A model generated the notes under the pieces. It made no database searches and was not told the origin of the DNA. It worked only from the letters and a program-made list of their open reading frames with translations. Below, in pieces: positions 1-64,000 of a DNA stretch of 64,000 bases (its first letter is position 1; every line of letters begins with the position of its first letter). Origin of the DNA: Faecalicoccus pleomorphus DSM 20574 (GTDB lineage: Bacteria > Bacillota_I > Bacilli_A > Erysipelotrichales > Erysipelotrichaceae); assembly GCF_000420345.1 (NCBI RefSeq), contig NZ_ATUT01000011.1, positions 1-64,000 of the forward strand, in the 5' to 3' direction. A program made the position numbers and the translations under genes.

Positions 1-760
1 GACTTATACCGCACAGTATAAGGCAGACAAGAACAACGACGGTGTTGCGGACGAAGAACAGTATGTCGATGTCACATTCCAGATTGCGGAAGAAGACAGT
101 GGCAAGGGTACGATCGACGGCGAAGCCAGCCTGACCAACCTTGTACCAGGACTGGAAATGAGCGTTCCAAGTGTTGTCGATACCGAAGGAGATGACTGGG
201 CCTTTGACGGATGGACACCAGCATTGACGACCGATGAAGAGGGCAACGTGGTTGTTCCGGCGGACGATGAAACGTATACAGCAACATGGAAAGAAGACAA
301 GAACCATGACAATAAACCGGACGAAGATGAAACGAAATACACGATCAGCTATGAAGCCGGAACCGACGAAGAAGTTGGCAATATGCCAGCAGCGCAACCG
401 AATGTATTGAAGAATACCACACAGACGGTTAGCACACAGGTTCCAACAAGAAGCGGCTATGTATTCAGCGGATGGACGACAGAGGATGTAGACGTCAACG
501 AAGATGGTCAATTCATGATGCCGGCGCAGGATGTCACATTCACAGCGACATGGCGAGTAGACAGCAACGGCGATGGAATTGCAGACGATGATCAAGATTT
601 AACTAAACCAGAAGATTCAGATTCTAATGAAGATTCTGAAAGTACAGATGGTGAAGATACCGCAACAGCTACAAACGTAGGTATCTTCGCATCACTGGCT
701 ACCAGTGCTTTAGCTGGACTGGGAATCTTAGCTGCATTAAAGAAAAGAAGAAAAAACTAA
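1..760 (+). CDS. Cell-surface protein with InlB-type beta repeats, C-terminal part (5' end outside window)
   Basis: The reading frame is open from base 2 to the stop at 758-760, so this is the last ~252 residues of a longer secreted protein. It contains tandem modules of the InlB B-repeat/Listeria-Bacteroides (Flg_new) type, with their typical aromatic-x-GW cores (FDGW, FSGW) and TYTATW/TFTATW ends. Between modules sit acidic linkers DKNNDGVADEE, DKNHDNKPDED and DSNGDGIADDD, which resemble calcium-binding DxNxDGxxD loops. The end has a hydrophobic stretch followed by KKRRKN, the layout of a sortase-type anchor, but no LPxTG; the stretch before the helix reads EDTATATNVG. The repeat part looks richer in G and C than the tail. 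The role is probably adhesion or cell-wall display; the ligand is unknown. Confidence 0.8.
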   Translation, partial: TYTAQYKADKNNDGVADEEQYVDVTFQIAEEDSGKGTIDGEASLTNLVPGLEMSVPSVVDTEGDDWAFDGWTPALTTDEEGNVVVPADDETYTATWKEDKNHDNKPDEDETKYTISYEAGTDEEVGNMPAAQPNVLKNTTQTVSTQVPTRSGYVFSGWTTEDVDVNEDGQFMMPAQDVTFTATWRVDSNGDGIADDDQDLTKPEDSDSNEDSESTDGEDTATATNVGIFASLATSALAGLGILAALKKRRKN

Positions 761-774
761 TTACTTCTTTGAAC

Positions 775-806
775 AAGGATGAGAGCTAAATGCTTTCATC
801 CTTTTC
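775..806 (+). terminator. Rho-independent terminator of the surface protein gene
   Basis: An AAGGATGAGAGC arm pairs with GCTTTCATCCTT (one G-T pair) across a short TAAAT loop. The right arm ends in a T-rich run. Confidence 0.75.
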
Positions 807-877
807 TTATGGTCAAAAATTTAATCACAACAAATATATAACTATAAATTGACAATGTTTAAAGGGAGGGAATACCT

Positions 878-1684
878 TTGTATATAAAGAAGAGAATGCT
901 GTATGATTCAATCTTGTATTAGAGTTAAAGAAATTTTGACTTGTTTTTATCAACATCGAAAACCAAATTATAAGTTTTTATCATCTTCTCATTCTTATTT
1001 TGAATTTACCTATGTAGATAGCGGACAACTATATACGGTTGTCTATAATAAAGAATATATTTTACATTCTTCACAATGTATGGTGTATTATCCTAATCAA
1101 AAACATAGTCAGTACACTGATGCATTTTCAGGTTGTTCCTGTTTAACGATATTTTTTGAAATGGAAACGAACATTCCGGAGAATCTTAAAAATAAGATTA
1201 TACTCACTTCTCAACAAATGCGTTTGGAAATGAAACGGTTTATAAAGGAAATCAGTTTGATTCATGGATGAATACAGAAATGTCATTAGTCATCTTTCAA
1301 AGGATTTTGATTCAAGCTTTATGGGGACAAAGAAGTTCTAAGAAGGAATCTAGAGGGCTTGTAACAGACGATGAATTGGAACCGATTCTTTTATATATAG
1401 AGAATCACATGGATAAGGATATAAGTGTAGAAGAGTTGTGTCGTATTTTTTTCGTATCCAGAAGTTCATTACAAGGTATGTTTCGTAATGCTTTAGATTT
1501 GACACCAAAACAGTATATTGCAGATGTCAAGATGAAAAGGGCAAAACTTTTGTTGCAGGAGCATGGATATACAATTTCTGAAATCGCATATCAACTGGGA
1601 TATCATTCGTTGTATTACTTTTCACGAAAGTTTAAAAACTATTTTGGTATGAGTCCGAGTGAATATATAAAGTCTTTATTATAA
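878..1684 (+). pseudogene. AraC-family transcriptional regulator, split over two frames (probable pseudogene)
   Basis: Three overlapping segments together look like one AraC regulator. A segment at 878-922 starts at TTG, 7 bases after a GGGAGGG ribosome site, and reads MYIKKRMLYDSILY then stops. A second frame, 903-1271, holds the N-terminal ligand-binding cupin-like domain (CIRVKEIL, FEFTYVDSG). The third, 1268-1684, is back in the first frame and holds the two helix-turn-helix motifs of the DNA-binding domain (VEELCRIFFVSRSSL; ISEIAYQLGYHSLYYFSRKF) near the C-terminus. The first and third segments share a frame and the middle one is shifted, so two compensating indels would restore a ~265-residue protein. 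ATGA overlap at 1268 could instead allow coupled translation of two half-proteins. Sequencing error cannot be excluded. Confidence 0.65.
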
Positions 1685-1716
1685 AAATCTGGAGTGAATT
1701 CGTTTAGAACCCATGA

Positions 1717-1760
1717 AAAAAGAACAGGACGATCCCTTCAGAGGTATACCTGTTCTTTAT
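1717..1760. terminator. Bidirectional terminator between the AraC remnant and the Zn/Cd ATPase
   Basis: AAGAACAGG pairs with CCTGTTCTT, with A-rich sequence on the left and T-rich on the right, so it can serve both converging genes. Confidence 0.7.
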
Positions 1761-1769
1761 TGTATGTAA

Positions 1770-3653
1770 TTATAGTTTGTTGACAAATAAAGCTCGTATT
1801 GCGTTTAATACGGCAATAACCATAACACCGACATCGGCAAAGATTGCAATCCACATATTCGTTAAACCTAACGCCCCTAATAGTAAGCAGATTAGTTTTA
1901 CACCGATGGCAAATACAATGTTTTCATAAACGATGCGAAGACATTTTTTTGATATTTTGATAGCCTTTGGAATTTGCATAGGATCATCATCCATTAAGAC
2001 GATATCCGCTGCTTCGATGGCCGCATCACTTCCCATGGCACCCATGGCAATTCCAATGTCGGCTCTTGATAGAACGGGAGCATCATTAATGCCATCCCCA
2101 ACAAAGGCCAGTTTTGCGTGCTCTGGTTTGGACGATAAAAGCTCTTCTACTTTTTCTACTTTATCACCTGGTAAAAGGTTACTGTAAACGGCATCTAATC
2201 CTAATTTTTGACCAATTGAATCGGCCACTTTTTTAATATCGCCGGTCAACATGACTAACTTTTCGATTCCACAGCTTTTTAAAGCCTGCATTGCCTTTAA
2301 AGAAGTTGGTTTTAACATATCAGAAATGACAATGTGTCCTGCGTATTGACCGTTGATGGCCATATGAAGGATCGTTCCGGTATGATGACATTCTTTATAA
2401 GGAATGTGGTATTTTTCCATAAGTCTTGTATTTCCAATCAAGACATCTTGTCCATCGACTTTGGCAACAATACCATGACCGCTGATTTCCTGAATATCTT
2501 TTACGCGGGAGCGGTCAATTTCATGGTGATAGGCGCGCTGTAGGCTTTTACTGATAGGATGCGAAGAGGCACTCTCTGCCAAAGCTGCAATCTCAATCAG
2601 CTTATCATTTTCAATTTGATTATGATGAATACCGCTGACTTCAAAAACGCCCTGTGTTAATGTACCGGTCTTGTCAAAGACAACGATTTTAGTTTTTGAT
2701 AATGTTTCTAAATAATTGGATCCTTTTACCAAAACACCAGCTTTACTGGCACCACCGATACCGGCAAAGAAACTTAAAGGAATGCTGATGACAAGGGCAC
2801 ATGGGCAGCTGATTACAAGAAAGGTCAATGCACGATACATCCATACATGCCATTCTGGATCTAAATTCATGCCTAACATACGAACGATGGGTGGTAAGAT
2901 AGTCAAAGCTAAAGCGCTGTAACAAACGGCTGGTGTATAAATACGGGCAAAACGGGAAATAAATGCTTCCGATCTAGACTTTCTGGAACTGGCATTTTCT
3001 ACAAGGTCCAAAATTTTGGAAGCTGTGGATTCATCAAATTCTTTTGTCGTCTTAATTTTTAGAACACCACTCATGTTGATACATCCACTGATGATCGCAT
3101 CTCCGGCTTTGATATCGCGAGGCAGACTTTCCCCTGTTAAAGCGCTGGTATTTAAGCTGGAGTTTCCTTCTAGGACAATGCCATCGATCGGAACTTTTTC
3201 TCCCGGCTGTACAACGATCACACTGCCGATTTCTACCTCATCCGGATCCACCTTTTCCAATGTCCCGTTATTTTCTATATTGGCATAATCCGGACGAATA
3301 TCCATTAAATCACTGATGTTTCTGCGACTTTTACCAACCGCATAACTTTGGAACAATTCACCGATCTGATAAAACAACATAACCGCAATTGCTTCGGTAT
3401 AATCCCCGTTATCATAAATGGCAAGCGCTATGGCTCCCAAAGTCGCGACAGCCATCAAGAAGCATTCATCAAAAACCTGATGGTTTAAAATTCCTTTTCC
3501 AGCTTTGATCAAAATATCATAACCAACGATCAGATAAGGAATCATGTAGGCGATAAAACGATACCATCCTTCTATTTCTATAAAATGTAATCCGATCATA
3601 AAAGCAGCTGCTAATAGAATACGAACCAACATCTTTTTCTGTTTCTTATTCAT
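1770..3653 (-). CDS. P1B-type heavy-metal ATPase, Zn/Cd/Pb exporter type, without its own metal-binding domain
   Basis: A 627-residue membrane ATPase that exports soft divalent metals. Visible motifs are the transmembrane metal site CPC (283-285, in SCPCALVISIP), the phosphorylated Asp of DKTGTLT at 327, an SSHP motif, GDGINDAP, and a D-containing last transmembrane segment (FADVGVMVIAVLNAIRAL). CPC plus this Asp is the ZntA/CadA pattern rather than the copper pattern. The usual N-terminal HMA domain is missing; a separate HMA protein is encoded divergently at 3880. I start at 3653 because GGGGG lies just upstream; a longer frame to 3695 adds an unlikely hydrophobic leader and would overlap the operator. 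It is probably controlled by an ArsR-family repressor not present in this window. Confidence 0.9.
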   Translation of the reverse strand: MNKKQKKMLVRILLAAAFMIGLHFIEIEGWYRFIAYMIPYLIVGYDILIKAGKGILNHQVFDECFLMAVATLGAIALAIYDNGDYTEAIAVMLFYQIGELFQSYAVGKSRRNISDLMDIRPDYANIENNGTLEKVDPDEVEIGSVIVVQPGEKVPIDGIVLEGNSSLNTSALTGESLPRDIKAGDAIISGCINMSGVLKIKTTKEFDESTASKILDLVENASSRKSRSEAFISRFARIYTPAVCYSALALTILPPIVRMLGMNLDPEWHVWMYRALTFLVISCPCALVISIPLSFFAGIGGASKAGVLVKGSNYLETLSKTKIVVFDKTGTLTQGVFEVSGIHHNQIENDKLIEIAALAESASSHPISKSLQRAYHHEIDRSRVKDIQEISGHGIVAKVDGQDVLIGNTRLMEKYHIPYKECHHTGTILHMAINGQYAGHIVISDMLKPTSLKAMQALKSCGIEKLVMLTGDIKKVADSIGQKLGLDAVYSNLLPGDKVEKVEELLSSKPEHAKLAFVGDGINDAPVLSRADIGIAMGAMGSDAAIEAADIVLMDDDPMQIPKAIKISKKCLRIVYENIVFAIGVKLICLLLGALGLTNMWIAIFADVGVMVIAVLNAIRALFVNKL

Positions 3654-3680
3654 AAGGAAACCCCCGATCAATATAATGAT

Positions 3681-3694
3681 TGAACAACTATTCA
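3681..3694. promoter_or_regulatory. ArsR/SmtB-type operator between the divergent metal genes
   Basis: The sequence TGAACAACTATTCA matches the core of the known ArsR/SmtB (CadC, CzrA) operator, two TGAACA/TATTCA half sites 2 bases apart. It lies just upstream of the ATPase start, on the side facing the HMA gene. Loss of repressor binding when Zn or Cd is bound is the expected mode. Confidence 0.75.
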
Positions 3695-3879
3695 ATTGAC
3701 ACTTATACTATACATCATTCTAATAAAGAATCAAGTAAAATCTATTCTTTTTTCATGGAAGTAAAAGAAAACTATTTTTTAACAAAAAGATGAGTTTATA
3801 CTTGCATAATTTTCTAAATAAGGTAAATTATAGTTATCAATTAAATGATTGCTCAATTAATAAACTAAAGGAGATTTTT

Positions 3880-4098
3880 ATGAAAAAGACGTATAAGATT
3901 GATGTAGATTGTGCTAATTGCGCCAATAAGATGGAAGATGCAGCCAAGAAAACAGAAGGTGTTAAGGATGCAGTTGTCAACTTCATGACATTAAAAATGA
4001 AAGTAGAATTTGAAGAAAATGCAGATGTTTCCAGCGTTATGGAGCAGGTCTTAAAGAACTGTAAAAAAGTGGAATCGGATTGTGAGATATTTTTCTAG
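3880..4098 (+). CDS. Stand-alone HMA domain protein (detached metal-binding domain or chaperone)
   Basis: A 72-residue heavy-metal-associated domain with the metal-binding CxxC in DCANCANKME near the N-terminus. That wording matches the N-terminal domains of Zn/Cd ATPases more than CopZ, and the neighbouring ATPase lacks exactly this domain. The C-terminus has two more cysteines and acidic residues (NCKKVESDCEIFF), which might add a metal ligand. The start at 3880 follows AAAGGAG at 3867-3873; a longer frame from 3790 has no ribosome site. Likely role: deliver or sense metal for the divergent ATPase. Confidence 0.85.
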   Translation: MKKTYKIDVDCANCANKMEDAAKKTEGVKDAVVNFMTLKMKVEFEENADVSSVMEQVLKNCKKVESDCEIFF

Positions 4099-4108
4099 GT
4101 AGCATTGA

Positions 4109-4145
4109 TAAGAAGTCATCAGCGATAGAGCGGATGGCTTCTTTT
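4109..4145 (+). terminator. Terminator after the HMA gene
   Basis: AAGAAGTCATC pairs with GATGGCTTCTT, with one T-G pair, followed by TTTTG. Confidence 0.65.
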
Positions 4146-4365
4146 GTATAACTCTTATAGATGAAGAAAAGTATTCTTTCGAACGTTAAAGAAACAACAT
4201 TTCTTTATTTTTATGGATCTTTTTTTCTTGGCATAATACTAATGAATAGAAACGATTATGGCAGCCATAATGATGGAGGAATATAAGAATAATGTACTAT
4301 AGCTATTTTAAGTTAGTCTAATTTGATCCTATAAAGAGTTTATGAATATTAAGTACAAAAAAATG

Positions 4366-4411
4366 AAAGAAGCTATAACACTGGAAACCAATCAATTGTT
4401 ATAGCTTCTTT
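4366..4411. terminator. Strong bidirectional terminator before the LUD gene
   Basis: A 15-base perfect stem, AAAGAAGCTATAACA with TGTTATAGCTTCTTT, lies directly behind the stop of the minus-strand LUD gene. Confidence 0.8.
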
Positions 4412-4418
4412 GATGGAA

Positions 4419-5042
4419 TCAATATCCCAGTTCTTCGCCTACAAGAATTACAGAAATTCTGCCAGCCTGCCCACTTCTTCTGGTCACCAAAACTTGATTA
4501 CAGATGCAGTCAAGAGCCAGGCAATCCATGCATCGACCAACTTTGGCACAAGGTGTATCTTTATGAAGTCTTGTGGTATTTGGTGGTGTAGCCATATTCC
4601 GAACACGCTTGATGCCACTTTCAACATCTGGTACCACCTTATTCATACCGGCAATGATCAATACATGCTCCGGTCCATAACATAGATAACAAATGCGGTT
4701 TGCCCGACCATCGATATTGATCAATTCTCCATCTAAAGTAATCGCATTGGTGCTCATTAAAAAGTAATCAGCCAGAAATATCTTAGAAGCCTGTTCTTTT
4801 GGATCGCCCTGTGTTCGATCGATGGCGTTATAATCGCCCTGTTTGATCACATCCAAAAGTCCGATTTCATCCAAAGTCATGGAGCCACCCCAGCCAACAG
4901 AACTTTTAGCCGGCATCAGTTGTAATGCTTTTTGTAAAGCTTCTTCTTTTGTGGCGCAATAGTAGCCCTGCATATTACGCTTATTTAGATTTTTGATAAT
5001 GGTTTGGGCCGTATTTTGAAAAGATAGTTGTTTAGGATTCAT
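4419..5042 (-). CDS. LUD-domain protein (lactate utilization protein, DUF162 family)
   Basis: A 207-residue soluble protein of the LUD/DUF162 family. LutC-type members take part in lactate oxidation; many stand-alone homologues in anaerobes have no proven role. Family features include the GWGGSMTLDEIG segment after the N-terminal helix and LMSTNAITLDGELINIDG in the middle. A cysteine-rich stretch near the C-terminus (CAKVGRCMDCLALDCICN) could bind a metal or Fe-S cluster. A GGGAGG ribosome site precedes the ATG at 5042. It is monocistronic and backs onto the copper operon. LutA and LutB partners are absent. Confidence 0.8.
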   Translation of the reverse strand: MNPKQLSFQNTAQTIIKNLNKRNMQGYYCATKEEALQKALQLMPAKSSVGWGGSMTLDEIGLLDVIKQGDYNAIDRTQGDPKEQASKIFLADYFLMSTNAITLDGELINIDGRANRICYLCYGPEHVLIIAGMNKVVPDVESGIKRVRNMATPPNTTRLHKDTPCAKVGRCMDCLALDCICNQVLVTRRSGQAGRISVILVGEELGY

Positions 5043-5084
5043 GATCGCACCTCCCTGTATTGTTATTATAGCGCATCATATCAC

Positions 5085-5113
5085 TTGATATATACCCTAT
5101 ATAGGTATATAAT
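5085..5113 (+). promoter_or_regulatory. Promoter of the copper operon with a CsoR operator in its spacer
   Basis: TTGATA (5085-5090), a 17-base spacer and TATAAT (5108-5113) make a near-consensus promoter. An inverted repeat TATATACC-N7-GGTATATA (5089-5111) overlaps the spacer and both boxes. Its ATACC/GGTAT halves are like known CsoR sites, so binding by the first gene's product would block RNA polymerase until copper is bound. Confidence 0.8.
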
Positions 5114-5133
5114 TCTAACGAAAGGTGATGAAT

Positions 5134-5430
5134 ATGACAGAAAATACAGAACATAAAAAACATACACCGCGTCCGCAGACGGAGGTAAAAATGTTAAAAA
5201 ATCGTCTGCATCGTATGATGGGGCAACTGACAGGTATTGAAAAAATGTTAGATGAAGGACGCTACTGTGGCGATATTTTGATTCAGGTTTCGGCATTGGA
5301 GAGTGCCTTACAGTCTTTAGGCTATTTGATCCTTCATGATCATCTGGAAACTTGTGTGCGGGAAAAGGCAAAAGAAGAAGATCCGGAGGTCATGGAAGAA
5401 GTCATGATGTTAGTTAAAAAATTGAAATAG
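5134..5430 (+). CDS. csoR: Copper-sensing repressor CsoR (DUF156 family)
   Basis: A 98-residue all-helical repressor. The Cu(I) ligands of the family are visible as the Cys in RYCGDILIQ and the His and Cys of LHDHLETC, the C-H-C triad that separates CsoR from formaldehyde-sensing FrmR. GTG 5125 and ATG 5128 are in frame upstream, but 5134 sits 8 bases after AAAGG and is the better start. It is followed after 10 bases by copA, and its own promoter contains a CsoR-like operator, so the operon is autoregulated by copper. Confidence 0.92.
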   Translation: MTENTEHKKHTPRPQTEVKMLKNRLHRMMGQLTGIEKMLDEGRYCGDILIQVSALESALQSLGYLILHDHLETCVREKAKEEDPEVMEEVMMLVKKLK

Positions 5431-5440
5431 AGGGATGTCG

Positions 5441-7972
5441 ATGAAAAAACAGTTTGATGTGACAGGAATGACATGTTCAGCTTGCCAGGCCAATGTCACA
5501 AAGGCCGTTTCCAAGCTGGATGGTGTAGAAAATGTAGATGTTTCTTTATTATCAAATTCGATGCGAGTGGAATATGATGAAGCCAAGACCAGCGTGGCAT
5601 CGATTTGTGATGCGGTAGAGCATGCCGGATATGTGGCAAGAGAAAAAGGAACAAAGAAAGAAGATGCTTCATTTCAGGAAGAATGGGATCAAAAAAGAGC
5701 AGATGCGAAAAAAGAACAAGATGCTTCGTTTCATCGACTTTTGGTTTCAATTCTTTTATTGATCCCCTTGATGTTGATTGCGATGGGACCAATGTTGGGA
5801 CTGCCTATTTTGGCCGGTGAAGAAAATGCGATGATCTCCGGCTTGAGTCAGGTGTTGATTTCCATGTTGATCTTATGCATTCAAAGACATTTCTTCATTC
5901 ATGGTTTTAAGTCTTTGTTTCATAAGGCACCGAATATGGACAGCTTGGTCGCCATTGGTTCCGGGGCCAGCTTTGTGTATGGATTATACGCTTTATATCG
6001 TATGGCTTATGGATTTGGACATAGTGATATGATGATGGTACATCACTCCATGCATGCGTTATATTTTGAGTCGGCTGCCATGATCGTTACATTAGTAAGT
6101 GTAGGAAAATATTTGGAATCTCGATCAAAGCGAAAAACGGGCGATGCGTTGGATAAGTTGATGGATCTAAGTCCAAAAAATGCATGTGTGATTCGCAATG
6201 GCAAAGAAAAGATGATCTTAGCCAGTGAACTGATGCCACATGATCATGTTGTCATTCGTCCGGGAGATCGAGTTCCGGCAGATGGTACGATTCTTTCCGG
6301 TAATGGAGTCTTGGATCAAAGTGCTATCACCGGAGAAAGTGTACCGGTGGATAAAGAAGTTGGAGATACAGTTATATCAGCCACTTTGAATCAGAATGGT
6401 TCTTTTATCTTTGAAGCAACTAAGGTCGGACAAGATACGACATTGGCACAAATCATTAAGCTGGTGGATGAAGCCGGAAATTCCAAAGCACCGATTGCTC
6501 GTGTGGCGGATAAAGTCAGCGGTATCTTTGTTCCCATCGTGATTGGTATTGCGATCGTCACAGGAATCGTATGGATTCTTGTGGGCCAAACTTTTGAGTT
6601 TGCCTTATCGAATGCGGTAGCTGTCCTAGTAATCAGTTGTCCATGTGCTCTGGGGTTGGCAACACCGGTTGCCATTATGGTTTCGACCGGGAAAGCGGCA
6701 GAGTATGGTATTTTGATCAAAAATGCAGCAGCTTTGGAAAATATGGCTTATATGGATACGATCGTATTAGATAAGACCGGGACGATTACCAGCGGAAAGC
6801 CTAGTGTGCAACAAGTTGTGACCGATTTGGATCAAAGGCAGTTTCTAGCTTTAGCAGCCAGTTTGGAAGTAGGCAGCGGACATCCTTTGGCCAAAGCTGT
6901 AGTCGATCATGCACAAGAAAATAAAGTTGATTTACTGCCGGTTGATCAGTTTGAATCGATCAGTGGCAAAGGAATCAAAGGTGTGGTACAGGGGAAACAC
7001 CTATTGGCCGGCAACTATAAATTCTGTAAGGAACAAGGTGTTGTGTTTACAGATGAAATCGTACATGCGATTGAAGAAGCCGCCGGTAAGGGCTGGACAC
7101 CACTGATCTTTGTACAGGAACAAAAGGTGATCGGTTGGATCAATGTAGCCGATACGATCAAGGAAACAAGTAAGGCCGCCATTCAAGCATTCAAAGAAAA
7201 AGGAATGCATGTGGTGATGTTGACGGGTGATAATCAGAAAACAGCTCAGACAATTGCCAAAGAGCTGTTGGTGGATGAAGTAATTAGTGATGTGTTGCCA
7301 ACCGATAAGGAAAATGTCATTCGCACTCTGCAAGGACAGGGGCGCAAGGTCATCATGGTTGGTGATGGTATTAACGATGCACCGGCATTGATGCGGGCAG
7401 ATATCGGTATTGCGATTGGTAATGGTACGGATATTGCGATTGACAGTGCCGATGTTGTATTGATGAAAAGCTCTTTACTGGATGTCAATACAGCCATCGA
7501 TTTAAGCAGAAAAACGATTCGAAATATTCATATGAATCTGTTCTGGGCATTTTTCTATAATGCGTTAGGAATCCCATTGGCTGCCGGTATTTACTATCCG
7601 TTCTTTGGATGGCTTTTATCGCCGATGATCGGAAGTGCGGCCATGTCGCTCAGCTCTGTTTGTGTATGTACCAATGCCTTACGTTTACGTTGGTTTAAAC
7701 CAGAAATTGTAATGGAAATTCAAGAAACAAAACAACAAGAAAAGAAAGTAGAGGAAGAAAAAATGACAAAAACAATGAAAATTGAAGGAATGATGTGCCA
7801 ACATTGTGTGGCTCATGTAAAAAAAGCTTTGGAGGATGTAACCGGTGTTATCAAAGCGGATGTAGATTTGGAGAGTGGATCGGCTAAGATCGAAATGGAA
7901 GCCGATGTAAAAGAGGATATTCTGAAAAAAGCGGTTGAAGATGCAGGATATACACCTGTATCAGTAGAGTAA
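5441..7972 (+). CDS. copA: Copper-exporting P1B-type ATPase with a C-terminally fused CopZ domain
   Basis: An 843-residue Cu(I) efflux ATPase. Order: N-terminal HMA domain with GMTCSAC (Cys12, Cys15), transmembrane segments, actuator domain with TGES, CPC at 400-402 (SCPCALGLATPV), phosphorylated Asp444 in DKTGTIT, SGHP, GDGINDAP from 641, and the copper-type last helices (YNALGIPLAAG; MIGSAAMSLSS). Unusually, a second HMA domain with MMCQHC (Cys786, Cys789) follows at residues 775-843 after a charged KQQEKKVEEEK linker. CopZ is normally a separate gene or copper domains are N-terminal. ATG 5441 is chosen because AGAGGG sits 6 bases upstream. It is co-transcribed with csoR. Confidence 0.93.
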   Translation: MKKQFDVTGMTCSACQANVTKAVSKLDGVENVDVSLLSNSMRVEYDEAKTSVASICDAVEHAGYVAREKGTKKEDASFQEEWDQKRADAKKEQDASFHRLLVSILLLIPLMLIAMGPMLGLPILAGEENAMISGLSQVLISMLILCIQRHFFIHGFKSLFHKAPNMDSLVAIGSGASFVYGLYALYRMAYGFGHSDMMMVHHSMHALYFESAAMIVTLVSVGKYLESRSKRKTGDALDKLMDLSPKNACVIRNGKEKMILASELMPHDHVVIRPGDRVPADGTILSGNGVLDQSAITGESVPVDKEVGDTVISATLNQNGSFIFEATKVGQDTTLAQIIKLVDEAGNSKAPIARVADKVSGIFVPIVIGIAIVTGIVWILVGQTFEFALSNAVAVLVISCPCALGLATPVAIMVSTGKAAEYGILIKNAAALENMAYMDTIVLDKTGTITSGKPSVQQVVTDLDQRQFLALAASLEVGSGHPLAKAVVDHAQENKVDLLPVDQFESISGKGIKGVVQGKHLLAGNYKFCKEQGVVFTDEIVHAIEEAAGKGWTPLIFVQEQKVIGWINVADTIKETSKAAIQAFKEKGMHVVMLTGDNQKTAQTIAKELLVDEVISDVLPTDKENVIRTLQGQGRKVIMVGDGINDAPALMRADIGIAIGNGTDIAIDSADVVLMKSSLLDVNTAIDLSRKTIRNIHMNLFWAFFYNALGIPLAAGIYYPFFGWLLSPMIGSAAMSLSSVCVCTNALRLRWFKPEIVMEIQETKQQEKKVEEEKMTKTMKIEGMMCQHCVAHVKKALEDVTGVIKADVDLESGSAKIEMEADVKEDILKKAVEDAGYTPVSVE
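7750..7765 (+). promoter_or_regulatory. Possible internal ribosome site and start codon for a free CopZ
   Basis: Inside copA, AGAGGA (7750-7755) lies 7 bases before an in-frame ATG (7763). Translation from here would give a 69-residue protein, the normal length of CopZ. Whether it is used cannot be told from sequence. Confidence 0.45.
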
Positions 7973-7982
7973 GAATGATAAA

Positions 7983-8021
7983 GAGAATCTTCTTGATTTA
8001 TTCGAGCAAGATTCTTTTTTT
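7983..8021 (+). terminator. Terminator of the copper operon
   Basis: AGAATCTT pairs with AAGATTCT, followed by a run of seven T. Confidence 0.75.
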
Positions 8022-8301
8022 GTGAGAAATTTGACGTCTCAAAAGCAGATTACACAATCGATTCTTTATCGGAAATCATGAGTTTTATCTAGTGCATACA
8101 TATAAGAACAGGCGAGTACAAGCTCATTTTTTGTCATTCTTGGATTCATTTATTTACAAATTTATAAATATGTAAATAAATAAACTATATTTATATTATG
8201 TAAATATACATAGCTGTATAAAAGTTAGAAAAACCTATTTTTCTTACCCCAAAACAGCTTAAAATGTGTTAGAATTGACGTATTGAAAGGGGTTACAGAA
8301 T
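8022..8301. promoter_or_regulatory. Long AT-rich region upstream of malQ with an 11-bp inverted repeat
   Basis: No gene is visible here. A perfect inverted repeat ATTTATTTACA (8148-8158) and TGTAAATAAAT (8171-8181) with a 12-base loop lies about 120 bases before malQ. A further TGTAAATA copy follows about 30 bases on. It could be an operator or a stem of a leader RNA; no T-run follows, so it is not a plain terminator. No known regulator motif is recognised. Confidence 0.4.
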
Positions 8302-9771
8302 ATGGACAGAAAGGCAGGCCTTCTATGTCCGTTGTTTTCTGTGCCGGGAAATCAGGGCATTGGAGACTTTGGGGCAAAGACATTAAAAATGATCGATTGT
8401 ATCGTGGAAGCTGGATATAAAGTATGGCAGATGTTGCCGTTACAGGTGACAGGATTTACGCATTCACCATATCAGACACTTTCCAGTTTTGCCGGCGATC
8501 CTATCTATATCAACATTGACCGTTTGAGCGAGTGGGGACTTTTGACCCAAAGCTCGGTGATCAATTGTAATAAGTTTAAAAATTTTGTGGATTATCCACA
8601 AGTAAAGGAATTTAAAGAAAAATATTTTGAACGTGCCTACAAAGCCTTTAAGAAAAATATAGATTTGTTTCAAAGTGAATATGATTTGTTCTTGAAAGAA
8701 GCCTTTTGGCTGGATGATTGGGTAACTTACCAATTATTTCATGAACTTCATGAGGGAGCTTCCTGGAATGAATGGGATGAAGAATACCGCAATTTCTCAG
8801 AGGAACATGATATTGATCTGGAAGATTATCAAGACCAGATGGACTATTATCGCTTTTTACAGTTTGTCTTTTATAAACAATTTCAGGAAGTTGTTGACTA
8901 TGCCCATCAAAAAGGATTAGAGATCATGGGAGATATTCCTTTTTATGTCGATTATGACAGTGCCGATGTATGGGGCAATAAGGAGTATTTTTTGTTGGAT
9001 GAAGATGGCAAGCCAGAATTTGTGGCAGGCTGTCCACCGGATTATTTCAGTGAAACAGGGCAGCGATGGGGTATGCCAATCTATGATTTTGAGGCACAGG
9101 AAAAAGATGGTTTTAAATTCTGGTGTGACAGAGTTTGCTGGACCGCTCGATACTTTGACAAAGTACGAATTGATCATTTCCGCGCTTTTGATACATACTG
9201 GAAGATCCCGGCTTCTTGTCCGACGGCAATTGAAGGAGAATGGGTGCTGGGACCGGCCCAAAAGCTTTTGGATGCGATCAAAAAGGCACGTCCAAATGTA
9301 GAATTGATTGCCGAGGATCTGGGCATTATTCGAAAAGAAGTGACCGAACTGGCTGAAGCCAATCATATTCCGGGCATGGAAGTTTTGTTGTTTAAAATGG
9401 AATCCAAGCTATTAAGAAAACCATTGCCAAAGCACAAGGTCGTTTATACCGGAACGCATGATAATGGAACGATCATGGAAGAATATGGAAAATATGATTC
9501 GAATCGCCGCATCAGTTTACGCCGTTTCTTTAAAAAAAGAGGCTATACGGAACGGGCGTTCTATGATATTGTTTGTCATTATGCGCTGGATACAAAAGCA
9601 GATCTTGCGATCTTACCGATTTGGGATATTTGCGGCTATAAAGAAGAAGCTAGAATCAACCTTCCGGGAACGGTCAGTGATCATAATTGGACATGGAAAC
9701 TAAAAGATTTTAAGACATTTCCACAGGAGCTTTTAAAAACAAAGCCATGGATCATCGATGCAGGTCGTTAG
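8302..9771 (+). CDS. malQ: 4-alpha-glucanotransferase (amylomaltase, GH77)
   Basis: A 489-residue cytosolic enzyme that transfers glucan chains between maltooligosaccharides during maltodextrin or glycogen breakdown. GH77 motifs seen: FAGDPIYIN near residue 65, the VAGCPPDYFSETGQRWG loop, the nucleophile region VRIDHFRAFD, the acid/base region LIAEDLG and the THDNGT motif. The length matches bacterial MalQ. The ATG follows a GAAAGGGG ribosome site. iadA follows after 31 bases with no terminator, so the two may share a transcript. No glycogen or maltose transport genes are nearby. Confidence 0.95.
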   Translation: MDRKAGLLCPLFSVPGNQGIGDFGAKTLKMIDCIVEAGYKVWQMLPLQVTGFTHSPYQTLSSFAGDPIYINIDRLSEWGLLTQSSVINCNKFKNFVDYPQVKEFKEKYFERAYKAFKKNIDLFQSEYDLFLKEAFWLDDWVTYQLFHELHEGASWNEWDEEYRNFSEEHDIDLEDYQDQMDYYRFLQFVFYKQFQEVVDYAHQKGLEIMGDIPFYVDYDSADVWGNKEYFLLDEDGKPEFVAGCPPDYFSETGQRWGMPIYDFEAQEKDGFKFWCDRVCWTARYFDKVRIDHFRAFDTYWKIPASCPTAIEGEWVLGPAQKLLDAIKKARPNVELIAEDLGIIRKEVTELAEANHIPGMEVLLFKMESKLLRKPLPKHKVVYTGTHDNGTIMEEYGKYDSNRRISLRRFFKKRGYTERAFYDIVCHYALDTKADLAILPIWDICGYKEEARINLPGTVSDHNWTWKLKDFKTFPQELLKTKPWIIDAGR

Positions 9772-9802
9772 ATCTGTGTCTTTTTTATGAAAGGATGTTC
9801 GT

Positions 9803-10933
9803 ATGTTACAAATTAAAAATGCACATGTATATGCACCACAAGATAAAGGCATTCAGGATGTATGGATCGCCGGTGGAAAAATTGAAGCGGTAAGTAAGAC
9901 TTTACCAATCATAAATGGTATAGATTGTATCGATGCGACCGGTAAAATACTAACGCCCGGACTGATCGATCGTCATCTACATATCACCGGAGGCGGTGGT
10001 GAAGGTGGCTTTTGTACACAGGCACCGGCAGTGACGGCATCCCGTTTGATTTACGGTGGATTAACGACAGTCGTTGGCCTTTTAGGAACCGATGGGATCA
10101 CACGAAGTGTCGAGAATCTAGTTGCCAAGGCAAAGGCCTTAAAAGAACAGGGGATATCTGTCTATTGTATGACAGGTGCTTACGGGTATCCCAGTACTAC
10201 GATTACAGATTCGGTTCAAAAAGATATTGTATTTATTGAAGAAATCATCGGCTGCAAACTGGCCTTATCCGATCATCGATCCAGTCATGTTACATCAGAA
10301 GAATTGATGCATCTGGCAAGTGATGTTCGCGTGGCGGGCATGTTGTCAAAAAAAGCCGGGATTTTGACACTGCATTTAGGCGATGAGAAACAAGGCTTAC
10401 AAATGGTAATGGATATTCTGGATCAAACAGATATTCCTATTAAGACATTTCAGCCGACGCATGTCAATCGTAATCCCGCCTTACTACAACAAGCCATCAG
10501 TTTTGCGAAAAGAGGGGGAACGATCGATATCACTTGCGATTCTACAGAAGGTGTATATCAGGCATTGATGAAAATTAAGGAAGAAGGTGTCTGTATGGAT
10601 CAGGTGACTTTGAGTTCTGATGGCCAGGGCAGCTGGTCAAAATATGATGCCCGGGGAAATCTTTTACAAATCGGCGTATCGGATGTCGATACGATATATA
10701 AACAGATCGTCTATCTGGTTAAACAGAAAAACTGGTCCATGGAGGATGCCTTGGCGTTAGGATGTCGTAATGTTGCCAAAGCATTAGAGCTTTATCCAAA
10801 AAAAGGCGTGATTCAAAAGGGCAGTGATGCCGATCTTCTGTTGTGGGATAAAGATTTAAACTTAGATACAGTAATTGCACAGGGCAATATTTTGATGAAA
10901 AATGGAAAATTATTGACCAAAGAGATGTTTTAG
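9803..10933 (+). CDS. iadA: Isoaspartyl dipeptidase (beta-aspartyl peptidase)
   Basis: A 376-residue amidohydrolase that cleaves isoaspartyl dipeptides left by degradation of damaged proteins. Metal-ligand motifs of the amidohydrolase fold are visible: DRHLHITGGGGEGG, where the usual HxH reads HLH; HLGDEKQG; FQPTHVNRN; and SSDGQGSW with the catalytic Asp. The N-terminal beta-sandwich (ITGPxxx-type LTPGLIDRHLH) and length agree with IadA. AAAGGATG precedes the ATG. It probably belongs to the malQ transcript, without an obvious functional link. Confidence 0.9.
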   Translation: MLQIKNAHVYAPQDKGIQDVWIAGGKIEAVSKTLPIINGIDCIDATGKILTPGLIDRHLHITGGGGEGGFCTQAPAVTASRLIYGGLTTVVGLLGTDGITRSVENLVAKAKALKEQGISVYCMTGAYGYPSTTITDSVQKDIVFIEEIIGCKLALSDHRSSHVTSEELMHLASDVRVAGMLSKKAGILTLHLGDEKQGLQMVMDILDQTDIPIKTFQPTHVNRNPALLQQAISFAKRGGTIDITCDSTEGVYQALMKIKEEGVCMDQVTLSSDGQGSWSKYDARGNLLQIGVSDVDTIYKQIVYLVKQKNWSMEDALALGCRNVAKALELYPKKGVIQKGSDADLLLWDKDLNLDTVIAQGNILMKNGKLLTKEMF

Positions 10934-10962
10934 ATCAATTGTTAGAGAAAACTAATCTTTTT

Positions 10963-10976
10963 GTTGTTCAAACAAC
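10963..10976. promoter_or_regulatory. Palindromic operator GTTGTT-N2-AACAAC, copy 1
   Basis: A 6-bp-arm palindrome in the context TTTTTGTTGTTCAAACAACG lies 56-69 bases before the DUF438 gene. The same palindrome and left flank recur at 13148, upstream of the Crp/Fnr gene and the cupin-hcp pair. The shared site suggests control by that regulator. Confidence 0.65.
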
Positions 10977-11031
10977 GTGATTTATAATCGAGTTCTCCTA
11001 TAATATGAATAAGAATACAAGGAGAATATTT

Positions 11032-12438
11032 ATGGACAAGAAAATTGATTTACAGAAAAGTGTATTTGAAATCTGTACGCAGTATCCGGAAGTGATTGAT
11101 ATTTTATATCAACTGGGATTTACCGAAATTACGAAACAAACAGCCATGCAGACGGCAGGATGTGTCATGACACTTTTAAATGGCGCCAAAATCAAAGGGA
11201 TTGATTTAAAGTTGATTGTCGAAGCTTTACAGAAAGCCGGTTTTGAAGTAGAAGGTTATGTGGATCGTCAGGCTTTATTAAAAAGTTATATCCAACGATT
11301 GAATGAAGGAGAAGACTTAGAAAGTGTACGTGCTGACTTTGTGCACAACTTTAAAGAAGTGGATGCTTCTGAAATCATGCAGGCCGAGCAGGAAATGATC
11401 ATGTCCGGTGTGCCTTACTGGGAAGTGCAGCAGCTTTGTGATGTACATTCCGCTCTGTTTCACGGAGCGACAAGACAGGAAAAAATCGATCAGGCCGAAC
11501 AAGCGGTAGAGGATTCGTTACATCACCAAAAGGCGGATACACTGATTGCCATTCCCGGTCATCCTCTCTCTACGTTTGCCTTAGAAAATGTCTATATTGA
11601 CAAGCTTTTAGAAAAGGCACAGGAACAGATAGAAAATGCCAAAGAAACCCTGGAGTTGTTGAACCAGCTTCGAGATATCTCCATTCACTATGCGAAAAAG
11701 GGAGATCTTTTATATCCATTATTAAAGGTGCGTTATGGTATATCAGGTCCATCAGATGTCATGTGGGGTGTGGATGATGAAATTCGTGATCAGCTTCGCC
11801 GTTTAGCTAAAAATCCAACGATGGATGCGGATTGGAAAGAAACGTATCTAAACACCATTCAAAGAGCGCAGGAGATGATCTATAAAGAAAACAATATTTT
11901 ATTTCCTTTATGTGCCGAAAACTTCACAAAAGATGAATGGGAGCAGATTTATAAAGATTCATTAGGCTATGAACCATGTCTTATGGATACGATCCCGGTT
12001 TGGGAAGAAGCTCGAACAAAACAGGGGGAAATGAAGTTGCAGGATCAGGAAATCATCTTACCGAGTGGGCATATGAATCCAAAACAACTGCAGGCGTTAT
12101 TGAATACGATCCCTATGGAAATTTCCTTTGTCGATGAACAAAATATCAATCGGTATTTTAATGAAGGTTATAAATTGTTTAAACGACCGAATATGGCAAT
12201 CGATCGAGAAGTTTTTTCTTGCCACCCGCCTAAAATTGAACCGATGGTTCGTAAGATCATCGATGATTTCAGAAATGGAAGAAAAGATTCGGTCGATGTA
12301 TGGATGGAAAAGATGGGCAAAACGTTACTGGTACGATATATGGCCATTCGTGATGCGAACGGAGACTATGTTGGAACCGGAGAATTTGTACAGGAAATGG
12401 ATTTTGCCAAAGAACATTTTTTAAAACAGACGAAGTAA
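11032..12438 (+). CDS. DUF1858-DUF438-hemerythrin-PAS protein
   Basis: A 468-residue cytosolic protein with the domain order typical of DUF438 proteins: a DUF1858 segment (~1-65, CTQYPEVIDILYQLGF), DUF438 (~75-140, YIQRLNEGEDLESVR), a hemerythrin-like helical region (~150-310, GHPLSTF, IHYAKKGDLLYP, VMWGVDDEIR) and a C-terminal PAS domain (~345-460, with CHPPKIEP). Such proteins are thought to sense or bind O2/NO or to help in Fe-S repair; the exact activity is not established. ATG 11032 follows AAGGAG; an in-frame ATG at 11005 has no such site. The palindrome at 10963 links it to the hcp regulon. Confidence 0.85.
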   Translation: MDKKIDLQKSVFEICTQYPEVIDILYQLGFTEITKQTAMQTAGCVMTLLNGAKIKGIDLKLIVEALQKAGFEVEGYVDRQALLKSYIQRLNEGEDLESVRADFVHNFKEVDASEIMQAEQEMIMSGVPYWEVQQLCDVHSALFHGATRQEKIDQAEQAVEDSLHHQKADTLIAIPGHPLSTFALENVYIDKLLEKAQEQIENAKETLELLNQLRDISIHYAKKGDLLYPLLKVRYGISGPSDVMWGVDDEIRDQLRRLAKNPTMDADWKETYLNTIQRAQEMIYKENNILFPLCAENFTKDEWEQIYKDSLGYEPCLMDTIPVWEEARTKQGEMKLQDQEIILPSGHMNPKQLQALLNTIPMEISFVDEQNINRYFNEGYKLFKRPNMAIDREVFSCHPPKIEPMVRKIIDDFRNGRKDSVDVWMEKMGKTLLVRYMAIRDANGDYVGTGEFVQEMDFAKEHFLKQTK

Positions 12439-12440
12439 AA

Positions 12441-12469
12441 GAAAAATCTGGTGTCATGCCAGATTTTTT
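12441..12469. terminator. Bidirectional terminator between the DUF438 gene and the Crp/Fnr gene
   Basis: AAAAATCTGG pairs with CCAGATTTTT around TGTCATG. The left side is A-rich and the right side T-rich, so it can end both converging genes; it overlaps the last codons of the minus-strand gene. Confidence 0.75.
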
Positions 12470-13131
12470 TCATCCCAGGAAGTTAAGATAAATTCATTTT
12501 TATGATATTGAAGCAGTCCGTCTTTTTGCATCTTGGAGAGTTCATTGGATAAAGCGCTGCGATCCACACCCAGATAGTCAGCTAACTGCTGGCGGGAAAA
12601 AGGAATATAAAATCGATTGGTTCCATGCTGCAGAGCTTGTTCAGATAAATAAGATACCAGTCTTCCACGAATCGATTTGGGTGCTGTATGCAACATTCGT
12701 TTGGATAAATTCAAATTTTTTTGCGCAGAGATGCGAATCAAATTGTGGATAGCCCGCTGATGGTAAGGACAGGCGTGTTGACAAGTCGTCATAAGTTTGT
12801 ATGTATCGACAAATAAGATATGACTGTCTTGATCAGCTATGACATTAACCAATAATTCTTCCTTACCCATGGCACTATAGGTTTCCGCAAAGATTTGACC
12901 AGGTGCTATATGACTAAAGATTGTACTGTTGCCCCAGTAATCATAGACAACGATATTGACGCCACCGCTTAAAACCAGTCCTAAATCTTTAACTGTTTGT
13001 CCGGCCTGATAGATGGTTTGCCCTTTTTTATATTCTTTTTCATGGGCCCCTAAACATTTCAACATGGCTTCGATCTCATGCTCCCGGATTCCTTGAAATA
13101 ATAGCGTTTTGGATAAGAAAGCTGTATTCAT
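12454..13131 (-). CDS. Crp/Fnr-family regulator, probably of hcp (HcpR-like)
   Basis: A 225-residue regulator with an N-terminal cyclic-nucleotide-type sensor barrel (~10-120) and a C-terminal winged helix with the Crp helix-turn-helix RQQLADYLGVDRSALSNELSKM. The N-terminal Fnr Fe-S cysteine cluster is absent; one mid-protein CQHAC pair exists. It diverges from cupin-hcp, and a GTTGTT-N2-AACAAC palindrome lies between them. In other anaerobes a Crp/Fnr protein next to hcp (HcpR) controls nitrosative-stress genes, which I infer here. ATG 13131 lies 9 bases after AAAGG; ATG 13140 abuts it. Confidence 0.85.
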   Translation of the reverse strand: MNTAFLSKTLLFQGIREHEIEAMLKCLGAHEKEYKKGQTIYQAGQTVKDLGLVLSGGVNIVVYDYWGNSTIFSHIAPGQIFAETYSAMGKEELLVNVIADQDSHILFVDTYKLMTTCQHACPYHQRAIHNLIRISAQKNLNLSKRMLHTAPKSIRGRLVSYLSEQALQHGTNRFYIPFSRQQLADYLGVDRSALSNELSKMQKDGLLQYHKNEFILTSWDEKNLA

Positions 13132-13147
13132 AAAAATCATCCTTTTT

Positions 13148-13161
13148 GTTGTTAAAACAAC
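13148..13161. promoter_or_regulatory. Palindromic operator GTTGTT-N2-AACAAC, copy 2
   Basis: The second copy of the palindrome, also preceded by TTTTT, lies 17-30 bases upstream of the Crp/Fnr start and 56 bases upstream of the cupin start. Its position suits autoregulation plus control of cupin-hcp. Confidence 0.7.
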
Positions 13162-13216
13162 ATATTATTTTGTTTTATTGTAGTACTCTGTTTTCAGTAA
13201 GACAAGGAGGATGCCT

Positions 13217-13549
13217 ATGGAAAGTCTTTTAAAGAATATTGAAAAATCACAGGTGCTTCGTTTGAAAGAAGAATTAGCCTACCAACAAGGCCAAATCATT
13301 TCGAAAACATTGGTGCAGAATGATGCGATAAGTATCACACTGTTTTCTTTTTCTAAAGGAGAAGAGATCAGTACTCATGAATCGAAGGGCGATGCGTTTG
13401 TAACCGGTTTAGATGGTGTCGGTCTTATCACAATCGATGGAAAAGACTATGAATTGAAGGAAGGCGAATCCATCGTCATGCCGGCTTGTCATCCTCATGC
13501 GGTGCTTGCCAAAGAGAACTTCAAGATGATGTTAGTGGTTGTATTTTAG
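13217..13549 (+). CDS. Small cupin-domain protein
   Basis: A 110-residue single cupin barrel. The first cupin motif is partly visible (FSKGEEISTHESKGDAFVTGLDG) and the second as GESIVMPACHPHAVLA, with His residues that could bind a metal. Its function is not known; in many anaerobes a cupin of this size accompanies hcp. ATG 13217 is 6 bases after AAGGAGG; an in-frame ATG at 13211 abuts the site and is unlikely. hcp follows after 15 bases, so the two form an operon under the palindrome at 13148. Confidence 0.85.
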   Translation: MESLLKNIEKSQVLRLKEELAYQQGQIISKTLVQNDAISITLFSFSKGEEISTHESKGDAFVTGLDGVGLITIDGKDYELKEGESIVMPACHPHAVLAKENFKMMLVVVF

Positions 13550-13564
13550 AAAAGAGGAATAAAA

Positions 13565-15133
13565 ATGGAAAATCAAATGTTTTGTTTTCAATGTGAACAG
13601 ACAGCCGGATGTACCGGTTGTATGGCACAAGCCGGTGTTTGCGGAAAACCCGCAGCCGTTGCCCGTCTGCAAGATCAACTGACTGGAGCCCTGATCAGTT
13701 TTGCCGATGCCCTAAAAGGCAAAGAGAATGTAGAAGATACGGTTAGAAAATTGTTTGTCGATTGTTTATTCACAACTGTCACCAATGTCAACTTTAATGA
13801 AGAGACAGTGCAGGCTTTGATCGATCAGGTGCACGCCCAGGAACAGGCAACTTTATCAGAGGTTCCTGTGGATTATGATATGAATCAAATCTGGAATGAT
13901 AATGAAGATGTTCGTTCTTTAAAATCGTTGATCTTATTTGGACTTCGAGGCATGGCAGCCTATGCCTATCATGCCCGTGTGTTAGGGTATACCGATTCCG
14001 GTGTGGATATGTATTTTATTGAAGGCCTTCGCGCCATCAAAGAAAATAACAGTATGGAATCCTTATTGCCATATGTGATGAAAGTAGGCGAACACAACTA
14101 TACGTGCATGGCTTTGTTGGATCAGGCCAATACCGAAACCTACGGAACACCGGAGCCGACCGTAGTACCATTGATGGTTGAAAAAGGACCGTTTATCGTA
14201 GTATCCGGACACGATCTATATGATTTAAAACAACTTTTGGAACAGACAAAAGATAAAGGGATCAATATTTATACACATGGAGAAATGCTTCCGGCGCATG
14301 GTTATCCTGAATTAAAGAAATATCCGCATTTAAAAGGAAATTTCGGAACCGCCTGGCAGAATCAACAGAAAGAATTTATGGACATTCCGGCACCGGTATT
14401 GTTCACCACAAACTGTCTGATGCCGCCACGTGCCAACTATAAAGACCGTATTTTTACCACAGAGCTTGTTTCATTCCCGGAATTAGTGCATATTGGAGAA
14501 GATAAAGACTTTACACCGGTGATCGAAAAAGCTTTGGAATTAGGCGGTTATGAAAAAGATACACAATTTACCGGTATCAATGGCGGTACGACAGTCACCA
14601 CAGGATTTGGCCATGGAACGGTATTAGGTGTGGCCGATCAAGTTGTACAGGCGGTTAAAGAAGGAAAAATTTCTCGTTTCTTCTTAGTTGGTGGTTGTGA
14701 TGGTGCAAAACCGGGAAGAAATTACTATACACAGATCGTAGAACAGGCACCTAAAGACAGTGTGATCCTTACATTGGCTTGCGGTAAATATCGTTTTAAC
14801 GATTTAGACTTAGGAACCGTTGCCGGATTGCCAAGATTGATGGATATGGGACAATGTAACGACTCTTACAGCGCCGTACAAGTGGCCCTGGCTTTGGCCA
14901 AAGCCTTTAACTGCAGTGTTAATGAATTGCCGCTTTCCATTATCTTATCGTGGTATGAACAAAAAGCAGTTTGCGTATTGTTGACCCTTCTTTATCTGGG
15001 TATCGAAAATATCAAGCTGGGACCAACCTTACCGGCCTTTGTATCACCGAATGTATTAAACTATCTGGTAGAAAACTATCATATTGCACCAATTACTACG
15101 GTGCAGGATGATCTACAAGGTATCGTGGGATAG
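13565..15133 (+). CDS. hcp: Hybrid cluster protein (hydroxylamine reductase)
   Basis: A 522-residue Fe-S enzyme that reduces hydroxylamine in vitro and is thought to remove NO in vivo. The N-terminal cluster cysteines are Cys7, Cys10, Cys19 and Cys26 (C-x2-C-x8-C-x6-C), with an extra Cys16 between. Hybrid-cluster ligand regions are visible: GHDL, HGEMLPAHGYPEL, NCLMPP, VGGCDGAKPGRNYYT, LACGKYRFN and MGQCND. It lies in an operon with the cupin and is probably induced through the Crp/Fnr regulator. No hcr reductase is present; electrons may come from a ferredoxin or flavodoxin. Confidence 0.95.
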   Translation: MENQMFCFQCEQTAGCTGCMAQAGVCGKPAAVARLQDQLTGALISFADALKGKENVEDTVRKLFVDCLFTTVTNVNFNEETVQALIDQVHAQEQATLSEVPVDYDMNQIWNDNEDVRSLKSLILFGLRGMAAYAYHARVLGYTDSGVDMYFIEGLRAIKENNSMESLLPYVMKVGEHNYTCMALLDQANTETYGTPEPTVVPLMVEKGPFIVVSGHDLYDLKQLLEQTKDKGINIYTHGEMLPAHGYPELKKYPHLKGNFGTAWQNQQKEFMDIPAPVLFTTNCLMPPRANYKDRIFTTELVSFPELVHIGEDKDFTPVIEKALELGGYEKDTQFTGINGGTTVTTGFGHGTVLGVADQVVQAVKEGKISRFFLVGGCDGAKPGRNYYTQIVEQAPKDSVILTLACGKYRFNDLDLGTVAGLPRLMDMGQCNDSYSAVQVALALAKAFNCSVNELPLSIILSWYEQKAVCVLLTLLYLGIENIKLGPTLPAFVSPNVLNYLVENYHIAPITTVQDDLQGIVG

Positions 15134-15141
15134 AGGAGAAC

Positions 15142-15191
15142 AAGATCTATCTTTTCTTATGAATGATTGAAGAAAGGGTAGATCTTTTTTT
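15142..15191 (+). terminator. Terminator of the cupin-hcp operon
   Basis: AAGATCTA pairs with TAGATCTT, extended by TTTTC/GAAAG inside, and is followed by a run of T. Confidence 0.7.
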
Positions 15192-15246
15192 ATGGAAAGG
15201 AATTTTTTGATAACGAGGTGCTTTTTGAAGCACTCGAATTTGATTG

Positions 15247-15267
15247 TGCTATAATAAAAACACTATG
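15247..15267 (+). promoter_or_regulatory. Extended -10 promoter directly before rarA (probable leaderless start)
   Basis: TGC-TATAAT (TATAAT at 15250-15255) lies 9 bases before the ATG at 15265. The expected transcription start is at or within about 3 bases of the ATG, and there is no ribosome site in the gap. Confidence 0.6.
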
Positions 15268-16611
15268 GAACAAGAAGGTTTATTACAGGCAGAAGATATC
15301 CGTCCTTTGGCCGATCGAATGCGTCCGGAATCTTTAGAGGAATATGTAGGACAAAAACAACTGGTTGCCAAAGGAAATCTATTATGGAGAATGATCGAAA
15401 ATGACAAAGTGACTTCTATGATCTTTTGGGGACCGCCCGGTGTAGGAAAGACAACACTGGCCAGAATCATCGCCCATCAGACGAAGAGTTATTTTGTCGA
15501 TTTCAGTGCGGTCACATCCGGAATCAAAGAAATCAAAGAAGTGATGAAACAGGCTGATTTACGGAAGAATTTAGGCCAGAATACGATTTTGTTCGTAGAT
15601 GAAATTCATCGCTTCAACAAGGCGCAGCAGGATGCGTTTTTACCGTATGTGGAAAAAGGCAGTATTATCCTTATTGGAGCAACCACGGAAAATCCAAGCT
15701 TTGAGGTCAACAGCGCCTTATTGTCAAGGTGTAAGGTCTTTGTGTTGAATTTTTTAGAAAAGGAAGATTTGATCGATCTGGTTCATCGTGCCTTAACTTC
15801 CCCGAAAGGGTTGGCAAATTTAGATATCGAGATCGATGATGAGGCAGTTGATGCGATTGCTTCCTTTGCCGGAGGAGATGCCAGAATTTGTTTAAATACG
15901 CTGGAAATGGTCGTAAATAACTCACCCAGCGATATTGAGGGCATCCATGTGTCGAAGGAAATTCTTCAACAGTGCCTGCAAAGAAAAACATTATTATATG
16001 ATAAACATGGGGAAGAGCATTATAATGTGATTTCCGCTCTTCATAAAAGTGTGCGCAACAGCGATGTGGATGCGGCTTTGTACTGGCTGGCGCGTATGTT
16101 GGAAGCCGGGGAAGATCCGCTTTATGTCGCAAGGCGTCTGGTGCGTATGGCCAGTGAAGATATCGGTATGGCTGATTCCAGGGCTTTGGAGATTACTGTA
16201 GCGGCGTATCATGCGGCACATTTTTTGGGAATGCCGGAATGCAATGTGCATTTAGCGCATGCGGTCGTGTATTTAGCTTTAGCACCGAAGTCCAATGCTT
16301 TGGAGGTAGCCTACAACACCGTTAAAGTGGATGCGATCAAAACCTTAGATCAGCCGGTTCCTTTACACATTCGCAATGCGCCAACTCGACTCATGAAAGA
16401 TTTGGGCTATAGTGATGGCTATGAATACAGTCATGATTATGCGTTTCATATGACAGATATGACCTGTCTTCCGGATGCCTTGATCGGTAAGGAATACTAT
16501 CATCCCAGTAATCAGGGCTCTGAGGTCAAAGTGCAGAAACGATTGGCCCAAATCAAGGCCATTAAAGCCAATTATCATAAAATCAGACAACAGAAAGGAA
16601 CAAAAAAATGA
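15265..16611 (+). CDS. rarA: Replication-associated recombination protein A (MgsA/RarA AAA+ ATPase)
   Basis: A 448-residue AAA+ ATPase related to clamp loaders, acting at stalled forks. Features: start motif [18 protein letters not shown], Walker [10 protein letters not shown], Walker [17 protein letters not shown], sensor 1 [10 protein letters not shown] and the C-terminal tetramerisation part with PSNQGSE. ATG 15265 begins the conserved part; an upstream in-frame TTG at 15244 lies within the promoter. No ribosome site precedes it. It is the first gene of a run with tsaE, tsaB, rimI and tsaD, overlapping tsaE by 4 bases. Confidence 0.94.
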
Positions 16612-17060
16612 GAATAGAAATTCATTCGATAGAAGAAACACAAGCTTTGGCGCAAGCTATCGCCAGGCTGTGTCAGAATAAACATGTGGTGATCACGCTG
16701 GATGGTGATCTGGGAGCCGGTAAAACAACCTGGACCAAGGCCTTTGGAAAAGCGTTAGGGGTGACAAGTACAATCAATTCCCCTACGTTTACGATCTTAA
16801 AATCTTATACACAGGGCAATGGGCAGCCTTTACATCATATTGATGCCTATCGTCTGGAAGGAGCCAGTCAGGATCTTGGATTTGAAGATTGTTTTGATGA
16901 AGGAATTACCGTCGTCGAATGGTCACAGTTTATTCAAGACCAGTTGCCGGAAGACAGACTTTCTCTTTCTTTTGAAGAAGGAATCGATGAAAACAGAGTG
17001 ATCACTATGGAAGCCAAGGGAGATGTTTCCAAGTCGATCCTGGAGGGATATCATGATTAG
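16608..17060 (+). CDS. tsaE: tRNA threonylcarbamoyladenosine biosynthesis ATPase TsaE
   Basis: A 150-residue P-loop ATPase required with TsaB and TsaD for the t6A37 modification of ANN-decoding tRNAs. Walker A is GDLGAGKTTWTK; the family motifs SPTF and HIDAYRLEG are present, and FEDCFDEGITVVEWSQ is the TsaE Walker B region. The ATG overlaps the rarA stop (ATGA), implying translational coupling. Length is typical. Confidence 0.94.
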   Translation: MRIEIHSIEETQALAQAIARLCQNKHVVITLDGDLGAGKTTWTKAFGKALGVTSTINSPTFTILKSYTQGNGQPLHHIDAYRLEGASQDLGFEDCFDEGITVVEWSQFIQDQLPEDRLSLSFEEGIDENRVITMEAKGDVSKSILEGYHD

Positions 17061-17652
17061 TTTATGTATGGACAGTGCGTATAAGCAGCTGGTTTTAGGG
17101 CTTTATAAAGACAAAGAGCTGTTGGCCGGTATTAGCTTAGAAGCCTTTAAGAAACAAAGTGAAACGATTTTTGTGGAGCTGAATCGGCTTTTAAAGGAAA
17201 CAAATTTAGACTATAAAGATATTGATCGTGTCATCATTACAAAAGGACCGGGTTCTTATACCGGCATTCGTATTGCGATGACCATTGCCAAAGTGCTGTG
17301 TTCACAGATGCACAAAGAATTATATACGGTCTCAACGATGCAGTTGTATGCCGGTATCGAAAAACAGGCCAATGTGATTTTGGATGCCCGCAGTCAAAGA
17401 GCCTATGTGGCACACGTGGAAGATGGACAAATTCAGGGAAATACACAGATCCTGACACTGGATGAAGTCAAAGAATTTATCGAAACAAATACGGGAATCG
17501 TATTGGGCGATGCGGATTTGATTGGACAGGATGTACAGAAAGTGGATTTCTTAAAGAATTTCATCGAACTGGAACCCTACTATGAAAAAGTAGAAAACAT
17601 TCACGCCCTGGTTCCGGACTATTTAAAAGAAAGTGATTCCTACAAAGTATGA
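17053..17652 (+). CDS. tsaB: tRNA threonylcarbamoyladenosine biosynthesis protein TsaB
   Basis: A 199-residue ASKHA-fold protein, the non-catalytic partner that dimerises with TsaD. The family signature TKGPGSYTGIRIAMTIAK is present, as is an N-terminal MDSAYKQLVLGLY strand where homologues have DTSxxxxxVAL. The start at 17053 follows GGAGG and overlaps tsaE by 8 bases; an in-frame ATG at 17023 would extend it needlessly into tsaE. The C-terminus ends VPDYLKES, where homologues carry a similar PxYLR-like end. Confidence 0.92.
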   Translation: MISLCMDSAYKQLVLGLYKDKELLAGISLEAFKKQSETIFVELNRLLKETNLDYKDIDRVIITKGPGSYTGIRIAMTIAKVLCSQMHKELYTVSTMQLYAGIEKQANVILDARSQRAYVAHVEDGQIQGNTQILTLDEVKEFIETNTGIVLGDADLIGQDVQKVDFLKNFIELEPYYEKVENIHALVPDYLKESDSYKV

Positions 17653-18083
17653 ATATAACAGAAATGAAGGAATCAGACTTAGATATCGTTGTTGAACTGG
17701 AAAAACAATGTTTTAAACAACCTTGGAATAAAGAACAGTGCTTGTATGAGCTTCAGGAAAATCCATTTAGTACCGGTTATCTTTTAAAAGAAGATGATCA
17801 CATCGTCGGTTATGCCTTTTTATGGATCACATTTGAGATTGCTCAGCTGGCTCGTATCGGTATTGATCCTGCCTGTCGAAAGAAAGGCTATGGGACATAT
17901 CTTATGGATGCTTTATGTAAGCAGGCAAGAGAAGCGCAAAGCGAGTTTCTTTCATTAGAAGTGCGAGAATCTAACCAGGCGGCTTTAAAGCTGTATGAAA
18001 AGCTGGGTTTGATTCCTGTCAATGTATCGAAGAATTATTATCCGGATGGAGAAAATGCCGTAGTGATGTCTATGGCGTTATAG
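17649..18083 (+). CDS. rimI: Ribosomal protein alanine N-acetyltransferase RimI-like (GNAT)
   Basis: A 144-residue GNAT acetyltransferase. The acetyl-CoA loop is visible as RIGIDPACRKKGYGTYLMDAL, and SLEVRESNQAALKLYEKLG is the typical RimI-type end. RimI acetylates the N-terminus of ribosomal protein S18 in E. coli; the substrate here is inferred. The ATG overlaps the tsaB stop, and tsaD follows 12 bases later. Placement between tsaB and tsaD is the usual Bacillota order. Confidence 0.92.
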   Translation: MNITEMKESDLDIVVELEKQCFKQPWNKEQCLYELQENPFSTGYLLKEDDHIVGYAFLWITFEIAQLARIGIDPACRKKGYGTYLMDALCKQAREAQSEFLSLEVRESNQAALKLYEKLGLIPVNVSKNYYPDGENAVVMSMAL

Positions 18084-18095
18084 AAAGGAGTTTCT

Positions 18096-19097
18096 ATGAT
18101 CATTTTAGGAATTGAGAGTAGCTGTGATGAAACGGCAGTGGCTCTTGTCAAAGATAAAAAAGAAGTACTTTCATCGATCGTGGCCAGTCAGATCGATGTA
18201 CATAAAGAATTTGGTGGTGTCGTTCCGGAAGTTGCCAGTCGTATCCATATTGAAAATATTTCCTATTGTATTGAAGCCGCTTTAAAGGAAGCCGGATGTA
18301 CGATGGAGGATGTGGATGCCGTTGCGGTGACCAAAGGACCGGGTCTGATTGGTTGTCTTCATGTCGGTGTGCAGGCTGCCAAGACGCTGGCTTTCGCCTA
18401 TCACAAGCCACTTATACCGGTACATCATTTGGCCGCTCATATCTATGCCAATGAGTTGGTAGTGGATATGAAATATCCCTTATTGGCTCTTGTCGTATCC
18501 GGTGGGAATACGGAATTGGTCTATATGAAAGATGAAACCAGCTTTGAAATCTTGGGAGAAACACAGGATGATGCGATTGGCGAAGCGTATGATAAAGTGG
18601 CCCGTGTATTAGGCTTAGGCTATCCCGGCGGTCCCAAGATCGATAAAATGGCCAAAGAAGGAAAACCGGTTTATGAGTTGGCAAAGCCGAAAACACAGGG
18701 GCGCTACGATTTCAGCTTTTCTGGTTTAAAGAGCAGTGTTCTTCAATTTACCAAACGTATGGAAAGACAGGGAAAGACTTATGATTTGAATGATTTGGCT
18801 TGTTCTTTCCAGGAATGTGCATTGGATGAAATCTTTTCCAGGATTCATGCGGCTTTGGATGATCATCCCGAAATTCGTCACTTTGTCGTAGGTGGTGGTG
18901 TCAGTGCCAATTCCAGACTTCGTGAGAAGATCGAAGAATTAAAAACGGAATATCCAAATATTACCTTTACCGTGCCACCGATGTATTGTTGTACAGATAA
19001 TGCCGGAATGATCGGAGTGGCCGGAACGATTGCTTATGTATCCGGACGAAGAGGCGATGAAACTTTGACCGGAGATGCCAGCTGGCCTATTCAATAG
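18096..19097 (+). CDS. tsaD: tRNA N6-adenosine threonylcarbamoyltransferase TsaD
   Basis: A 333-residue enzyme that transfers the threonylcarbamoyl group to A37 of tRNA. It has the N-terminal GIESSCDETAVA loop, the metal ligands in HHLAAH, SGGNTELV, GEAYDKVARVLGLGYPGGP, and the GGGVSANSRLR and CTDNAGMIG motifs. Length is slightly short of the usual ~340 but complete. AGAAAGGAG precedes the ATG. Last gene of the rarA-tsa operon. Confidence 0.96.
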   Translation: MIILGIESSCDETAVALVKDKKEVLSSIVASQIDVHKEFGGVVPEVASRIHIENISYCIEAALKEAGCTMEDVDAVAVTKGPGLIGCLHVGVQAAKTLAFAYHKPLIPVHHLAAHIYANELVVDMKYPLLALVVSGGNTELVYMKDETSFEILGETQDDAIGEAYDKVARVLGLGYPGGPKIDKMAKEGKPVYELAKPKTQGRYDFSFSGLKSSVLQFTKRMERQGKTYDLNDLACSFQECALDEIFSRIHAALDDHPEIRHFVVGGGVSANSRLREKIEELKTEYPNITFTVPPMYCCTDNAGMIGVAGTIAYVSGRRGDETLTGDASWPIQ

Positions 19098-19108
19098 TTT
19101 TATATTGT

Positions 19109-19136
19109 CCTTACCCTATGTGGTAAGGCTTTTTTA
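19109..19136 (+). terminator. Terminator of the rarA-tsaD operon
   Basis: CCTTACC pairs with GGTAAGG around CTATGT; CTTTTTT follows. Confidence 0.75.
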
Positions 19137-19189
19137 TAAGGTTGTGTGATTTGAATTCTTTTTGATAGAATGTTATATAGGTGATGAAT

Positions 19190-19609
19190 ATGGAAGATCA
19201 ATTAAATAAGGAAATACAAGAAGCGATTCAGGCGGCCAATCATGCTTTGGCATGTTTAAGACAAGCCGATGCCTATCTTCAAAGTGCCAAAAACTGGGGA
19301 TTGTTTGATATGCTTGGCGGAGGTGCGCTAACGACCTTTTTTAAGCATTCGAAAATGGACGATGCCCGTTATGAAATGGAAAGGGCCAAAAGAGCGCTGC
19401 AGAGTTTTCGTAAAGAATTGGCGGATGTCGATCAACGCCTTCATTTAAGTTTGGAGATTGGAGATTTTTTGACCTTTGCCGACTATTTCTTTGATGGACT
19501 TATCGCGGATTGGCTGGTACAAAGTAAGATCCAAGATGCGAAAGCGCAAGTAGAAAACGCGATCATTCAAGTACGACAGATTCGTGAAGATCTGTTACGC
19601 TATCGATAA
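19190..19609 (+). CDS. Unknown soluble helical protein
   Basis: A 139-residue protein I cannot name. It is predicted to be almost wholly helical with coiled-coil character: charged heptad-like stretches at both ends flank a central segment NWGLFDMLGGGALTTFFKHSKMDDAR and a repeat-like second copy of the idea, GDFLTFADYFFDGLIADWLVQSKIQDAK. The parallel of the KHSKMDDA and QSKIQDAK segments suggests an internal duplication. It has no signal peptide. ATG 19190 follows AGGTGATGA. The next gene begins 48 bases later and may be co-transcribed. Confidence 0.7.
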   Translation: MEDQLNKEIQEAIQAANHALACLRQADAYLQSAKNWGLFDMLGGGALTTFFKHSKMDDARYEMERAKRALQSFRKELADVDQRLHLSLEIGDFLTFADYFFDGLIADWLVQSKIQDAKAQVENAIIQVRQIREDLLRYR

Positions 19610-19657
19610 AAGAAGAAAAAAGATGCGATCCAATATATATGATTTAGGGAGATTGTT

Positions 19658-21331
19658 ATGAAGAATAAGCATTTTAAGACCAACTTTAACTGGAAATATG
19701 AAGGACCTTCCTTCACCAAAGATTTATCCACAAAACAAAAGATCATCTTATTGATTTTCTGGCTTGTCGCCGGAGCTATCGGTTATTATGTGTTCCATCC
19801 GGTCATTAGCTATAAGACGGTTACTGGCTTTGCCTATGTGATCTATGTAATTGTATTGGTTGGCATTGTATCTTTGTTCTTTCAGAAATCATTGATTTCG
19901 TATGGGAAATCGTCTTTTAAAATGACGGCTTTAAAGATCATTTTAGGACTATCTGTTATTTGGGTACTTGGCTCTTTAGCCGTATGCAATCCGGTATTTA
20001 TGGCTTCTTATTTTGCCGATCGTATTCAGATTGAAAATGTTGATTTTGATAAAGTAAAAGAAGTGGATTTTACTAAGACACCGATCATCGATCGCGATTC
20101 AACGATCGTTTTAGGCGACCGTGTAATGGGTGAGATGCCGGAGCTTGTTTCTCAGTTTGAAGTCAGTGAAGAATATACACAGATTTCTTATAAAGACAGC
20201 GTCTATCGCGTGACACCGCTTGAATATGCTGGTTTCTTTAAGTATCTGGGAAATCAAGAAGAAGGTATTCCTGCCTATATTCTGGTCAATTCTGTTACCG
20301 GAGAAGCTGAGCTGGTGAAACTGGAAGATTTGGGATTGGATGGAATGAAGTATGTTCCTTCCGGTTATTTTAATCATGATCTATATCGTAAGCTGCAAAT
20401 GCAGTATCCAACTACGATTTTTGGGGAACCCTCTTTTGAAATCGATGAAGAAGGACACCCATGGTATATTTGCACAACGTATGATTATGCCGCTTTTGAA
20501 ACTAGAAAAACGGTTTCCGGTGTTGTTTTATTTGATCCGATCACAGGAGAATCGACAAAATACGATGATGTGCTCGATGCGCCAACCTGGGTCGATCGCA
20601 TTTATCCGGAAAGCTTGGTCACAGAACAGGTGAATCAAAATGGCTCCCTGCAAGATGGTTTCATTAACTCTGTTATCGGTCAAAAAAATGTCACTTATAC
20701 CAGCGAAGGCTACAACTATCTGGCACAGGATGGGGATATTTATATTTATTCCGGTATCACATCGGCTAATAAAGATTCCAGTAATCTAGGCTTTGTGTTA
20801 GTCAATTTAAGAACGCATCAAGCCATGAAGATCTCATCACCGGGTGCCAATGAAACCAGCGCCATGGCTTCGGCAGAAGGCGAAGTAAAAAACTATGGCT
20901 ATACATCTACCTTCCCGCTTTTGGTCAATGTCAATGGTTCACCGGTCTATATGATGGCTTTAAAAGATGACAGCGGCTTGATCAAAATGTATGCGATGGT
21001 AGATGCCAGCGATTATCAAAAAGTCGCAACGATCGCATCCGATGAGGGATTTGAGAATCTAAAAAAGAAGTTCCTGGCCTTGGAAGGGACACAAGCAATT
21101 GACAAGGATGAATTGGAAACAAAAGACATCACAATCGAAAGTGTACAGATCTTAGCTATTGAAGATACGACAAAGTGTTTTTTGACAGATACTGAACATA
21201 ATCGTTATAAGTTTACGATCACGGATCAAAATGAGGATGTAGCCGCCTTTTTAAAGGCACAGAATGTCGTAACGATCACATACAGTCCGCAGGAAGATGT
21301 CAATCTGATTCAATCGATTGAAACCAAATAA
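19658..21331 (+). CDS. Membrane protein of unknown function with a large extracytoplasmic domain
   Basis: A 557-residue protein. Three hydrophobic segments lie at about residues 28-50, 58-78 and 90-118; the rest (~120-557) is hydrophilic and beta-rich, probably outside the cell. It includes regular YxxGxxxAxxG-like segments such as ILVNSVTGEAELVKLEDLG and VLFDPITGESTKYDD, which read as beta-hairpin repeats. The last ~65 residues look like a small separate beta domain. I recognise no catalytic motif. GGGAG lies before the ATG. It may form an operon with the unknown gene before it. Confidence 0.7.
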   Translation: MKNKHFKTNFNWKYEGPSFTKDLSTKQKIILLIFWLVAGAIGYYVFHPVISYKTVTGFAYVIYVIVLVGIVSLFFQKSLISYGKSSFKMTALKIILGLSVIWVLGSLAVCNPVFMASYFADRIQIENVDFDKVKEVDFTKTPIIDRDSTIVLGDRVMGEMPELVSQFEVSEEYTQISYKDSVYRVTPLEYAGFFKYLGNQEEGIPAYILVNSVTGEAELVKLEDLGLDGMKYVPSGYFNHDLYRKLQMQYPTTIFGEPSFEIDEEGHPWYICTTYDYAAFETRKTVSGVVLFDPITGESTKYDDVLDAPTWVDRIYPESLVTEQVNQNGSLQDGFINSVIGQKNVTYTSEGYNYLAQDGDIYIYSGITSANKDSSNLGFVLVNLRTHQAMKISSPGANETSAMASAEGEVKNYGYTSTFPLLVNVNGSPVYMMALKDDSGLIKMYAMVDASDYQKVATIASDEGFENLKKKFLALEGTQAIDKDELETKDITIESVQILAIEDTTKCFLTDTEHNRYKFTITDQNEDVAAFLKAQNVVTITYSPQEDVNLIQSIETK

Positions 21332-21349
21332 GTCAATTGTATGGTTTTG

Positions 21350-21367
21350 TGCTAAAATATCACTATG
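21350..21367 (+). promoter_or_regulatory. Extended -10 promoter directly before pheA (probable leaderless start)
   Basis: TGC-TAAAAT (TAAAAT at 21353-21358) lies 6 bases before the ATG at 21365. The context TGTGCT(A/T)A is shared with the rarA promoter, and no ribosome site fits between. Confidence 0.55.
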
Positions 21368-22435
21368 AATAAGTTAGAAAACGCAAGAAAAACGATCAAT
21401 CAGATCGATCAGGAAATGGCAGCCTTGTATGAAAAGCGAATGAATGCGGTTCAGGAAGTGCTGGCCTATAAAAAAGAAAATGGACTTCCGGTCTTCGATG
21501 CATCCAGAGAACAGGAAGTCATAGAAAGAAATCTGGAGCATATTCAAAATCCGGATTACAAGCTCTTTTATAAAGAGTTTCTACATTATGTGATGGAGAA
21601 TTCAAAAGACTATCAAAAAACACTTTTAAGTGAAGATGTTGTTGCCTATGCCGGTGTACAGGGAGCTTTTTCTCAAATCATGGCACAGCGTTTATATCCG
21701 GAAAATCGGAAGCTGAATCTTAAAAACTTTGATGAAGTCTTCAAAAGCGTTGTGGAAAAGAAGGCGCAGTATGGTGTCATTCCTTTTGAGAATACGAATT
21801 CCGGCTCGGTAGGAGAAGTGTTAGATGCTTTATTGGAGTATCCGGTCTATATTCAGGGAATCTATGATCTAAAGGTAGAACAATGTCTTTTAGGAACAAT
21901 GGATGCGACATTAAAAGATATCGAATGGGTTTATTCCAAAGATCAGGCATTATGGCAAGCCAAGGATTTCTTAAAGGAATTAGGCGTGCAGACAGTCAGT
22001 TATCCCAACACAGCCATGGCTGCCCAATACGTTGCCAGTGAACAGGATAAGACCAAAGCCGCTATCGGCGCCAAAGAAAATGCACAGTTGTACGGCTTAA
22101 AGGTACTGGCTTCACAAATTGAGGCACATACCGAAAACACAACTCGTTTTCTGGTCATTGGTTTAGAGCCTATGAACAAGGGTAATCGTTTTAGCGTGAT
22201 TTTAAGCGTTAAACACCAGAGTGGTTCTTTAGCAAGAATCATTGAGATCATTGCCCGCTATCACATCAACATGGAAAGTATTCAATCGAGGCCGATCAAA
22301 GGGAAACCATTTGAATATTTCTTCTTTATTGAGATGGATGGAGATTTAAACAATGCCCAGGCATGTTTAAAGGATATAGAAAAAAATTGCGAGAGTTTAA
22401 AGGTTTTAGGAACTTATGCGTTAGGAGGGAAATAA
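21365..22435 (+). CDS. pheA: Bifunctional chorismate mutase / prephenate dehydratase (P-protein)
   Basis: A 356-residue enzyme that turns chorismate into phenylpyruvate. The AroQ chorismate mutase domain spans ~1-85 (INQIDQEMAALYEKR). The dehydratase domain follows (YAGVQGAFSQ, GVIPFENTNSGSVGEV, and NTTRFLVIG with the TRF catalytic motif). The ACT domain at ~275-356 binds phenylalanine for feedback control (SLARIIEIIARYHINMESIQSRP, EYFFFIEMDG). An aminotransferase follows after one base, which could complete phenylalanine synthesis. The rest of the shikimate genes lie 25 kb away on the other strand. Confidence 0.95.
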   Translation: MNKLENARKTINQIDQEMAALYEKRMNAVQEVLAYKKENGLPVFDASREQEVIERNLEHIQNPDYKLFYKEFLHYVMENSKDYQKTLLSEDVVAYAGVQGAFSQIMAQRLYPENRKLNLKNFDEVFKSVVEKKAQYGVIPFENTNSGSVGEVLDALLEYPVYIQGIYDLKVEQCLLGTMDATLKDIEWVYSKDQALWQAKDFLKELGVQTVSYPNTAMAAQYVASEQDKTKAAIGAKENAQLYGLKVLASQIEAHTENTTRFLVIGLEPMNKGNRFSVILSVKHQSGSLARIIEIIARYHINMESIQSRPIKGKPFEYFFFIEMDGDLNNAQACLKDIEKNCESLKVLGTYALGGK

Positions 22436-22436
22436 G

Positions 22437-23666
22437 ATGAGCTTTGTCAAAGAAAATGTAAATCGCCAACCGATTGTCGATACTGTATTCTCTATCGTGA
22501 AAAAGGCAAAAGAAGATAAAGAAAAGATCGGAGAAGAAAATGTTGTGGATGCGACAATTGGTTCTTTGTATAACGAACAAGGAAGTCTGGTTGCCTTAGA
22601 CAGTGTATTTTCTTCGTTGAAAAGTCTGGACAACAAAGTATTGGCTGCGTATGCGGCAAGCTTTACCGGAAATGATGATTTTAAAGATCGTGTTTATAAG
22701 TGGGTGTTAAACGGAAATAGCCACTTACATCATGAAGTGATTGCGACACCGGGTGGTACCGGAGCTGTGGCAATGACCATTCAGGAATGTCTGGATGTCG
22801 GACAAACTGTCATCCTGCCGGAAATCGCATGGGGAAGCTATAACTTAATGGCACAGATGAATAACCTATCTGTTAAAACATATGCGTTGTTTGAAGAAGA
22901 TCACTTTAATCTGACTTCTTTTAAAGAAACTTGTGAACAAGTTATGAAAGAACAGGATAAGCTGGTGATCGTCATCAATGATCCATGCCATAATCCTACC
23001 GGATATTCACTATCTTCACAGGAATGGAAAGATGTGATTGCGTTCTTGAATGAATGCTCTAAAACGCATAAAGTTGTTTTGTTGAATGACATTGCGTATA
23101 TTGATTTTGCCTATGGACAAAAATTGGCTAAAGAATATTTCTCTGTCTTTGATGATATTTCTGAAAATATGGCAGTGATCGTAGCTTTTAGTTTAAGCAA
23201 ATCTATGACAAGCTACGGTCTTCGCTGTGGTGCTGCCATCGTTATGGCACAAACGGAAGATATCGTACAGGAATTAAAAATTGTCTTTGAAAAAGATGCC
23301 AGAGCTACATGGTCAAACATCAACAACGGTGCTATGGCTGCCTTTGTCGATGTGATAGATCATCATTTAAAAGAATATGACCAGGAGCGTTTACAGTATG
23401 TTGCCTTATTAAAAAAGCGCAGTGAGCTTTTTGTCAAAGAAGCCAATGAAGTCGGCTTGAAACATTATCCATATAAAGAAGGTTTCTTTGTGACACTTTC
23501 AATGGACAATACGACAAGAGATGCCTATCATGAAGCTTTGATGAAAAATCATATCTATACGGTAAAGGTCAACAAAGGAATTCGCGTTGCGGTATGTTCT
23601 TTATCTCTTGATAAAATCAAGGGATTGGCCAAGAAAATGAAAGATATTTTAGATACAATTCAATAA
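22437..23666 (+). CDS. Class I/II aminotransferase, probably for aromatic amino acids
   Basis: A 409-residue PLP enzyme of fold type I. It has the NDPCHNPTGY motif, the NDIAYIDFAY segment that holds PLP, and the Schiff-base Lys in SLSKSMTSYGLR. Its start lies one base after the pheA stop with AGGAGGG upstream, so the two are tightly coupled. Turning phenylpyruvate and 4-hydroxyphenylpyruvate into Phe and Tyr is the obvious inferred role. Sequence alone does not fix the substrate; aspartate-type activity is also possible. Confidence 0.88.
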   Translation: MSFVKENVNRQPIVDTVFSIVKKAKEDKEKIGEENVVDATIGSLYNEQGSLVALDSVFSSLKSLDNKVLAAYAASFTGNDDFKDRVYKWVLNGNSHLHHEVIATPGGTGAVAMTIQECLDVGQTVILPEIAWGSYNLMAQMNNLSVKTYALFEEDHFNLTSFKETCEQVMKEQDKLVIVINDPCHNPTGYSLSSQEWKDVIAFLNECSKTHKVVLLNDIAYIDFAYGQKLAKEYFSVFDDISENMAVIVAFSLSKSMTSYGLRCGAAIVMAQTEDIVQELKIVFEKDARATWSNINNGAMAAFVDVIDHHLKEYDQERLQYVALLKKRSELFVKEANEVGLKHYPYKEGFFVTLSMDNTTRDAYHEALMKNHIYTVKVNKGIRVAVCSLSLDKIKGLAKKMKDILDTIQ

Positions 23667-23672
23667 AAGAAT

Positions 23673-23712
23673 GCAGATAGACAAAAAAATAAATGTGTCT
23701 ATCTGTTTTTTT
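23673..23712 (+). terminator. Terminator of the pheA operon
   Basis: CAGATAGACA pairs perfectly with TGTCTATCTG, followed by a T7 run. It abuts the promoter of the next gene. Confidence 0.85.
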
Positions 23713-23715
23713 GTT

Positions 23716-23731
23716 TATAATAGAAAATATG
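23716..23731 (+). promoter_or_regulatory. -10 box directly before the patatin gene (probable leaderless start)
   Basis: TATAAT (23716-23721) lies 7 bases before the ATG at 23729, directly behind the terminator of the previous operon. No ribosome site is present. Confidence 0.5.
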
Positions 23732-24592
23732 AAATGGGGAATTATTGATGTAGGCGGTGGTATGCGCGATATTTTCGGTACCGGTGTACTGGATGCCTGC
23801 TTAGAAAAACAAATTCAATTTGATTATGCGATCGGTGTATCGGCCGGCAGTGCCAATCTTGCCAGTTTTTTGTCCTGTCAAAAAGGAAGAAACAAGCGCT
23901 TTTATACCCAGTATGCCAAACGCAAAGAATATATGTCTTTGTCCAACTGGATTCATAAGAAAAACTATTTAGATCTGGATTATATTTATGGTACTTTAGC
24001 TAACAGTAATGGTGAAGATCCAATGGATTATGAAACATTTGCCAAGGATCCTACTGAATTTGAAGTCGTTTGTACGGATGCCAGCACAGGCAAACCAGTC
24101 TATTTTTCAAAAGAAGATATGCCTTTGGATCAGTATGACATCCTAAAGGCAAGCAGCTGCATGCCTATTGTGTGCCAGCCATATCCGATTTATGATGCCT
24201 TGTACTTTGATGGTGGAATATCCGATCCGATACCTGTTGGAAGAGCCTTACAAAAAGGATGCGATAAAGTTGTTGTGATCCTGACAAGACCAAAAGAAGA
24301 AAAAAGAAATCCGAAAAAAGATAATTTGACCTCTAAAATTTTAAGGAAAACTTATCGAAATTCCGGAAACAGTTTAAGCCAAAGAGCCTATGTTTATAAT
24401 GAGAGCTTGGAACGCATACAAGAGATGGAAAAAGAAAATAAGGTTTGTATTTTGGCACCGGATACGATTGGAAATATGAAAACACTGACAATGGATGAAA
24501 ACTGTCTGGAAGATTTATATCAACAGGGACAAAAGCAGATCCAAAAATTGATGGAATTTATGCAGCGTAAAACCTTTCATATCGTGACTTGA
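23729..24592 (+). CDS. Patatin-like phospholipase
   Basis: A 287-residue serine hydrolase of the patatin family (RssA/YlbK type). It shows the oxyanion GGGMRD-IFGTG loop, the nucleophile elbow GVSAGS, and the catalytic Asp in FDGGISDP. It probably acts on phospholipids or other esters inside the cell. It has no signal peptide. I start at ATG 23729; an in-frame ATG at 23693 would lie in the terminator stem. Confidence 0.88.
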   Translation: MKWGIIDVGGGMRDIFGTGVLDACLEKQIQFDYAIGVSAGSANLASFLSCQKGRNKRFYTQYAKRKEYMSLSNWIHKKNYLDLDYIYGTLANSNGEDPMDYETFAKDPTEFEVVCTDASTGKPVYFSKEDMPLDQYDILKASSCMPIVCQPYPIYDALYFDGGISDPIPVGRALQKGCDKVVVILTRPKEEKRNPKKDNLTSKILRKTYRNSGNSLSQRAYVYNESLERIQEMEKENKVCILAPDTIGNMKTLTMDENCLEDLYQQGQKQIQKLMEFMQRKTFHIVT

Positions 24593-24674
24593 TTTATTTA
24601 TGAGTCATTTAGTACAATGATGTTAGAAAGGGTACGTATCGATCTTTTAAATTGGATACGATCAAAAACATATT

Positions 24675-25343
24675 ATGATCAAAAAAATAATATCTGCGGT
24701 ATTGGTATGTGCTTTTGGTATTCTGTTATTTGGCTGTGGAAGCTCTGAAAAAGTGCAGATGCAGGAAGCAAAGGAAGTTGTGGCCGATTATTTTGAAGAT
24801 TTGAAGTCTGCAAAATTTGACAAAGCATCCGATTATGTTTCATCAGACTATAAGGATCCGTTGCGACTGGAAGAGATAGAACCGGCTTTGTCAGGTTTGA
24901 TGTTAGGAATGAACGCTTCTATGAACACGGGTGAGGAATTTAAAAAAAGTTTTCATCAGTTTATGGATGTAGTGATGAACCAAATCGTGAATACGTATGA
25001 CATAGAAAAGGCCAAATGGCAAAAAGAGGGAGTCGTGGATGTTCAGGTTAATTTTGAAGGAAAAGATCTGGCTTCTTTTGATCCTGCGGACTTAGATGAA
25101 GATGCGAATACATATATGGAGTCTTATCTTGTAGAAAATCAAGATCGTTTAACGGCATTGTATGAAGAAAAAGGCGAGCAGGAGGCTTATAAAGTCATTT
25201 TAGATGAACTGAGTAAACCTTTGTTTGAATTATTGGAAAAACATGTCAAAGAAGACTTACCGGATATCACGTATAAGGTACGATTACGTGTTGAAAAACA
25301 GAACGATGAATGGCTGATCACAAAATCAGAAATTATGAATTAA
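24675..25343 (+). CDS. Lipoprotein of unknown function, paralogue 1
   Basis: A 222-residue protein with a lipoprotein signal peptide (lipobox LFGC, Cys21), so it is anchored outside the membrane. The mature part is acidic and helical with a C-terminal DExWLITKSEI strand typical of NTF2-like or DUF5105-like lipoproteins; I do not claim the family. It shares its plan with the next gene: EAKEVVADYFEDLKSAKFDKASDYVSSDY against QAATDVVSGYLDAIQNGNLDEAEEYTTDSY. No good ribosome site is visible at the ATG. Confidence 0.8.
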   Translation: MIKKIISAVLVCAFGILLFGCGSSEKVQMQEAKEVVADYFEDLKSAKFDKASDYVSSDYKDPLRLEEIEPALSGLMLGMNASMNTGEEFKKSFHQFMDVVMNQIVNTYDIEKAKWQKEGVVDVQVNFEGKDLASFDPADLDEDANTYMESYLVENQDRLTALYEEKGEQEAYKVILDELSKPLFELLEKHVKEDLPDITYKVRLRVEKQNDEWLITKSEIMN

Positions 25344-25488
25344 GAGGTTTCAAGCCTATTTTTTTGTTTTTAAAGAGTAGTGTATAAATCAAGTGTATAT
25401 TTTACAGAATCCGAACATTTTATTCGTTGAATACGCTTACAAATACGCTATATTTTGATATAATTGAGATAAATAAAGGAGAAAGATT

Positions 25489-26148
25489 ATGAAAAAATTA
25501 GTATCTTTGTTTGTGGCAATGGCATTTGCCATAGGCGTAGCTGGTTGTGGAAATAATAATGAAGCACAAATACAAGCAGCTACCGATGTTGTCAGTGGGT
25601 ATTTGGATGCGATTCAAAATGGAAATTTAGATGAAGCAGAAGAATACACAACAGATTCCTATATTGATCCTTTAGGTATTGATAATATGGATTCGTATAT
25701 GGAAAGTCTGTTAGATAGTTTGGATATGGGTGATACATTTGAACAGGAAGCCAATGATTTTGCGACAAATGCGGTAAAAGCGGCGATTACATCTTACGAG
25801 ATCAATGATACAAAAATGGAAGAAGATACGATTTCAGTATTAGTTGATATCGATGGAAAAGATTATGAAAATATTGATTTTACGGCTATGGAGAGTGAAT
25901 TAACAACTTATACGCAGAATTATGCCAATGAAAATTTGAATCGATTGATGCAGATTTACAATGATCAAGGAGAAGATGCCATGATGGAGGCAATGATGCA
26001 GGATATCGGCGGCTATATGTTTGATAGAATGGAAACTTTGTTTACCGGTGCAGAACAAAAGAAATACCAGATGCGTTTTGATTTAGTTCAGGATGAAAAT
26101 GAATGGAAAATTAAAGCGGCAGAGATCTCTGAAGAAGCACAGTCATAA
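25489..26148 (+). CDS. Lipoprotein of unknown function, paralogue 2
   Basis: A 219-residue lipoprotein with a clear signal peptide and lipobox VAGC (Cys20). The mature domain aligns with the previous lipoprotein along its whole length, ending in DENEWKIKAAEIS. It has a good ribosome site (AAAGGAGAAAG) and its own upstream region of 145 bases, so it may be expressed separately. A tandem duplication with divergence is the likely origin. Confidence 0.82.
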   Translation: MKKLVSLFVAMAFAIGVAGCGNNNEAQIQAATDVVSGYLDAIQNGNLDEAEEYTTDSYIDPLGIDNMDSYMESLLDSLDMGDTFEQEANDFATNAVKAAITSYEINDTKMEEDTISVLVDIDGKDYENIDFTAMESELTTYTQNYANENLNRLMQIYNDQGEDAMMEAMMQDIGGYMFDRMETLFTGAEQKKYQMRFDLVQDENEWKIKAAEISEEAQS

Positions 26149-26153
26149 AATTG

Positions 26154-26189
26154 TAAAAGTCTATTAATCATAACTTCAATAGGCTTTTT
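26154..26189 (+). terminator. Terminator after the second lipoprotein gene
   Basis: AAAGTCTATT pairs with AATAGGCTTT (one T-G pair), then TTTT. Confidence 0.6.
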
Positions 26190-26344
26190 AAGTGTTGAAT
26201 TTTAAATTCATGGTTTGCATAAAGGAAAGATTTAAAATAAATCCAGACAGATCAACACAGGTAATCCTGGTCGCTAAACCGGGGAGCGTTAAACCTCGTT
26301 AACATAGATGGCCTGATTTTAGCGGTTAAAATGAGGTGATCGCC

Positions 26345-26815
26345 ATGACATAGTTTGAAACACTATGTGATCGTCTTTATATCGACCAATCTACCCTTTC
26401 TCGATGTTTGAAAGAAGTCCGTAATAAACTAAGTCAATACAATTTGGAATTAATCAGTCACCCGGGTTATGGACTGAAAGTGCAGGGTGATAAGTTGGAT
26501 GTACGTCTTTATTTGGCCAATAGTAAAAGTGTACATATCTTTACATCTCTGGAAGGGTATAAAGTCAGTTTTTTCAGACTAATTATCGTTCCTTTATGCA
26601 CAGCTATTTTTATGATGTTATTACTTATACATTTTTATGATATTCGAATGACTTTATTAATTGCAAACAGCACACCCGTTGGTGTCATGCTTGCGATGTT
26701 TTCGCAAATGTATGCGGGAGACTTTGAATATGGTGCGCGCATTGTCAGTCTTTCTACTTTATTATCTCTCGTTAGTATTCCATTGGTGTTGAGTATCACA
26801 CGTTTATTGTGGTAA
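26345..26815 (+). pseudogene. Chimeric remnant: BglG-type regulator N-terminus joined to an AEC permease C-terminus
   Basis: ATG 26345 has an upstream GAGGTGA, but codon 3 is TAG. Behind the stop the same frame reads FETLCDRLYIDQSTLSR and ...HPGYGLKVQGDKLDVRLYLANSK, the helix-turn-helix part of BglG/MtlR-type regulators. At about 26534 the sequence switches without a frame change to LFTS/YKVSFFRLIIVPLC-like transmembrane sequence, which is the C-terminal half of an AEC (auxin efflux carrier) permease, ending at 26815. Both parts lack the rest of their genes. A deletion that joined two genes explains this best. A protein from ATG 26408 is possible but unlikely to work. Confidence 0.7.
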
Positions 26816-26853
26816 ATTGTATCAAAATGATTTAAAATTCATATATAAGAAAT

Positions 26854-26891
26854 AAAAAAGTATCAAAAATTGCAATTTATGATACTTTTTT
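26854..26891. repeat. 38-base palindromic repeat, left copy, upstream of fic
   Basis: AAAAAAGTATC and GATACTTTTTT arms enclose a centre with TTGCAA. It matches the copy at 28010-28047 at 36 of 38 bases in direct orientation. It may also end transcription of the chimera. Confidence 0.8.
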
Positions 26892-26937
26892 AAAAAATCA
26901 CGTATAATTATTTCATATATGAATTGAGGTGATTGTT

Positions 26938-28008
26938 TTGGAACCTTTTCAGGCAAAAATTCTACCTGTTGAATATAAAGTTGATAAAGAATTATTAAAT
27001 CTTTTAAGTGAAGCCAGTCAAAGATACGGAGAATATAAGTCTTTGTTTGATAATTTGAATTTCGATTCTTCTTTTTTCCTAGATTCTGCTTTGTTGAATG
27101 AAAGTTATAAATCCACACAAATTGAAGGAACGCAGATTTCACAGGATGAAATGTATTATTTGAAATATTTAAAGCCAACGGATGATAGCCGGGAAATTCA
27201 AAATTTGAAACGAACGATTGAGTTTGCTTATCAACAAGTTATACAAGGCAAAAAGATCGATATGTATTTAGTAAATCAAATGCATAAAATCTTATTGGAT
27301 AGTGTGCGTGGAAATGATCGACAGCCAGGTCAGATTCGCTCTACCCAGAACTGGATTGCGCCTAGAGGTGTAGGAATCGAAGGTGCTATTTTCGTTCCTC
27401 CGGTGCCATAAGAAATTTATACGCTGTTACAGAATTTATATGAGTATATGAATGATGCGTTTATTGATCCTTTATTAGTCAATATTGCGTTAGCACATGC
27501 ACAATTTGAGACAATACATCCCTATAGCGATGGAAACGGAAGATTAGGTCGTGCTTTGATACCGGTACAAATGGCGATGTTGGAGAAACAAAAACCAATT
27601 CTTTTTATGTCTGAAATCTTAGAGGTTTACAAACCTTCGTATCAAAGATATTTGATGGAGTACAGACAAGGAAACTACAGGGGATATTTAAAATTTTTCT
27701 CACAATGTACCATTGATCAATGCAATGCTTTTATATTGAGACTACATAAGATTAAAACGATTTATGAGGAAGATATGAAGACCATAGAACAAGTTCATAG
27801 TGGTATGGTTTATAAAATTATGCCGATCATCATGTCTCAAATTGTTTTCACAAAAAAAGAAATTGAAGATTTGACCGGTGTATCAAAAGCTACCGTATCA
27901 CGGATCATCAACCGGTTGGAAGAATTAGAAGTTATTACGAAAGATGATTCCGTAATGAAAAAAGGATATAAATATAAGAAAATTTATGACTTATTTGTAG
28001 GAAAGTAA
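26938..28008 (+). pseudogene. Fic-domain protein (class II type) interrupted by an in-frame stop
   Basis: One frame runs from TTG 26938 (6 bases after TGAGGTG) to 28008, broken only by TAA at 27409. The first part holds the inhibitory-helix motif STQIEG, typical of class II Fic enzymes, and the FVPPVP clamp segment. The second holds the AMP-transfer motif HPYSDGNGRLGR (27517-27552) and a C-terminal winged helix (TKKEIEDLTGVSKATVSRIINRLEELEV). Uninterrupted it would be ~356 residues, the normal size of a Fic AMPylase with a DNA-binding tail. ATG 27448 could start the second part, which would then make an unrestrained Fic core. Flanking repeats mark the gene as a possible cassette. Confidence 0.85.
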
Positions 28009-28009
28009 G

Positions 28010-28047
28010 AAAAAAGTATCATAAATCGCAATTTATGATACTTTTTT
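28010..28047. repeat. 38-base palindromic repeat, right copy, downstream of fic
   Basis: AAGTATCATAAAT and ATTTATGATACTT form a nearly perfect hairpin followed by a T run, so it also works as a terminator. It is a direct repeat of 26854-26891 with 2 differences. Confidence 0.8.
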
Positions 28048-28087
28048 TATAAAAATTAGGTCAATTTGTTTCATGGATGATACAAAA

Positions 28088-29221
28088 TCATTGTTTAATT
28101 ACTTCTTTATTCTCATTTTTGGATTCATCGACGCCTAATATATAGGTTACAATTGTGGAAACCACAAAGGCAATGACAGCTCCTATAATGGCATACACTA
28201 AGTTCATGGTGCTACCACCGATAAAACTCAGTAAGCCTAAGAAACTGGCAACGGGTAAGAAATTATAAACTTGTAATCCGACAATGGATGCGAATAAACC
28301 GGCGGCAATTCCACCAGCCATCATGCCGATAAACGGTCTTTTGTATCGTACCCCAATTCCATACAAACCAGGTTCAGTCACACCGCCGATCATCTGGGCG
28401 ATAATATAAGAAAATGCCAAGGCTCGTTGTTCTTTGTCTTTAATTCGAAGCATGGCACCCAGACACATTCCACCCACGGTGAAGGCGGCCAGTAAAACAG
28501 AAGGGGCAACGACCGATTCTACGCCGTCCTGTGCAAGAATCATAAATATTGTTGTAATAAATAGCCAATGCATCCCAGCCATAACAATATATTCCCAAAG
28601 GGCCGCAATCAATGCCATGGAAAGAATTGTGGCAAGACCGCCCATATTACCTAATGAAATCAGGGCATTGCTGATGTATTCACCTAAAATGGAACCAATC
28701 GGGCCTAAAATACAAAGGGCAATAGGAAGAATTATGGCAATGGATAAGGTGGGGGCGAAAATGGCAGATAATGTCTGTGGTATATGTTTATTGAAAAAGC
28801 GTTCAATATATGAAAATACAAAGACCGATAACAGAATCGGGATGATTGTAGAGGAATAGTTTTGTACATGGCAGGGAATACCATACACATCAAAGGCACT
28901 GCCAGTTTCAGCCATTTGCACAAATGTTGGATGCAACATGATGGCACCTATAAACATTCCTAAGATGACATTACAGTTAAAGCGTTTGGCTGCTGTATAA
29001 CCAATCATGATCGGGAAAAAGTAAAAACCGGCATCCCCGACAAAGGTAAAGAGGACATACAAAGAACTCGAAGCATCGATCCAGTGTAACATATCCGGCC
29101 CTAAAATAGCTGCCAAGGTCTTAAACATTGAGGCGGCAATCAGCATCGGAATTAAAGGCATCAGGCAGGATGCTAAAACATCCAGAAAAACAGAAAGGCT
29201 GTGTTTACATTTTTCAAGCAT
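28088..29221 (-). CDS. Lone PTS EIIC permease (beta-glucoside/glucose family type)
   Basis: A 377-residue integral membrane protein with about ten transmembrane segments. The motif GGVTEPGLYGI and the PMLIAASMFK start resemble the EIIC domain of BglF-type transporters. It lacks the EIIB domain, which normally precedes IIC, and the EIIA domain; the C-terminus ends at SKNENKEVIKQ. It would need a partner IIB/IIA encoded elsewhere, or it is a decaying remnant like the BglG-type fragment 1.3 kb away. The start at 29221 follows AGGAGAG; the frame to 29260 has no site. Confidence 0.85.
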   Translation of the reverse strand: MLEKCKHSLSVFLDVLASCLMPLIPMLIAASMFKTLAAILGPDMLHWIDASSSLYVLFTFVGDAGFYFFPIMIGYTAAKRFNCNVILGMFIGAIMLHPTFVQMAETGSAFDVYGIPCHVQNYSSTIIPILLSVFVFSYIERFFNKHIPQTLSAIFAPTLSIAIILPIALCILGPIGSILGEYISNALISLGNMGGLATILSMALIAALWEYIVMAGMHWLFITTIFMILAQDGVESVVAPSVLLAAFTVGGMCLGAMLRIKDKEQRALAFSYIIAQMIGGVTEPGLYGIGVRYKRPFIGMMAGGIAAGLFASIVGLQVYNFLPVASFLGLLSFIGGSTMNLVYAIIGAVIAFVVSTIVTYILGVDESKNENKEVIKQ

Positions 29222-29346
29222 AGAATCATCTCTCCTCACTTTTAGTATAATAAGAAACACAAAATTGGAAAGGGGGAAAATCAGGAAAACATCATACCAT
29301 CCTACAAGAACATGCTATAATGGACGGGCAAAAAAAGGAGAACGTT

Positions 29347-30726
29347 ATGTTTGATGAACTTCATGAGGAATGTGGTGTATTTGGTGCGTATCGAATCGAA
29401 AATGCCTCGAGTATAACATATTATGGATTACACTCTCTTCAACATCGTGGACAAGAAGCCAGCGGTATGGCTGTATGTGATGGAAAAGAGATCCATGTGC
29501 AAAAGGGAAAAGGTTTAACAGTCGATGTTTTTAGAAAAGATAAATTAAATCAGTTGGAAGGGGATCTGGCTATTGGACATGTGCGCTATTCGACAGCTGG
29601 AGGACAGGAAAATGAAAATATTCAGCCGATTGTGTCTAAAGGCCATTTAGGTTCTTTGGCTGTGGCACACAATGGGCAGATCGTCAATGAAAAAGAATTG
29701 CGATTGGAACTGGAAAATCAAGGTGCCATTTTTCAGGGAACCAGTGACAGTGAAGTGCTGTTACATCTGATTCAGAAAGAAAAAGGAACACTATTGGAAA
29801 AGGTCATCAAGACCGCAAGACGATTAGAAGGAGCATTCTCTTTTCTTGTGCTGGATGAAGATTCCATCTATGCGGTACGAGATCGACATGGACTTCGTCC
29901 TTTAAGCTATGCAGCGTTTAAAGATGGTTATGTGATCAGTTCGGAAACGTGTGCTTTTGAAGTTATGGGAATCTATGATTCAACTGATTTAAAGCCGGGA
30001 GAAGTGGTGGAGTTCAAAAAAGGGCTAGTCAAGAAGTATCAATATACACAAGATATTACACATCATATGTGTGCTATGGAATATATTTATTTCGCAAGAC
30101 CGGATAGTGTTGTAGAAGGAATCAACGTGCATGCCTTTCGCAAAAAAACAGGAGCCGTTCTGGCTAAAAAGGATGTAGGCTTAGAGGCGGACATTGTCAT
30201 AGGCGTTCCAGATTCTTCGTTAAGCGCTGCCATTGGATATGCGGAGGCTTCCGGAATACCTTTGGAAACAGGATTATATAAAAACCGTTATGTAGGTCGT
30301 ACTTTCATTCAGCCAACACAAGCCATGCGTGATCGTGGAGTTCGTATGAAGCTAAGCCCTGTGACCAGTGTTGTCAAAGGAAAAAGTGTTGTCATGATCG
30401 ATGATTCCATTGTACGAGGGACTACATCTCGCCGTATTGTTCGTCTGTTAAAGGAGGCCGGTGCCAAGGCTGTTCATGTGCGTATTGCTTCTCCGGTCAT
30501 TACACATCCTTGTTTTTATGGAGTGGATACTTCAACAAAAGAAGAATTGATCGGGGCTCATATGAATAAGGATGAGATTGAAAAATACATTGAAGCTGAT
30601 TCTTTACAATATATGGAAGTGGAAGAACTTAAACAAGTGGCAAAAGAAATTGGTTTATGTGTCGCATGCTTTAACGGGGACTATTGCACACCGCTATATT
30701 CGTATCAGAAGGTGCTGGAAAAATAA
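29347..30726 (+). CDS. purF: Amidophosphoribosyltransferase
   Basis: A 459-residue enzyme for the first step of purine synthesis (PRPP + glutamine to phosphoribosylamine). The class II glutaminase Cys follows a short propeptide (ELHEECGVFG); HRGQEASG is present. The PRTase PRPP loop is VMIDDSIVRGTT. C-terminal CVACFNGDYC supplies cluster-type cysteines. The start 29347 follows AAAGGAG; TATAAT with an upstream TGC lies at 29316-29321. No other pur gene is in the window, and no purine riboswitch fits the short leader. Confidence 0.95.
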   Translation: MFDELHEECGVFGAYRIENASSITYYGLHSLQHRGQEASGMAVCDGKEIHVQKGKGLTVDVFRKDKLNQLEGDLAIGHVRYSTAGGQENENIQPIVSKGHLGSLAVAHNGQIVNEKELRLELENQGAIFQGTSDSEVLLHLIQKEKGTLLEKVIKTARRLEGAFSFLVLDEDSIYAVRDRHGLRPLSYAAFKDGYVISSETCAFEVMGIYDSTDLKPGEVVEFKKGLVKKYQYTQDITHHMCAMEYIYFARPDSVVEGINVHAFRKKTGAVLAKKDVGLEADIVIGVPDSSLSAAIGYAEASGIPLETGLYKNRYVGRTFIQPTQAMRDRGVRMKLSPVTSVVKGKSVVMIDDSIVRGTTSRRIVRLLKEAGAKAVHVRIASPVITHPCFYGVDTSTKEELIGAHMNKDEIEKYIEADSLQYMEVEELKQVAKEIGLCVACFNGDYCTPLYSYQKVLEK

Positions 30727-30740
30727 TCGAGGAATAAACT

Positions 30741-30794
30741 AAAAAAGAGCTAATGCAAATGGAATTTTCACTTCATTTGGCATAGCTCTTTTTT
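30741..30794. terminator. Terminator after purF
   Basis: AAAAGAGCTAATGC pairs with GCATAGCTCTTTT, followed by T; a long, slightly imperfect stem that also faces the minus-strand gene. Confidence 0.8.
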
Positions 30795-30866
30795 CATCTA
30801 TTTATGATAGTGGATCTATTTAAGCGAATCAAGCAAATCGAAAAAACTTTCAGTATCTGTGGAATA

Positions 30867-31244
30867 TTATATGGGCATCCCATTAGAATCGAAATTCTTA
30901 TGCAGGGCATGTTCTGTGATTGCTATGGAAATGAATAAAGGTATCAGTTGAACACCGATTAAGATCAGACCGGCAATACTGATAAACGTTGTGTCTTTAC
31001 CGATGGCCGGCAACATAAAAAGTATTGTGATGAGTAATTGAATCCAGCCGAAACGATAAGATGTTTTACCAAAATAATGATTGGCAAATTGCCATGTCTG
31101 TTCATTTTTCATTGACATTTCTGTACGATAGCCAAATAGAGGATTGATTTCTTTTGGTGCATGCTTGGAAAAATATCTTCCCAAACCAATCATGGTAACG
31201 GGAAGTAACAGATCCATAACGAACATAAAAATCCAATATCCCAT
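30867..31244 (-). CDS. SdpI/YhfL-type small membrane protein
   Basis: A 125-residue membrane protein with about three hydrophobic segments. The loop INPLFGYRTEMSMKNEQTW matches the SdpI family core (INxxFGYRTxxSMxNxxxW). Family members include the immunity protein for the SdpC toxin, but most homologues have no known role, and no sdp genes are nearby. The ATG follows GGAGATATTTTAAA. Monocistronic. Confidence 0.8.
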   Translation of the reverse strand: MGYWIFMFVMDLLLPVTMIGLGRYFSKHAPKEINPLFGYRTEMSMKNEQTWQFANHYFGKTSYRFGWIQLLITILFMLPAIGKDTTFISIAGLILIGVQLIPLFISIAITEHALHKNFDSNGMPI

Positions 31245-31411
31245 TTTAAAATATCTCCGTAGTTTTCTTAGGAGTATAGTAGTACCGATTCATAGTCTGG
31301 TAAAGTTAAAATGGCATTAAAATGATTGTAAAATGGAAAGAAACAAAAAAGGTTTTCGAATAGAAAATGATATAATAGAAACGAAAATTAAGATTTGGAA
31401 AGGATACAACT

Positions 31412-32293
31412 ATGACAATCAAGTGTTTAGCTTTTGATTTAGATGGAACATTATTGACTGATCAAAAAGAAATTGATCCACGTACTAAGAAATCCATTCA
31501 AAGAGCAATGGAGCAGGGAATCCATATCGTCATTGCCAGTGGAAGAGATAAAAACGGAACTTCATTTGTCTATGAACCCTTAGGCTTGGAGCAAGGAAAT
31601 CATTATTTGGCTTTGGTCAATGGACAGATCATCTATGATTTTGAAAAGAAAGAATATGATTTGGATGATGTATTAACACCGGAAGATGGACTAAAGATCC
31701 AACAAGTCTGTAAGCAGTTTGATATTGAAGGCATATTTTGTTGTGGCTATGATTTTTATAGTTATATTTCGGAAGCCAATCGTCAGAAAAAAATCGAACG
31801 CGAAAAATTATCAGGACAACCGATGGATTATGGATTAAAAAAAGGGGGGCCAAATCGTAACTTTATCGATCTTCCTTATAAAGAAATTGAGTTGACACAA
31901 GATATCAATAAAGTCATTATGGTGCATACTGCACAGTTCTTTGAAAAACATTTAGACGATCTAAAACAGGCTTTATCAGATTATGATGTGCTTTTGATTG
32001 GACCGGAATGGCTGGAAATCATGCCAAAGGGCGTATCCAAAGCCAGCGCTTTAAAAAAGATCTGTAAAAGAGGTGGCTTTACCATGGATGAGATCATGGC
32101 TTTTGGAGATGCCCAGAATGATATTCAGATGATCGAAAGCGTAGGAATCGGTGTTGCCATGGGAAATGCGATGGAGGAAGTTAAAGCTGTAGCCAATGTG
32201 ATTTGTGATACGAATTTGAACAATGGGATCGGCAAAACGATCGATGCGCTTTTGATGGGCAAAGAAATAGACTTACGCCATGCAAAGCTGTAA
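31412..32293 (+). CDS. Cof-type HAD hydrolase
   Basis: A 293-residue HAD-superfamily phosphatase with a type IIB cap. Motif I FDLDGTLL has the nucleophile and acid Asp; motif II is ASGR; the Lys of GVSKASAL and motif IV FGDAQNDIQM follow, with VAMGNA next. Likely substrates are sugar phosphates or cofactors; the real one is unknown. GGAAAGGAT precedes the ATG, and a TATAAT box lies upstream. Thioredoxin follows after 19 bases. Confidence 0.9.
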   Translation: MTIKCLAFDLDGTLLTDQKEIDPRTKKSIQRAMEQGIHIVIASGRDKNGTSFVYEPLGLEQGNHYLALVNGQIIYDFEKKEYDLDDVLTPEDGLKIQQVCKQFDIEGIFCCGYDFYSYISEANRQKKIEREKLSGQPMDYGLKKGGPNRNFIDLPYKEIELTQDINKVIMVHTAQFFEKHLDDLKQALSDYDVLLIGPEWLEIMPKGVSKASALKKICKRGGFTMDEIMAFGDAQNDIQMIESVGIGVAMGNAMEEVKAVANVICDTNLNNGIGKTIDALLMGKEIDLRHAKL

Positions 32294-32312
32294 GATAAGA
32301 CTATAGAAAGCG

Positions 32313-32633
32313 ATGGTGAAGGATATGGAAATTATCAATGCACAACAATTTAATGAATACATGAAGGAAGATGCGGTTTTAGTAGATTTCTTCGCAACAT
32401 GGTGTGGGCCATGTAAAATGTTAAGCCCGGTATTGGAAAGTGTGGCTAGTACATTAGAAGGTAAAGTGAAGATCGTAAAAGTCGATGTGGATCAAAGCCC
32501 AGAATTGGCTCAACAATACGGTGTTATGGCTGTGCCGACAATGATCCTGTTTAAAAAAGGACAGCAGGTTACCGCATTCTCTGGTTATATGCCGGAAGCA
32601 CAGCTTGTTGCCGGTATCGAAAAAGCATTATAA
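32313..32633 (+). CDS. trxA: Thioredoxin
   Basis: A 106-residue thioredoxin fold with the active site FFATWCGPCKM and the cis-Pro segment AVPTMILF. It reduces cytosolic disulfides. Two starts are possible, ATG 32313 and ATG 32325 (102 residues, beginning MEIINAQQF); neither has a well-spaced ribosome site. It may be read with the upstream HAD gene. Terminator directly behind. Confidence 0.93.
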   Translation: MVKDMEIINAQQFNEYMKEDAVLVDFFATWCGPCKMLSPVLESVASTLEGKVKIVKVDVDQSPELAQQYGVMAVPTMILFKKGQQVTAFSGYMPEAQLVAGIEKAL

Positions 32634-32637
32634 TCAA

Positions 32638-32670
32638 AGAAAGTGTCATTCTCGTAATGGCACTTTTTTT
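32638..32670 (+). terminator. Terminator after trxA
   Basis: AAAGTGTCATT pairs with AATGGCACTTT around CTCGT, then a T run. Confidence 0.8.
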
Positions 32671-32680
32671 ATGGAAAAGA

Positions 32681-32710
32681 AAAATGCAGACAGCTATTTG
32701 CTTGTCTGCA
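32681..32710 (-). terminator. Terminator of the ABC exporter operon, overlapping its last codons
   Basis: On the minus strand TGCAGACA pairs with TGTCTGCA and is followed by TTTTTC. The stem begins before the permease stop at 32694. Confidence 0.7.
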
Positions 32711-34334
32711 TCAAATGTTTCAATATGACTTTTGGTGTGATGATCACAAAACCGATCGTAATCAATAAGATGATAACCAACATAATGATAGAATACATTT
32801 CCCAGCTTGCCATTAAACCAAATAAGAAGAATGGTGCTACGGTTACCGCAAGGATAGCCCAGCTGATCAAGAACTCTAAAACAACGTTCATATTGTTTTT
32901 AACGGCACTGGTTTCATCTTCCCAGTCGGTTTTTGGATGAATACCATCGACAAAAATCGCAATCGCATTGACTAAAACGGTTGTCAAAATACTGCCTAAA
33001 AGGAAGAATAAATCGTACCAAATTGGATAAGGCAAGATCATATGAACACTAAACAACATCAAAACACAAGTTAATACCGAGAAAAGTGTTCCTACCGAAC
33101 CTTTGATCATGACTTGTTTGGTAAAGTCAAAAGGAATATATTTGACAAAGTCTAAATTCTTTCCTTCTCGTGAAAAGGCAGTAGCACTGATTCCGTTTAA
33201 CGATCCAGCAAAGAAACCAACGGCTGCTCCGGCAATCACCAGGATCAAAGGAAGATTGACTAAATCTTGAATGTTGATAGCCTGACTTGTTAACATTTCT
33301 TTAATTTCACTCATACCCGGCGTGACGATTGCCATCACGATAAACATGACCGGCATGACCAAAGCGGATAAAACACAGTTAGCCATATAGGCAGGGGTTC
33401 GAACCAATCGTAAAAATTCAACCTTCCAGTAGCTCCAGCTGACAGAACCTTGATTTCGATAAGAAACCTTTTTCTTTTTTCCGGCTGATGAAACCTTGGA
33501 TTCTCTTGCGGCACTTAAATACAGCCTATCGGCACAAATGACAAAAACAACTCCTAAAATCAGTGTAATGGCCAGTGTGATCAAAAAATCTATAAAGGAT
33601 ACTTCCACGATCGATCTGGCGGCAAAAGGCACATTGGCGAAAATACGAACGATCTTCAATAGATTTTCAGGATTGTTTTGAAGCATATCCATTAAGAACA
33701 TAGGATTTTCTACGTTAGCACCTAGCTGACTGGAACCGATACCGATCAATACGGCAATACCGATCGATAGAATTCCGGTGATCATGTTGAAACGATCTTT
33801 ATTCTTAAAAAATGGCAATAGTCTTAATATGATCATCCAAAAGATACTTGCGACAAAGGCGGTCGGTGCCCCAATTAAAAGAATCTGAGGGATAAATAAT
33901 ACAATTGATAAAATATTCACATTTCCGGCGCTGATATACGCAATTAACATTGGTACCATCCCTAATAAGCTTACTAGCAGCAGGGATACATAGACGATCA
34001 CAAACTTACTGGCAACGATGACTCTGGGTGTAATGGGAAGTACCAGTAAATGTTCCAAATCATTTGAAAAATAAAAGATCGATGGAAAGATAAACAAGGC
34101 TGTCCACAACATCAAAAAACAAATCATCGCAAAGCCCATTTCCATGATCAATAAATCGACGGTATGAGTCGCAAAACCAGTTTGAAACATATTAAACAGT
34201 AAGGCAAATGTGGGCAGTAAGCAGACAACCAGTACGGCTGCGACCGCGATTCCTTTTTTACCTTGTTTGGATTTTAGATCCATTCCGTAATTGGCCTTAA
34301 ATAAGGCTTTGGTCACTGTCAGAAAATCACGCAT
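32694..34334 (-). CDS. ABC-2 type exporter permease
   Basis: A 546-residue membrane protein with about 12-14 hydrophobic segments, in two halves separated by a basic stretch (SAGKKKKVSYRNQG, near residue 285). It is twice the usual ABC-2 subunit size, so the two halves may each act as one permease domain. Its ATG overlaps the ATPase gene by 8 bases, so the two form one transporter. The substrate is unknown; peptide or lipid export is typical of this type. Confidence 0.85.
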   Translation of the reverse strand: MRDFLTVTKALFKANYGMDLKSKQGKKGIAVAAVLVVCLLPTFALLFNMFQTGFATHTVDLLIMEMGFAMICFLMLWTALFIFPSIFYFSNDLEHLLVLPITPRVIVASKFVIVYVSLLLVSLLGMVPMLIAYISAGNVNILSIVLFIPQILLIGAPTAFVASIFWMIILRLLPFFKNKDRFNMITGILSIGIAVLIGIGSSQLGANVENPMFLMDMLQNNPENLLKIVRIFANVPFAARSIVEVSFIDFLITLAITLILGVVFVICADRLYLSAARESKVSSAGKKKKVSYRNQGSVSWSYWKVEFLRLVRTPAYMANCVLSALVMPVMFIVMAIVTPGMSEIKEMLTSQAINIQDLVNLPLILVIAGAAVGFFAGSLNGISATAFSREGKNLDFVKYIPFDFTKQVMIKGSVGTLFSVLTCVLMLFSVHMILPYPIWYDLFFLLGSILTTVLVNAIAIFVDGIHPKTDWEDETSAVKNNMNVVLEFLISWAILAVTVAPFFLFGLMASWEMYSIIMLVIILLITIGFVIITPKVILKHLMQTSK

Positions 34335-35049
34335 TGCGTGTAACCTCCAGGAAGATTTCTTCCAAAGAATCCTTGTCTTTATGCAGTTCTTTTAGTTCAT
34401 CCAGTGTACCGTTAAAACAGATGTTTCCATGATTGATGATGACGATCTTATCACATAGCTTTTCCGCAACCTCCAAAACATGGGTGGAGAAGAAAACGGT
34501 ATTGCCATTATGCGCATGTTCTTTCATCATCTCTTTCAATAAGTAAGAAGAAGCAGGGTCTAATCCAGTCATTGGCTCATCCAAGATCCAGATGTTAGGA
34601 TTACATACCAACGTGGCAATCAGAATGGCTTTTTGTCGCATACCGTGGGAATAGCTGGACATGCGATCGCTTAGGGCATCTTCCATACCGAAATCTTTGG
34701 CAAATTTTTGAATTCGCTCATTTCTGGTTTCTGTATCGATGTGATAGATATCTGCCATAAACTGAATATATTCCATACCACTTAAACGTAAGAACAAATC
34801 CGGAGAATCCGGTACCAGACCAAATTCACGTTTGGCATTGACCGGATCTTTTACGATGTCTTTTCCGTTTAAAGTGATGGTTCCTTCATCCGGTGTCAAT
34901 ACGCCTGTCATCATATGAATCGTTGTTGTTTTACCAGCTCCGTTAGGACCAATAAAGCCAACGATGCATCCGGTAGGAATGTCAACAGTCAGTTGGTTCA
35001 CCGCTGTTTTTTCACCGAAACGTTTTGTCACATTTTTAATTTCAATCAT
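34327..35049 (-). CDS. ABC transporter ATP-binding protein
   Basis: A 240-residue ATPase. Walker A GPNGAGKTTT, a Q-loop region at LVPDSPDLF with Pro in place of the usual Gln context, the signature YSHGMRQK (variant of LSGGQ), Walker B IWILDEPMTGLD and the switch His in FFSTHVLE are visible. It energises the permease encoded next. AAGGAGA precedes the ATG. The promoter carries a nine-base homopolymer in its spacer (see 35072-35098), which may set expression. Confidence 0.92.
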   Translation of the reverse strand: MIEIKNVTKRFGEKTAVNQLTVDIPTGCIVGFIGPNGAGKTTTIHMMTGVLTPDEGTITLNGKDIVKDPVNAKREFGLVPDSPDLFLRLSGMEYIQFMADIYHIDTETRNERIQKFAKDFGMEDALSDRMSSYSHGMRQKAILIATLVCNPNIWILDEPMTGLDPASSYLLKEMMKEHAHNGNTVFFSTHVLEVAEKLCDKIVIINHGNICFNGTLDELKELHKDKDSLEEIFLEVTRNA

Positions 35050-35071
35050 ACTTCTAAATCTCCTTGGCCGT

Positions 35072-35098
35072 ATTATACCACCGGGGGGGGGTAAGCAA
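35072..35098 (-). promoter_or_regulatory. Promoter of the ABC exporter with a poly-C tract in the spacer
   Basis: On the minus strand TTGCTT (35098-35093), a 15-base spacer containing C9, then TG-G-TATAAT (TATAAT 35077-35072). The spacer is two bases shorter than the best 17. A change in tract length would change spacing. Confidence 0.6.
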
Positions 35099-35368
35099 TA
35101 CAGGCATTAATTAAGATTATATTAATATTTAGTTAGTGTGTACAGTTAAATTTAGTTTATATTCCCTATTTACATGCTATAAGTGCATTAAATGGATCAC
35201 AATACGTAGAATATATTGAATATAAGATATAAATCTTTTTCAAATGGTTGAGTTAAGTGCGTTTATGGAATTTCAGTTCAAACACAATTGGATAAAGAAA
35301 GAATAGATCGTTCTGTTATGGATATAAAGTTTGGTGTACAATAGACAACGTAAAAAAGGAGAGAGAAT
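35099..35368. other. Intergenic region without a recognisable gene
   Basis: AT-rich sequence between the exporter promoter and the GNAT gene. Only short ORFs are present. A run at about 35253-35343 reads like coding sequence in one frame (VQTQLDKERIDRSVMDIKFG) but has no start or known match, so it may be a gene remnant. AAAGGAGAG for the next gene is at its end. Confidence 0.4.
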
Positions 35369-35872
35369 ATGTCAAACACATTATTGATTGAACCTTGTAT
35401 AAATGATGAGCAGCTTCATCAAACGGCTGATCTGGCTAATGCCATCTGGCATGAGTATTTTCCATTTTTGTTAAGTGATGAACAAATTGATTATATGGTG
35501 GAAAAATTCTGTAGCTTTGATGCGATGAAAGATCTGGAAAAACATCATAACTATCATTATTTTATGGTAAAGGATGATCAAGGTCTTGTTGGCTATATCG
35601 CATTAGCGCATGAAGAAACACAGTTGTTTTTAAGTAAGATCTATTTAAAGAAGGAAGCCAGAGGATGTGGGTATGCTTCTAAAATGTTTGCCTATATTCA
35701 AGAGCATGCCAAGAAATATCAGTATAACTCGATTTATCTGACATGTAATAAGCAGAATCGTCATTCTTTAGATGTATATAAGAAATGGGGATTTAAAAAA
35801 GTGGATGAGGATGTGACAGATATCGGAAACGGATATGTAATGGATGATTATATCCTGGAGTACACGCTCTAA
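35369..35872 (+). CDS. GNAT-family acetyltransferase
   Basis: A 167-residue GNAT protein. The acetyl-CoA segment is FLSKIYLKKEARGCGYASKMFAYIQ (a Q/RxxGxG/A variant, ARGCGYA), and the C-terminal NKQNRHSLDVYKKWGFKKVD is typical. Homologues acetylate small amines, but the substrate cannot be told. AAAAGGAGAG precedes the ATG. The next gene starts directly after its stop codon, so they are co-translated. Confidence 0.87.
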   Translation: MSNTLLIEPCINDEQLHQTADLANAIWHEYFPFLLSDEQIDYMVEKFCSFDAMKDLEKHHNYHYFMVKDDQGLVGYIALAHEETQLFLSKIYLKKEARGCGYASKMFAYIQEHAKKYQYNSIYLTCNKQNRHSLDVYKKWGFKKVDEDVTDIGNGYVMDDYILEYTL

Positions 35873-36577
35873 ATGAAAAAAGAATATCTTGCCTGTGAGC
35901 GCAGGGAAGTCTTCATTTTATTGATGTTTGCGGCAGGAATGATGGGCGCCTATACATTTATTTTACGTGGTGGTGTCTTCTGTAATGCGCAAACCGCAAA
36001 CTTTGTGATGATGGGAGTTTCTTTAGGGACTGGAAAGTTTTCGCAGGGTTTGTATTATCTGATTCCGATCACCGCTTATTTTGCGGGAATGATCCTTTCC
36101 GAACTGTTGCCAAATCCGGTAAAACGAATTCATCTGTTTCGCTGGGATACCTATCTGGTGGCTTTTGAGATCTTCGTGTTGTTTATCGTTGGCTGGATTC
36201 CGTTGACGGTCAACCATCATGTTGTGCAAGTTATGATCAACTTTATTGCTTCGATGCAGTATAATACATTCCGCCAGGCAGAAAGTATTCCTATGGCTAC
36301 TACATTTTGTACCAATCATCTGCGACAGACAGGACTTGGCTTGATCCACTACATCAAAAAAAGAGATATCAAAGCGTTATCGAAAGGGTTGGCGCATTTA
36401 TCGATGCTTTTGAGTTTCTTGGCCGGAGGTATCGTTGAAGCAGCTGCCTGTTTGTGGTTACAGGAAAGAGCTATCTGGATTGCACTACTACCTCTTTTGG
36501 TGACTTTTATACTTTTGGCATGTGGTGATATTAAAGAAGATCATCGCGATTTTCAAAAGATCCCTTCCGGGCATTAA
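35873..36577 (+). CDS. YoaK/DUF1275 family membrane protein
   Basis: A 234-residue membrane protein with about six hydrophobic segments. It shows the family start LLMFAAGMMGAYTFILRGGVFCNAQTANFV and the middle MQYNTFRQ...TTFCTNHLRQTG. The function of DUF1275 is unknown. The ATG directly follows the GNAT stop. Confidence 0.85.
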   Translation: MKKEYLACERREVFILLMFAAGMMGAYTFILRGGVFCNAQTANFVMMGVSLGTGKFSQGLYYLIPITAYFAGMILSELLPNPVKRIHLFRWDTYLVAFEIFVLFIVGWIPLTVNHHVVQVMINFIASMQYNTFRQAESIPMATTFCTNHLRQTGLGLIHYIKKRDIKALSKGLAHLSMLLSFLAGGIVEAAACLWLQERAIWIALLPLLVTFILLACGDIKEDHRDFQKIPSGH

Positions 36578-36637
36578 CACTCTTCATTGTAAAACCTATA
36601 GAAAAAATCTATAATGAAATCAAATGGAGGGCTGATG

Positions 36638-38269
36638 ATGCAACAGGAACCATTATACATTACAGGACATATCCATCCCGATACCGACAGTGTGGCATCG
36701 GCGATTGGGTATGCCTTTTTAAAAAGAGCGATGGGTATTCCCGCCAAGGCATGTCGATTGGGAAATTTGAATACTGAAACACGTTATTTGTTGGAGCGTT
36801 TTCATTTTGAAGAACCGGAATTATTAGAAGATGCACGAATCCAGCTAAAGGAAATGCAGCTGGATCATCCGGTCGATCTAAATCCAGAAACAACGATTTT
36901 TGAGACTTTGCAGCTGATGCAGAGTGGACAAGGGCAAGGCTTTGGGGTAACGGATGAAAATGGTGTTTTGATCGGAATAGTTACACGCAGCGATATCTCC
37001 TTTGTAGGTTTGGGTGATACGGCTCAGGGTATCGATCTGTTAAAGGAAACGCCGGTTGAAAATATTGTGAAAACAATCAGCGGAAAATTGGTTTATAGAG
37101 ATGAAAATCGTCATATCAACGGGAAAGTATCAATCGTCGCATTAACGAAAAATCATGTTAAGAACTATGATATTCAGGATCGAATCGTTATTATCGGAGA
37201 CGATCCACAGGCACAGTCTGACTTGATTCGAAAAGGCGCCGGTATGCTTGTCATGGTTTGGACAAAAGAGGTACAGCCGGAAGTCGTTGAACTGGCAAAA
37301 CAATATCATTGCCAGCTTGTTCTATCGGGCCATGGAAGTATGAATACTTCACGTTATTTGTATTTTTCTGTGCCAATCGGATTGATCATGACGAAAAAAG
37401 TAGTTACATTTTCCGATTATGAGCTTGCCGAAGATGTCTCCAGAAAGATGCTGAAGACGCGTTATCGCATGTATCCTGTCGTGAATAAAAAATATCAGCC
37501 AATCGGTTATGTGACCCGTTATCATATGATGAATTATACGAATAAGAAGATCGTTATGGTCGATCATAATGAATTTTCACAGTCGGTCAAAGGAATCGAG
37601 CAGGCCGAACTGGTGGAAGTATTGGATCATCACAGGATCTGTGACTTTGCGACAAGCAAGCCGGTATCTTTCCGAAATGAAATCGTAGGCAGTACCGCAA
37701 CGATCGTCGCCAAGATCTTTAAAGAAAACCAGATTCCGATTCCCAAAGATCTGGCTGGTCTGCTTCTGGGAGCGGTTCTTTCTGATACCTTGAAGTTCCA
37801 GTCGCCAACGACAACACAAAAGGATATTGAAGTGGCCAACATGCTGGCGGCGTTCGCTTCCTTGGATATCGATGCCTTTGCGACCGATATGTTTACAGTC
37901 AGCTCCGATATTTCCGGAAAAAGCGTGGAACAATTGGTCAATACCGATATTAAGTACTTTGAGATTCGTAATCAGAAGCTGATGATTTCGCAAGTAATCA
38001 TACCTTGTGTGGACTATGTGCTAGGTTTGGATGAAGAAATCGAACAAGAGCTTTCCAAGCTTGTTAAACAAAGAGGATTGGATGTATGTGTAGGTGTTTT
38101 TACAAGCATATTGGAAAATGGTTCAGTCTTTTTCGCCTCAGGCCCTAAAAAACACTGGGTAGAAGAAGCCTTCCCATCATATAAAAATGGACATATAGTA
38201 CAAAAAAACATATTATCGCGGAAGAATCAGATCGTACCGATGTTGACAGATGTGATCACAAAATCTTAA
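36638..38269 (+). CDS. Manganese-dependent inorganic pyrophosphatase with CBS and DRTGG domains (family II)
   Basis: A 543-residue cytosolic pyrophosphatase. The DHH-fold begins GHIHPDTDSVASA and has LDHHRI later. Between them a CBS domain (~60-125, GFGVTDENGVLIGIVTRSDI), a DRTGG domain (~180-245) and a second CBS (~255-310, YRMYPVVNKKYQPIGYVTR) are inserted, the layout of nucleotide-regulated CBS-PPases that sense AMP/ADP/ATP and diadenosine polyphosphates. The C-terminal substrate-binding part has SGPKKHW. ATG 36638 is 7 bases after GGAGG; ATG 36635 is also possible. Confidence 0.9.
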   Translation: MQQEPLYITGHIHPDTDSVASAIGYAFLKRAMGIPAKACRLGNLNTETRYLLERFHFEEPELLEDARIQLKEMQLDHPVDLNPETTIFETLQLMQSGQGQGFGVTDENGVLIGIVTRSDISFVGLGDTAQGIDLLKETPVENIVKTISGKLVYRDENRHINGKVSIVALTKNHVKNYDIQDRIVIIGDDPQAQSDLIRKGAGMLVMVWTKEVQPEVVELAKQYHCQLVLSGHGSMNTSRYLYFSVPIGLIMTKKVVTFSDYELAEDVSRKMLKTRYRMYPVVNKKYQPIGYVTRYHMMNYTNKKIVMVDHNEFSQSVKGIEQAELVEVLDHHRICDFATSKPVSFRNEIVGSTATIVAKIFKENQIPIPKDLAGLLLGAVLSDTLKFQSPTTTQKDIEVANMLAAFASLDIDAFATDMFTVSSDISGKSVEQLVNTDIKYFEIRNQKLMISQVIIPCVDYVLGLDEEIEQELSKLVKQRGLDVCVGVFTSILENGSVFFASGPKKHWVEEAFPSYKNGHIVQKNILSRKNQIVPMLTDVITKS

Positions 38270-38348
38270 TACAATTTTAATGCGAAAGAACAGAACACTA
38301 ATTAAACATTAATATCTTTTGTGATATTTTTGTGTGGTGTAAAATAAG

Positions 38349-38441
38349 ATGGAAATTCTAGCGGTTTTTCTTCTATTTGTTTATATCCATGCCGTGCTAT
38401 ATACATTATATGTATATAAGAAGAAACGTGGTTCACGCTAG
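38349..38441 (+). CDS. Possible 30-residue single-span membrane protein upstream of ktrB
   Basis: ATG 38349 to TAG 38441 encodes a short protein: a hydrophobic helix (MEILAVFLLFVYIHAVLYTL) then a basic end VYKKKRGSR. It ends 24 bases before ktrB. Size and place recall KdpF, the small subunit of another potassium pump, but this is analogy only. No convincing ribosome site precedes it; GGTG lies 12 bases upstream, and a TAAAAT box is too near for a leader. It may be chance. Confidence 0.35.
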   Translation: MEILAVFLLFVYIHAVLYTLYVYKKKRGSR

Positions 38442-38465
38442 ATATAGAGAATTTGGAGAAGAGAT

Positions 38466-39812
38466 ATGTTTAAAAAAATTCAGAGGCGATTTAGCCATGC
38501 TCAGACTTTGGCCATCGGTCATTTTCTGGTGATTTTGATTGGTGCGCTGTTGTTGATGCTTCCCATTTCATCCAGAAGTGGCACATCGACAGATTTCTTG
38601 TCTTCCTTATTTACTTCAACGAGTGCGACTTGCGTGACCGGATTGGTTGTGGTAGATACCGGAACACACTGGAACTTTTTTGGGCAGTTAGTCATCATCA
38701 CATTGATTCAGATTGGTGGACTGGGCTTTGTGACCATGGGTGTTTTGTTTTCGATGTTCTTGAATAAAAAGATCAGTTTACGAACTCGTGGACTGCTGCA
38801 GGATAGTCTTAACGTTGATAAGGTTGGTGGCGTTATCCGACTGGTTAAAAAAGCCTTGATGGGAACTTTAATCATTGAATCGATCGGTGCAGTTTTACTG
38901 ATGTTTCGCTTCATTCCGGAATTTGGTCTACAGACAGGCTTGTGGATGAGTATTTTTCACTCCATATCGGCTTTCTGTAATGCCGGCTTTGATATTCTGG
39001 GGAGCTTCTTTGGGGCTTATAGTTCCCTGGAAACATATGCCGGGGATGTACTAATCAATATGGTCATTATGTCATTGATTGTCATCGGTGGTATCGGTTT
39101 TATCGTATGGGCCGATCTTTTGGAACATAAATGGCATTTTAGGAAATATCGTTTACATACAAAAATCGTACTCGTCACAACATTTATCTTGATTTTTGGA
39201 GGGGCGTTCCTATTCTATTTATTTGAAAAAGATGCGATTCTGGCAGGACGTCCGATTCATGAACAGATTTTATGTTGTTTATTTAGTTCGGTTACAGCAC
39301 GTACAGCCGGTTTTAATTCAGTTGATTTCGGTGTGGTACGACAAAGCAGTGCTTTATTGATGTGCGTGCTGATGTATATCGGAGGAAGCCCCGGATCAAC
39401 AGCCGGTGGTATCAAAACGACAACGGTAGCGGTCTTGTTCTCTTCTTGGTTTAACAGTGTACGTGGTCATCATGACTGTAACTTATTTAAACGTCAGGTT
39501 TCCAAGGATACCGTACGAGAATCCAGTAATGTTTTGATCATGACGATGACCTTGGCGTTAGTTTCCATCATGACGATTTGTGCAATACAGGATTTGAATA
39601 TGTTGGATGTGGCTTTTGAAGTGTTCTCCGGTTTAGGCACTGTCGGAATGACGACTGGAATCACAAGAGACCTTGTGCCGGTCAGCCGTGTGATCATTAT
39701 TTTGATGATGTATTTAGGACGTATAGGATCCATGTCCTTTGCGTATAGCTTCTTTGAAAAGAAAAGTGTGCCGGCCGTACAAAACCCGGTAGAGAAAGTG
39801 ATGGTAGGTTAA
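38466..39812 (+). CDS. ktrB: Potassium uptake membrane subunit KtrB (TrkH/KtrB family)
   Basis: A 448-residue channel-like transporter with four pore repeats. The filter-like segments are STSATCVTGLVVVDTG, SAFCNAGFDILG, TARTAGFNSVDFG and SGLGTVGMTTGIT. It ends at ~448 residues, the size of KtrB rather than the longer TrkH. It imports K+ with Na+ and needs the cytosolic RCK ring encoded next. GGAGAAG lies before the ATG. Two bases separate it from ktrA. Confidence 0.93.
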   Translation: MFKKIQRRFSHAQTLAIGHFLVILIGALLLMLPISSRSGTSTDFLSSLFTSTSATCVTGLVVVDTGTHWNFFGQLVIITLIQIGGLGFVTMGVLFSMFLNKKISLRTRGLLQDSLNVDKVGGVIRLVKKALMGTLIIESIGAVLLMFRFIPEFGLQTGLWMSIFHSISAFCNAGFDILGSFFGAYSSLETYAGDVLINMVIMSLIVIGGIGFIVWADLLEHKWHFRKYRLHTKIVLVTTFILIFGGAFLFYLFEKDAILAGRPIHEQILCCLFSSVTARTAGFNSVDFGVVRQSSALLMCVLMYIGGSPGSTAGGIKTTTVAVLFSSWFNSVRGHHDCNLFKRQVSKDTVRESSNVLIMTMTLALVSIMTICAIQDLNMLDVAFEVFSGLGTVGMTTGITRDLVPVSRVIIILMMYLGRIGSMSFAYSFFEKKSVPAVQNPVEKVMVG

Positions 39813-39813
39813 G

Positions 39814-40467
39814 ATGAAAACAGTATTGATTATCGGATTAGGACGATTTGGACGTCATTTGGCCACTCGAATGGCAAAATTAGGCAATGAAGTTATGGTT
39901 GTTGATCAGGATGCCGAAGTAGTAGAAAAGTTGTTGCCAATTGTAACAGATGGAAAAATCGGTGATTGTACGGATGAAGAAGTACTTCGCTCTTTAGGTG
40001 TCAACAACTATGATATTTGTTTTGTCTGTACCGGAAGCAGCTTTCAAAGCTCTTTGGAGATTACGGATCAATTAAAGGTTTTGGGTGCCAAGAAAGTCAT
40101 TAGTAAAGCGGATCGTGATATTCAGGCAAAATTCCTGTTGAAAAACGGAGCGGATGAAGTCGTGTATCCAAACCGGGATATTGCGGAGAAAATGGCGGTT
40201 CGCTGCAGTATGAACAATGTCTTTGATTATGTAGAGCTTTCACAAGGATACTCCATCTATGAAATTCCACCATTACCGAAGTGGGTAGGAAGAACAGTCG
40301 GTGAAGTTGATATTCGACGTCAGTACAGTCTGAGCATCATCAGCACGAAAAAAGAAGGAAAGCTGGATATGCTTCCAGGTGCCGGTCATGTCATTGAAGC
40401 CGATGAGCATCTTGTTGTTATTGGGCTTCAAAAAGATATCGATAGAGTGGTAGGACAATTTAAGTAA
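39814..40467 (+). CDS. ktrA: Potassium uptake regulatory subunit KtrA (RCK/TrkA)
   Basis: A 217-residue cytosolic gating subunit with an RCK-N domain (GLGRFGRHLATRMAKLG, the GxGxxG nucleotide site, acidic Asp in VVDQDAE) and RCK-C domain (~135-217). KtrA rings bind ATP/ADP and, in the C domain of many Bacillota, c-di-AMP. It starts one base after the ktrB stop. Confidence 0.93.
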   Translation: MKTVLIIGLGRFGRHLATRMAKLGNEVMVVDQDAEVVEKLLPIVTDGKIGDCTDEEVLRSLGVNNYDICFVCTGSSFQSSLEITDQLKVLGAKKVISKADRDIQAKFLLKNGADEVVYPNRDIAEKMAVRCSMNNVFDYVELSQGYSIYEIPPLPKWVGRTVGEVDIRRQYSLSIISTKKEGKLDMLPGAGHVIEADEHLVVIGLQKDIDRVVGQFK

Positions 40468-40472
40468 TAGAT

Positions 40473-40509
40473 TAAGCCATGATCGTACAAGATCACGGCT
40501 TTTCTTTTT
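40473..40509 (+). terminator. Terminator of the ktrBA operon
   Basis: AAGCC-A-TGATC pairs with GATCA-C-GGCTT, then TTCTTTT. Confidence 0.7.
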
Positions 40510-40597
40510 ATAAAATCATAGAAAAAAGGAATGTACAACGTGTGATAAATACGATATAAATGAGATAAAGATGAGAATATAGGAGAGAATTAAGCTC

Positions 40598-41545
40598 ATG
40601 AAAAAGATCGTTAAAATCATGCCACATTATGAGCCTAGAATGTGGGGCGGAGGTACCCGGCTAAAAGAAGAATTTCACTATGATACAGATGTATCTCCTT
40701 TAGGGGAAGTCTATAATGTGGTGGCATTGCCGGGACATGCGGATTGTGAAGTGCCGGAAATGAATTGTACATTGTCGGAATTGTATGATCAGAAGCCAGA
40801 ATGGTTTGAATGTGAGACTAAACAGTTGACAGTTCGTGTCAATATCTTAGATCCCATGGAAGATCTTTCTATTCAAATCCATCCGGATGATACATTTGCC
40901 AAAGCGTATAACGGCGGTCGAGGGAAACCGGAGGCATGGGTCATTTTAGATGCGCCAAAAGATGGATATATTGAATTTGGGCATTGGGCCAACACGAAAG
41001 AAGAATTTATGGAATGGACAAGGCAGAAAGAATGGAAAAAACTGTTACGCTATCTTTCTACACCAATAGATGGATTTATCGATATTCCTACCGGTACGCT
41101 GCATGCGATAGGAAAAGGAGTGCTCACATACAATATATCCCGAAATGCAGATTTGACACTTCGCTTGTATGATTATGATCGTATTGATCCAGGTACACGT
41201 AAGAAAAGAGAGATTCAACCGCAGGAGGTTTTTGAAAATGTCAATATTCCGGATAAGAGGATTGAGTTTCAAATGTTTCCGTCTTCTTTTGAATTTGGCT
41301 GTAAAGTCACACGATATGGGGATGAACCCGGATTATATACATTATTTCGCTTACAGATCGATGAAAAGGGGAAATTTCTTCATGATCGATTTGCCTTCTA
41401 TACCTGTGTAAAAGGGCAGGGGACAATCAATGATATCCCTATTCGACAAGGCGAAACAATACTGGTTCCAGCTGATATGGGATGGATGCATTTTGAAGGA
41501 AAGATGGATCTTTTCCTAGCATCTTATCGTAATGAAAATGTTTAA
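40598..41545 (+). CDS. manA: Mannose-6-phosphate isomerase, class I
   Basis: A 315-residue zinc enzyme interconverting mannose-6-P and fructose-6-P. Metal-site and active-site motifs: IQIHPDD, GKPEAWVIL, and PTGTLHAIGKGVLTYNISRNADLTLRLYDYDR. The short form (~315) is usual in Bacillota. GGAGAGAATTAAGCTC precedes the ATG. Monocistronic between two terminators. No mannose PTS is next to it. Confidence 0.93.
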   Translation: MKKIVKIMPHYEPRMWGGGTRLKEEFHYDTDVSPLGEVYNVVALPGHADCEVPEMNCTLSELYDQKPEWFECETKQLTVRVNILDPMEDLSIQIHPDDTFAKAYNGGRGKPEAWVILDAPKDGYIEFGHWANTKEEFMEWTRQKEWKKLLRYLSTPIDGFIDIPTGTLHAIGKGVLTYNISRNADLTLRLYDYDRIDPGTRKKREIQPQEVFENVNIPDKRIEFQMFPSSFEFGCKVTRYGDEPGLYTLFRLQIDEKGKFLHDRFAFYTCVKGQGTINDIPIRQGETILVPADMGWMHFEGKMDLFLASYRNENV

Positions 41546-41576
41546 AAAAGAGCTTTGAAAAAACCTCAAAGCTCTT
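41544..41576. terminator. Bidirectional terminator between manA and ftsH
   Basis: AAGAGCTTTGA pairs perfectly with TCAAAGCTCTT around a short A-rich loop; it lies within 3 bases of both gene ends. Confidence 0.8.
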
Positions 41577-41579
41577 AGC

Positions 41580-43457
41580 CTATGCGTTAGTTTCCGTATT
41601 GTTTAAAGAAGTCGGAATTTCTACCGGTTTATTTAAAATATACATAAACTGTTCGCCGGTAATGGTTTCTTTTTCATAAAGATATTTGGCAAGTTCATGC
41701 AGTTTCATCTTATTGTCTAATAAGATTTGATAAGCTTCATCATGGGCTTTTTTGATTAAAGTGGCTACTTCTTCATCGATTTTAGTTGCGGTTTCATTCG
41801 AACACTGCAGGCTTGTATCGCCACCTAAGTATGCATTGTTTACTGTTTCCAAAGCCATCATGCCAAAGTTATCGCTCATACCGTAGCGTGTGATCATGGC
41901 ACGTGCCAGTTTGGTGGCCTGCTCAATATCGTTGCTGGCGCCGGTTGTGATAGAATTAAAGATCAGTTCCTCGGCACATCGACCACCAGTATAGATCATC
42001 AATCGATGATAAGCATCTTCTTTCGATACCAGATATTGTTCATTTTGTTCAACCTGCATGGTATAACCTAAAGCCCCTTTGGTTCTTGGGATAATCGTAA
42101 TTTTATGAACCGGCGCACTGTTTTGGCATTTGGCAGCGACTAAGGCATGGCCAATTTCATGATAGGATACGATCATACGCTCTTTATTGGAAATGGCCGT
42201 TCCTTTTTTCTGTTCACCGGCTATGACGATTTCAATAGCTTCTTCCAAGTCACGTTGAACAACCATCTTTCGTCTGTCTCGTACGGCTAATAAGGCAGCT
42301 TCATTGACCATATTGGCTAAATCAGCTCCACTGGCACCGGCACTGGCTCTTGCGATTACATTAAAATCAATTTCTGGAGAACATTTCACATCTTTTGCAT
42401 GGAGCCTAAGAATTGCTTCTCGTCCGGCTAAATCTGGTAGTTCTACAGGAATTCGACGATCGAATCTTCCCGGTCTTGTCAAAGCCGGGTCTAAGGATTC
42501 CGGACGGTTGGTTGCTGCCAATAAGACAACACCTTTCGATCCGTCAAATCCATCCATTTCCGCTAACAGCTGGTTTAATGTCTGCTCTCGCTCATCGTTT
42601 CCGGATAATCCGGCACCATCTCGTTTTTTACCAATGGTATCAATCTCATCAATAAATACGATACAAGGTGCTTTTTCACGTGCTTGTTTAAATAGATCCC
42701 GGACCTTGGCAGCTCCACGACCGACAAACATTTCTACAAATTCAGAACCGGAAATAGAGAAGAAAGGAACACCGGCTTCACCGGCTACTGCTTTGGCTAA
42801 TAAAGTTTTACCGGTTCCCGGAGGGCCAACCAACAAAGCACCTTTAGGCATCTGTGCACCAATTTCTTTATATTTTTTCGGGTTGTTTAAGAAATCCACG
42901 ATTTCTTTTAAATTTTCTTTGGCTTCTTCCTGCCCGGCTACATCATGGAATGTCTTTCCGGTCTTTTTGCCTTCATAGACTTTTACATTGGATTTTCCTA
43001 AATTTCCAAAACCAAAGCCTCCCTGGCCAAAGGACATACTTTCGTTTCCGGTTTTGCTTTGGATCTTCTTAAACATGCGTCGTCCAAACCACCAGAAGAT
43101 GAATATCGGCAAAAATAAAGTTAAGAGATAATAGACAAACGGATTGATCTGTGTCGGGATGACCTGTGTAAAGTTAGCGCCGGAAGCATCAAGTCGATTT
43201 ACCAGATCACCATCGTTCATTAATCCGGTTTCATAGGTTTTGTTGTCTTCACCTTTTAATGTGTAATATACCGTCTGGTCTTCAATCTGTACATTTTCAA
43301 CATCTTTTTCTTCAATCGAATCTAAAAAGTCAGAATATGTTGTTGATTCCATACGACTGGAATTGAACAGAGGCATCACAATAAAATTTAAAGCCAGGAT
43401 AATAATTAATATAATGGCATAGTAACGATATAAGGATCGTTTGGGTTGATTGTTCAT
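41580..43457 (-). CDS. ftsH: ATP-dependent zinc metalloprotease FtsH
   Basis: A 625-residue membrane AAA+ protease for quality control of membrane and unfolded proteins. Two transmembrane segments (~12-32 and ~107-127) flank an external domain. Then Walker [11 protein letters not shown] (~209), Walker [13 protein letters not shown], the second region of homology ([12 protein letters not shown]) and the zinc site HEIGH at 433-437. The glycine-rich [11 protein letters not shown] follows the second span. AGGAGG precedes the ATG at the right distance. A CIRCE-like element lies in its promoter. Confidence 0.96.
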
Positions 43458-43499
43458 GAATCTATCCTCCTAAAAGAATTGATATCATTATAAATCTTT

Positions 43500-43526
43500 T
43501 TAGCACTCTGTCAATTGGTTTGCTAA
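43500..43526. promoter_or_regulatory. CIRCE element (HrcA operator) in the ftsH promoter
   Basis: TTAGCACTC, 9 bases, GTTTGCTAA: the left half is the exact CIRCE half site, the right half has 2 mismatches, and the 9-base spacing is exact. On the minus strand TTGACA (43516-43511), a 16-base spacer and TATAAT follow, so HrcA would cover the promoter. Heat-shock control of ftsH is implied. Confidence 0.75.
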
Positions 43527-43647
43527 AGAAAAGATAATTTCACATAATGTAAAGAAGATATCTATAAATTTTGTTGGACACTAGGGTAAAAAATAGATAG
43601 AAAAGAGTTCTATCCATAAAAATCTTTGTTCAATTTGTATAAAAAGG

Positions 43648-43684
43648 GCCAGGCAGTTTTTAAATTTCTGCCTGGCAATTTTTA
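43648..43684. terminator. Terminator behind the Rpn remnant
   Basis: GCCAGGCAG pairs perfectly with CTGCCTGGC. A-rich sequence on the left gives the T run for minus-strand transcription; TTTTTA follows on the right. Confidence 0.75.
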
Positions 43685-43718
43685 GTAGAGATTGATTTTG
43701 AAAAAATACAATATAAGT

Positions 43719-44441
43719 TTATTTCAATATGTTTTGTATTTCTTCTAATGGTTTTTGAGTTGCTTTAGAAATCTCTTCTGCAGTCATTGTTTGGGATAAT
43801 AGCTTTATTAGGTCTTTCTGTCCTTCTTCACGGCCTTTCTCTTTTGCCCGTTTGATTCGTGCATTTTCCATTCGAATGCTGTCATTGATACTCAACTGTT
43901 CGAATTCTTCATTGAGCTGATCGATCCATTCCTGGCTCATATACTTGATGATCCTGTCTGCCATGGCGATTCCTTCTTCCTGCTTGATTACTTCTTTGAT
44001 TATAGACTGTTTTCCTTCGTCTTCAAAGTATTTCAGAAAGAAACTCCACTTTTCAAGTAAGCTCATGTCTTTTACATTCATCAAAGGAACTTTGGGAAGC
44101 TGAACAAAGATCAGCTGCATTAACTGTCCGGCGTATTTTAAAGCCTGTCCTTTCCAGTTTCTTTGTTCAAACTGTTCCACCAGCTTTTCATATTCCGAAG
44201 AAATGATAAAATCTGTGATCACGATTTGATAAACAGGATGAAAATTCGAATAGGGTTCTTTTTCCTTAAGTACTTGTCTGGATGCTAAACGAATTTCATA
44301 ATAGAACATGCGATAAAAGAATTCTTCTGGATCGTAAACCACTTGCATTTCGATATTGGCCAGACGGCCGTCATCAAAAGAGACAAGAAGATCCATGCGG
44401 GGATGTTTTTGGTTCGCAATTTCTGATCTATCAGCTATCAA
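43719..44441 (-). pseudogene. Rpn-family nuclease/transposase-like protein, N-terminally truncated
   Basis: A 240-residue frame starting at TTG that matches the Rpn (PD-(D/E)xK recombination-promoting nuclease) pattern: MDLLVSFDDGRLANIEMQ holds the catalytic D and E-x-Q, and the charged C-terminus with a RAKEKGREEGQKD stretch is typical. The first ~50-60 residues of the family (the NDxxFKxxF start) are missing; the upstream frame reaches a stop with no such sequence. No good start or ribosome site exists. It is therefore probably a remnant. Confidence 0.7.
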
Positions 44442-44683
44442 AACAAAGCAGTAAAAGAAGGCAGGTACATAAAGATTTCACATACTAGTAATAATAGCCT
44501 CACTATTAGATACGAAAAAAATCAGGAAAACTATTAAAAAAATTGACGAATATTTTTATATCGTGTTTTAAGCCAGAGAAAACAATTCTTATGTTTGACA
44601 GATTTGATAATTTCACACATTTAAACAGTACTGAAAACACAGAAAACGCATATAGTATATGGGCAAATAAGGGGATGATTTCT

Positions 44684-44935
44684 ATGAAGAAGGATGTATA
44701 TCGTTACATAATGTTTTTTATCTTGAACTTGATCTTTTTTATCTATACATGGATTTGTAATACGCATATGTCAACGTTACATATCGGATTGGCGATATGT
44801 TGTCTAGTTGGAGATGTGGGATGGCTTGGCTGGTCTTTTTATCATCATCAAAAATGGTATGAAAAATATTCAGCTTTTTTCTGTGCCTTGGTTCCATTGT
44901 TGACATTATTGATTTATTTTCGGGGAACTCGGTAA
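44684..44935 (+). CDS. Small membrane protein of unknown function
   Basis: An 83-residue protein with three hydrophobic segments (~8-25, ~33-52, ~62-78). I do not recognise it. ATG 44684 lies 9 bases after AAGGGG, better than the in-frame ATG 44675 that abuts it. It stands alone between the Rpn remnant and the converging shikimate operon. Confidence 0.6.
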   Translation: MKKDVYRYIMFFILNLIFFIYTWICNTHMSTLHIGLAICCLVGDVGWLGWSFYHHQKWYEKYSAFFCALVPLLTLLIYFRGTR

Positions 44936-44940
44936 AGAAA

Positions 44941-44962
44941 AAAGAACCAGCGAGTGGTTCTT
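44941..44962. terminator. Bidirectional terminator at the end of the shikimate operon
   Basis: AAAGAACCA pairs with TGGTTCTT around GCGAG; the stem overlaps the last stop codon of the minus-strand operon. Confidence 0.75.
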
Positions 44963-45800
44963 ACTGAAAATATTTAATCAGAGCCTGCGTACCTAGATCC
45001 TGATATCCTTGATCCATCAGAGTGATGTATTCTTGAATCACATTTTCTACGCCGGTCAGTTTTACTTCTTTTTGATCCAGGGCAATTCTTAAATCTTTGA
45101 CAAAGTGTTTGATGTAGAAGCCTGGATCAAAATTATTTTGAAGCATTTTTGGTCCTAAGAGTTCTAACTGACGGGAACCAGCAGCTCCATTTTGCAGATT
45201 TTGAATGACTAAAGCAGGATCGCAGCCTTGGCTCTTTAAATAGGTCATAGCTTCACAAATACCCTGCAGTGTATTGGCAATCATGATTTGGTTGGCAATC
45301 TTTACTTTTTGACCGGCTCCGGCTACTCCGCAATAAAAGATATCTTTACCAAATGCGCTGAAAACAGGCTGTAGCTGATCAAAAGTTTCTTTTGGACCGC
45401 CGACCAAAATTGTTAAGGTTCCCTGCTTGGCGCCGGCATCACCACCGGTAACAGGTGCATCAAGTACCGTTACTTGTTTATCTTTTCCTTGTTGTGCTAA
45501 CGCAACAGCCAGAGATGGTGAAGATGTAGTAAAGTCGATACAAATTTTACCGGGTTCAATGTGTTCGAAAATTGTGCCATACACTTCTTTTACATCACTG
45601 GGGAAGCCTACCATGGTACAAATCACATCGCTGTGCTGCACCAAAGAAGCAATACTTTCTTCTAAAACAGCGCCTTCTTCAATCAGATTTTGTACTTTTT
45701 GTGGATGCCTGGCATACACATGTGCCTCGTGTCCATTCTTCAATAAGTGGTGCACCATGGGATTTCCCATGATTCCGGCACCGATCCATCCAATTTTCAT
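44961..45800 (-). CDS. NAD(P)-dependent beta-hydroxyacid dehydrogenase (3-hydroxyisobutyrate dehydrogenase family)
   Basis: A 279-residue oxidoreductase. The Rossmann loop is IGWIGAGIMGNPM; the family substrate motif DAPVTGGDAGAKQGTLTILVGG and the catalytic Lys region GAGQKVKIANQIM are clear. Substrates in the family include tartronate semialdehyde and 3-hydroxyisobutyrate; the one here is unknown. ATG 45800 overlaps the flavodoxin stop. It is the last gene of the aro operon. Confidence 0.9.
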   Translation of the reverse strand: MKIGWIGAGIMGNPMVHHLLKNGHEAHVYARHPQKVQNLIEEGAVLEESIASLVQHSDVICTMVGFPSDVKEVYGTIFEHIEPGKICIDFTTSSPSLAVALAQQGKDKQVTVLDAPVTGGDAGAKQGTLTILVGGPKETFDQLQPVFSAFGKDIFYCGVAGAGQKVKIANQIMIANTLQGICEAMTYLKSQGCDPALVIQNLQNGAAGSRQLELLGPKMLQNNFDPGFYIKHFVKDLRIALDQKEVKLTGVENVIQEYITLMDQGYQDLGTQALIKYFQ

Positions 45801-46306
45801 TGTAAAGCCTCCTTTATCATTTCTTTGGCCCAACTTTGTGCCTTGTTTAGATCTTCTGTATTGGGCCTGGTCTTTACCTCTTCAAAATTTTTTAAACTGA
45901 CTTGCAGCTTTTTGTCCTCTGGATGTTCCTGTAATAATTTCACATAACGATCCTTAATGGCTTCCGGCATTTTTCCGGGACAAAAGAAATGTCCTAAAAT
46001 GACATTCGAAGCATCAATCTGATTTTTGGCTCTTTGATACAAAGAAGCATAATATTCTGATGATCCTCCAAAACCGCATGTACCAAAATACGCAATCTTT
46101 TTATTCTTTAAAGAAGATAAAAGATTTTGTATCACAGAAGAGCAATTTCCTTTATCTGTCCAGGAACCAATAAAATATAAATCTGCTTCCTGTAATTTCT
46201 GTGGTTTACCGCAATATAAGACCTCATCTTTACAAGTTTCATAAATCGCATCGGCAATTTTTTTGGTATTGCCGGTTATGCTGTCGTAATAAATACATAT
46301 TTTCAC
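45797..46306 (-). CDS. Flavodoxin-family protein (Flavodoxin_3/BilS-like)
   Basis: A 169-residue flavodoxin fold. The FMN phosphate loop is YYDSITGNTKKIADAI, followed by FIGSWTDKG and YFGTCGFGGSSEYY. It resembles the flavodoxins of gut anaerobes that include BilS, the partner of bilirubin reductase, but no bilR is nearby, so that role is not claimed. Its ATG overlaps the TIGR04076 gene stop by 4 bases. Confidence 0.8.
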   Translation of the reverse strand: MKICIYYDSITGNTKKIADAIYETCKDEVLYCGKPQKLQEADLYFIGSWTDKGNCSSVIQNLLSSLKNKKIAYFGTCGFGGSSEYYASLYQRAKNQIDASNVILGHFFCPGKMPEAIKDRYVKLLQEHPEDKKLQVSLKNFEEVKTRPNTEDLNKAQSWAKEMIKEALQ

Positions 46307-46614
46307 GCTTTTTCCTCCATAACTTCTAAAAGAAAAGATACGGGACGAAATCCATCGTTACAGCTGATCAAAGCCGATCTTGAATCCTTCATCCATCCAT
46401 CAAAAAAATCTGTTGCGCCATGTGCTAAGGCAAAAACATAGGGGTATAAGTTTTGCCAGGCGCTTTGGCAAAAGTCTGATGGGCAAAGTGCGTTGGAAAC
46501 GATCCATGTTTGTCCTTCCGAAATAGGGCAGGCATGTTGAATCGGGTTTTCATATTTTTGAATCAAATCGGTATAGATCGTCTGTTTTAAAGCTGTGATA
46601 CGTATCTTTTTCAT
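46303..46614 (-). CDS. TIGR04076 family protein
   Basis: A 103-residue protein of unknown function. The family pattern is seen as HACPISEGQ...LCPSDFCQSAWQNLYPYVFALAHGA and ISCNDGFRPVSF, with conserved Cys that might bind a metal or cluster. Its ATG lies 6 bases after a TG-G-TACAAT box on the minus strand, with no ribosome site, so it may have its own leaderless transcript inside the operon. Overlaps the flavodoxin gene. Confidence 0.8.
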   Translation of the reverse strand: MKKIRITALKQTIYTDLIQKYENPIQHACPISEGQTWIVSNALCPSDFCQSAWQNLYPYVFALAHGATDFFDGWMKDSRSALISCNDGFRPVSFLLEVMEEKA

Positions 46615-46631
46615 AAGGGTATTGTACCACC

Positions 46632-47468
46632 TTATCGATTAAAAAGCTTTCTTCGTTTTGTGGATTGAATAAACAGACGTTTCATTTCTTCGGCATCTTC
46701 CTGATCCAAGACATCCCTAAAGTGTTGGATCGAAGCGATAAACTGGTCTGTTTCATCTAATAAAATTTCTTTGTTTAATAAGAATAATTCGCTCCATAGA
46801 TCTTCATTGATTTCGGCAATACGAGTCAGATCGTGGAAGCTGTCACCGGTATATTCTACAAGATGCGCATTTTCATGCGTGTTCATCAGGCTGACCGCAA
46901 TCACATGGGTCAACTGGGATAAAAAGCCGATCATGCGATCATGTTCTTCAATACTGAGGGTACTGATGTTTTTAACACCTAAAATCACCCCTAGTTGTTT
47001 GGCTAGTTCGATCGCTTCCGGTGTATTTTGGTCAGTTGGTACAACGATGTAGTTGGCCTGATCAAAAATGGTTTCATCGCTAAACTGTATGCCTCTGGAT
47101 TCTCTACCGCACATGGGATGAATGCTGATGAGCTCTAAATCCTCTCTTAAAATGGCTTGTACCGGTTTGATGATATTACTTTTGACACCGCTGATATCCA
47201 TGAGAATTGCTTTATCTTTGCAGGTCTGCTGGTATTGTCTGATCCAAGGCAAAATCTGTGTTGGGTAAAGAGCAATGATGATCAGATCGCATTCTTTTAA
47301 CAGGGTTTTCGGTTCGGTCGTACCTTTTTGAATGATCTGCTTTTGTAAGGCAATATCCAGTGTTTCCTGGGATCGTTCAAAACCATAAACCGTATAGCCT
47401 TTATGGCTTAAACGGCTGGCAAAGCTGGCTCCCATGACACCCAGTCCAATGACTCCGATTGTTTTCAT
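46632..47468 (-). CDS. tyrA: Prephenate dehydrogenase
   Basis: A 278-residue enzyme that turns prephenate into 4-hydroxyphenylpyruvate for tyrosine. The NAD loop is IGVIGLGVMGASFA; HPMCGRESRGIQFSD carries the catalytic His, and QLTHVIAVSLM is the conserved C-terminal helix. There is no ACT domain, so feedback control by tyrosine through that route is absent. It overlaps aroA by 4 bases. Confidence 0.93.
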   Translation of the reverse strand: MKTIGVIGLGVMGASFASRLSHKGYTVYGFERSQETLDIALQKQIIQKGTTEPKTLLKECDLIIIALYPTQILPWIRQYQQTCKDKAILMDISGVKSNIIKPVQAILREDLELISIHPMCGRESRGIQFSDETIFDQANYIVVPTDQNTPEAIELAKQLGVILGVKNISTLSIEEHDRMIGFLSQLTHVIAVSLMNTHENAHLVEYTGDSFHDLTRIAEINEDLWSELFLLNKEILLDETDQFIASIQHFRDVLDQEDAEEMKRLFIQSTKRRKLFNR

Positions 47469-48730
47469 ACAGTTTCCACCTTTCCATGGATTTTAAGAAT
47501 ATCATCGAAAAAAGTCGGATAACTTTTTGTGATGGCTTCAGCACCTTGAATCACAGAAGGATGTTTTGCACAAAGGCCGAAAACACTCATTGCCATCACG
47601 ATACGATGATCATTATGTCCATCAATGATAACGTCTTTGCGATCATAGGCTTCTTTACCATAGATGGTGATCGTATCTTCGGTAGATGAAATATCTACAC
47701 CCCACTTTTTTAATTCCGATTCCATCGCTTCTATGCGGTCGCTTTCTTTGATGCGCAATCGCTTTGCGTGAATAAAGTGCGTGTATCCTTTACAGAAGCT
47801 TGCCAGTACACAAAGAATAGGGCCAAGATCCGGACAATTGGCCAGATCAATGGTCTGTGCCTGTAACAGTTGATGGGTAACGGTAATTTGATCGTTTTTG
47901 ATGGATACCTTGGCACCGGCATTTTGTAATTGCTGTAAGATGGCTTTATCTCCCTGCATGGAGTCAGGATCCATATTCGTAATCGTTAATTCACTTTGTA
48001 GAGAAGCTAACGCCCCAAAGAAAGCCATTTGGGAATAATCGCCTTCCACGTGAACATCTTTTGCCTGATAGTGCTGACTGCCGGGAATGCTATACGTATT
48101 TCCTTTTTGATGAATCGTAATACCGAAATTCTTTAACATTTGCAGGGTCAAATCTACATAACTTTTGGATTCAAACGGTTCTTGAATCGTTATTGTACTT
48201 TCCTTTGGAAGTAAAGGAAGTGTGAATAAAAGTCCGCTGATAAACTGACTGGATACATTGCCTGGAATCGTATAGTGGTTCTCTTTTAATGCACCCTTAA
48301 TTTCAATATGATCCTCTTCCTGTATAAAGGAAAGATTTTGCTGGTCGAATAAAGTTTGGTAGATATCCATAGGACGTTTCATCAGTCGTCCTTGTCCGAT
48401 AAAAGTCACTTTTTGGTTTGTTAAGGAAGCTACTGGAATCAAAAAACGCAATGTGGAGCCAGATTCGTGGCAATCACAGAGGATGTTTTGTACCTGTACT
48501 TGTAAGTTGGTTCCATGAACGATGTAGTTGTCCTCTACTTTTTCGATTTTTGCACCTAATGCCTGCATGCACGAAATGGTAGCTTCAATATCTTTGGAAG
48601 GCATGATACCAGAAAGTGTGCTGCACCCTTTAGCTAATGAGGCGCAAATCAAAGCACGGTGGGCCATGGACTTACTGCTGGGAATGGTAACGGTTCCATA
48701 CACTTTGGACGGATAGATCTTAACTTTCAT
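47465..48730 (-). CDS. aroA: 3-phosphoshikimate 1-carboxyvinyltransferase (EPSP synthase)
   Basis: A 421-residue enzyme of the shikimate pathway. Motifs: IPSSKSMAHRALICA at the start, the ESGSTLRFLIPVA region, and RLRIKESDRIEAM near the C-terminus. In the inhibitor-site region homologous to NAGTAMR the sequence has ESGSTLR, the class II type. Start 48730 follows AAGGAG; the in-frame ATG at 48745 contains that site. It overlaps aroC by 11 bases. Confidence 0.95.
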   Translation of the reverse strand: MKVKIYPSKVYGTVTIPSSKSMAHRALICASLAKGCSTLSGIMPSKDIEATISCMQALGAKIEKVEDNYIVHGTNLQVQVQNILCDCHESGSTLRFLIPVASLTNQKVTFIGQGRLMKRPMDIYQTLFDQQNLSFIQEEDHIEIKGALKENHYTIPGNVSSQFISGLLFTLPLLPKESTITIQEPFESKSYVDLTLQMLKNFGITIHQKGNTYSIPGSQHYQAKDVHVEGDYSQMAFFGALASLQSELTITNMDPDSMQGDKAILQQLQNAGAKVSIKNDQITVTHQLLQAQTIDLANCPDLGPILCVLASFCKGYTHFIHAKRLRIKESDRIEAMESELKKWGVDISSTEDTITIYGKEAYDRKDVIIDGHNDHRIVMAMSVFGLCAKHPSVIQGAEAITKSYPTFFDDILKIHGKVETV

Positions 48731-49835
48731 ACTGTTCTCCTTCAAAGGGTGTCAGGGCCGCTTTTGACATCCAGGCATCTAATAAACCAAAGCTTAACAT
48801 GTTATCAACGACGATACGGGCGCGATGAATGATGCAGGGGTCGTGACGACCGACGATCTGCAGCTTTACATTTTGCTTGGTTGAGTAATCGACGGAATTT
48901 TGTACTTTATAAATGGAAGAAGTCGGTTTGACACAAGTATGAATGAGGATTGGCATTCCGTTGGAGATTCCTCCATTGATTCCGGCATTGTTGTTCGTTG
49001 TTGTACGAATCTGGCCATCGAAATAAAAAGGATCGTTTGCCTGACTTCCTTTTAAATTCGCAAAGCCAAAGCCTAAACCAAAGCTGACGCCTTTGACGGC
49101 GGGAATAGAATATAAAATCTGTGTCAATGTGCTTTCTAATGCTCCAAAGATTGGATCACCGATTCCTGCCGGATAACCGGTGATGGCTGTTTCTAAAATA
49201 CCGCCAATTGAATCGCCTTCTTTTTGTGCCTGTAAAGCAGCCTCTTTCATCGGCTCTTCCATGGCTGCATCCAATACGGCAAACTTCATTTGATTGACCT
49301 GTTGAATTTGTTCATTTAAAACGTTGATGTCTGAACTGAAAGGAATGTCTTTTAAGTTGTATAACTGTTCCATGTGAGAGCCAATCTGTACACCTTTTGC
49401 CATTAAGATTTGTTTACAAATATTTCCCGCAGCTACCATACAAGCGGTCAACCGGCCTGAAAAATGACCACCACCACGATAATCCTGATAACCATTGTAT
49501 CGTTCAAAGGCAGTATAATCCGCATGGCCGGGGCGCAATCGTCCCTTGATCTTTTCATAATCCTTTGAATGTTGGTCTTTATTGGCAATCAACAGAGTTA
49601 AAGGCGTACCCGTTGTATAACCGTTGAAAAAACCAGATACAATCTCCGGATGATCCTCTTCATGGCGTTGCGTAGAAATCAAGCCAACGGCTCTACGTTT
49701 TTCCATGTCATCATATAAAAAGTCTAAGTCGATCTTGAAACCACTGGGAAGTCCATCTAAGGTTACACCAACACAAGGGCCATGACTTTCACCAAAGATC
49801 GTCATTGTGATATTGTTTCCGATACTATTTTTCAT
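48720..49835 (-). CDS. aroC: Chorismate synthase
   Basis: A 371-residue FMN-dependent enzyme making chorismate from EPSP. Signatures: FGESHGPCVGVTLDGLPSG, RPGHADYTAFERYNGYQDYRGGGHFSGR, and GGISNGMPI. Length is normal. AGAGG precedes the ATG. It overlaps aroB by 11 bases, suggesting coupled translation. Confidence 0.96.
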   Translation of the reverse strand: MKNSIGNNITMTIFGESHGPCVGVTLDGLPSGFKIDLDFLYDDMEKRRAVGLISTQRHEEDHPEIVSGFFNGYTTGTPLTLLIANKDQHSKDYEKIKGRLRPGHADYTAFERYNGYQDYRGGGHFSGRLTACMVAAGNICKQILMAKGVQIGSHMEQLYNLKDIPFSSDINVLNEQIQQVNQMKFAVLDAAMEEPMKEAALQAQKEGDSIGGILETAITGYPAGIGDPIFGALESTLTQILYSIPAVKGVSFGLGFGFANLKGSQANDPFYFDGQIRTTTNNNAGINGGISNGMPILIHTCVKPTSSIYKVQNSVDYSTKQNVKLQIVGRHDPCIIHRARIVVDNMLSFGLLDAWMSKAALTPFEGEQYES

Positions 49836-50838
49836 AGGGACCTCTTTCTAATACGTTTCGGATTTGTTCGTATGTCATCTCTTCAATCTCAAAAGTTCCG
49901 GCCTGTCTAACTTTTACAATACTGACCGTTTGCGCACTGCTTTTTTTGTCGTGTTGAATATAGCTCATTAAAGTATCAATGTCATAATCGGGAACTTTAG
50001 GCAGATCGAGTCGTTTATAGATCGATAAAACACGTTCTTTTAATGGCTGATCTTCAATAAAGAACAACATTCCCATTGCTACACACTCTCCATGCAGATA
50101 GGTATCGAGCCCATAGGCACCTTCGATCGCATGACCAATAGTGTGACCAAAATTTAAGATCTTTCGCAAGCCACTTTCTTTTTCATCCTGTTCAACAACT
50201 TGTCTTTTCACATTGATGGAACGTTCGATAATCTGTGGAATATCAAGTGGTTCTTGTTCAAAAAGTTCGACAAGCTTTTCATCTTGAATCAACCCGGTTT
50301 TTAAGGCTTCCACAAGTCCATTATGAATTTGTCTTTGAGACAGCGTAGAGAGAACGTCCGGGTCAATGATTACACCTTTTGGTTGATGAAAAGCACCAAC
50401 GATATTTTTATAAGAAGCTACATCGATGGCTACCTTACCGCCTACACTGGAATCGACTTGTGCCAATAAAGTAGTGGGAATATTATAGAAATCGATGCCA
50501 CGCATATAACTGGAGGCCACAAATCCTGCCAAATCACCGGTCACACCACCACCGATAGCCACAATCGCATCTTTTCTTGTCATATCATAATCAATACATT
50601 GTTTTAATAGATTTTCATATTGTAAAAAACACTTGGATGCTTCTCCCTGAGGAAAACGAATCACAAAGCTGTTTGGACACTGGTCTTTGATCTTTTGTAT
50701 CCATTGTTTTGGAATCGCATCATCGGCAATCAAAGCCAGTTTTCGATTAACATCGAGTATTGTATCTATATGAGAAAGAGCATCACTTTCAATTAAGATC
50801 GGATAAGAGCGATCTTTAAGATTCACTGTCATTTTCAT
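49825..50838 (-). CDS. aroB: 3-dehydroquinate synthase
   Basis: A 337-residue NAD- and Zn-dependent enzyme for the second shikimate step. Motifs: AIGGGVTGDLAGFVASSYMRGI, PTTLLAQVDSSVGGKVAID, the Zn-binding Glu/His sites (GLVEALKTGLI, NFGHTIGHAIE, LHGECVAMGM). ATG 50838 follows AGAGGTGAAAC; the longer frame to 50880 has no site. First gene of the operon aroB-aroC-aroA-tyrA. aroF, aroD, aroE and aroK are not in the window. Confidence 0.95.
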   Translation of the reverse strand: MKMTVNLKDRSYPILIESDALSHIDTILDVNRKLALIADDAIPKQWIQKIKDQCPNSFVIRFPQGEASKCFLQYENLLKQCIDYDMTRKDAIVAIGGGVTGDLAGFVASSYMRGIDFYNIPTTLLAQVDSSVGGKVAIDVASYKNIVGAFHQPKGVIIDPDVLSTLSQRQIHNGLVEALKTGLIQDEKLVELFEQEPLDIPQIIERSINVKRQVVEQDEKESGLRKILNFGHTIGHAIEGAYGLDTYLHGECVAMGMLFFIEDQPLKERVLSIYKRLDLPKVPDYDIDTLMSYIQHDKKSSAQTVSIVKVRQAGTFEIEEMTYEQIRNVLERGPYEK

Positions 50839-50913
50839 ATGTTTCACCTCTGCATTATGATACCATGAAAATGGATTCATGATGTAAAGAATGAAAGATT
50901 TTCAAAACAAATG

Positions 50914-50938
50914 AAAAAAAGGACTGCTTGAGTCCTTA
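50914..50938 (-). terminator. Terminator of the MtlR-like regulator gene
   Basis: On the minus strand AGGACT pairs with AGTCCT around CAAGC, followed by seven T. It starts at the stop codon. Confidence 0.8.
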
Positions 50939-52855
50939 AAAGTTATCTAATGAAATGTGGTCTTTTAAGATTTGTAAAAAATCATTTAGATTTTCAGTTT
51001 TCAATAATAAACTCTGAAGTTGTGGATTGTGCATCATTTCTACAAAGGTATCGTAGAGCTTTTCAATATCTTTTTTAGATTCATCGGATAACCCTAACAT
51101 TAAAATAATTTGTGCTGTATCTTTACCAGACCAATGAATAGGTTCATCCAATATTCCTATAGCTATCTTACTTTTAAGCGAACACATTTCCAAAGGATGG
51201 GGAATCGCAATGACTCCATCCATTACTGTAGAAATCTTGTTCTCTCTTTCAAATACACTTTTTTCAAAACGTTCACCTACATATCCGGCATTTCGAAGGA
51301 GTTCACAGAGTATATGAATAATTTCTTTTTTATTGTGGACACGTGTGTGAACAAATAACTTAGGATCAAAAAAGTTTTGAATTTGATCTACAGGATGCAT
51401 ATTGCTCATAGTAAGAGCGCGAGTGATATTCTCAATATCTTTTCTTAATAAGGGCATTTCAACAGTTACGCATGGAATCTTTGTATTAGATAAGGGAACC
51501 GTAGAGATTATGCAGTCCACTGATTCTAAATCCATATCTTCCAATTCATTGGAAGGTGCCACCTTGATGATATCAATATTATTTGAAAATAATTTGCTGA
51601 TTTTGGCGGATAAAAAGCTCCCAGTTGCATAGCCATTATCATAGAGAATAATTACTTTTTTATGTTTTGAATTCCTTAAATCAAAATATCGTTCAATAGC
51701 TGCACCGATATGAAGGGAAATATACCCGATTTCATCATCGCTGAGATCAAAAGGTTCATTCTTAAAAACTTGTTTAATTACCGTTTCAGTAACTTCATAA
51801 GAAAGAATATAGTTATTTTTGATCGTATTCAATAAAGGATTCTTCTTATGTAAATCTAAATAATGTGTATTGAGTATGGACTGAAGATGATGGTTTAAAT
51901 CTCTTTCCAAAATATAGTCAGATCTTAAATCAAAATGATAAAGCTCATAGATCATGTTGATGATACTAGAAACAATTTGATGTACATAATCAATATTCGC
52001 ATGGTTGTTTAAAAGCTCATTGGTATTGGATATATAATGCGAATAAATGTAGTTTTTTTCGCTTTCGCTAAAACGAGTATGAAATGTGGACTCTATACAT
52101 TCAATCAATGGTGAAAGAAGATTTTGAGTCTGACTATCTACAGAAAAGTCATGGCTCTCCATATTTTGATCTGCCTGAATTCTTGATACGGATAAGGCAA
52201 TATGAAGAATCAGGTTTCTAAGATTGTAGTCGGAAAAGTGCATGCCATTTTTCTTGTTGAAGTCTGTGACCAGCTCTTGGATCTGCTCAAATTCTAAATC
52301 TTTTAGAAGTGCCTGTTGCTCATTTGAAAACTTGGATACATAAGCATTGTAATTGGATGTGATCAAATCTATGATGCAATTTCGCTTATTCATTTCAGAG
52401 CCTTCAATTTTGTAGCCTACATTGGGTTTATTTTTGAGGGTTAAATCATATTTTTGAAGAATCAAACGTACAGTCTTTAGATAGCTAATAATCGTATTGA
52501 TGCTTACAAATACTTCATTGGCAAGATCGTCTTGTGTTTTGAAATCATCTGAATAAAGCATATAGATGATAATGTGATTAATTCTTTTATCTACGGAATC
52601 TAAACTTCCATCTGGCGTTGTATCATTCTGCAATAGGATCAATGAATCTTCGGGAATTTCCAAAATATAACCATTCCCTCTTTTCATCAAAATCTTAGCA
52701 TTCCATGGTGCCAGTTCTTCGTTGAGGATGCGGATGTCATTGCGTAAAGTTCTCTTGGAAATCTGAAATTTTCTAGCTAGTTCTTCAGGGGAAATGGGTC
52801 CTTTTTGAGAAGCGAGGAAAGTAAAAATTTCTTGTAAGCGATTATAAGAAAACAC
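50936..52855 (-). CDS. PRD-containing PTS-regulated transcriptional activator (MtlR/BglG type)
   Basis: A 639-residue activator. Order: winged HTH_11 (~1-60, ISKRTLRNDIRIL), Mga-type HTH (~100-150, NEVFVSINTIISYLK), two PRD modules (~180-390) with regulatory His, an EIIB-like domain (~400-480, VIILYDNGYATGSF, lacking the usual Cys) and a C-terminal EIIA domain of the mannitol/fructose type (~500-639) with the phosphorylated His in AIPHPLE. Such proteins respond to their PTS through phosphorylation. GTG 52855 is 7 bases after AGGAGG; GTG 52861 abuts it. It diverges from the PTS operon it probably controls. Confidence 0.9.
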   Translation of the reverse strand: MFSYNRLQEIFTFLASQKGPISPEELARKFQISKRTLRNDIRILNEELAPWNAKILMKRGNGYILEIPEDSLILLQNDTTPDGSLDSVDKRINHIIIYMLYSDDFKTQDDLANEVFVSINTIISYLKTVRLILQKYDLTLKNKPNVGYKIEGSEMNKRNCIIDLITSNYNAYVSKFSNEQQALLKDLEFEQIQELVTDFNKKNGMHFSDYNLRNLILHIALSVSRIQADQNMESHDFSVDSQTQNLLSPLIECIESTFHTRFSESEKNYIYSHYISNTNELLNNHANIDYVHQIVSSIINMIYELYHFDLRSDYILERDLNHHLQSILNTHYLDLHKKNPLLNTIKNNYILSYEVTETVIKQVFKNEPFDLSDDEIGYISLHIGAAIERYFDLRNSKHKKVIILYDNGYATGSFLSAKISKLFSNNIDIIKVAPSNELEDMDLESVDCIISTVPLSNTKIPCVTVEMPLLRKDIENITRALTMSNMHPVDQIQNFFDPKLFVHTRVHNKKEIIHILCELLRNAGYVGERFEKSVFERENKISTVMDGVIAIPHPLEMCSLKSKIAIGILDEPIHWSGKDTAQIILMLGLSDESKKDIEKLYDTFVEMMHNPQLQSLLLKTENLNDFLQILKDHISLDNF

Positions 52856-52919
52856 AGACACACCTCCTAATCATCCATATTTATTATAACTTTTGTGAAA
52901 AAAGATAGCATTATAAGTC

Positions 52920-52987
52920 ATTGCCAACTCAAGTGGCAATTTTAAAATAGAATATATTATAAATTATTGCCATTTCAAACGGTAAAT
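52920..52987. promoter_or_regulatory. Two related inverted repeats between the regulator and the PTS operon
   Basis: Site A (52920-52940) is ATTGCCA-N7-TGGCAAT, perfect 7-bp arms. Site B (52966-52987) is ATTGCCA-N8-GGTAAAT, imperfect, with the same TCAA centre. Their left arms lie 46 bases apart. Site A overlaps a minus-strand TTGCCA-18-TATAAT promoter of the regulator. They are likely operators of the MtlR-like protein. Confidence 0.65.
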
Positions 52988-53091
52988 GCTTGTCTTTTAT
53001 TTAAACATTAAACAGAATAGAATGAAATCAGAAAATGAAAGGCCTTTCAATCTAACGCAAGATGCATATTTTGCAAAGAGGAGGAATTACG

Positions 53092-54093
53092 TTGAGTACA
53101 ATTAAAGTAGGAGTTATCGGAGTAGGACAGATGGGAACCTACCATGCGCAGATTTATCAGAAGTTGCCACAGGTAGAACTGGTTGCGCTTTGTGAATTTA
53201 ATGATACAAGAAGAGAGCAGTTGAAAACTGAATTCCCAGGTGTTGCTTTATATAAGGATTATAAAGATCTTTTAGCAGACAATAGTATTGAAGCTGTAAG
53301 TATTGTGTTACCAGACAATTTACATAGAGAAGCTGTGGAGCTAGCGGTAAAAGCAAATAAGCATATTCTTTTGGAAAAACCATTAGCGAAAGAATTAGAA
53401 GATGGAAAAGCTTTATATGAAATCACAAAAGACTATGACAAAGTGTTTTCAACAGGTTTCTTGTTGCGATTTGATCCACGTTTTGCGATGATCAAGGAAC
53501 GTTTGGATAGCGGCGAATTAGGCGATATCATCCACTGTTATGTGCGTAGAAACTCACCAATCATTGGTCCAAGACGTTATATCGGAGCTAGTGATTTGAG
53601 CATGCATGTAATGATTCATGATATTGATTATCTGAACTGGTGGATTGGATGCCAGCCAGTAAAAGTGTTTGCTAAGAACCGTAGTGTATTGTTGAAAGAA
53701 AATGGTATGAATGATGTTATTTATGCCATTGTAACCTATGAAAATGGTACGGTTGCATGCATGGAAGCTTGTTGGACATTGCCAGAAAATTCCCCAACAA
53801 TCATTGATGATAAAGTTGAATTAGTGGGAACAAAGGGTGTTGCTTACGTTGATTCTTGTGATTATGGTGTACGTTTTGTATCCGAAAAAGGAATTGAATA
53901 TCCGGATAGCCGTCACTGGTATTATGTCAATGGCGAAGTTTGTGGAGATTTAGCTGAAGAAGTTATGGCTTTTGTTAATAATGTGGCTTCTAACACAAAA
54001 TCAATTATTACACCTAAACAGTCTTATGATGCATTGCGTGTAGTTGATGCAATTGAAAGATCAATCAAAGAAGGTAAAGAAGTTGAATTATAA
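53092..54093 (+). CDS. Gfo/Idh/MocA-family NAD(P)-dependent oxidoreductase
   Basis: A 333-residue dehydrogenase. Rossmann loop VGVIGVGQMGTYHAQIY; the family EKPLA motif (LLEKPLAKELEDG) holds the catalytic Lys; HDIDYLNWWIG follows the conserved His region. The substrate is a sugar or cyclitol derivative, unknown here. The start is TTG 53092, 6-8 bases after AGGAGGA; the frame to 53062 precedes the ribosome site. It is the first gene of the PTS operon, so it probably oxidises the imported, phosphorylated substrate or a product of it. Confidence 0.9.
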   Translation: MSTIKVGVIGVGQMGTYHAQIYQKLPQVELVALCEFNDTRREQLKTEFPGVALYKDYKDLLADNSIEAVSIVLPDNLHREAVELAVKANKHILLEKPLAKELEDGKALYEITKDYDKVFSTGFLLRFDPRFAMIKERLDSGELGDIIHCYVRRNSPIIGPRRYIGASDLSMHVMIHDIDYLNWWIGCQPVKVFAKNRSVLLKENGMNDVIYAIVTYENGTVACMEACWTLPENSPTIIDDKVELVGTKGVAYVDSCDYGVRFVSEKGIEYPDSRHWYYVNGEVCGDLAEEVMAFVNNVASNTKSIITPKQSYDALRVVDAIERSIKEGKEVEL

Positions 54094-54113
54094 TTAACAA
54101 GAAGGGAGAGTAT

Positions 54114-55544
54114 ATGTCAAACGATGTCTCGTTGCGTGTGAAAGCGCAGCGTCTAGGTGGTAAGTTAAGTGCCATGGTACTTCCTAACCTGGGTGCCTTT
54201 ATGGGATGGGGTATCTTAACTGCTTTAGGAATTTGGCTTGCGAATGATACATTAAGTGGTTTTGTAACTCCTGTATTGACTTATCTTCTTCCGGTACTGA
54301 TCGGTGTCGCCGGAGGGAAGATGGTCTATGGTGAAAAAGGAGCTGTTATAGGAGCCTTTACTACTATGGGAGTTGTCATTGGTGCGAATATTACGATGTT
54401 GTTAGGAGCGATGATCATTTCTCCAATTGCAGCATGGATATTGAAGAAAGTGGATGGTGTGATTGAACCGCACATTCCTGTTGGATTTGAGTTGTTGATT
54501 GGGAACTTGACAGTTGCAATTCTGGGTGCCATTATTGCGGTATTTGGTTGTGTCGTATTAGCACCAGCCATTACATCACTTTCCGGTTTCTTTGCAGCTG
54601 GTGTGTCGGCTTTGGAAAACAACAATCTGTTGCCTTTGACAGCTATCTTTATTGAACCAGCTAAAGTGTTATTTTTAAATAATGCGATTGGTCAGGGAAT
54701 TTTGACACCATTAGGAACTACTCAGTTGGATGAATTGGGTAAATCTGTATTGTTCTTATTGGAATCCAATCCGGGACCAGGTTTGGGAATTCTGTTAGCC
54801 TACTGTCTGTTTGGAAAAGGAAATTCCAAAGCAAATGCATATGGAGCCACGGTGATTCATTTCTTTGGTGGTATTCATGAGATTTATTTCCCATTTATTT
54901 TAATGAAACCGGTATTGGTTATTGCGGCTATTGCCGGAGGTATCGTAGGAACATTCCTGTTTACGTTATTTGGAGTAGGATTAGTAGGGGTTAGTTCACC
55001 AGGAAGTATCATCACAATCATGATGATGTCTGCAGCCGGCGATCAGTTAAAAATCTTATTAGCTGTTCTTGCCTCGGCTGCTGCCAGTGGTATTGTAGCT
55101 TCTATTATTTTAAAAGGCTCTAAAGATGTAGATGAAGCGGAAGTTAACAAGAGCTTAAAAGAAGCAGCTAAGACAATGGAATCTTTGAAAGGTAAGAAAT
55201 CTAGAATCTCTTCTGTTTTTGAAGATAAGGAACAAGAGGTTGATTATAGTGCTATTAAAAAGGTTCTTTATGTATGTGATGCCGGATTGGGGTCTTCAGC
55301 TATGGGAGCCAGCGTTATTGCGAAAAAGTTGAAGAAAGCTGGTATAACTGATATTGGTGTCGAACATGCTCGTGTCATGGATCTTCCTAGAGAGGATGCA
55401 GATATTATCGTAACGCATGTTTCATTAAAAGATGTAGCTCACGAAAAACAGCCGGATATCAAAATTATTTCTATTGAAGACTATCTGAATGCACCGGAAT
55501 ATGACGAATTGGTGAATAATATCGTTTCATCAAGAAATAAATAA
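54114..55544 (+). CDS. PTS mannitol-type EIICB component
   Basis: A 476-residue membrane permease of the mannitol family. The EIIC domain (~1-340) has GxFMGWGILTALG near the start and the substrate motif FFGGIHEIYFPFILMKP. The EIIB domain (~380-476) has the phosphorylated Cys in VCDAGLGSSAMGAS. EIIA is a separate gene, 56285. A Gfo/Idh/MocA protein in place of mannitol-1-phosphate dehydrogenase makes the substrate uncertain. GAAGGGAGAG precedes the ATG. Confidence 0.92.
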   Translation: MSNDVSLRVKAQRLGGKLSAMVLPNLGAFMGWGILTALGIWLANDTLSGFVTPVLTYLLPVLIGVAGGKMVYGEKGAVIGAFTTMGVVIGANITMLLGAMIISPIAAWILKKVDGVIEPHIPVGFELLIGNLTVAILGAIIAVFGCVVLAPAITSLSGFFAAGVSALENNNLLPLTAIFIEPAKVLFLNNAIGQGILTPLGTTQLDELGKSVLFLLESNPGPGLGILLAYCLFGKGNSKANAYGATVIHFFGGIHEIYFPFILMKPVLVIAAIAGGIVGTFLFTLFGVGLVGVSSPGSIITIMMMSAAGDQLKILLAVLASAAASGIVASIILKGSKDVDEAEVNKSLKEAAKTMESLKGKKSRISSVFEDKEQEVDYSAIKKVLYVCDAGLGSSAMGASVIAKKLKKAGITDIGVEHARVMDLPREDADIIVTHVSLKDVAHEKQPDIKIISIEDYLNAPEYDELVNNIVSSRNK

Positions 55545-55548
55545 ACAA

Positions 55549-55585
55549 AAGGCAAGGATCCTCCGGTTTTGGATTCTTGCCTTTC
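55549..55585 (+). terminator. Internal hairpin terminator or processing stem after EIICB
   Basis: AGGCAAGGATCC pairs with GGATTCTTGCCT. Few T follow (TTTC), so it may cut expression only in part and set the ratio of the downstream genes. Confidence 0.55.
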
Positions 55586-55606
55586 ATTGAAGAAAGCAGG
55601 GAAAAT

Positions 55607-56269
55607 ATGTTAAAAGCACTTGTTTTTGATTTTGACGGTGTCATTGTAGATACAGAAGCAGAATGGTATTATATATACAAAGAATGGCTAAAAAAAACAT
55701 ATGATTATGATTTGAAAGTCAATGATTATTTAGTGTGTGTGGGAGCCAACAGTCAGAACCTGTTTCGATTTATTAAAAAAGAATTGGGAGATCATGTTCC
55801 TATTGAAGAATTTGAAAAAGAAGCAACACAGGAATATATTGAAAGAACTAATCGCCTTCCGGCGATGGAAGGTGTTAAAGAGTTGATTATACGGGCCAAA
55901 TCAGAGGGATTAAAATTAGCAATTGCAACTTCGGCAACGCAGAAAAAGCCTGTTACACAGTTAAAAAGGTTAGGCTTATTGGACTATTTTGATGCTTTTT
56001 CGACTGCTGAATTAAGCGAGAATATAAAGCCGGCACCTGATATTTTCCTTAAAGCAGCTGAATTATTGGATTGTAAGCCGGAGGAATGTCTGGCTATTGA
56101 AGATTCTTTGAATGGGCTTATTGCGGCGCAAAGAGCTTCTATGCCGTGTTTGATCGTTCCTAACATGATTACAAAAGATAGTCCGTTTACTGGCTATTAT
56201 AAAATGGTTAACTCTTTAAAGGATATAGATTTGAGCGAAATTGAATCAGATTTTTTAAAAAAAGAATAA
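55607..56269 (+). CDS. HAD hydrolase, beta-phosphoglucomutase-like
   Basis: A 220-residue HAD protein with a helical cap. Motif I DFDGVIVDTE, motif II ATSATQ, the Lys in KPAPDIF and the acidic motif AIEDSLNGLIAA match PGM-like phosphatases and mutases. In the PTS context it would dephosphorylate or rearrange an imported sugar phosphate. ATG 55607 comes after CAGGGAAAAT; an in-frame ATG at 55577 falls in the hairpin. Confidence 0.88.
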   Translation: MLKALVFDFDGVIVDTEAEWYYIYKEWLKKTYDYDLKVNDYLVCVGANSQNLFRFIKKELGDHVPIEEFEKEATQEYIERTNRLPAMEGVKELIIRAKSEGLKLAIATSATQKKPVTQLKRLGLLDYFDAFSTAELSENIKPAPDIFLKAAELLDCKPEECLAIEDSLNGLIAAQRASMPCLIVPNMITKDSPFTGYYKMVNSLKDIDLSEIESDFLKKE

Positions 56270-56284
56270 AGGGAGGATAAACAG

Positions 56285-56734
56285 ATGCTGGAAAAGATTT
56301 CAGAAGAAAATATAAGTATTGGAGTTCATGCAGCAGATTGGGAAGATGCCATACGTAAATCAGCACAGTATTTGCTGGAAACAAAAAAAATAGAAAACAG
56401 TTATATTGATGCAATGATTGAAACTGTACATAAGATTGGACCATATATCGTACTAGGCAATCACGTAGCTTTAGCGCATGCTAGACCGGAATGTGGAGTA
56501 AATCAGTTATCTGTGCATTTTACAACATTAAATCCTCCTGTACCTTTTGGAAGTGAAAAATTTGATCCTGTTTCTTTGGTCATCACATTAGCAGCAGTAG
56601 ATGCTGATAGTCACCTTGAGTTAATCAGTGAATTAGCAAATGTGTTGATGGATGAAGAAAATGTTGATAAACTTGTAGAGTCAAAAAATGCCTCAGAATT
56701 TTTGAGACTGCTCAATGAAATGAAGGAAGAATAA
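56285..56734 (+). CDS. PTS EIIA component, mannitol/fructose type
   Basis: A 149-residue cytosolic phosphocarrier. The active-site His lies in VALAHARPE; the family core IVLGNHVALAH and VSLVITLAA are plain. It passes phosphate from HPr to the EIIB domain of the EIICB gene. GGAGGATAAACAG precedes the ATG. Tightly packed with the ROK kinase, 4 bases apart. Confidence 0.92.
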   Translation: MLEKISEENISIGVHAADWEDAIRKSAQYLLETKKIENSYIDAMIETVHKIGPYIVLGNHVALAHARPECGVNQLSVHFTTLNPPVPFGSEKFDPVSLVITLAAVDADSHLELISELANVLMDEENVDKLVESKNASEFLRLLNEMKEE

Positions 56735-56738
56735 ATTT

Positions 56739-57623
56739 ATGATCATAACATTTGATATTGGAGGAACATCTATAAAATATGGACTTATAGATGAAAAAAA
56801 GAGTGAATTAACATTTGTAGAACGTGGTGAAGTAGATACAGATGCCAAGGTTATAAAGGGCCCGGGTATTTTAAAAAAAGTAGAATCAATCATTCAGGAA
56901 AATCAAAAGACTTACGAAATCAAAGGAATTGCTATTTCGACTGCAGGTATGGTGGATGCGCAGAAAGGTTCAATCATTTATGCGAATGAAAACATACCGG
57001 AATATACAGGAATGGGCTTAAAAGACTATTATGAGCGTGTGTTTGGCATTCCTTGCTGGATGGAAAATGATGTAAATGCTGCAGCGTTAGGAGAAGCAGT
57101 TTTTGGAGCAGCTAAGGGTGCACAAAGTGCGTTGATGTTAACAATCGGCACAGGTGTAGGTGGAGCATTGATCATTGATGAGCAAGTATATCATGGTTAT
57201 AGTGGTAGTGCCGGAGAAATTGGGTATATGTGGCTGAATGGAAAGCATTTTGAAAATACAGGTAGCACGACAGCTTTGGTGCATTATGTAGAGGAAAAGA
57301 CATCTCAAAAAGGACTGAACGGCAAAATCATCTTTGAAAGAGCCAAGCAGGGTGATTTAATGTGCGTAGAGGCTATTGATGTACTTTGTAGAAACATCAT
57401 ACAAGGCATCAGTAACTGTGTTTGTTTATTCAATCCTCAGGTAGTGGTTCTTGGTGGGGGAATTATGGCTCAAAAAGAGTATTTAGAGCCTATTATGCAA
57501 AAATATATGCAGAAATTTTTGAACGAAGAGATGTATAGGAATACAACTCTGAAATTTGCAACTCTACAAAACCAGGCTGGTATGGCTGGAGCTTATGCAT
57601 ATTGGCGTAAACAAGAACTATAA
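56739..57623 (+). CDS. ROK-family sugar kinase
   Basis: A 294-residue ROK protein. The ATP loop is FDIGGTSIKYGLID, the catalytic Asp is in ENDVNAAALGE, and the sugar loop is GTGVGGALIIDE. The CxCGxxGC zinc motif of many ROK glucokinases is absent (the place reads GSAGEIGYMW), as in beta-glucoside kinases of the BglK type. Its substrate is presumably a sugar freed in this pathway. Confidence 0.88.
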   Translation: MIITFDIGGTSIKYGLIDEKKSELTFVERGEVDTDAKVIKGPGILKKVESIIQENQKTYEIKGIAISTAGMVDAQKGSIIYANENIPEYTGMGLKDYYERVFGIPCWMENDVNAAALGEAVFGAAKGAQSALMLTIGTGVGGALIIDEQVYHGYSGSAGEIGYMWLNGKHFENTGSTTALVHYVEEKTSQKGLNGKIIFERAKQGDLMCVEAIDVLCRNIIQGISNCVCLFNPQVVVLGGGIMAQKEYLEPIMQKYMQKFLNEEMYRNTTLKFATLQNQAGMAGAYAYWRKQEL

Positions 57624-57627
57624 AATG

Positions 57628-57656
57628 GGACCTGTTGAAACAAACAGGTTCTTTTT
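57628..57656 (+). terminator. Terminator of the PTS operon
   Basis: GGACCTGTT pairs with AACAGGTTC around GAAACA, then TTTTT. Confidence 0.75.
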
Positions 57657-57667
57657 GAATTCCGTGC

Positions 57668-57698
57668 TTGACTTGTCTTTCAAAACAAGGTATTTTGA
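57668..57698 (+). promoter_or_regulatory. MarR gene promoter with an inverted repeat over the -10 box
   Basis: TTGACT (57668-57673), 17 bases, TATTTT (57691-57696), then 7 bases to the ATG at 57704, so the mRNA is probably leaderless. TCAAAA-N7-TTTTGA (57680-57698) covers the -10 box and is a likely autoregulatory MarR operator. Confidence 0.65.
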
Positions 57699-57703
57699 TA
57701 CCA

Positions 57704-58189
57704 ATGACACAAGAAGAAAAACAAGAAAGAAAACAGAAAACACGCCATACATTGAATGAGCTTTTAGTTGGATTGTTTAATTATATTCTATATATTGAAG
57801 CCAATAACCTGAAACAAAAGGGTGTGGAGCTATCGATTACAGAAGTTCATATTCTGGAAAGAATTCAAAGGGCCAGTTCCAATACGATGAGTCATTTGGC
57901 CAGAAGCTTAATGGTGACATCAGGAACTTTGACAACCAATGTTTCTCGTTTGGAAAAGAAGGGCTATGTGGAACGTTATCGTGATGAAAATGATCGTAGA
58001 ATTGTCCGATTAAGAAATACACCTAAAGCATTGGATGTATTAAAGATTCATGATGAATTCCATGCGAATATGATCGATAAAGCTATCGGTGATCTAGGTT
58101 TGGAAGAAAATGAAGTCTTAAACGAGGCATTGGAAAATATCTTAGAATATTTCAGTGATGAATATTCGGATCAAAAAAGAGGAGCATAA
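57704..58189 (+). CDS. MarR-family transcriptional regulator
   Basis: A 161-residue winged-helix regulator. The recognition region is MSHLARSLMVTSGTLTTNVSRLEKKGYVERYRDENDRRIVRL, the MarR wing being DENDRR. The layout resembles FabT-like MarR proteins, but no fab genes are nearby. ATG 57704 is chosen because the promoter -10 box lies just upstream; a longer frame from 57668 would run through it. It may control the next operon, or only itself. Confidence 0.88.
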   Translation: MTQEEKQERKQKTRHTLNELLVGLFNYILYIEANNLKQKGVELSITEVHILERIQRASSNTMSHLARSLMVTSGTLTTNVSRLEKKGYVERYRDENDRRIVRLRNTPKALDVLKIHDEFHANMIDKAIGDLGLEENEVLNEALENILEYFSDEYSDQKRGA

Positions 58190-58212
58190 ACTGCCGCAAG
58201 GCAGTTTTTTTG
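58188..58212 (+). terminator. Terminator of the MarR gene
   Basis: AAACTGCC pairs with GGCAGTTT around GCAA, then TTTTT. Confidence 0.85.
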
Positions 58213-58290
58213 TCAAAACTTTACGCATAAAAAGACAAGAAATAATCATAAAATCAATTGTAAAGTCAAGTATAAAAAGAATTTTGAGAT

Positions 58291-58316
58291 ATATTTGATT
58301 TTAAAATATCAAATAT
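58291..58316. promoter_or_regulatory. 26-base palindrome upstream of the hydantoinase operon
   Basis: ATATTTGAT (58291-58299) and ATCAAATAT (58308-58316) form perfect 9-bp arms around TTTAAAAT, directly before a -35 box at 58318. It is a likely operator; the binding regulator is unknown. Confidence 0.65.
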
Positions 58317-58317
58317 A

Positions 58318-58364
58318 TTGACATAAATTGACATATTGGTATACTTACTATGTAAGCGCTTAAA
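58318..58364 (+). promoter_or_regulatory. Promoter and CcpA cre site of the FAD oxidoreductase-hydantoinase operon
   Basis: TTGACA (58318-58323), 16 bases, TATACT (58340-58345). TGTAAGCGCTTAAA (58351-58364) matches the cre consensus TGWAANCGNTNWCA except for one base and covers the expected transcription start. Repression by CcpA on preferred sugars is implied. Confidence 0.7.
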
Positions 58365-58392
58365 ATTTGAGTCATGTAATGAAAGGAGAAAG

Positions 58393-58432
58393 GATATTGT
58401 AGTGTTCGTCGGATGAGTCTCTACAATATATC
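58393..58432 (+). other. Leader hairpin before the FAD oxidoreductase gene
   Basis: ATATTGTAG (58394-58402) pairs with CTACAATAT (58421-58429) around an 18-base loop. An AAAGGAG at 58383-58388 precedes the stem without a matching gene start. No known riboswitch motif is recognised. Confidence 0.5.
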
Positions 58433-58444
58433 AGGAAGAAGAAT

Positions 58445-59845
58445 GTGATAAAAAAAGAATATGATGTTGTTGTTGCCGGTGGAGGAATGTCGGGCACTTG
58501 TGCAGCAATTGCAGCTGCTCGCAATGATATGAGTGTTCTGTTGATTGATCAGAACGGATATTTAGGAGGCACGTTAACTGCAAATGGTGTAGGACCTATG
58601 ATGACTTTTTTTGCAGGAGAAAAACAAGTTATTCAAGGTATTGGAGAAGAAATCGTAAAAAGGTTAAAAGAAAGAGGGTATTCGCCAGGGCATGTTTATG
58701 ACTCTACCCATTATATTTCTTATGTGACACCTTTTTCTGCGGAAGGATTAAAAATAGTTTTAGATGAAATGGCTATAGACAGTAATGTTACGCTCTTATA
58801 TCACACCTATATTATCGGTATAAATAAAAACGGGAATACAATTAAATCGATTGATATTGTAAATAAGGATGGCATATCTACTATAAATGCAAAAATCTTT
58901 ATTGATGCGACAGGAGACGGTGACTTAGCTGTTGAGGCCGGTATTCCATTTACATTAGGTAGAGAATCAGATAATGCAACTCAACCGTTAACAATGAATA
59001 TGAAAGTATATGGAGTTGATACAAGTAAATTGAAGAAAACAGTTTTACAGAATCCAAAGAAATTTCCAAGGCTAAACAGAGATATAGAAGTGATGAAAAA
59101 AGTAGAAGCATTATCGTTTGTAGGCTTTGAAGAAGAGTTCAAAAGGGCGAAGGAATTAGGAGAGATAACAATACCTCGAGAAGATGTATTATTCTTTGAA
59201 ACCAGTACACCAGGTGAATATATTATCAATACGACTAGGATTATTAATGAAAACGGTGCCTCAGCTCTAGGATTGACGAATGCAGAAATCATAGGACGTA
59301 AACAATGTGAAGAGTTATACAAGTTTCTTATAAAATACGTTCCAGGTTTTGAAAACTCTAAGATTGCTTATACCGGTCCTAGTGTGGGTGTAAGAGGATC
59401 GAGACAGATTCAAGGAGTTTATAAGTTAACAGGTGAGGATCTATTGGAACAAAAAAGATTTAACTCAGTCATAGCTCATTCTGGCTATCCGATAGATATT
59501 CATAATCCTAAAGGAGAAGGAACACTGTCTGTACACGTAAATAAACAAGAAGAGAGTAAAGAAGCAAAATTCGATCGTTCGACTTTTGATAGTTATTATT
59601 CAATTCCATATGAAATTATGATCACAAAAGAAATTCAAAATTTGATTGTGACCGGAAGGTGTGTCTCCGCCTCTTTTGAGGCACAGGCAGCAATCCGTAC
59701 AACGCCAACAATGACAGCATTGGGGCAAGCAGCTGGTACTGCTGCTGCATTAGCAATACAAACAAATCAATCTGTTAATAAAATAGACATTAAAAACCTT
59801 CAAAATCTTTTGATTGCGCAAGGTAGTTATATTGAGAAAAAATAA
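58445..59845 (+). CDS. FAD-dependent oxidoreductase (FAD_oxidored family)
   Basis: A 466-residue flavoprotein. The FAD loop at the N-terminus is VVVAGGGMSGTCAAIAAARN, followed by DQNGYLGGTLTANG, and the second FAD contact is FIDATGDGDLAVEAG; the end has AIRTTPTMTALGQAAG. Homologues reduce or oxidise unknown small molecules. It starts with GTG 58445 behind AGGAAG. It is the first gene of an operon with a transporter and a hydantoinase-like protein, so it probably acts on the imported compound. Base use appears more AT-rich than in the housekeeping genes. Confidence 0.85.
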   Translation: MIKKEYDVVVAGGGMSGTCAAIAAARNDMSVLLIDQNGYLGGTLTANGVGPMMTFFAGEKQVIQGIGEEIVKRLKERGYSPGHVYDSTHYISYVTPFSAEGLKIVLDEMAIDSNVTLLYHTYIIGINKNGNTIKSIDIVNKDGISTINAKIFIDATGDGDLAVEAGIPFTLGRESDNATQPLTMNMKVYGVDTSKLKKTVLQNPKKFPRLNRDIEVMKKVEALSFVGFEEEFKRAKELGEITIPREDVLFFETSTPGEYIINTTRIINENGASALGLTNAEIIGRKQCEELYKFLIKYVPGFENSKIAYTGPSVGVRGSRQIQGVYKLTGEDLLEQKRFNSVIAHSGYPIDIHNPKGEGTLSVHVNKQEESKEAKFDRSTFDSYYSIPYEIMITKEIQNLIVTGRCVSASFEAQAAIRTTPTMTALGQAAGTAAALAIQTNQSVNKIDIKNLQNLLIAQGSYIEKK

Positions 59846-59857
59846 GAGGGAGAAAAT

Positions 59858-61138
59858 ATGGAAACTATCCAGTTAATAGGAATTTTATTGGTGTTTTTTA
59901 TAATGGTAGGTCTGATGATGGCAAGAAAGCTACCAACTATTATTGCTTTACCAGTAATGGCAATAGCTATATCTTTTATAGCGGGTGTAACATTTATGTC
60001 TTCTGATCCTGAAAAATTTACGATTGTAAAAGATGTATTAGAAGCAGGTTCAATGAGAATGTCAACGGCTATTTCAGGTTTAGTATTTGGTGCGATTTTT
60101 GGGAAAGTTCTTTCAAAAGTTGGAGTTACAGAGACTATTATAAAAAAAGCTGCTGAGTTAGCTGGAGACAAAGCATTGCCAATAGCACTTGTGTTTTTGG
60201 CAGTATGTTCAGTAATTTTTGCGGCTAGTAACGGATTAGGAATGGTGATTTTGGTTGGAACAATTATTATTCCAATTATGATTTCTGCAGGATTGTCTCC
60301 TATGATTAGTGGAATTATTCTATTATTATCTAGTGCCATTGGGGTAACATTCTCTGTGAATACACTTGCAGTTTACTTAGATGTTTTAAAGTTGGATTTA
60401 GATGTCGTGACAGGTTATTCTTGGATGGTTGGACTTCCTTTAATTATCGTATCTGTAATTATGATTATTTATTATATCCAGTTTCAAGGAAAAACAAGTA
60501 AAGCTTGGGCTATGCCTAATAATGCAAGAAATGGACAACAGGTTCGAGCAATTGCATTAATTTCACCGATTGTTCCGGTGGCATTAGTTTTTGCGTTTAA
60601 GGTACCTTTAATTGCATCCATACTAATTGGGATAGTAGTTGCTTTGGTATTATCTACTCCAAAAAATCCAATTCATGTTGTTTCATCTGCATTTGTTGAA
60701 GGAATTCAAGATGTTGCAGGTGCAATGGGATTAATGATTGGTATCGGAATGTTACTAAATGCTGTAATGTCCAGCGAGGTATCTGCTATCTTGTCACCGG
60801 CTATTTCCTTAGCGATTCCTAAAAATCAATTAATGTTTGTCCTGATTTTTGGTCTATTGTCACCATTAGCTATTTATCGAGGACCTCTAAATGTTTGGGG
60901 ATTAGGATCGGGGATAATATCATTATTAGTTGCAAGTGGTATGAATCCTGTTGCTGCAATGGTAGCACTTCGTCTAGATTCAAATGTACAAGCAGTGTGT
61001 GATCCAACAAATTCACATAATGTATGGATTGCAGATTTCACGAAAACAGATGTGAATGAAATTTTAAAGAAGACTATTTTATGGATTTCGGTTTCAACGC
61101 TAATTGGGTTAATTGTATCGTCATTTTTCCTATACTAG
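59858..61138 (+). CDS. IT-superfamily transporter (CitMHS/GntP-like)
   Basis: A 426-residue protein of about 11-12 transmembrane segments in two similar halves. The first half has FAASNGLGMVILVGTIIIPIM and the second YRGPLNVWGLGSGII, which resemble the paired hairpin regions of ion transporters for carboxylates and gluconate. The substrate is not known; a carboxylate-type compound such as an oxoproline or hydantoin derivative suits the next gene. GAGGGAGAAAAT precedes the ATG. Confidence 0.8.
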   Translation: METIQLIGILLVFFIMVGLMMARKLPTIIALPVMAIAISFIAGVTFMSSDPEKFTIVKDVLEAGSMRMSTAISGLVFGAIFGKVLSKVGVTETIIKKAAELAGDKALPIALVFLAVCSVIFAASNGLGMVILVGTIIIPIMISAGLSPMISGIILLLSSAIGVTFSVNTLAVYLDVLKLDLDVVTGYSWMVGLPLIIVSVIMIIYYIQFQGKTSKAWAMPNNARNGQQVRAIALISPIVPVALVFAFKVPLIASILIGIVVALVLSTPKNPIHVVSSAFVEGIQDVAGAMGLMIGIGMLLNAVMSSEVSAILSPAISLAIPKNQLMFVLIFGLLSPLAIYRGPLNVWGLGSGIISLLVASGMNPVAAMVALRLDSNVQAVCDPTNSHNVWIADFTKTDVNEILKKTILWISVSTLIGLIVSSFFLY

Positions 61139-61156
61139 AAATTTGAGGTGTTAAAA

Positions 61157-63289
61157 GTGGGAAAGAAAGTTAGAATTGGCATTGATGTAGGAGGAACTTT
61201 TACAGATGCTGTAGCTATAGATAATGAAACATATGATGTTATTGCGAAGATGAAAATTCCTACTACACATAAGGATGGTGTAGCAAAAGGTATTGTAACA
61301 ATCATTCAGAAGTTATTGTCTGAAAATAATATACTTCCTGAAGATGTTAGTTTTATTGCCCATGGGACAACACAAGCCACAAATGCATTATTAGAAGGCG
61401 ATGTAGCAAAAGTAGGTATAATCGGCATGGGAACAGGAATGGATGCTCGTTCTGCAAAAAAAGAAACGTCCATTGAACATATTGAATTAGCACCTGGAAA
61501 ATATTTAACATCTACTCATGAATTTATTGATTCTTCAGAAATAAATGACGAGATGTTGGGGGAAATAATCAGTAAATTAAAAGATGCTGATTGTGAGGTA
61601 ATTGTTGCATCCGAAGCGTATTCAGTAGATGATCCAGAAAACGAGAACAAAGTTATAAAAAAGGCGCAGGAGCTGGGTATGTTCTCAACAGGAGGACATG
61701 AAATTTCACAACTTTATGGATTAAAAATGCGAACTCGAACTGCTGTGGTAAATGCCTCGTTGATTCCGAAAATGATGCAGACAGCAGATATGACAGAAAA
61801 AGCAGTACAAGATACTAAAATTAAGTCCAATTTAATGATTATGAGGGCGGATGGTGGAGTTATGAGCATTAATGAAGTTCGTCAACGTCCAATTTTAACG
61901 ATGCTTTCTGGTCTAGCAGCTGGTGTTGCCGGAGCTCTTATGTATGAAAAAGTTTCGGATGGGATTTTCTTTGAGGTCGGAGGGACATCTGTTGATATCT
62001 CAGTCATTAAAAATGGAAAAGTAATGATCAAGTATGCACAAGTGGGAGGACATAAAACATATTTGCGTTCCCTTGATGTTCGAACATTAGCAGTGGCTGG
62101 TGGATCTATGATACGAGTTAGAAATGGGGAAATCTGTGATGTTGGTCCGCGATCAGCTCATATTGCGGGTCTAGATTATGAGTGTTTTACAGATGCAGAG
62201 AATTTAAAAGATCCACTGATATCTTTTGTTTCTCCCCGTCAGGGAGATCCAGATGAATATGCGATTATTACCGGGGAAAAGGGTATCTCGTATTCTTATA
62301 CTTTAGCAGGTGCAGCTAATCTCTTAGGATATGTTCCAGCTGGAGATTATGCACAAGGAAATCAAGAAAGTAATATTGTCGCATGGAAGGCATTGGGAGA
62401 TTATTTACATATATCTGCAGAGGAAGCAGCGCAAAAAGTAATTGATTTGGCAATTTCTAAATTAGAGCCAGTCGTACAAGAATTAATCAACGAATATGAA
62501 ATTGATCCTGGATTTGTGATGTTGGTTGGAGGCGGTGGCTCAGGTGCAGTTGTAGTTCCAGCGCTTGCTAAAAAGCTAGGCTATAAATGGAAAATAGCTA
62601 AGAATGCCCCATATATTTCAACCATCGGAGTAGCTTTGGCTATGGTTCGTGAGCAAATCGAACGCTCTATTGCAAATCCTACAGATGAAGATATCAAAAA
62701 GATTCGTTTAGATGTTATTGAAAAGATTGTGCAATCAGGAGCGCAAGAAGAGACAGTGGAAGTAAGCATAGAAGTTGATTCACAACGGAATATAGTTCGT
62801 GCAATCGCAACAGGAGCCACAGAGATGCGTCAAAAAAATTTGAAAAATTCGATCATTAGCCAAGAAGAATTGATAAAATTGGCTTCTGATGCATTAGGCG
62901 TAGATTCTTCATCAATAAAGCTTATTGCCCAAACAGGCCGTTGGAATTTAATGCATTCCCAAACTATTAAAAAGAAATTTATTTTTAAACAAAAGAAATC
63001 GGATGTTTGTATGATTGATCGTGAAGGTGTTGTGCGATTCAAAGGGAGTAACACATTCTACCATATCTTTGAAAAGCGAGAATTAGAAAGTTCATTTCTA
63101 CCATTTGTTGACGAACATACAATATATTCAGATGCAAATGCAACGATTCCCAAAGTCTATCTTTTCTATAAAGAAAAGATGTTAGATTTAACTGGAATGC
63201 AAACTATTGAGCAACTAGTTTCGATTATGGAAGTGGAAATTGAATCTTTAACAGATACAGATACAATATTTGCAGTGGCATATCAATAA
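61157..63289 (+). CDS. Hydantoinase/oxoprolinase family protein (HyuA-like)
   Basis: A 710-residue ATP-dependent ring-opening enzyme of the hydantoinase A/oxoprolinase/acetone carboxylase family. The actin-like ATP site is visible as GIDVGGTFTDAVAI, AHGTTQATNALLEGD, FEVGGTSVDISVIKNGK and GGGGSGAVVVPALAKKLG. The last ~170 residues form an extra domain. The HyuB partner, normal in many such enzymes, is absent, so it may act alone. GTG 61157 is 8 bases after GAGG; GTG 61148 overlaps that site. Confidence 0.88.
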   Translation: MGKKVRIGIDVGGTFTDAVAIDNETYDVIAKMKIPTTHKDGVAKGIVTIIQKLLSENNILPEDVSFIAHGTTQATNALLEGDVAKVGIIGMGTGMDARSAKKETSIEHIELAPGKYLTSTHEFIDSSEINDEMLGEIISKLKDADCEVIVASEAYSVDDPENENKVIKKAQELGMFSTGGHEISQLYGLKMRTRTAVVNASLIPKMMQTADMTEKAVQDTKIKSNLMIMRADGGVMSINEVRQRPILTMLSGLAAGVAGALMYEKVSDGIFFEVGGTSVDISVIKNGKVMIKYAQVGGHKTYLRSLDVRTLAVAGGSMIRVRNGEICDVGPRSAHIAGLDYECFTDAENLKDPLISFVSPRQGDPDEYAIITGEKGISYSYTLAGAANLLGYVPAGDYAQGNQESNIVAWKALGDYLHISAEEAAQKVIDLAISKLEPVVQELINEYEIDPGFVMLVGGGGSGAVVVPALAKKLGYKWKIAKNAPYISTIGVALAMVREQIERSIANPTDEDIKKIRLDVIEKIVQSGAQEETVEVSIEVDSQRNIVRAIATGATEMRQKNLKNSIISQEELIKLASDALGVDSSSIKLIAQTGRWNLMHSQTIKKKFIFKQKKSDVCMIDREGVVRFKGSNTFYHIFEKRELESSFLPFVDEHTIYSDANATIPKVYLFYKEKMLDLTGMQTIEQLVSIMEVEIESLTDTDTIFAVAYQ

Positions 63290-63302
63290 AAAAGGTAAAG
63301 GT

Positions 63303-63920
63303 ATGATTGATTATTCAGATGATTTTTTAGGGTATTTACAACTTAAACAAGATTTATTATTCAATAAAATTCCGAAGAAAAAAATTTTGTATTATATACA
63401 AGAATCATTAGATGAAGGAAAAAAAAGAGCAGCTGAGTTTAAAAATATGAGTATCAAAGATATTATTACTCAGCTGAATATAGATGTTCACTATACAGAA
63501 GAGAATGGTGACTTCTTTAAAGTTAAGTTTAGGGCTCAGTCGTCGATCGACAGGGAAGGAAAAATAAAAATTCTTCTTTATAAACCATCTGTTCAAGAAC
63601 TTGCACAAGCCAACGCAGTATCTTTTGAAGAAATGTGGGAAATTATACTTGCTCATGAATGCTTTCATTTTCTTGAGTTTTCCAGCAAAGAAATTGTTTC
63701 CGAAAAACTAGATTCAATATCAACTATTAAAATATTAAATTATACTAGAGAGGCTAAGATACAATCTGCTAGTGAGATTGCGGCAAATGGATTTGCAAAA
63801 GAGATACTGCACCTCGATCATTTACCCAATTATTATGATTATATGTTTATGCTAAAGGAAGGAAGTATAACATATAATGATATTGAAGAAGAATATCAGG
63901 AATTTACAAAATTATTTTAA
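63303..63920 (+). CDS. ImmA/IrrE-like putative metallopeptidase
   Basis: A 205-residue protein with a zinc protease motif HECFH (about residues 118-122, from base 63654) and a downstream SEIAANGFAKEIL, where ImmA-type peptidases carry their third ligand in an E-x-x-A-N-x-F-A motif. ImmA-type proteins cleave regulators, usually beside a Xre-type HTH gene; none is here. It starts 14 bases after the hydantoinase stop with AAAGG and ends the operon, so it is probably co-expressed. Its target is unknown. Confidence 0.75.
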   Translation: MIDYSDDFLGYLQLKQDLLFNKIPKKKILYYIQESLDEGKKRAAEFKNMSIKDIITQLNIDVHYTEENGDFFKVKFRAQSSIDREGKIKILLYKPSVQELAQANAVSFEEMWEIILAHECFHFLEFSSKEIVSEKLDSISTIKILNYTREAKIQSASEIAANGFAKEILHLDHLPNYYDYMFMLKEGSITYNDIEEEYQEFTKLF

Positions 63921-63928
63921 AAAATGCC

Positions 63929-63968
63929 AGGACTCCATTCTCAAACAAGAGGATGGAGTTCTCTTTTT
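63929..63968 (+). terminator. Terminator of the hydantoinase operon
   Basis: ACTCCATTCTC pairs with GAGGATGGAGT around AAACAA (one T-G pair), then TCTCTTTTT. The last 30 bases of the window hold nothing recognisable. Confidence 0.75.
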
Positions 63969-64000
63969 GAAAAGATATTTTATTACGTATAAAATATTAT

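Follow-up and report, generated by a model that had tools for sequence, protein, structure and literature searches.

In the porA promoter of Neisseria meningitidis, a G tract between the -35 and -10 boxes alters their spacing and hence expression. Variable -10/-35 spacing is named in the title of the porA study of van der Ende (1995), as cited in PMC5084427. A second meningococcal gene, opc, undergoes phase variation through a poly-C tract in its promoter (Sarkari 1994, as cited in PMC3447861 and PMC5084427), the tract containing 11 C residues in the parent and 12 in high-expressing variants according to PMC3447861. Outside the neisseriae, promoter-repeat variation controls the vlhA surface genes of Mycoplasma gallisepticum (PMC6258824), and in the gut commensal Bifidobacterium breve replication slippage in a G tract switches a surface structure, the pilus (PMC9187656).

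The locus considered here lies in the first 64,000 nucleotides of contig NZ_ATUT01000011.1 of Faecalicoccus pleomorphus DSM 20574, hereafter the window. It shares with opc a poly-C tract within the promoter, the length of which sets expression in opc; the latter, however, is a proteobacterial surface adhesin for which variation was measured at the level of clones, whereas the window specifies an ABC exporter of a Gram-positive gut commensal and the variation is seen between species. PorA is a surface porin with an experimentally tested G run, while the window has a C run known from its sequence, and a closer match to porA is found in the exopolysaccharide (EPS) operon promoter of the same genome (G9, TTGACA-18-TAAAAT). 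The resemblance to vlhA lies in the promoter-repeat variation and in the fact that the lineage of M. gallisepticum is related to the Erysipelotrichia; vlhA, though, carries a GAA trinucleotide repeat in its promoter region rather than a homopolymer in the -35/-10 spacer. The B. breve pilus tract is intragenic and translational, like an EPS acetyltransferase tract on contig C6 of the present genome, whereas that of the window occupies a promoter spacer. The likeness to Neisseria surface genes drawn in a preceding sequence-only reading holds well for the mechanism, as in porA and opc, though what is controlled here would be an exporter operon and no surface antigen.

Homopolymer promoter switches are already known, and what is new here is a candidate member in this lineage. 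No report of such a switch in the lineage was found in the open-access literature searched, an absence which is weak evidence because the search covered open-access papers only. If the reading is true, gut Erysipelotrichaceae and related Bacilli, which are common commensals with little-known cell-to-cell heterogeneity, use Neisseria-style promoter slippage, and candidate switches could be read by pattern from assemblies and metagenome reads. For such a switch an ABC exporter would be out of the ordinary, and it would suggest that cells differ by degrees in how much they export, the substrate perhaps being a peptide or a toxic compound.

The tract promoter and its operon

The features of the locus, with the evidence for each in brackets, are as follows.

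32694-34334, minus strand: ABC exporter permease, 546 aa (open reading frame; weak PF16949, ABC_tran_2)
34327-35049, minus strand: ABC exporter ATPase, 240 aa, ATG at 35049 (PF00005, E 1e-28)
35059-35065, minus strand: ribosome-binding site AAGGAGA (sequence)
35072-35077, minus strand: -10 box TATAAT (sequence)
35072-35080, minus strand: extended -10 TGGTATAAT, TGGTAAAAT in three relatives (sequence and four-species alignment)
35078-35092, minus strand: spacer ACCCCCCCCCGGTGG (A-C9-GGTGG), 15 nt (sequence)
35083-35091, minus strand: C9 tract in the promoter spacer, G9 on the plus strand (sequence; orthologous tracts C9, C8 and C5TC4)
35093-35098, minus strand: -35-like box TTGCTT (sequence and four-species alignment)
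35116-35144, minus strand: promoter P2, TGTACA-17-TATAAT, upstream of the tract promoter (promoter scan, 10/12)

On the minus strand the order is TTGCTT-ACCCCCCCCCGGTGG-TATAAT-ACGGCCAAGGAGATTTAGAAGT-ATG of the 240-aa ABC ATPase, which bears out the earlier description of a 15-base spacer between TTGCTT and TATAAT that includes nine C residues. TTGCTT agrees with the -35 consensus at three of six positions and TGGTATAAT is a perfect extended -10. The homopolymer sits between -35 and -10, as in promoters of the porA/opc type, though beside a weak -35. The permease gene overlaps that of the ATPase and is directly downstream. The top NCBIfam scores of the ATPase are to DrrA-like ABC ATPases, below the curated cut-off. 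PF16949 (ABC_tran_2) is weakly matched in five of six permease orthologues (best E 2e-4), and the predicted structure of the permease is all-helical, at low confidence (mean pLDDT 53); a search of solved structures for a relative of this protein found none.

The tract is the longest run of any base across the 64 kb, the next G/C run being G6; the sequence-only reading had correctly noticed it as the longest homopolymer of G or C. Depending on the Markov order, 0.004 to 0.1 runs of C or G of at least 9 are expected per 64 kb, and the run by itself is therefore just moderately improbable. Its weight rests on position and conservation, less on its occurrence.

With a probability of about 0.58, we take the C9 run to be a contingency tract, prone to slippage, within the sigma-A-type promoter (with extended -10) of the ABC exporter operon, its length tuning promoter strength. 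The promoter with the C9 spacer would drive the ATPase and permease operon, and replication slippage would insert or delete single C residues, the distance from TTGCTT to TATAAT being 14 nt with C8, 15 with C9, 16 with C10 and 17 with C11. Altered spacing would then alter promoter strength, and the cells of a population would vary in exporter level. Given the extended -10, a graded effect is more probable than a strict on/off one. Slippage within the strain, use of the tract promoter and the effect on expression are what we infer from this analysis.

Spacer-length phase variation, which had been put forward from the window alone, is favoured because the boxes are conserved (the promoter is kept in four species), sister species differ in tract length by a single base, the other two long G/C tracts of the genome are likewise placed as those of contingency loci would be, and related genomes repeatedly show G tracts within promoter spacers. 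Several points stand against it. The -35 is weak, and with an extended -10 present its spacing may count for little; another conserved promoter, P2, is present upstream; the tract is interrupted in two relatives; C-run promoters are scarce across the class and show no clear enrichment; and in base, in position and in the -35 box, the window promoter departs from the recurrent G-tract type.

Tract length among related species

The closest named relatives are F. acidiformans DSM 26963 and two Faecalicoccus metagenome-assembled genomes (MAGs G001 and G003), with an ATPase identity of 83-87%. All four Faecalicoccus genomes share the promoter form TTGnnT-A-[C tract]-GGTGG-TAwAAT, the -35-like boxes of the three relatives being TTGCCT, TTGCCT and TTGTCT. 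The tract is C9 in the window and in MAG G001 (spacer 15 nt in both), C8 in F. acidiformans (14 nt) and CCCCCTCCCC (C5TC4) in MAG G003 (16 nt). Over 350 bp round the promoter, F. acidiformans and MAG G001 differ by 40 substitutions and one internal indel; this sole internal indel is one C in the tract, giving spacers of 14 and 15 nt, and it is set in more than 70 bp that are otherwise unchanged between the two. A one-C indel amid unchanged flanks matches what slippage would predict. A tract length that was fixed across strains had been proposed as grounds for abandoning the idea; with the comparison made between species (one genome per species), the length varies while the flanks are constant, as in the porA/opc type of promoter.

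In Faecalitalea cylindroides ATCC 27803 the orthologous gene is preceded by C9-GAGC-TAAAAT, next to a gap in the scaffold; at the orthologous position a Faecalitalea MAG carries a C-rich tract that is broken up, CCACCCTCCC. The interrupted tracts of MAG G003 (CCCCCTCCCC) and of the Faecalitalea MAG (CCACCCTCCC) would slip less. More distant orthologues that were checked are without a tract, and a search of viral contigs (IMG/VR) for the window promoter gave no match.

Other runs in the genome and competing readings of the tract

The 1.99 Mb genome contains only three runs of C or G of at least 8, each of length 9, the first being the window tract. The second is a G9 on contig C6 (76709-76717), which fills the end of the spacer of a TTGACA-18-TAAAAT promoter, directly against the TAAAAT. 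The LoaP-like antiterminator gene that heads the EPS operon lies downstream; on its sequence this promoter is a textbook candidate for phase variation, and clearer than that of the window. The third, also G9 (contig C6, 69175-69183), follows closely on the start codon, itself well placed, of an EPS gene resembling those of serine acetyltransferases. In the assembly this codon and the body of the gene are in different frames, and the arrangement resembles a translational contingency locus in what would be the off state.

A second C9 promoter was seen in MAG G001 (contig C4), where the run precedes the TATAAT of a small gene belonging to a multicopy family with seven matches in the window's genome. 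Since relatives are without the tract, this one looks like a recent gain.

Among other readings of the window tract, the foremost, which we judge unlikely, is that P2 (35144-35116) is the main operon promoter and that the C tract belongs to its leader or to a minor promoter; tract length would therefore matter little, or act via the leader RNA. A simple promoter scan of spacers of 16-18 nt ranks P2 as one of the two best matches to the consensus within 4 kb, and its -10 region, ATATAATCTTAA, is invariant in four species. Moreover, a start 7 nt past the -10 of the tract promoter would fall on the first base of AAGGAGA, leaving a leader of just some 16 nt that opens with the ribosome-binding site. 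The boxes of the tract promoter are, however, as conserved as P2, and they include an extended -10 for which a mere leader would have no need. MAG G003 has a poor -35 in P2 (the variant in F. acidiformans and MAG G001 being TTGAAA-18-TATAAT), and the AT-rich stretch of P2 could be an upstream activating element.

It is improbable that the run is a neutral homopolymer whose length drifts within a non-critical spacer. In favour of this, no part of a promoter is less constrained than the spacer, the change between species amounts to one base, and a dinucleotide model gives about three runs of at least 9 per genome by chance; higher-order models, on the other hand, expect 0.1-0.35, the run persists in all four species, and all three runs of the genome are placed where expression would be affected. 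The number of runs proves little alone, the striking part being their positions. A run due to chance only was rejected, as the estimate is model dependent and conservation in four species speaks against it.

More doubtful still is the proposal that the C-rich spacer is a conserved repressor site, for example of the CsoR/RcnR type (a G-tract pseudopalindrome, TACC...GGTA), with no switch involved. All four species keep the element TACC-C-run-GGTGGTA, including the one whose run is broken by a T; G tracts are present in CsoR operators (PMC3902906); and each genome has one CsoR-family gene, which in the present genome lies at 5125-5430 of the window. The likely CsoR site upstream of csoR-copA in 4/4 species is, however, a 15-bp pseudopalindrome of the TACCyyaTAtAGGGTA type. 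The ABC element (TACC-C run-GGT-GGTA) is 17-19 bp with another centre, as against the 15-bp TACC-CTATATA-GGTA; a fixed dyad is unlikely since length changes would not be tolerated, and Faecalitalea retains the C run without the GGTA half. The operator reading was rejected because the ABC site differs from the likely csoR-copA site in length and composition. The latter, TACCCTATATAGGTA at 5093-5107, upstream of the csoR-copA operon and of a type conserved in the four Faecalicoccus species, is likely to be a CsoR operator.

An assembly or sequencing artefact in tract length is very improbable: assemblies often break or miscount at homopolymers (two contigs of MAG G001 end at the tract and the F. 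cylindroides scaffold gap adjoins it), but the tract comes out at 8-10 bases between the same flanks in four independent assemblies, one of which has a T inside it, and real length heterogeneity also yields contig breaks at the tract.

G-tract promoters in related genomes

Among 196 Erysipelotrichaceae genomes, a run of at least eight G followed by TAwAAT within 6 nt was found in 16, as against two for the reversed pattern, and TTGACA followed within 3-11 nt by such a run in 16, with none in the control. Across the class, TTGACA-N3-11-G8+-N0-3-TA was present in 45 of 394 genomes and its reverse in none; a single genome had as many as 15 matches, which included overlapping ones. A phylum-level search returned genomes that were all from this class. 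Tracts in these TTGACA-Nx-TA promoters range from G8 to G13 and occur in Erysipelotrichales and in other families of the class. In 100 of the 111 listed sites the G run abuts TA, and the spacers of these 111 cluster at 17-20 nt (87 sites versus 47 expected under unconstrained placement).

Many of the genes downstream of such promoters have signal-peptide-like starts or specify lipoproteins (secreted or surface proteins); others encode ABC ATPases or a bacterial PH-domain protein. In two congeneric species the promoter of the PH-domain gene is identical over approximately 115 bp save for G10 versus G11. In another genus of the Erysipelotrichaceae an ABC ATPase promoter has kept its core while the flanks diverged, the tract being G10 in one case and G12 in the other, and tract-promoter exporters have therefore arisen at least twice.

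The window promoter itself falls outside the G-tract set as defined (a TTGACA-like -35 and a G run abutting a TAnnnT -10), whereas the EPS-operon promoter of the same genome falls within it. The window tract is no standard member because it is a C run, lies five bases from the -10 and has a weak -35. Searches for C-polarity tracts gave CCCCCCCCGN2-4TAwAAT in 4 of 341 genomes and in none of the controls, and TTGACA with C8 in one genome and two control genomes, without enrichment; an initial C-run test gave eight genomes versus nine, its backward control being confounded by genuine G-tract promoters. The idea of a class-wide promoter type with C polarity was accordingly set aside, such tracts being rare and with no clear enrichment (8 vs 9, 4 vs 0, 1 vs 2).

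Tentatively, and at somewhat less than even odds, the window tract may be an outlying C-polarity member of a contingency-promoter system distributed across gut Erysipelotrichales and their relatives in the class, which would phase-vary secreted proteins, polysaccharide operons and ABC exporters via G/C spacer homopolymers, with between one and roughly a dozen such loci in each genome. No description of a system of that kind was found in the literature searched. More surprising than the window tract is the G-tract architecture seen throughout the lineage. The pattern TTGACA-Nx-G8+-TAwAAT is also present on 11 IMG/VR viral contigs, and some phages or prophages may therefore use such promoters.
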